Positions 1 through 18,754 of a DNA stretch of 18,754 bases are shown here, one piece after another. The notes below the pieces were generated by a model. The model was not told the DNA's origin, made no database searches, and saw only the letters and a program-made list of their open reading frames with translations. Origin of the DNA: Candidatus Desantisbacteria bacterium CG1_02_38_46 (GTDB lineage Bacteria; Desantisbacteria; UBA1551; UBA1559); the NCBI GenBank assembly GCA_001871015.1, contig MNUO01000132.1, forward strand, positions 1-18,754, in the 5' to 3' direction. The first letter of the stretch is position 1. Every line of letters begins with the position of its first letter. The translations under genes and the position numbers were made by a program.

Positions 1-109
1 TGCCTTCAGAGAATATCTCGGGTGTAGTCTTTTTTAGTGTATCCAATAATTTGTCCCTAATATTCAACGATTCACGTTCAGCCTTTTGTACTTTTTTATC
101 TTTTGCCAT
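1..109 (-). CDS. N-terminal fragment, possible type III/adenine DNA methyltransferase
   Basis: Only the first 36 codons lie in the window; the gene runs off the left edge. The ATG follows a good ribosome site (AAGGAG, 7 bases upstream). The visible protein starts MAKDKKVQKAERESLN and continues with a helical stretch ending in TPEIFSEG. A helix followed by P-x-x-F-x-E-G is common at the N-terminus of type III (Mod-type) site-specific DNA methyltransferases, where the next residues are usually KID. That resemblance is the only basis for the name, and no catalytic motif is visible. It lies downstream of the recombinase, separated by a terminator, so it is probably a separate transcription unit. 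Confidence 0.4.
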   Translation of the reverse strand, partial: MAKDKKVQKAERESLNIRDKLLDTLKKTTPEIFSEG

Positions 110-148
110 CGATTTCTCCTTAAATAAATATTCTTTGTTAAAGGCCAT

Positions 149-186
149 AAAAAACCCCGCCTACAATCTCTCCTCGTAAACGGGGT
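149..186 (-). terminator. Intrinsic terminator after the recombinase gene
   Basis: On the minus strand ACCCCG (186-181) pairs with CGGGGT (159-154) around a 21-base loop and is followed by a run of T (from 154-149). It sits about 100 bases past the recombinase stop and before the gene at the left edge. The stem is short for the loop size. Confidence 0.5.
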
Positions 187-285
187 CTATCATTCGAAGC
201 CCAAAAGAATTGTCTTATCCTTTTTCCCAACCATCCTAATCTCCGAGTGCTATTATTTTGCTCGGTTCATAAAAACATATATAAA

Positions 286-2043
286 TCAAGCATTTCTATA
301 GTTCATCCTTCTATTTAGTATGGGTATCTGGGTAGAAACTAGAAAGTCGAGGCAAAACCCACTGCGGTACGCCGCCATTGACGATACCACACCAGAAGAT
401 TCAGTTATATGCAAAGGTAAGCTGTAAGTAATATGGACCTTCCCGTTGTGTTCAATATCCACCTTTTTAATTATTGCCTGGAGAAGATTTTTTCTCGCAT
501 CGCTGGGAGCAACGTCAAAACAATCGGCAAATTGAACTATAAGATTTTCTGCTATGCTTGCGTCAGAATCAGCATAGACTGTCTCCATCTTTTTCGTCTG
601 AACAGTAGTTATCTCGCTCTCAATCTCTCTTTCGCGATCTACAATCATCTTAACTTGCTTGCTGAATTCATCCAGCGAAATAGATTCCTTTCTTAAAGAG
701 AAATACAAATTTTCTCTTTTACTTTCCAATAAATTCTTTTCCTCGAGAAGTTCTCGCTCTTTCTGAGCGAAAATCTCAATATCCCCTGATGCTCGCTGTT
801 TTATTTTTTCCACCACTTCTTTTATCTCTGGAAGATCATACTTCAAATTCTTAACCTGCTCTATCAGGAATGACTCTATTGTTTCCTGCCGGATAGATTT
901 AAACCTGCAATCTTTACAATGTTCAGTGAGCATCTCGCCTTTATTGAGCCCTCGTATCCTTTTCCAGACCAGTGGATTGCAACGGTAATACCGGTCTACT
1001 CTGCATTCTTTTCCTTCTGATACCTCTCTTTCCTTTTTCCATCCTTCCAGGCGTACTCCACAGGGATGGAAATACAGAAGACCACTGAACATATAATTTT
1101 CTTGCCTTCCCCTGATATTAATTTTTCTATTTGATTTAAGCCTTTCCTGAACTGCGTCAAATATATCTCTGGGAATTATCGAGGGAAGAGCGTCCCTCTT
1201 AATAATCCACTCCCTTTCAGGTCTTTTTTTAGTAATAACCCCTTCTCCCGTTCGCTTAATTCGATATTTATTCCATGTATAAGTTCCACAACAGATAGGG
1301 TTGGAAAGTATACTTCTTACAGCTTCCGCATTCCATGCTTTCCCGCCCAATGTTTTTCCTGTTTTAGTAATATGCTTTTTAGTCCTGTATCCTTTTTTGT
1401 TGAGCCATTCAGCTATTTTCCAACATCCCATTTCTTTTTTTGTCTCAGGATCACCGCTGTAATATAAATCAAAAATAAATCGTACAATTGCAGCTCCTTC
1501 TTCATCGATAACCCACTTGTCATCTACTATTCTATAACCCTCGGGAACTGTCCCGCCATTATAATTGCATTCCTTTGCTTTACCTAACATTCCCATATAT
1601 GCCCGCTCTCCGATCCTGTCACTTTCAAATTCTGCAAAAGAAGCAAGTATGTTAAACATCAACCTGCCTGTAGAACCTGTAGTATCAAAAGACTCCGTAA
1701 ATGAAACAAACTTAATATCCAACTGTTTAAGCTTCTCTACAATCTCATACATATTTATGAGACTTCTACTCATCCGATCAAGTTTGTGCGCAACTACAAC
1801 ATCAAATAATCGCAATTGAGCTTCTTTAAATAATTCGGTGAGTTCTTCGCGCTGGATATTTCTCCCGGATTCTGCATCTTTGTAGACCTTATAAATTTCC
1901 CAACCTTTAGCTTTGCAGAAATCCCGGCAGACTCGTTCCTGTTCTTCTAAAGAAATTCCTTCTTTGGCTTGATCCGCTGTAGAAACCCGAACGTAAATGG
2001 CGGCCCGAATAGGTTTCTCTTTCTCTTCCTCTATCTCCTTCAC
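286..2043 (-). CDS. Large serine recombinase (resolvase/invertase superfamily)
   Basis: 585 aa, the usual size for large serine integrases and transposases. It cuts and rejoins DNA through a 5'-phosphoserine intermediate and probably moves or integrates this element. The catalytic domain (about 12-150) has YVRVS with nucleophile Ser21 and Arg19, then HKLDRMSR (Arg90, Arg93). A Recombinase domain follows (about 160-260, with PEGYRI and ILSNPICCGTY). After it comes a zinc ribbon with paired cysteines (about 335-385, ending CKDCRF) and a long coiled-coil helix (about 400-490) of the type that controls synapsis. The start is GTG, chosen because GGAGG lies about 7 bases upstream. It has its own sigma-70 promoter and is the last minus-strand gene before a terminator. 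No att site could be identified. It may mobilise the upstream operon, but that is inference. Confidence 0.95.
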   Translation of the reverse strand: MKEIEEEKEKPIRAAIYVRVSTADQAKEGISLEEQERVCRDFCKAKGWEIYKVYKDAESGRNIQREELTELFKEAQLRLFDVVVAHKLDRMSRSLINMYEIVEKLKQLDIKFVSFTESFDTTGSTGRLMFNILASFAEFESDRIGERAYMGMLGKAKECNYNGGTVPEGYRIVDDKWVIDEEGAAIVRFIFDLYYSGDPETKKEMGCWKIAEWLNKKGYRTKKHITKTGKTLGGKAWNAEAVRSILSNPICCGTYTWNKYRIKRTGEGVITKKRPEREWIIKRDALPSIIPRDIFDAVQERLKSNRKINIRGRQENYMFSGLLYFHPCGVRLEGWKKEREVSEGKECRVDRYYRCNPLVWKRIRGLNKGEMLTEHCKDCRFKSIRQETIESFLIEQVKNLKYDLPEIKEVVEKIKQRASGDIEIFAQKERELLEEKNLLESKRENLYFSLRKESISLDEFSKQVKMIVDREREIESEITTVQTKKMETVYADSDASIAENLIVQFADCFDVAPSDARKNLLQAIIKKVDIEHNGKVHITYSLPLHITESSGVVSSMAAYRSGFCLDFLVSTQIPILNRRMNYRNA

Positions 2044-2081
2044 TTTTATTCCTCCATTGTAATAAATCTACTGAATATAAT

Positions 2082-2110
2082 AATATATCATAAAAAGAGT
2101 AAAAAATCAA
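2082..2110 (-). promoter_or_regulatory. Sigma-70 promoter of the recombinase gene
   Basis: On the minus strand TTGATT (2110-2105), a 17-base spacer and TATATT (2087-2082), with TGA directly before the -10 box (extended -10). The predicted start is about 30 bases ahead of the GTG at 2043, leaving room for the GGAGG site. Confidence 0.65.
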
Positions 2111-2125
2111 ATAATTTCTTTGATT
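2105..2125. promoter_or_regulatory. Inverted repeat overlapping the -35 box, candidate operator
   Basis: AATCAAA and TTTGATT form perfect 7-base arms separated by 7 bases, and the arm at 2105-2111 contains the recombinase -35 hexamer. Such a position fits a repressor site. On the minus strand it can also form a weak AT-rich hairpin followed by T residues that would end the upstream transcript. Both readings are inference. Confidence 0.4.
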
Positions 2126-2166
2126 TCTTCAATTCTCTCAAAAAAACCTGTTAAAAGTCTTGATCT

Positions 2167-2394
2167 TCATTTCTTTTTCTTATCTTGTTTCGCATATCGC
2201 ATTATAAATGTCACAAGACTATCCACTGCATGGGGAGTAAGCCGGTCCTCCACAAATCGCACTTCTCCCAGGGTAAAGTTTTTGATAGTTCCCCTCCCCC
2301 TTCTCCTTCTAACCTCCTGTGGATAGGAAGAATTATCATTTTTTATCTTAGATGACTTATTTTCCCCAAGTGTGGAGATACACCTTTTTTCCAT
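2167..2394 (-). CDS. Small basic protein of unknown function
   Basis: 75 aa from the ATG at 2394, chosen because AGGTGG lies 6-7 bases upstream; a TTG start 30 bases earlier has no good ribosome site. I do not recognise the family. The middle carries a very basic run (VRRRRGRG, about 29-36) and the C-terminus is lysine-rich (KQDKKKK). Between them is a likely helix (LTPHAVDSLVTFIMRYA). The charge suggests nucleic-acid binding, but nothing proves it. It is the last gene of the minus-strand operon, 34 bases after the preceding gene, and ends just before the recombinase promoter. Confidence 0.6.
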   Translation of the reverse strand: MEKRCISTLGENKSSKIKNDNSSYPQEVRRRRGRGTIKNFTLGEVRFVEDRLTPHAVDSLVTFIMRYAKQDKKKK

Positions 2395-2428
2395 TTTATT
2401 CCACCTGCCATTTTTCAAAAACAACTAC

Positions 2429-2905
2429 TCACTTCAAAACAATTCTAATTGAAGCAGGACTTTTATCAGTCTTCTCCTGATTGCAACCTTCCCACTCTTT
2501 TAATTTTTGAATTAAATTATAATCAACGCTTTTAAATCTAAGTTCTATATGAAAAGGACTTAATTCCAGATTATCTGTATTAATGGATAAAAGTTTTCTC
2601 TCTATTTTTTCTATCATTTGTTCTATTCGTTTTATTTCTTCTTTCAGCCTCTGTTTTTCTCTGATTAAACTTAGAAAATATTTACTGGAAGAAGAGGGAT
2701 CGAAAACTCCAGAATGGAAAAGTGCCATTATCGAAGGAGAAAATCCCTGAAGGTTGACTTGTATGTTACCATCGGGAAAAAATATAACCATGTAGGATTC
2801 TTCAAGAATTTTTTTCTCTTCCTCTGTGCCTTTAAACTCTTTCTTGAAGGCTTCCCACCTCTTACAGCATCCCTCAATATATGATAAGGCATATTTCCAA
2901 TTCAT
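2429..2905 (-). CDS. Unknown protein with central coiled coil, downstream of the E1-JAB gene
   Basis: 158 aa, not recognised. The ATG is preceded by AGGTAGGG, which overlaps the stop codon of the JAB-E1 gene; the gap is 6 bases, so translation is probably coupled. The N-terminal part (about 1-80) has a helix with tandem cysteines (EGCCKRWEAF) and a beta-rich segment including YMVIFFPDGNIQVNLQGF. Residues about 80-110 are a charged heptad-like helix (REKQRLKEEIKRIEQMIEKI). The C-terminal part has a beta segment (FHIELRF) and ends in RIVLK. There is no membrane segment or catalytic motif. Its place directly after the E1 suggests a partner, substrate or regulator of the conjugation pathway; this is inference from context only. 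Confidence 0.75.
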   Translation of the reverse strand: MNWKYALSYIEGCCKRWEAFKKEFKGTEEEKKILEESYMVIFFPDGNIQVNLQGFSPSIMALFHSGVFDPSSSSKYFLSLIREKQRLKEEIKRIEQMIEKIERKLLSINTDNLELSPFHIELRFKSVDYNLIQKLKEWEGCNQEKTDKSPASIRIVLK

Positions 2906-2911
2906 TTCACC

Positions 2912-4354
2912 CTACCTATTTAAAATTTTTATTTTTAGATTAGGCTTATAATCGCCTGTAGCAAGAATGCTCTCTTCATTTAACCTGCAACATGTGCAAT
3001 CCGATTTCTGACTAACTTTTATATTCATCAACTTGTTTTCCATTGCATCATAATAAAGCCAAGGGATGGGTTTTTTGATTCCGCATATCCAACAGCAAAT
3101 TTCCCACATGGCAATCCCGATGCCTATCCCATTAAGAGGCATTATTTGAGGAGCAGGATTCTGGTCAGTACCTTCAATATAACCTGCTGTTTTTCTCGAT
3201 TCCCTTAATTCCTCTGACATTAATCCCATCTGGATTTCTTCTTCATCCATCGAACCATGGCATCTCAGACAGGGATACTCAGATTCTCTGGGAATAAACC
3301 ATTGAATCTGGGTTCCCGCACTTTTTATCAAACTGCCATCCTTATCCATGGATATGCCTGTGGATACATTCACAAGAGGTTTTCCATACCGAGCACAAAA
3401 ACTATTAAGAGATACCCTCGTCCCATCATTGTCTACTGTCATGATTATCAAATCCACTTCTTTTAAAATCTCTTCTGCTTTTTCATCCAAAACACTTCCA
3501 TAATAACATTGGACAGTGGCATTTGGATTAAAACATTGATACTTTTTCATAACAAATTCAGCTTTTAGTTTACCTCTCGCTTTTTGTGGTAAATCAGTTC
3601 CGTAAAATCTGTTACAATTATCTTCTGAAATTCTATCAAAATCCATTAAAATAACATCTTCAAATCCTATTCTGGCCATCTGGTACACTATGCCTGAACC
3701 TAAACCACCAACACCAACAACTGCCACTTTTATCTTTGAAATCTTCGATGTATTTTCGTTTCCAAATGCAAGAATATTCTTCCTGAAAATTTCTTTGAAA
3801 TCATTAATTGATATTTGAACATCGAATTCCTTACCGGAATTTAAAATTTTTATTCCCTGAGGTCCCACAATTTCAATAGAATCAAAGTAAACAAATTTTT
3901 TATCCTTATCCATATATCTTGCCTTAAAATAATTTATGCTTGCCCCAAATACTATCTGGACCACCCTTATTGATGGATTGAACTGGGAAATATTTTCAAA
4001 GAGGGCAAACGCACATCTGTCATCCTCAGAAAAAAAATTAGGCTGCTTGCCGGACTCGGTAAATTTATGCCAGTGTAAATTAACCACAGTGTTAGCGCCT
4101 TCTTTTCTGAATAAATTCTGTAATTTGCACGTAAAATGTGGGTTAGGTTCAACAAAATATTCGTCCCTGTCCACTTCAGTTGAATCTGGAACAAGAACAT
4201 ATCTAACCAAATCTTTCCTTACTCCTTTTACTCTTGTAGCAAACGCTCCGCTGTATGTTACATCTTCCTTTTCATCCCCATGTGTTACAATAGCTGCCTC
4301 AAACTGATTATGCGAGAATGAAATCCTATAGTTCTCATCTCTTAAATTCAACAT
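2912..4354 (-). CDS. JAB(JAMM)-E1 fusion: ThiF-type Ubl-activating enzyme with N-terminal peptidase-like domain
   Basis: 480 aa. The N-terminal domain (about 1-170) carries a JAMM-like zinc motif: His94-x-His96 followed by Ser109-x-x-Asp112. In related proteins this domain removes ubiquitin-like modifiers or trims their tails. The second part (about 205-460) is a ThiF/MoeB/E1 adenylation domain. It has the nucleotide loop G214-x-G216-G217-x-G219-S220, MDFD at 237-240, the conserved Asn-Arg (NCNRF, 246-250), Lys262/264 and TVDND at 306-310. Cys362/365 with Cys453/455/456 would hold the structural zinc. No cysteine sits in the crossover region (GYIEGTDQNPAP, 391-402) where many E1s keep the catalytic one, so transfer may use adenylate chemistry or a cysteine elsewhere. 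The start has AAGGAGG 6 bases upstream. It follows the E2 and Ubl genes, as in known bacterial Ubl operons. E1 assignment is secure; peptidase activity is likely. Confidence 0.92.
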   Translation of the reverse strand: MLNLRDENYRISFSHNQFEAAIVTHGDEKEDVTYSGAFATRVKGVRKDLVRYVLVPDSTEVDRDEYFVEPNPHFTCKLQNLFRKEGANTVVNLHWHKFTESGKQPNFFSEDDRCAFALFENISQFNPSIRVVQIVFGASINYFKARYMDKDKKFVYFDSIEIVGPQGIKILNSGKEFDVQISINDFKEIFRKNILAFGNENTSKISKIKVAVVGVGGLGSGIVYQMARIGFEDVILMDFDRISEDNCNRFYGTDLPQKARGKLKAEFVMKKYQCFNPNATVQCYYGSVLDEKAEEILKEVDLIIMTVDNDGTRVSLNSFCARYGKPLVNVSTGISMDKDGSLIKSAGTQIQWFIPRESEYPCLRCHGSMDEEEIQMGLMSEELRESRKTAGYIEGTDQNPAPQIMPLNGIGIGIAMWEICCWICGIKKPIPWLYYDAMENKLMNIKVSQKSDCTCCRLNEESILATGDYKPNLKIKILNR

Positions 4355-4372
4355 GGCTGCCTCCTTATCAAT

Positions 4373-4798
4373 TTAATACCTTGAACAAATATCAACGTAT
4401 TTAACTGGATTCGTTAAGTATAGTTTTATTGTTTCAACAAAACTCACTAATCCCATACTTTTGCCTAGCCCGTCTGGTTCGAAGCAGACCCATTGATATC
4501 CCAGTTTTGCCCATTCAGGTTTATCATGTGTGTGCGGCAGTCCTTCCCAGCCATGCCCTTTATTCATCTTAAGGTCAAGATCAACCATACAGACTACTGG
4601 CTGCTCGTCGTCGTAATGTTCTGGAATATGTATAAAAATCGTGATGTAAAAAAGGTTGTATCTTACCTTACTGTTTCTCAATGAATAATTAAGTATCTTC
4701 ACCCATAAACCATCTTCTTCATCGAATTCTATATTATCTCTGCCAAACATGCTGATAAGCTTTCTGATTTCTACTACCAATCGGTTCAAATTACGCAT
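4373..4798 (-). CDS. E2-like (UBC-fold) Ubl-conjugating enzyme
   Basis: 141 aa from the ATG at 4798, chosen because TAGGAG lies 7 bases upstream; a GTG 60 bases earlier lacks a ribosome site. The pattern fits prokaryotic E2 families: an N-terminal helix (3-18), a beta meander (about 23-77) with HIPEHY and a Pro before the fourth strand, then a conserved-looking His89-x-His91, and WVCF with Cys105 followed by Glu. A C-terminal helix (FVETIKLYL) and the closing N-P complete the fold. Cys105 is the best catalytic candidate; it would accept the modifier from the E1 as a thioester. Cys70 and Cys138 are less well placed. It lies 63 bases after the Ubl gene and 18 before the E1-JAB gene. The E2 call rests on motif order plus neighbours, since overall similarity to classical E2s is low. 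Confidence 0.72.
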   Translation of the reverse strand: MRNLNRLVVEIRKLISMFGRDNIEFDEEDGLWVKILNYSLRNSKVRYNLFYITIFIHIPEHYDDEQPVVCMVDLDLKMNKGHGWEGLPHTHDKPEWAKLGYQWVCFEPDGLGKSMGLVSFVETIKLYLTNPVKYVDICSRY

Positions 4799-4861
4799 GG
4801 GAAATCTCCTATTCATGAGGGGAAGAAGAAACCGACTCTTCTCCCCCTCACAGAACACCTT

Positions 4862-5068
4862 TTAGCCATTTCGCAACTGATGGACCGTTCTGATTGAATC
4901 TCCGTCCCTTAAGTCATAACTTCTGTCACAATCAATTGGTTCAAAGTCTCTGTTATTATCCAGAATTGGAATTTCTGAGGGCCCGGCATCAACCAATTCC
5001 CTGAGTCTGCTTCCCGAAACCGTCTGTGATATTTCGCGCGGTCGTCCTCTTACGTCTATCATTGGCAT
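4862..5068 (-). CDS. Ubiquitin-like beta-grasp modifier with C-terminal Gly
   Basis: 68 aa, the size of one ubiquitin domain. It starts at the ATG at 5068, where GGAGG is 9 bases upstream; a GTG 6 bases earlier is too close to it. The order is a beta hairpin (MIDVRGRPREISQTVS), a helix (GSRLRELVDAG, 19-29), a strand (EIPILD) and a C-terminal strand after the turn LRDGDSI. It ends in HQLRNG with Gly68 last, comparable to the LRGG tail of ubiquitin. The layout resembles the multiubiquitin family of bacterial beta-grasp proteins, but here as a single unit. A terminal glycine is what an E1 adenylates, so the tail seems ready for conjugation without trimming. It sits directly ahead of the E2 and E1-JAB genes. 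ThiS/MoaD-like sulphur carriers are the main alternative, but the E2 neighbour argues against them. Confidence 0.78.
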   Translation of the reverse strand: MPMIDVRGRPREISQTVSGSRLRELVDAGPSEIPILDNNRDFEPIDCDRSYDLRDGDSIRTVHQLRNG

Positions 5069-5147
5069 TTTCACTCACCTCCTTTCTTTTAGAATTTCCA
5101 ACACAAATACAAACTACCGACAGAAACTAATTAACAACATCTGATTC

Positions 5148-5459
5148 CTACTCTAAATCCTCTTCTGATATTGGACGTTCTTCCTCTCCACCACCTGGTA
5201 ATGCCGGATTGCTATCCTCGTCAATCCGCTCTTCATATCTTGTCTGTGGCAAGTCAGAGAAAAGCATTGAATCTAATTCCTCTTCCCTGAGCCCCACTTC
5301 AGGACGACCTGATGAACGAGATCCAAGTCCTCCCAGGATAAGCCCGGCAAATATACCGCCAACAAAACCTGCCGCAGCAGCCCCCGGCCCTAAAGGCAAG
5401 CCCAAAAGAGTTCCTATAAGGCCACCCTTTATTACAGTACCCGCTCCTTCGTTTCTCAT
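5148..5459 (-). CDS. Small glycine-zipper membrane protein
   Basis: 103 aa. AAAAGGAGG lies 9-10 bases before the ATG. Residues about 5-46 are hydrophobic and rich in Gly and Ala (GLIGTLLGLPLGPGAAAAGF, then VGGIFAGLILGGLG), with glycines at 4-residue spacing in places. This would form one long or two short membrane helices that pack tightly. The rest (about 50-103) is acidic and probably disordered, ending in SEEDLE, with few lysines. There is no signal peptidase site. It lies between another glycine-zipper gene and the Ubl gene. Such helices occur in anchors, channels and pore-forming proteins. Whether it is an effector, a membrane anchor for the conjugation machinery or a channel partner of the ATPase cannot be decided from the sequence. 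Confidence 0.8.
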   Translation of the reverse strand: MRNEGAGTVIKGGLIGTLLGLPLGPGAAAAGFVGGIFAGLILGGLGSRSSGRPEVGLREEELDSMLFSDLPQTRYEERIDEDSNPALPGGGEEERPISEEDLE

Positions 5460-5483
5460 GTTATTCCACCTCCTTTTTTTAAA

Positions 5484-6056
5484 TTACCTGCCGTGTCTGG
5501 AAAAATATGATTCATTCCTTAATTTAGCCATACGTTTTCCATTTCCTGATGAAAAAACTTCTGTGCTTTCTTCCAACGCCTCTAATGCTCCATCGCGTTG
5601 AATTTCCATAGGCTGAATTGAAATTGGTGCAAAATCTTGGGTTTGCTGGAATCTGGGAATTATCTCCTCTCTGATATTTTCCAAATCCCTGGCTGCTTGT
5701 CTCTCGTACTCTCTTTTAATTTCATCTAAAAAATTCTTAGGATAATCATCTAATAAACTATGCTGAGGAAGATATTCTGGTTTACTTATTTTGCAAGGAA
5801 ATTCTTTGTCTAAATTTTTGTTAATGATTGGATAATCCTCAAACTTGTATTTTGGCAATGGTATGTTTGATAAATAACTTGGACTTTCATTTCTATCTGA
5901 GTCTTTTCCATCATCTATTTCTTCGTCCAAATCGTTTACCAAAAGAGCTGCAGCGCCTCCGACAAGTCCAACAAGAAGCCCTATAGGCCCCATTGCTGCA
6001 CCTGCAAGTACTGAAAACCCGGCAATTGCTTTTCTCTTAGCCATATTATCAGACAT
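5484..6056 (-). CDS. Glycine-zipper membrane protein with long charged tail
   Basis: 190 aa from the ATG at 6056, which has AGGAGG 8 bases upstream; an ATG 21 bases earlier has none. The start overlaps the stop of the HerA-type gene by 8 bases, so translation is coupled. Residues about 8-38 form a Gly/Ala-rich membrane segment (AIAGFSVLAGAAMGPIGLLV, then GLVGGAAALLV), similar in character to the next gene. The following 150 residues are hydrophilic: an acidic linker (NDLDEEIDDGKDSDRNE), a middle part rich in Lys and Pro, a helix (KREYERQAARDLENIREEI) and a basic end. The coupling to HerA suggests a membrane tether or gate for that ATPase. The lysine-rich tail could also be a substrate for Ubl attachment. 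Both are inference. Confidence 0.8.
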   Translation of the reverse strand: MSDNMAKRKAIAGFSVLAGAAMGPIGLLVGLVGGAAALLVNDLDEEIDDGKDSDRNESPSYLSNIPLPKYKFEDYPIINKNLDKEFPCKISKPEYLPQHSLLDDYPKNFLDEIKREYERQAARDLENIREEIIPRFQQTQDFAPISIQPMEIQRDGALEALEESTEVFSSGNGKRMAKLRNESYFSRHGR

Positions 6057-8187
6057 TGTTACCACCTCCTGACTCAATCAATTTTTCCAACAAATTATTC
6101 CTTAAGATATCCTGCACCAATTCTAATTTTACTTTTTCTTTCATTATAATATCCGTGTTTTCTATAATCTCTTTTACCTTATCAAAAACATCTTTGCTTT
6201 TACAGGCAATAACGACAAGGGAACATCCTGCTTTAATGTCCTTTTCCAGATTTGTTTTTTCATTAACAGCACTTACTGCTACCTCTATGGCAACAATGTT
6301 TCCATCTTGTCTCTCGATTGCAATATCTACAAATTTTTCTTTTATATTACGCTCGATCTCTATCCTCCAACCTTTTTTATATTCCTTATTTATACTGTTT
6401 AACAACTCAAATATATCCCACTGCCAGAAGCAGTGTTCGAATCCGGCGCCTCTTCCAAGTGACACCTTTTTTGGCATTTCTATCGCTTTGTATCCACTAT
6501 CAGAAATTTCTAAATATTTAGCTAGCCCGCCTCTACCGCCAAGAGAAATTTCTATCTTCCTGCAAAATCCTTTCCTCACTAATAAATTCACAATTGAATT
6601 TCCACGTCCTGCTGATAATGTCTTTTCTTTATAGCGCTGGGTGATTGATATAAATGGCCTATTATAGATATCCATAAGGAACGCTTTTTCATCCGGCATC
6701 GCAATTTCATCTCGCTCAATTGTCTTTCTATCCACCTTCTTTGTTTTGATATCTACCCCTTCTTTCACGACTTCGACAGAAGCAGGGAGAGTAAACACTG
6801 GCCTGTATATCAATTCTGGTGCAAATTTTCTCATGTGTTGAATGATTTCTCCATCGGTGACATTTTTTTCTATCCTGTAAAGAGGGAATTTAACAGGGAA
6901 CGGTTTATCATATCTCCCCCCAAGCCTTATAATAGCCTGTCCTGTCTGCAGCTGATAATTAAATTCCAATTGTTCCCTGGTCAAACCCATGGATTCGCTG
7001 GCATACCTTAGGTTCCTGCCCTCAGGAAGCCTCATTAGAATCTGCGTATAGACATTTTTTGCCGAATCGCACAAGGCCCCGATCTCCTGGCATGTTACAA
7101 CAATCCCGAGGTTAAATTCCCTGGCCTGGCGCGCAAGAGAAGAAATCATAAGGCTGCCAATTCTTTCCTCCAACCACTTGTTAAAAACCTCGTTTCCTTC
7201 GTCAATTATTACCAAAACAGGGAGATGCCTCTTGTCGGGATTTGCTATCCTAAACTGAAAGAGATAGCTCAGGATAAGGCTTATGAGATAGATCCTCCCC
7301 TTTTCTCCCAGCGACGTCAGGCGAAAAACCACGTTATGCCTTTCAATAATTTTTTCAAGTTGATGGCCAGTGTTACAGTTAAACATGTCCCCGCCAGTGA
7401 AAAGTATGGACTCGAGCCTGTTTAGGGCTGATTCCCTGTAGCGGGCATCCCTGGACAGACTAAGCTCCCTTTTACTTTTTATTGAATTATATATGTAACG
7501 CAAATCGGGATAATTCTTAATTTCAGTATTTTCGTCAAAAGAACCGAACTCCTTGCAGCATTTATTAGCATGGTCAATAAAATAATTAGCCGTGCCGTCA
7601 AAATAGCTATGTGACTGGGCTGTTATCTCGGCTACGGTTACGATGCGATTTACAAGGCTGACCCCTGGCGGAGGAACAATAGGGTTGAACTTCAGTGCAT
7701 TATCGCCTCTGCAATCCAGCACAATCGTGCTGGGCAAGCGTCTGATCAAGTGCTTGCAGTCTTCCTTGATTTCAAAAACGATGCATGGAATACCGCACCG
7801 GTTGGCCCTGTCTATAATAAGGTAAAGGATGTTTGTTTTTCCTGTGCCCCTGTAGCCCATGATTACGCAGCCCCTCATCAGTTCCTCAGGGTATAACCCG
7901 AAAAAACCGCCTGATTCATGGCCTAGGGCAGATATGGCCAGCCTTATTGGTCCGTCAACCTCGCCGGGTATTGGCATGGGCCTGAAGTGATTTTCCTCAT
8001 TTGCTGCCAGTTGCAATACAGGAGCAATCCGGGCATACAATTGTCTTCGACGATCCATGTTTTCAGGATAAAGAGCAATACTCTGCCACAATCCTATTAT
8101 TACAGGATCCATGTCGAGATGAAACGGCTCTATGATTTCCTTCTTAATCAGATCGGGTGGCGCTGTAAAGAAATTGAAGTTAAGCAT
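6049..8187 (-). CDS. HerA/VirD4-type DNA-pumping ATPase with winged-helix and nuclease-like C-terminus
   Basis: 712 aa. The ASCE-type ATPase core (about 85-440) has Walker A GYRGTGKT (111-118), FNPI-x-PPPG (168-175), Walker B VLVIIDE (324-330), and the region REFNLGIVVTCQE (356-368) before the conserved RLPEGRN, all typical of the HerA/DUF87 group. These proteins form rings that move along or pump double-stranded DNA. After it comes a winged-helix-like segment (about 495-570), then a C-terminal domain (about 575-700) with FVDIAI and IVAIEVAVS. That is a D...E-x-A pattern like PD-(D/E)XK nucleases or replication-relaxation proteins; the usual Lys is replaced by Ala, so cleavage is uncertain. 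The start has a GGAGG site just upstream. It is coupled to the glycine-zipper gene. A relative without the tail lies at 17371-18681. Role in transfer, segregation or defence is open. Confidence 0.88.
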   Translation of the reverse strand: MLNFNFFTAPPDLIKKEIIEPFHLDMDPVIIGLWQSIALYPENMDRRRQLYARIAPVLQLAANEENHFRPMPIPGEVDGPIRLAISALGHESGGFFGLYPEELMRGCVIMGYRGTGKTNILYLIIDRANRCGIPCIVFEIKEDCKHLIRRLPSTIVLDCRGDNALKFNPIVPPPGVSLVNRIVTVAEITAQSHSYFDGTANYFIDHANKCCKEFGSFDENTEIKNYPDLRYIYNSIKSKRELSLSRDARYRESALNRLESILFTGGDMFNCNTGHQLEKIIERHNVVFRLTSLGEKGRIYLISLILSYLFQFRIANPDKRHLPVLVIIDEGNEVFNKWLEERIGSLMISSLARQAREFNLGIVVTCQEIGALCDSAKNVYTQILMRLPEGRNLRYASESMGLTREQLEFNYQLQTGQAIIRLGGRYDKPFPVKFPLYRIEKNVTDGEIIQHMRKFAPELIYRPVFTLPASVEVVKEGVDIKTKKVDRKTIERDEIAMPDEKAFLMDIYNRPFISITQRYKEKTLSAGRGNSIVNLLVRKGFCRKIEISLGGRGGLAKYLEISDSGYKAIEMPKKVSLGRGAGFEHCFWQWDIFELLNSINKEYKKGWRIEIERNIKEKFVDIAIERQDGNIVAIEVAVSAVNEKTNLEKDIKAGCSLVVIACKSKDVFDKVKEIIENTDIIMKEKVKLELVQDILRNNLLEKLIESGGGNNV

Positions 8188-8196
8188 CTTCTCCTC

Positions 8197-8613
8197 CTAT
8201 CTAAATCCCAGCAACCTAAGGAGCCCTCCTCCTCTACACCTGTTACAATAAATCTTGCCTTCTTCTATGGTGATACAGCGACTGCAAGCCAAACGACCAC
8301 ATTCACAGCACCTCGTAATACAAGAATTACAAACAATACATCCATTGAAACAAATACCCCCAAAATTCTTCCGTCCGAAGGAGAGGTGACCACAATCATA
8401 GTACCTCAGTCTAAATTCCTGAACCTCATAAATTCCGCCATAAGCATCCATAAAAGTTGTCGATACGACGTCGATTAATTTTCCGTCTTCGGCAATAGGA
8501 TTGGAGACAATTCTTTCAATAATTCTTTTCCTTTCAATGATACGAGGACCGCGCATCATAGGTGCGTTCCCATGCTGCACGATCCTTCTTTCTCCATTAT
8601 TAAATTCTCTCAT
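8197..8613 (-). CDS. Twelve-cysteine RING/FYVE-like zinc protein, candidate E3 or adaptor
   Basis: 138 aa. AAGGAGG lies about 7 bases before the ATG. The first 70 residues are basic (two ERKRIIERI-like runs), then a beta-rich part leads to Cys74-x-His76. Cysteines follow at 88, 92, 95, 98, 102, 103, 105, 110, 113, 123 and 126. Four CxxC pairs (92/95, 102/105, 110/113, 123/126) give the cross-brace order of binuclear treble-clef domains. CCECGRLACSRC matches the CxxCGxxxCxxC spacing of FYVE fingers and resembles RING. The tail LLRLLGFR is hydrophobic and basic. In an operon with Ubl, E1 and E2, a RING-like protein is the natural E3 candidate. A DNA-binding zinc ribbon partner of the adjacent HerA, 9 bases downstream, is equally allowed by the sequence. 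Confidence 0.8.
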   Translation of the reverse strand: MREFNNGERRIVQHGNAPMMRGPRIIERKRIIERIVSNPIAEDGKLIDVVSTTFMDAYGGIYEVQEFRLRYYDCGHLSFGRKNFGGICFNGCIVCNSCITRCCECGRLACSRCITIEEGKIYCNRCRGGGLLRLLGFR

Positions 8614-8660
8614 TTAGTGCCTCCTTTCCTGCTTGTGCAAATTGGTTTTGCAACTGTCTG

Positions 8661-9062
8661 CTACGGAGGCGGAGGAGGTCCGACCGAAATTTTCTCTCCG
8701 GGCCTCACCCAGCCTCCAGTGAAAGATTTTATGGGCTGTCCACCTAATTTCTTTAGCCATTGACTTCGCCCAGAGTTTTCTACTACTAAACTCTTTGGAT
8801 AAGATATCAGAGGCGGTGGCGGACCAACATACACTTTTTCCTTCGGCGATAGCCAGCGACGACAAAAGGGTTTTATAGGATACCCGGCAAATTTCTTTAA
8901 CCGCTGCTCTTGTGCCCATCCTAATAGGCTAAGGCCATATGAACTGAATCCATTTGTAGGGGATTTCCTTAACCATTGTTTTCGCCCCCAGCCTCTTCTT
9001 TTTGAAAAATATGTTCCTTTTCTCCTCCAGGAATACTTCCAGTTCCTTTGCCATCTCTTCAT
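8661..9062 (-). CDS. Trp/Pro-rich repeat protein of unknown function
   Basis: 133 aa, chosen over the overlapping frame at 8614-8919 because AAAAGGAGG lies 5 bases before its ATG. The first 30 residues are very basic with many Trp (RWQRNWKYSWRRKG). Two clear repeats follow: one from Arg54 to Pro84 and one from Trp102 to Pro132. They share LKK-x-x-G-x-PIK, a Trp, P-x-EK and VGPPPP. A weaker third copy (GRKQWLRK...LLGW, about 26-49) precedes them. The protein ends in VGPPPPP. The family is not known to me. Poly-proline ends often bind partner domains, so a scaffold is possible. It sits between two operon genes with gaps of 20 and 47 bases. A degraded copy of its repeat lies near 12140-12240. 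Confidence 0.62.
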   Translation of the reverse strand: MKRWQRNWKYSWRRKGTYFSKRRGWGRKQWLRKSPTNGFSSYGLSLLGWAQEQRLKKFAGYPIKPFCRRWLSPKEKVYVGPPPPLISYPKSLVVENSGRSQWLKKLGGQPIKSFTGGWVRPGEKISVGPPPPP

Positions 9063-9082
9063 TTGACCTCCTTTTTAATTTC

Positions 9083-9403
9083 TTAAACAAGCTCCAACAT
9101 CATTGGAGGAACTCTCCATTCCTTATTACCTCCCCCGAAATTTACTGCGATCCTCTTTTTCTTTATCGCCACAATTATTCCTTTTTTATCTAGCAGCTCC
9201 GATGCTTTGCCTATACAATACTGCCTCTGCAATCTCACATTGATTCCAACTTTAAACTTTTCCTTAGTTTTTATTAATTCCAATTCATATCGCCTTCGAT
9301 TCTCTAAATACACAATCTCGCCAATCCATTTAAGCATGTCATTATCAACTTTCCCCACTTCCATCTGCTTGCCATCATCAGTCTCGATAATCACCTTTGG
9401 CAT
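9083..9403 (-). CDS. Unknown 106-aa protein, first gene of the conjugation operon
   Basis: 106 aa, with AAGGAGG about 5 bases before the ATG. The sequence is basic and beta-rich. An N-terminal strand (MPKVIIETDDGKQMEVGKV) is followed by a helix (NDMLKWIGEIVYLENRRRYE) and a C-terminal part with KKGIIVAIKKKRIAVNFGGG and EWRVPPMMLEL. That last segment reads like a small SH3-type or KOW-like barrel, as in RNA or DNA adaptor proteins, but I would not assign a family. It is the promoter-proximal gene of the operon that continues through HerA to the Ubl system, so it could be a regulator. Upstream lie a 10-base inverted repeat and a terminator for the preceding unit. Confidence 0.7.
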   Translation of the reverse strand: MPKVIIETDDGKQMEVGKVDNDMLKWIGEIVYLENRRRYELELIKTKEKFKVGINVRLQRQYCIGKASELLDKKGIIVAIKKKRIAVNFGGGNKEWRVPPMMLELV

Positions 9404-9423
9404 ATTCGCCTCCTTCTCCCTTC

Positions 9424-9456
9424 TTAATAATAAGGAAGATATTTATTTATTATTAA
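9424..9456. promoter_or_regulatory. Inverted repeat ahead of the operon, candidate operator or leader hairpin
   Basis: TTAATAATAA (9424-9433) and TTATTATTAA (9447-9456) are perfect 10-base arms with a 13-base spacer, just upstream of the ribosome site of the first operon gene. No convincing -35/-10 pair could be placed here, so it may be an operator over an unrecognised promoter or a leader hairpin. Confidence 0.4.
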
Positions 9457-9505
9457 CTCTTCTTTCTCTTTCTCCCACATCTTTCTCTTTGCTGTTTCAA
9501 GTTAG

Positions 9506-9582
9506 CCTTTTTTGTCCATATAAACAAAAAAGGACTAATCGATTCCAGGTAAAATAAAATACCTGGAACCAACTAGTCCTTT
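9506..9582 (-). terminator. Nested intrinsic terminator after the 714-aa gene
   Basis: AAAGGACTA (9529-9537) pairs with TAGTCCTTT (9574-9582), and inside it TTCCAGGTA (9543-9551) pairs with TACCTGGAA (9560-9568). On the minus strand the stem runs into TTTTTT, as expected for a terminator. A further inverted repeat, CCTTTTTTGT (9506-9515) with ACAAAAAAGG (9524-9533), overlaps its 3' end and is mutually exclusive with the outer stem. Confidence 0.72.
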
Positions 9583-9656
9583 ATAATCCTAACGGATTAT
9601 GTAGACATCGCACACTAAATGCAATTAGGAAGTATTAGGCCTTCCGGCCTATCCCG
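9583..9656 (-). repeat. Two additional short hairpins downstream of the 714-aa gene
   Basis: ATAATCC TAAC GGATTAT (9583-9600) and TAGGCC TTCC GGCCTA (9636-9651) are perfect hairpins in the space between the stop codon at 9657 and the nested terminator. They add to a series of four stems in about 150 bases. Confidence 0.55.
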
Positions 9657-11801
9657 TTAAAAATCGTATCCCAAGGTTATAAAAGCAACTTTTTCATCAG
9701 CCTCCTGTTTAGAAATATAAAATACTCCGTCTTTGTGTTCTGGAGATATTTTGCCGTCAAGGATTAATTTCATTATATATTCACCTTTATACTTCAATTT
9801 ATAACCCATTTTTTCAAGTTTTTCACATGCATCCTTATATGGATTTTTAGAGTAAGATGAAATTGAAAAATTTATAGACAATATAGTTTTGCAATGACCA
9901 CATTCTATCTCAAATATTACACTGCTCCCATCGGGTTGAAGCGGTGATGTCTTCTTAATTTCTAAATCACCTTTTGGGAATAACGCATTACAAAAATTAC
10001 ACCTTAACTGATTTTCTTCTATTATCACTTGAAACGCTGCAACTTTTGAACACGCAGTAAGGAATATTTTTTTCCATTTTACACACATTTGAGCAGTCAC
10101 AGGATATGAAAACAAAATAAATGTATTCTTAAATTTTACTCGAACAAATTCTTTTTTTGCCACCATGGATCTAATTTCTCTGCACTTAGAGCTCTGGCAA
10201 TAAGGACACCTGCTTCTAAGTTTCTCTTTACGCACAAGCTCATTGCGAGGATTATATAGATTACCATTTTCATCTATAAAGAACAGAGCTTTCTCTCTGT
10301 TGTTTGTTTTAACTATTTCTCCATTTTCTAGACTTAACATGTCTTTTTCTAACAATAAATCTTCATAATTTTCTCTGCGAAGAATTTTCGCGACTTCTTT
10401 CTCGATGTTCTTACAATCTTCTGGGAGTATGTTTTCCTGTCTTCCAAAAGACGCTCTGTTAAAAGCAGCTGACGCTATTTCCCCTTTACATTCAGAGCAG
10501 TGATGAACCCATCTCAGGAAGTATGTTGAGACAGGAGTAATAGACTGCTCAAAATATGAAGGTCTTTGGGGAATAAGAGTATATTTGGCAAAATAATTCG
10601 TTACTGGAACTCCTTTATGAAGAGGAAGAACAAGACAAAGAGATATATCCGCGCTGTCTTTTTTGCCACAAAGCCAACACAAGTCCCTTCTGGGTCTAGG
10701 GGTTAATATTTCAGTTAAATCTGCAATTTTTATTCCAATTGTGTGACCATGGTCTTTTACAATTTCCATCTTACCAAAATCTCTTTTTTCTATTTCTTTT
10801 TTCTGAACTTTAAAAACATCACGCATTTGTTCATTGAGTATACCTTCTTCCTGATCTATGATAATTTTACCTTCAAAGACTAATTTAGCAAAATAGTCAT
10901 CCCTATATTTTAATCTGTATCCCATTTTCTCAAGATTTTTACATACATGATGCAATCCCTCACCTTTAATAGAAATAGAAGTTAAATTAAAAAACAACAC
11001 GGATTTGCAGTGTTTACAAGACATCTTAAACCTAACAACAGACCCTTCTGAACACACGGGCATAATTTTTTCAATAATTAAATCGCCCTTAGGAAATGGT
11101 ACATTACAATACCCACACATTAACTCTTTATCATGAATAATTATAGAAGGGTCCCAGGACTTTATCAAGGCAAAAAGGAATATTTTTCCATATTTATTGC
11201 ATCTTTGAGCATTAATAATGAAGGGAGACAATATAAAACTGTGTTCCATCTTTACTCTAACAAATTCCGCACTAGATATTGTAGATTCGAATTTTATGCA
11301 ATCTGGACTCTTACAAAAAAGACATCTATCCCTAAATTTGGTTTCGTGAGAAACTTCACAGTTTGGATCAATCAAATTGCCATTTTCATCAATAAAGGGT
11401 AGGGCTTTATTCTTGTCATTTGTTTTAACTATTAGTCCTTCATCTACTGTTAACATATCCTCCTTTAATAATAAATCTTCATAGTTTTTCTTTGAAAATA
11501 TTTTTTCCACTTCCTTCTCTATTGTTTTTTGCTCTTTATCAGATAAATTTCCCCTATGATGTGATTTTTCATCAGAAATCCACCTCCAATACGCATCTTT
11601 GCAATCTTGGCAGGATTCATTCCACCCAATTGTATAAGTTTCTCTAAACAAATTTTCTCTTTTATTAAGAAAGAGAAAAAGAGACTTTGGAATTATTCTG
11701 CCACAAAAAACACACGGCGTTAGTTTTTGTTTAGGAAATAAGTAACTTAACTTAGCTATTAATTTATCTCTTTTGTTACCATGGTCACTTAAAATTTTCA
11801 T
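9657..11801 (-). CDS. 714-aa protein of two tandem zinc-ribbon-rich modules, unknown function
   Basis: I know no family for this protein. It is an internal duplication: module 1 (about 6-325) and module 2 (about 350-695) share the opening DHG, a motif KNYEDLLLKEDML / ENYEDLLLEKDML, ENGNL, EFVRVK, NVPFPKGDL / NALFPKGDL and KLEKMGYKLKY. Each module has five CxxC pairs: 30/33, 64/67, 160/163, 229/232 and 262/265, matched by 375/378, 435/438, 532/535, 601/604 and 634/637. From the second pair on, the offset is 371-372 residues, so module 2 has about 26 extra residues near its start. There are no membrane helices and no catalytic motif that I recognise. Nucleic-acid or ribosome binding is plausible for so many zinc ribbons, but inferred. 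The ATG has GGAGG 9 bases upstream. The gene has its own promoter, leader frame and terminators, so it is regulated apart from the operon downstream. Confidence 0.85.
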   Translation of the reverse strand: MKILSDHGNKRDKLIAKLSYLFPKQKLTPCVFCGRIIPKSLFLFLNKRENLFRETYTIGWNESCQDCKDAYWRWISDEKSHHRGNLSDKEQKTIEKEVEKIFSKKNYEDLLLKEDMLTVDEGLIVKTNDKNKALPFIDENGNLIDPNCEVSHETKFRDRCLFCKSPDCIKFESTISSAEFVRVKMEHSFILSPFIINAQRCNKYGKIFLFALIKSWDPSIIIHDKELMCGYCNVPFPKGDLIIEKIMPVCSEGSVVRFKMSCKHCKSVLFFNLTSISIKGEGLHHVCKNLEKMGYRLKYRDDYFAKLVFEGKIIIDQEEGILNEQMRDVFKVQKKEIEKRDFGKMEIVKDHGHTIGIKIADLTEILTPRPRRDLCWLCGKKDSADISLCLVLPLHKGVPVTNYFAKYTLIPQRPSYFEQSITPVSTYFLRWVHHCSECKGEIASAAFNRASFGRQENILPEDCKNIEKEVAKILRRENYEDLLLEKDMLSLENGEIVKTNNREKALFFIDENGNLYNPRNELVRKEKLRSRCPYCQSSKCREIRSMVAKKEFVRVKFKNTFILFSYPVTAQMCVKWKKIFLTACSKVAAFQVIIEENQLRCNFCNALFPKGDLEIKKTSPLQPDGSSVIFEIECGHCKTILSINFSISSYSKNPYKDACEKLEKMGYKLKYKGEYIMKLILDGKISPEHKDGVFYISKQEADEKVAFITLGYDF

Positions 11802-11819
11802 TTTTTAAAACCTCCGCAT

Positions 11820-11854
11820 AAAAAAACCACACTTATCCTTTCGGAATAGTGTGG
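11820..11854 (-). terminator. Intrinsic terminator in the leader of the 714-aa gene (candidate attenuator)
   Basis: On the minus strand a 12-base stem (11854-11843 with 11838-11827, one 2x2 internal mismatch) is closed by the stable loop CCGAAAGG and followed by seven T (from 11826-11820). It ends only about 20 bases before the ATG at 11801 and overlaps the end of the short leader frame. Confidence 0.7.
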
Positions 11855-11910
11855 TCTTTATATCTCATACGAGACATGTAACCAAAAGATAGCGTCACCA
11901 GAATAATCAT
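11833..11910 (-). CDS. Putative 25-aa leader peptide
   Basis: The frame has ATG, 25 codons and TAA. A very strong ribosome site, GGAGAGG, sits within 5-9 bases of the ATG and the promoter starts transcription only about 28 bases upstream. The peptide begins MIILVTLSFGYMSRMRYKDH and ends TIPKG. Its last six codons and stop lie inside the left arm and loop of the terminator hairpin, so a ribosome that finishes or stalls here would change whether the hairpin forms. This is the arrangement of translation-controlled attenuators. There are no runs of one amino acid that would point to amino-acid starvation as the signal; stalling by an antibiotic or by slow translation is possible. That it is translated is inferred. 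Confidence 0.5.
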   Translation of the reverse strand: MIILVTLSFGYMSRMRYKDHTIPKG

Positions 11911-11944
11911 AACGCCACCTCTCCTTCCCACTTTTTCTAATTAT

Positions 11945-11972
11945 ATTATAGCACATTTTTCCCAAAAGTCAA
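11945..11972 (-). promoter_or_regulatory. Sigma-70 promoter of the 714-aa gene
   Basis: Minus strand TTGACT (11972-11967), 16-base spacer, TATAAT (11950-11945), with TGC immediately before the -10 box (extended -10). This is near-consensus and is the clearest promoter in the window. Confidence 0.82.
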
Positions 11973-12031
11973 GAAAAATCAGCACAAAAATACATTTTTC
12001 ACATTTTTGCATTTTTCAAAAAAATTGCAGA

Positions 12032-12240
12032 TTAAAAATACTCCAGCTCGTCGAGATCGTCTTTCCATCTCTGGGCTTTCAGATCATTGCATTCCAGCCT
12101 AAAAGCGTGAGGGAAAAATTCCATCTCGACAGGAGGGAGTGTCTATTGGCGTACCGACCGGAGCCAGCCTTCAGTGAAAGACATAAAAGGCACCTCATTT
12201 ACCTATTCGGTTAACCTTTTAAGTCTGTTCGGTTTTTTCA
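12032..12240 (-). pseudogene. Probable degraded gene remnant with one repeat unit of the Trp/Pro-rich protein
   Basis: On the minus strand, around 12200-12150, the DNA reads TCTTTCACTGAAGGCTGG, one base different from the SFTGGW-coding part of the gene at 8661-9062 (TCTTTCACTGGAGGCTGG). The surrounding codons align with its repeat (PIKSFTGGWVR against PFMSFTEGWLR), but a stop lies just upstream and the VGPPPP part is out of frame. Further downstream an open stretch of 30 codons (12124-12032) reads MEFFPHAFRLECNDLKAQRW and ends DDLDELEYF; it has coding character but no ribosome site. Together they look like the eroded end of a related gene. A functioning micro-ORF starting at the ATG of MSFTEGWLRSVRQ is the alternative. 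Confidence 0.4.
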
Positions 12241-12287
12241 AAACCCCCTTCGGCTGACAAACGAATTGGTAATAACCATGGGGTTTG
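12241..12287. repeat. Inverted repeat ahead of the plus-strand gene cluster
   Basis: AAACCCC near 12241 and GGGGTTT near 12280 can pair across about 30 bases, just upstream of the palindrome at 12293 and the first plus-strand gene. No clear sigma-70 promoter could be placed for this cluster. Confidence 0.3.
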
Positions 12288-12292
12288 GGTTG

Positions 12293-12311
12293 GAAATTTC
12301 AGTCAGAAATT
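12293..12311. repeat. Palindromic repeat copy 1 (GAAATTTCAGTCAGAAATT)
   Basis: GAAATTTC, AGTCA, GAAATT forms a hairpin with AAATTTC/GAAATTT-type arms. The same 19 bases recur at 15511-15529. This copy lies 30-50 bases upstream of the first plus-strand gene. Confidence 0.6.
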
Positions 12312-12345
12312 CCTGCTCTGCTTCAATAAAAGGGAGGTGAAAAAA

Positions 12346-12744
12346 ATGACAAGTCAAGAAGAATTGAACCTGGTAAATGTTTTAAGTGGATTTACAGGAA
12401 CAGAGAAATATCACAAAAGCACTTTTGGGAGGCTGCTTTTGACTGACGGAATGCACTATTTAAGGGAAACTGCAAACTGTTACTGGCTTATTGATATCGT
12501 GGAAAGCGTTCAGGAAGAAAAGGCAGTAAAAGAGCACAAGGATTTCATAATCTGGAAGATTGAGGTAGGAAAAGGCGATCACGACAAAGACAACAAGAAT
12601 AAATGGCAGGTTACTGCCTGGAGTGATATACCCTACAAAAGTGAAATGCTTTATTGCCAGAACGGAGATTTTACAGATTTTCCTTTAGAAGAATTTGAGT
12701 TTTATCAGACAGGGGAGGTTTTACTACTTAAGTCAGAATATTAA
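12346..12744 (+). CDS. DUF6876-like protein
   Basis: 132 aa from the ATG at 12346, with AGGGAGG 7-8 bases upstream; a GTG 9 bases earlier would sit on that site. The sequence follows what I recall of the DUF6876 family: L-x-x-F-x-GTE-x-YH near the start, TDGMHYL then an aromatic and Trp-rich NCYWLIDIVESVQ, a Trp in the middle (FIIWKIEV), and the closing DFPLEEFEFYQTGEVLLLKSEY. Family members are common on phages, plasmids and integrated elements; their function is unknown. It heads a run of six small plus-strand genes with very short gaps, ending at the terminator near 14000. The next gene starts one base after its stop. Confidence 0.82.
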   Translation: MTSQEELNLVNVLSGFTGTEKYHKSTFGRLLLTDGMHYLRETANCYWLIDIVESVQEEKAVKEHKDFIIWKIEVGKGDHDKDNKNKWQVTAWSDIPYKSEMLYCQNGDFTDFPLEEFEFYQTGEVLLLKSEY

Positions 12745-12745
12745 A

Positions 12746-13153
12746 ATGGGAACAAGAAGCACAACAAAAATATATGATAACGGAAAGCTCGTTTTGGCTC
12801 TTTACAAGCAATTTGACGGTTATATTGAAGGATGGGGAAAGGAATCAAAAGAATTTCTAAATTTAGGAAAGTGGTGCAATGGAATTTGCCTTGCTGATAC
12901 AGAGAAAGGAATAAGGGTATTTAATGGAATCAGCGACTTTGCTTTGCAGATTGTAACCAACTTCAAGACAGAAGCAGGAGGATTATATGCAACCACAGAA
13001 GACGACAAGCAAGAGTATAATTATGAAATCTGCTTTATTCCACACAGGAGAAAGCATTTTTCTCTTGAAGGAAGCAGGATAAAGATAATTTGCAAACAGG
13101 ATAGCAAGTTCAATCAAACATTTAAAATAGATAAAAATGGGAGACTTGTTTAA
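12746..13153 (+). CDS. Phage/element-type MGTRS protein, unknown function
   Basis: 135 aa from the ATG at 12746, directly after the DUF6876 stop. It begins MGTRSTTKIYDNGKLVLALY and continues QFDGYIEGWGKE. The MGTRS-x-x-K-x-Y start with YKQFDGY, and later GGLYATTEDDKQEYNYEICF, is a pattern I have seen in small phage and plasmid proteins without assigned function. No membrane, signal or catalytic motif is visible. The ORF can be extended backwards into the previous gene, but a start there would overlap 50 bases without a better ribosome site. Translation is probably coupled to the previous gene, as there is no strong Shine-Dalgarno of its own. Confidence 0.78.
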   Translation: MGTRSTTKIYDNGKLVLALYKQFDGYIEGWGKESKEFLNLGKWCNGICLADTEKGIRVFNGISDFALQIVTNFKTEAGGLYATTEDDKQEYNYEICFIPHRRKHFSLEGSRIKIICKQDSKFNQTFKIDKNGRLV

Positions 13154-13155
13154 AA

Positions 13156-13296
13156 ATGAGTTACGGAATTTTTGATTTAATTGCAGAAACGTGTGACAAA
13201 ATGGATAATGAGCAAGTTGAAAATTTCAAAAAAAGTATAAATCAATTATTAAATTCAATCATGGAAGACAAAAATGAAAGCAAAAAACACATTTAG
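13156..13296 (+). CDS. 46-aa hypothetical protein
   Basis: Starts at an ATG two bases after the previous stop. It reads MSYGIFDLIAETCDKMDNEQ and continues with a lysine-rich helix (ENFKKSINQLLNSIMEDKNE). It is mostly helical and unrecognised. The support is its exact fit between neighbours: 2-base gap before, and a 23-base overlap with the next gene in another frame. There is no clear ribosome site, so it would depend on coupling. Confidence 0.55.
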   Translation: MSYGIFDLIAETCDKMDNEQVENFKKSINQLLNSIMEDKNESKKHI

Positions 13297-13450
13297 AGAT
13301 TTGAGGAAACTCAAAACAGAAGAACTATTGCAGGAATGGGAAAGTTTAGAGCAACAAATACATTCAATTGGTTGCTACGGAATGTTTGAGTTAAAATTAA
13401 GGATGGCAATAGAGAACGAACTGATTAGAAGAGGTTATCGGGCATATTAA
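13274..13450 (+). CDS. 58-aa hypothetical helical protein
   Basis: Starts inside the end of the previous gene (23-base overlap). The protein begins MKAKNTFRDLRKLKTEELLQ, continues EWESLEQQIHSIGCYGMFEL and ends with the basic LIRRGYRAY. It looks like a small helical hairpin; I know no family. GAAGAC before the ATG is at best a weak ribosome site, so coupling is likely. It is followed after 6 bases by the next gene. Confidence 0.55.
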   Translation: MKAKNTFRDLRKLKTEELLQEWESLEQQIHSIGCYGMFELKLRMAIENELIRRGYRAY

Positions 13451-13456
13451 AATAAA

Positions 13457-13651
13457 ATGGTAAAATGCAGGGAATGCAATAAAGAATACAATCCCTTAAT
13501 AGAGGGGGCGAGCAGTTCGGGTTTTGCAGGATATTGTCGTAAATGTGAATTGAAAATCATAAAAAAAGAATGGGTTAAAATTAGAAGTCTGAAAGGTATA
13601 TCGTTTAATAAAAAAACAAAAGGGAGGTATGGTAAAAATGGAAATAAATGA
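13457..13651 (+). CDS. 64-aa zinc-ribbon protein
   Basis: The N-terminal half has MVKCRECNKEY and, after a Gly/Ser loop, GYCRKCEL: two CxxC pairs (Cys4/Cys7 and Cys27/Cys30) that would hold one zinc. The second half is lysine-rich (KGISFNKKTKGRYGKNGNK), suitable for nucleic-acid binding. It starts 6 bases after the previous stop and its last 14 bases overlap the start of the next gene. It could be a small regulator or anti-regulator of the kind common on phages; this is inference. Confidence 0.65.
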   Translation: MVKCRECNKEYNPLIEGASSSGFAGYCRKCELKIIKKEWVKIRSLKGISFNKKTKGRYGKNGNK

Positions 13652-13961
13652 CTACATAACCGAATTTACTGAAATCCTGGGACATCTGACACTTAGGTTA
13701 AAAGGCACAGAGGGCAAGGTAGGAGTGGCTACAGCAATAATACAAGAAATAAACAAGGACAGGAGAGTAGCAGAAATGAAGAAGGAAAGAGAAACCAGCA
13801 ATAATCCAGTTGCGACAGAAGACCAGAAATCTTACATGCGAGACTTGGGTCTTGAAGTGACAGAAGGATTAACAAAGGCAGAAGCGTCAAAGATACTTTA
13901 TAAGGCTTTAGCGCAGAGGAAGAACGAGTCCTCTCAGATTCCTGCGATAAAGACAAAGTAG
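13638..13961 (+). CDS. 107-aa phage/plasmid-type protein with QKSYMRDLGL...GLTKAEASKIL motif
   Basis: Starts at the ATG at 13638, with GGGAGG about 10 bases upstream; the ATG at 13629 lies too near that site. The N-terminal half is a helix with acidic and hydrophobic residues (MEINDYITEFTEILGHLTLR). The C-terminal half has ATEDQKSYMRDLGLEVTEGL followed by TKAEASKILYKAL. This 'T-x-x-Q-x-x-x-I/M-x-x-LGL ... GLTKAEAS-x-x-I' tail is frequent at the ends of phage and plasmid proteins such as DUF3072-like or single-strand annealing neighbours, where it appears to be a small three-helix module. The exact role is unknown. It is the last gene of the plus-strand cluster. Confidence 0.72.
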   Translation: MEINDYITEFTEILGHLTLRLKGTEGKVGVATAIIQEINKDRRVAEMKKERETSNNPVATEDQKSYMRDLGLEVTEGLTKAEASKILYKALAQRKNESSQIPAIKTK

Positions 13962-13979
13962 GCGGAGGAATATAAAACA

Positions 13980-14022
13980 AAAAGTGCGGGTGCTTCCCTT
14001 GTATTGCCCGCGCTTTTCCTTT
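13980..14022 (+). terminator. Intrinsic terminator of the plus-strand cluster
   Basis: AAAAGTGCGGG (13980-13990) pairs over 11 bases, one G-T, with CCCGCGCTTTT (14007-14017), then CCTTTTC. It lies 19 bases after the last stop codon. The A-rich left flank means it could also work on the minus strand. Confidence 0.8.
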
Positions 14023-14660
14023 TCTTAGCGAGAGCTTTATTAAATAATGCATAGTTGCGAATCCTGTATGACTGATATTGAATATGGGAATAGCACTGCG
14101 TGTTCTGGTGAGCCCGGCATAGACGGGCGAGCCTCATCCCCTCACAAGGGTTTAACCTCCGCTCGCTATTTGCTCCCTACGGATTGCCCCTTGTTCAGTA
14201 TCTTGCTCGGTAGCCGTCGCAATCTATGAAGATAATGAGGGGCTTCACGCCCTCAAGATTGCTTAAGACAGGGTTAGATTAGAGAGTAAAAGAGTAGAGA
14301 GACAATAATGTTCTCCGATATATTAGGCAGGAAAGTAAACAGATAAAAATATTATAGATCATAGAGGAATTGTTTCATCTTAACAGGATGGAGCATTTAG
14401 ACGTTTGTGAAGATTTAGGGTTGATAGAGGGTAAGGTGTTGACATGGGATGTTAATGTAGGGTGGTTTTTGCAGGTAGATTGAATTTATGTTTGAAAGGG
14501 GCGGGGAGTGGATGGTATGTAAGGAGTGGATGGTGGATGGTTTAATTTGGAGTAAGACGTATCTTATTTTTTAGCAGGTGGTTTTTGCCTGTTTGGCTAC
14601 TTAGGTTCTTTGTTGTTTTTGCGTTTTAATGTCGCATCTCAATTAGACTTATTAATGCTT
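14023..14660. other. Non-coding stretch with a GC-richer block and short direct repeats
   Basis: No gene can be supported. The block at about 14100-14280 is GC-richer than its surroundings and holds short self-complementary parts, for example CCCG (near 14110) with CGGG, and ATGAGGGG near 14237 facing CCCCTCA near 14138. This could be a structured RNA or an eroded gene. Further on there are direct repeats: GGAGTGGATGGT at 14505-14516 and 14523-14534 with a partial third copy at 14535-14541, and GGTGGTTTTTGC at 14461-14472 and 14577-14588. Confidence 0.45.
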
Positions 14661-14863
14661 TCTTATGACTTTTTCGTTATGGATATACCCACGAAAAAGA
14701 ATCTAAAAGCTTAAAAAGTCATTCCGAGATGAGTTTGCCTCGCGCATTAGCGAGTTTGCCTCACTCTCCATTCCATTTTTAAGCTTTTTCCCCTTCGGGG
14801 TCGCTTCTTTTTTTACTAACATTCTACTACAAGACTTTGCCCCTTTCTTTTGAGGGCAAAGTC
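14661..14863. repeat. Cluster of perfect, partly exclusive hairpins upstream of the RHH gene
   Basis: CTTTTTCGT (14669-14677) pairs with ACGAAAAAG (14691-14699), but ATGACTTTTT (14665-14674) also pairs perfectly with AAAAAGTCAT (14713-14722). The second pairing excludes the first. AAAAGCTTAAAAA (14705-14717) pairs over 13 bases with TTTTTAAGCTTTT (14776-14788), enclosing two direct copies of GAGTTTGCCTC (14731-14741, 14752-14762). CCCCTTCGGGG follows at 14790-14800 and GACTTTGCCC (14833-14842) pairs with GGGCAAAGTC (14854-14863), the last one about 40 bases before the RHH start. Confidence 0.6.
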
Positions 14864-14900
14864 CCTTAATTATAAAAAAATAAACGGGAGGTAAATGAAA

Positions 14901-15089
14901 ATGGCATACGCAGTAATTATTCCGCCATATTTCCTTAGTGAACTTATGCAGTTGCAAGAGAAATTACAGAAAAGCGTTAAAAGCATAGTTTTAGAAGCGA
15001 TAAGAGAATACATAGACAGGTCATTAACTAATAAAGACGGTGTTTTAATTGATGGAGTAAGGTACCCTCTTCCGCAAAGGGTACCTTAA
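14901..15089 (+). CDS. Ribbon-helix-helix (CopG-like) small DNA-binding protein
   Basis: 62 aa from the ATG at 14901, which has GGGAGG 9 bases upstream; an ATG 6 bases earlier is too close. The first 40 residues fit the RHH pattern: a strand (YAVIIPPYF), a helix (LSELMQLQEKLQ), the turn KSVKS, and a second helix (IVLEAIREYIDRS). RHH dimers bind operators and often control their own gene, plasmid copy number, or a toxin. The extension LTNKDGVLIDGVRYPLPQRV is unusual. No toxin gene follows, so a free regulator is more likely than an antitoxin. The gene stands alone in a hairpin-rich region and its last codons are part of a 10-base perfect hairpin. Confidence 0.75.
   Translation: MAYAVIIPPYFLSELMQLQEKLQKSVKSIVLEAIREYIDRSLTNKDGVLIDGVRYPLPQRVP
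15058..15088. repeat. Perfect hairpin over the end of the RHH gene
   Basis: TAAGGTACCC (15058-15067) pairs with GGGTACCTTA (15079-15088) around 11 bases. Each arm contains GGTACC, itself palindromic. No T run follows, so it is not a classical terminator; the stop codon overlaps the right arm. Confidence 0.6.
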
Positions 15090-15500
15090 AATATAGTCTC
15101 GCCAATGCTTCGCTTGGCTCGGGATTTCGCTGATCGCCCCTTCTGTAATATGATTGGGAAGATATATAAAGAGAGGAAGGATTAAAAAGATAGATAGAGA
15201 ACGGACTTTAGCTAAAGGTAAGATAGTCGGCATAGCCGAAGGATATTGGCCTTCAGCAAAAGGCATAAAAGCCGCTCTCATCCTTCGAGCTGGGCATTTA
15301 AGCCTTTTGGTCTCGGACTGCCTTTCGGCCTTTACCGAGAAGCATTGAAGGTGCCTTCGGCAAACTATGCGAGCTTCTCGGTCAGAGTTAGAATGAAAGA
15401 CGAAAGAGAATATACGAAAAGTGTCGGTTAGCGCTCATGAAATCGCTTACGAATTAAATAAGGCATTGGTAATGGTTAAAAGGTATAAGCGGTAAGACAT
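15090..15500. other. Non-coding, GC-richer hairpin-dense stretch
   Basis: No gene is supported. Pairings include GCCAA/TTGGC around TTCG near 15100-15118, CGAAGGAT (near 15237) with ATCCTTCG (near 15280), AAAAGGC (near 15259) with GCCTTTT (near 15302), and ACCGAGAAGC (15334-15343) with GCTTCTCGGT (15372-15381), which encloses TGCCTTCGGCA. The density of nested stems with TTCG-type loops suggests a structured RNA or clustered palindromic elements. Confidence 0.45.
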
Positions 15501-15510
15501 AGGAAAGAGA

Positions 15511-15530
15511 GAAATTTCAGTCAGAAATTT
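15511..15530. repeat. Palindromic repeat copy 2 (GAAATTTCAGTCAGAAATT)
   Basis: Identical over 19 bases to the copy at 12293-12311, here with one more arm base. Same orientation by symmetry. Confidence 0.6.
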
Positions 15531-15564
15531 AAGTTTTGATAAGAAGGTAATGGTTTCACCAGAA

Positions 15565-15652
15565 TATAGATAAAGTTAAGATAAGAATGTGAAGTTAGAA
15601 CGAAAAGGTGGAAGATAATAAATGAAGAATCTTGGTATAGATAAAGTTAAGA
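15565..15652. repeat. Direct repeat TATAGATAAAGTTAAGA, two copies
   Basis: The 17-base unit occurs at 15565-15581 and 15636-15652, 71 bases apart, in DNA with no supported gene. Such spacing could be an iteron-like or recombination signature, or chance duplication. Confidence 0.55.
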
Positions 15653-16196
15653 ATATGAATTTTGTAATATGTGATAAAGGTAATGAATTGTGCATTGTGT
15701 AGGTTTGTGATACACCCAAAGCCGCCCATCCTGGATTGACGCCTGGTGGCGGCTTTATGTAGATACGGTTGAATACGGTAGGATAAGGTTGAAATAGTAA
15801 AATATGTTATAAAATAAGGGGAATGTTTTGTTTCAGGAATAAGAGAGAAGAAATGAATTCGAGAAACAGAAACAAAAGGCCTTCTAGACCCTAACAGCAA
15901 TTCTGGATAACGAAAACGAAGGGGGGTGGTATATTTCTCATCTCAGGACAAAACCATACCTCTATGGCCCTGGAAATGGCTGCAAAGGGGTGAATCTGGA
16001 CAGAATCATCCTGTTTTTACTCACCCGGGCACAGGACTACTCTCTGTGCAGTTTATACGTAGAGCCTATTATATTATAAAGGAAAAATATATATCTTATC
16101 TATCATATATATCCTACCACCGTTAAATTTATAAATAAATATATTGAAATACTTTCATTATATACTGCCTGACGCATACACTCCACTCTCTACTCT
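15653..16196. other. Intergenic stretch with one strong hairpin; no gene supported
   Basis: AAAGCCGCC (15718-15726) pairs perfectly over 9 bases with GGCGGCTTT (15748-15756) around a 21-base loop. The rest is AT-rich with short repeats of ATACGGTTGA / ATACGGTAGG near 15770-15790. An open frame at 15926-16126 begins on a GTG next to a poor ribosome site and is not convincing. Confidence 0.45.
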
Positions 16197-17288
16197 TCAG
16201 GCAAACCTCAACTGCAAAACCACGTTCAGCATTTCTGGTTCAAAGAGATGGGTTATACGGTTAGTGTATGTCCTGTTGACCTTTACCTGTGAAATAAGAA
16301 TCAGGCCGCTTGCCTGCAAATAGCTGAGAGCTGTGCAGAAATGGGTATAAGAGAAAGGGTCCTCGCCTTTGTCCAGGCTTATTTTTCTGTATCTCTGGTA
16401 CACGCTTCTGGCGTATCCTTCCTTTTCTTCCTGAATCGCCTGCAGGATAAGAATCATCCTGTCGTTCAAGCCCTGGATTAATTCCCGGATTATGTCCCGG
16501 CGCGCCCTTTCAAAAGCATCCTCTACCTTCAAGTCTGTTTCAGTAGCACAGTAAAAAAGAGTCTTTATGGCCATGCGGACATCACTGTTTGTCTGCTGCG
16601 CTGTAATTGCCGCTACCTGCCGCAACATTCCCTCATCGTAATCCACCATTCCTTTCTCTGCTCGCTGCTTCAAAATTTCAAATATCTGGATGGCATTATA
16701 TGGCTTAAAATATGTTACCTCCATCTGAAGGCTTGAACGGCAGGTCTCATCTACTTCTCGGAGAAATCTGGGATTATTCGAAAGAAGAATAAGCATTACA
16801 TTAGATTTGGACCGGTTGCTGAAATAGAGTATTTCTTTTCTCGGATCCTTTGGCGACAGCATGTCTATTTCATCCAATACCAGAACAGTTTTGTCTTTAA
16901 ATTTTTGCTCAAAACTATTTTCTAATTCTGATAAAGATAATCCCCTTGCCTGCATATCAAGTAGATATGCCAAAATCTTAAAGGAAGTATTGTAACTACG
17001 CACATTCACATATTTGAAAGAAAGATCGTACTCTTTTTCAAAAAGTTTCTGAAGGAATTTGAGTATCGAGGTCTTCCCACAACCCGAAGAACCTAGGATG
17101 CAGATATTATTCGGGATAAAAGTTTTCTTGTACCTCAGAATAGCGTCAATCAGAGGTCCAACTTCCTCCCTCATTAAAGGTTTCTCGGGAATATAATTAA
17201 AGGTATCGAAAACAAGAAAATCTCTAATTTTTTTACTCTCAGTTTCCACTCTTTCCTCTCTACCCTTTAGATACTGCTCAATGTCCAT
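16197..17288 (-). CDS. Orc1/Cdc6-like AAA+ ATPase
   Basis: 363 aa from the ATG at 17288, 6 bases after GAGGTG; a GTG 9 bases earlier overlaps that site. The AAA+ core (about 25-245) has Walker A GSSGCGKTS (about 66-74), Walker B VLVLDEIDML (about 135-144), sensor 1 LLSNNPRFL and, in the lid, sensor 2 SDVRMAIKTL (about 235-244). A C-terminal winged-helix domain follows (about 255-360: LQAIQEE, YQRYRKIS, YTHFCTALSYLQASGLI). This order, and the wording of each motif, is that of archaeal/eukaryotic Orc1/Cdc6 initiators, with the size right for archaeal ones. In this bacterial context it probably loads or positions a replication or partition complex of the element. It is in one unit with the truncated HerA-like gene upstream, 82 bases away. 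A transposon-type AAA ATPase is the alternative, but the winged-helix tail argues for Orc1/Cdc6. Confidence 0.87.
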   Translation of the reverse strand: MDIEQYLKGREERVETESKKIRDFLVFDTFNYIPEKPLMREEVGPLIDAILRYKKTFIPNNICILGSSGCGKTSILKFLQKLFEKEYDLSFKYVNVRSYNTSFKILAYLLDMQARGLSLSELENSFEQKFKDKTVLVLDEIDMLSPKDPRKEILYFSNRSKSNVMLILLSNNPRFLREVDETCRSSLQMEVTYFKPYNAIQIFEILKQRAEKGMVDYDEGMLRQVAAITAQQTNSDVRMAIKTLFYCATETDLKVEDAFERARRDIIRELIQGLNDRMILILQAIQEEKEGYARSVYQRYRKISLDKGEDPFSYTHFCTALSYLQASGLILISQVKVNRTYTNRITHLFEPEMLNVVLQLRFA

Positions 17289-17370
17289 CAATATCACCTC
17301 GTTTAAACTACACTTAACGCATAAACCACTGGCGATTTATAAACTTTTGCATTTCTAACATATTAGTGGT

Positions 17371-18681
17371 CTATAGTTCTGAAATAGATTTCTCCTGATT
17401 TTCCAGCAATTTCCTTGTCTGGTCGGTGAGCCGAATAATTCGTAACCTACCATTTTGAGTGGGCAAATCCTCCTGCAGAAACAATCCCTTGGCAAGCAGG
17501 CACCTTTTTATCTTATCCCCCTGCCTGCAGCTTATATGCATTCGATTATATCGTTCTACTGTACCACTACGTGGATAATTGAAAACATCCAAGAGAAATT
17601 GTTTTTCTCTTTCAGAAAGAGTGTTTGCAGGCTCGCTTGCCTTGTCCTGCACTTCGATGGATTCATTTTCTGAACCTTCCACCAACTGAGGTTGGAAATT
17701 TGAAAAATAGGTTTTCATCCTTCTTTTAATAAAGGTATCATCTACACTCCCTTTTTGAATTGGAAATTCTGGTATGTGTATCATAAACGGTGAAAGAATC
17801 CTACCCTGCAGTTTTACAATTGCCTCTCCCACTTCGAGTTTTCCCAAATATTCTTTCTGCTCATTATCAAGTAGCATAGCGCTCGCCGCAGAAGACACAT
17901 CCTGTTTATTTTTTAGATTCATAGCTATCGTGCAATAACTATTTGCCATTGCTACTGGCGAAATCTGAGATGGCATTTGATCCACTACAACGAAGGATTG
18001 ATTCAACTCTCTTAATTCCTTAATTGCGACTATAATCACTGACTCCCCACCAAAGAGACTATGCCTCTCTCCACTCAAAATATGGTGCGCCTCTTCGCAG
18101 ATTATGCAGTGTGAAAAATTCTCTCTTTCCGGCCGGGTCAATCTGTAATCATGAATCCAGAGGATTAAGGATTCAATAAAAAATATTTTGTCAGATTGCG
18201 TGAGAGCGTCCAGCTCAAGAATTACCTTTTGTTTAAGGATTTCTTCCATACCATAGTTCTGCCCACTGTTTACAACACTGTCCATACTGCCAAAACACAG
18301 GGAGGCAGTAGCCCTCATAGCACTCGTGAGCCAATTGGTTTCTCTGCCTTGTGCAGGATAGTTTTTAAGCCATTCGTGAATGTCGCGGAACGTAGGATAT
18401 TTCGTCGCGTTTCCTGTATATATCCCATACTTTTTGTATGCATCGTCTATTGCCTGCTGCAGAAGGTAAATAACTCCGTTCCCAAGGCAGTATGCATGCG
18501 CTATAACCTCAATTAATTTCTTAAGCCATGCCTTTGGATCTGCATCAGGAGGAGGAATCAAAGGATTAAACCTAAATGGAGAAATGTTTCGCCCAACTGT
18601 AAACACCAGTAAATCTTCGAATTCAGGCCTCGTCATCAAGTCTTTTCCATTCCTCTTCCAATTTGAATTACCCCGCGGCAA
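17371..18681 (-). CDS. HerA-like ATPase missing its Walker A half (5'-truncated)
   Basis: 436 aa from a TTG; the ATG at codon 16 is an alternative. Residues about 20-320 match the middle and second half of a HerA/DUF87 ATPase: FRFNPLIPPPDADPKAWLKK, a long helical insert, HCIICEEAHHIL at about 190-201 as Walker B, LNQSFVVVDQMPSQIS and GEAIVKLQGR. A winged-helix tail (about 355-425) matches the part of the 712-aa protein that precedes its nuclease-like domain. The Walker A loop and about 150 preceding residues are absent. Upstream the frame meets a stop close to the window edge, and the junction is a set of perfect hairpins. A further frame (KLEEEWKRL) just before the start looks coding, so a frameshift or hairpin insertion may have split a full gene. 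Without Walker A it cannot hydrolyse ATP alone. It is co-transcribed with the Orc1/Cdc6-like gene. Confidence 0.72.
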   Translation of the reverse strand: MPRGNSNWKRNGKDLMTRPEFEDLLVFTVGRNISPFRFNPLIPPPDADPKAWLKKLIEVIAHAYCLGNGVIYLLQQAIDDAYKKYGIYTGNATKYPTFRDIHEWLKNYPAQGRETNWLTSAMRATASLCFGSMDSVVNSGQNYGMEEILKQKVILELDALTQSDKIFFIESLILWIHDYRLTRPERENFSHCIICEEAHHILSGERHSLFGGESVIIVAIKELRELNQSFVVVDQMPSQISPVAMANSYCTIAMNLKNKQDVSSAASAMLLDNEQKEYLGKLEVGEAIVKLQGRILSPFMIHIPEFPIQKGSVDDTFIKRRMKTYFSNFQPQLVEGSENESIEVQDKASEPANTLSEREKQFLLDVFNYPRSGTVERYNRMHISCRQGDKIKRCLLAKGLFLQEDLPTQNGRLRIIRLTDQTRKLLENQEKSISEL

Positions 18682-18754
18682 GCCGCGGGGAGTCTTATGC
18701 TCGCTTCGGCTTGAAATCGAGCCGAAGCTGCGCAGGATTGCTTACGGCAATCCT
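18671..18754. repeat. Three consecutive perfect hairpins at the window edge
   Basis: CCCCGCGG/CCGCGGGG (18671-18678 with 18683-18690), GCTTCGGCT/AGCCGAAGC (18703-18711 with 18720-18728) and AGGATTGC/GCAATCCT (18734-18741 with 18747-18754). They are much richer in GC than the neighbouring gene and interrupt the 5' end of the HerA-like frame. Confidence 0.7.

Follow-up and report, generated by a model that had tools for sequence, protein, structure and literature searches.

Three genes that follow each other on the minus strand form a compact cassette within the window, which is the whole stretch of DNA analysed and an entire contig (C50) of 18,754 bases. In order along that strand they encode a ubiquitin-like (Ubl) protein of 68 residues with a predicted beta-grasp fold that ends at Gly68 (4862..5068), an E2/RWD-like protein of 141 residues with Cys105 in a YQWVCF motif (4373..4798) and a 480-residue fusion of a JAB (JAMM) domain, at about residues 1-185, to a ThiF/E1 domain, at about residues 190-457 (2912..4354). 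Shine-Dalgarno-like sequences, AAAGGAGGTG for the Ubl, ATAGGAG for the E2-like protein and AAGGAGG for JAB-E1, support the ATG starts. The arrangement is as an earlier note on this DNA had described it, with three ORFs at this place reading in one direction and separated by short gaps of 63 and 18 nt.

The cassette is embedded in a larger block of genes on the same strand. Only 6 nt downstream of JAB-E1 lies a coiled-coil-like ORF of 158 residues (2429..2905), a probable operon member for which no homologue was found in the searches run, and a large serine recombinase (286..2043; Resolvase E 1.5e-36, Recombinase E 1.7e-20) occupies the downstream end of the block. Directly upstream of the Ubl is a 103-residue hydrophobic glycine-zipper protein (5148..5459), which has a Shine-Dalgarno sequence and one hydrophobic segment (23-47). 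It is preceded by a second glycine-zipper hydrophobic protein of up to 197 residues (5484..6077), with one hydrophobic segment (17-50) and a true start that probably lies inside the ORF. Next comes a HerA-like ATPase (6049..8187), identified by matches to HerA, mad8 and CedD profiles, whose C-terminal domain resembles a PD-(D/E)xK nuclease by eye. A Cys-rich protein of 138 residues, Zn-binding-like from its sequence (8197..8613), is found upstream of HerA. The earlier note had called such neighbours unusual, and HerA, glycine-zipper and Zn-like proteins do share one block.

Two further features of the window were recorded. The first is a 714-residue Cys-rich protein (9657-11801) whose two halves appear to be duplicates, with the strings FIDENGNL and FPKGDL repeated, and for which profile searches found no family. 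The second is an Orc1/Cdc6-like AAA+ protein, with weak Cdc6_lid and Cdc6_C matches, beside another HerA/CedD-like ATPase (16197-17297 and 17371-18681), here in a bacterial genome.

The host draft genome comprises 1.73 Mb in 133 contigs and is about 88% complete. Of the Rfam models, the bacterial one gives the highest score for its full SSU rRNA, at 1473 bits, which identifies the host as a bacterium; the window is a single contig and its assignment to this genome therefore rests on binning. The cassette is absent from the one other genome of the host's order that was compared. No tRNA was found in the window, and a circular contig was ruled out by the absence of a terminal repeat. The cassette probably sits on a mobile element, the ends of which were not found on a contig that stops on both sides, and this counts against the interpretation favoured below.

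Relationship to type 6e and Bub operons

Operons classified as type 6e by Iyer et al. in 2006 combine one or more Ubls, an E2/RWD-like protein that lacks the Cys, a JAB-E1 protein and a metal-binding protein (PMC1779556). The family has been named Bub by the Corbett laboratory, with 544 operons catalogued (PMC13373217), and according to the same 2026 paper protection against phage has not been demonstrated for Bub operons (PMC13373217).

The window Ubl ends in QLRNG. Its C-terminus had been proposed to be already mature, which is borne out by a terminal Gly column that is invariant in 10 aligned Ubls and by the absence of a tail in the window protein. Short tails past the Gly occur in the Ubls of some relatives; tail-less Ubls are found in the window, the G365/JZ-2 metagenome-assembled genomes (MAGs), Microcystis, Aphanizomenonaceae, Salinigranum and G087. 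The AlphaFold2 model of the 68-residue protein, built from a two-sequence alignment, is a beta-grasp with a pLDDT of 88.7, in line with the fold that had been expected. Foldseek gave structures of Citrobacter multi-ubiquitin proteins as its first matches to this model (E 0.011, probability 1.0). With VIA-align, the top five were bacterial multi-ubiquitin entries (Z 8.1 to 7.4, rmsd 1.9-2.2, about 62 residues), with ubiquitin, ISG15 and ThiS-like folds ranked below them. A Z near 8 is weak by itself, and the match to a Bub-like Ubl is accepted because rank, coverage and gene context agree.

The JAB-E1 protein matches both Pfam ThiF (E 2e-32) and Citrobacter BubCD (9ea4, E 3e-12), and its earlier reading as a JAMM-E1 fusion is upheld by E30, the HxH at 94-96, D111 and the GxGGxG at 214-219. 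Within a nine-sequence alignment of JAB-E1 proteins the JAMM residues E30, H94, H96 and D111 are invariant, as are the nucleotide-site residues G214, G216, G217, G219, D238, D240, N246, R249, K264 and D308. The JAMM serine is shifted by one residue in the window (S109-E-D111-D112), a point against the favoured interpretation. In a wider alignment of E1s, the sole invariant cysteines are C362/C365 and C453/C456, which form two CxxC pairs of the type usual at zinc sites, and there is thus no sign of a conserved catalytic Cys in the E1. An exact-peptide search for close relatives of JAB-E1 found none in 84,980 genomes. A phage origin was considered and rejected, as 50,697 phage records searched by tblastn with JAB-E1 yielded no match and scans of viral contigs returned no relative beyond two generic MoeB-like proteins.

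A function of the window JAB in removal of the Ubl, rather than in its processing, fits weakly with these sequences, because the end of the Ubl is mature, cassettes with tailed Ubls exist and the tail-less cassette of G098 has no adjacent JAB. The E1s of the G365 and G098 MAGs lack a JAB domain; for G098, both flanks are available and contain no nearby gene that reads as one.

The window cassette shares with Bub and type 6e operons the order of a beta-grasp Ubl (of one to three domains in Bub), an E2-like protein and a JAB fused N-terminally to the E1, together with a location on mobile or plasmid DNA, and both its Ubl and its JAB-E1 match Bub structures. Unlike Bub, it has Cys105 in place of Ser in the E2 and a single tail-less Ubl, and its neighbours are HerA, hydrophobic and Zn-like proteins, with none of CapW, CapH+CapP or CapK+CapS seen. 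The Zn-finger or metal-binding partner of type 6e (protein Y; DUF6527 in plasmid relatives) also has no Pfam or NCBIfam match among the window proteins scanned, whereas a DUF6527 gene is present in the Bradyrhizobium, Deinococcus and Celeribacter relatives. Since the Ubl, the JAB-E1 and the gene order agree with Bub but the Cys-less E2 and DUF6527 are not found, the cassette is classed as a variant of the family rather than a regular member of it. The Ubl, E2 and JAMM-E1 set that the earlier note had picked out stands, but as a diverged relative of the type 6e/Bub lineage already described, with the same gene order elsewhere, and not as a new kind. A separate Bub-like operon in G087 (L024) has JAB and E1 as separate genes with a Ser-type E2, and upstream of it on the opposite strand are a gene for an HTH regulator and an ImmA/IrrE-like gene, similar to CapH+CapP.

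Other systems resemble the cassette in part. Type 6d of Iyer also has a small stand-alone Ubl with a C-terminal Gly and a Cys-bearing E2, but its JAB, which carries a JAB-N domain, is separate from the E1 and is accompanied by an alpha-helical partner. BilABCD similarly combines a Ubl, a Cys-bearing E2, an E1 and a JAB protease; its JAB is separate, its Ubl has two domains and its larger E1 has a Cys domain of its own, whereas the window has JAB and E1 in one ORF and a Ubl of one domain. In Cap2 of type II CBASS the E2 is fused to the N-terminus of the E1, the position taken in the window by the JAB, with the E2 in a separate ORF. The fused JAB thus sets the cassette apart from both 6d and Bil, the one-domain Ubl from Bil, and the absence of an E1-E2 fusion from CBASS.

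Cysteine and serine in the E2-like family

The 141-residue protein scores only 12.3 bits against Pfam PF14462 (Prok-E2_E), below the 25-bit cut-off, which weighs against the favoured interpretation, and its homology is seen instead through its relatives. When 386 genomes were searched with an E1 profile, G365 and G098, two MAGs that belong to the same genus, were found to have Ubl, E2 and E1 in the same order. G098 matches a contig of the JZ-2 MAG, and a search for close relatives with an E2 alignment found one locus, that of JZ-2. The E2s of G365 and G098 share 27-28% identity with the window E2 (phmmer E 7e-9), and a profile of these three E2s aligns by hhalign over 122 columns with six ordinary Bub E2s (probability 97.8, E 9e-13). 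This full-length alignment of the subfamily supports the earlier description of an E2-like protein with Cys105. The 'HTH motif' also attributed to the protein proved to be the residues H89-T90-H91 and not a helix-turn-helix; of these H89 alone is shared, in eight of nine Cys-type E2s. An HMM of eight Cys-type E2s built without the window finds the window E2 at 21.3 bits (E 1.3e-5), as against 9.3 bits (E 0.06) for a Ser-type HMM. Profile homology suggests a UBC fold for the protein. Eukaryotic UBC E2s rank first when the Cys-type profile is compared to the PDB, at an E of only 0.17, and an AlphaFold2 model from just two rows has a pLDDT of 48, which is too poor for use, so that the place of Cys105 within the fold is not visible; this, too, counts against the favoured interpretation.

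Cys105 is invariant in a nine-row alignment of E2s from nine Cys-type cassettes. These come from the window, the two MAGs of one genus (G365/JZ-2), three cyanobacteria (Nostoc N6, Microcystis and Aphanizomenonaceae) and three haloarchaea (Natribaculum, in one of two paralogues, Salinigranum and Natrinema). Ser takes this column in 14 of the 15 ordinary Bub E2s that align clearly, a count that leaves out the poorly aligned haloarchaeal E2s of Haloarcula, Haloplanus and Halanaeroarchaeum. The Ser-type E2s are those of Deinococcus, Bradyrhizobium, Celeribacter, pKAZ5, Methylomagnum, Bosea, Nostoc 53789 and Mesorhizobium and of the genomes G087, G347, G277, G238, G249 and G373, whilst the other Natribaculum E2 has Asp at this position. 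In six ordinary Bub E2s the Ser is invariant and forms part of a W/Y-x(3)-S-x-H/K-like motif, and BubB likewise reads QRWSRH. A broad E2 alignment put the window Cys column wrongly and the Cys/Ser assignment was read from the motif, in agreement with the other E2 alignments. The window E2 reads C-F-E and is without the His of the S/C-x-H motif found in many relatives, a further point against the favoured interpretation. In a tree of the E1 domain, which is independent of the E2, the window groups with G365/JZ-2 (support 95/93), and the Cys/Ser label requires 3 changes as compared to 7.2 in shuffles, with none of 500 shuffles as low. The Ser or Cys of the 105 column is the putative nucleophile.

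The window cassette resembles the other Cys-type cassettes, in the G365/JZ-2 MAGs and on cyanobacterial and haloarchaeal plasmids, in the W/Y-x-x-x-C of the E2 and in one-domain Ubls that end at or just past the Gly. It differs in that the MAG E1s have no JAB and the cyanobacterial cassettes adjoin CRISPR genes, and E2 identity to the window is 17-28%. On the plasmids of Microcystis, Aphanizomenonaceae and Nostoc (L076, L079 and L017) the Cys-type Ubl-E2-JAB/E1 genes lie downstream of NYN-domain genes and adjoin or are near CRISPR-associated genes; for two of these plasmids the latter include type III-B cas10/cmr. Sets of Ubl, E2-like and JAB-E1 genes are also present on haloarchaeal plasmids (L019, L073, L075, L074, L082 and L084), with two Ubl-E2 pairs in Natribaculum; a 2010 survey stated that E2-like proteins had not been detected in archaea.

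HerA context and proposed function of the cassette

The context of the cassette recurs in G347, where a Cys-rich gene, a HerA split into two ORFs, a membrane protein, a Ubl, a Ser-type E2, a JAB-E1 and a serine recombinase (E 9e-39) lie on one strand. HerA, Ubl, E2, JAB-E1 and recombinase follow the order of the window, and the recombinase marks the same end of the block in both. JAB-E1 is found in only one of five genomes of the G347 genus. The C-terminal domains of the window and G347 HerA proteins are 29% identical and belong to a family present in 10 of the 386 genomes. Of ten further HerA loci, found on another G347 contig and in seven additional genomes, a single one, in G135, has an E1 nearby; the rest have no Ubl-pathway gene in their vicinity, and this occurrence of the HerA family without Ubl genes is a further point against the favoured interpretation. 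At the G135 locus (L098 111-2380), a HerA-type ATPase is immediately preceded by JAB-like (HIHPG...S...D), E1, Cys-rich and membrane-protein genes. Neither an E2 nor a Ubl was seen on this contig, which begins just before these genes. The window HerA resembles stand-alone HerAs more than it does that of G347 and this, together with the single E1 among the ten further loci, weakens the case for HerA as a fixed partner. The link between HerA and Ubl cassettes is thus recurrent but loose. A Cys-rich gene is upstream of HerA in the window, G135 and G347, and a single Zn-protein family common to all three was rejected as the similarity is not significant (E 0.2). In Sulfolobales an Urm1-like Ubl is likewise encoded beside a HerA-like ATPase, which has been proposed as its target, but no E2, JAB or E1 was described around these genes (PMC2948915). 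In two distant genomes, the membrane proteins encoded next to Ubl cassettes (L048 8001-8570 and L049 2136-2579) have a common N-terminal IPVNP[RL]G string.

Overall, the genes probably form a cassette of the Bub (Iyer type 6e) lineage for the conjugation and deconjugation of a Ubl. Its E2 is of the Cys type, and the element that carries it is probably mobile. The E1 domain would adenylate Gly68 of the already mature Ubl, and the activated Ubl would then go straight to the E2, a direct transfer that is suggested because the invariant cysteines of the E1 are only the four zinc-ligand-like ones. Cys105, at the position of Ser in most Bub E2s, would hold the Ubl as a thioester. A target would receive the Ubl from there, perhaps one that the same operon encodes, such as HerA, the glycine-zipper proteins or the 158-residue protein, and the JAB domain tethered to the E1 would remove it again. 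We infer in this way all of the chemistry, the targets and the biological role of the cassette, including conjugation and a role in defence.

The E2-like protein could instead be a non-catalytic adaptor of the RWD type, with a structural Cys105 and an E1 that passes the Ubl straight to the target. This was assumed for type 6e in 2006, when its Cys-less E2-like domain was considered probably inactive (PMC1779556), and it would agree with the Ser of many relatives, the Asp of one haloarchaeal paralogue and the window motif in which no His follows. It is nevertheless unlikely, as nine diverse cassettes have the Cys without exception and its position coincides exactly with the nearly invariant Ser of the sister E2s, the pattern expected of a nucleophile. 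The Ubl might also be a sulphur carrier like ThiS or MoaD, for which JAB-E1 would make a thiocarboxylate for biosynthesis. The E1 core is indeed ThiF/MoeB-like and the structures matched by the Ubl include ThiS, yet profile scans of the window found neither a rhodanese nor a gene of sulphur metabolism, the Ubl and JAB-E1 genes are separated by one for an E2-like protein, the best structural matches are Bub Ubls and the JAB is fused to the E1, all of which make such a carrier highly improbable.

With the conjugation chemistry kept as proposed, the role may lie in control of the mobile element, through modification of HerA or a membrane protein in DNA transfer or partition, rather than in anti-phage defence. 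HerA, hydrophobic proteins and a serine recombinase share one block in both the window and G347, JAB-like, E1 and HerA genes adjoin in G135, and the Sulfolobales Ubl has its HerA neighbour. This role is regarded as a tenable though tentative possibility, given that the HerA family stands alone in most genomes having it and that in cyanobacteria the Cys-type cassettes have type III CRISPR genes as their neighbours instead.

In a wider and more speculative proposal, which we consider doubtful, a single bacterial E2 family would exist in two catalytic states, the Cys-type and the Ser-type, related by a one-position switch. The Cys-type, in the window, haloarchaea, cyanobacteria and obscure bacterial lineages, would form ordinary thioesters and the Ser-type another linkage, and the window system would conjugate its Ubl to the HerA-type DNA pump or a membrane partner of the mobile element. 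The exchange of Cys and Ser at one column within one operon family makes the mechanism of Bub E2s directly and cheaply testable, and bears on how thioester E2s arose or decayed. Moreover, the HerA-linked context suggests a target and a role outside the defence settings that are usually assumed.
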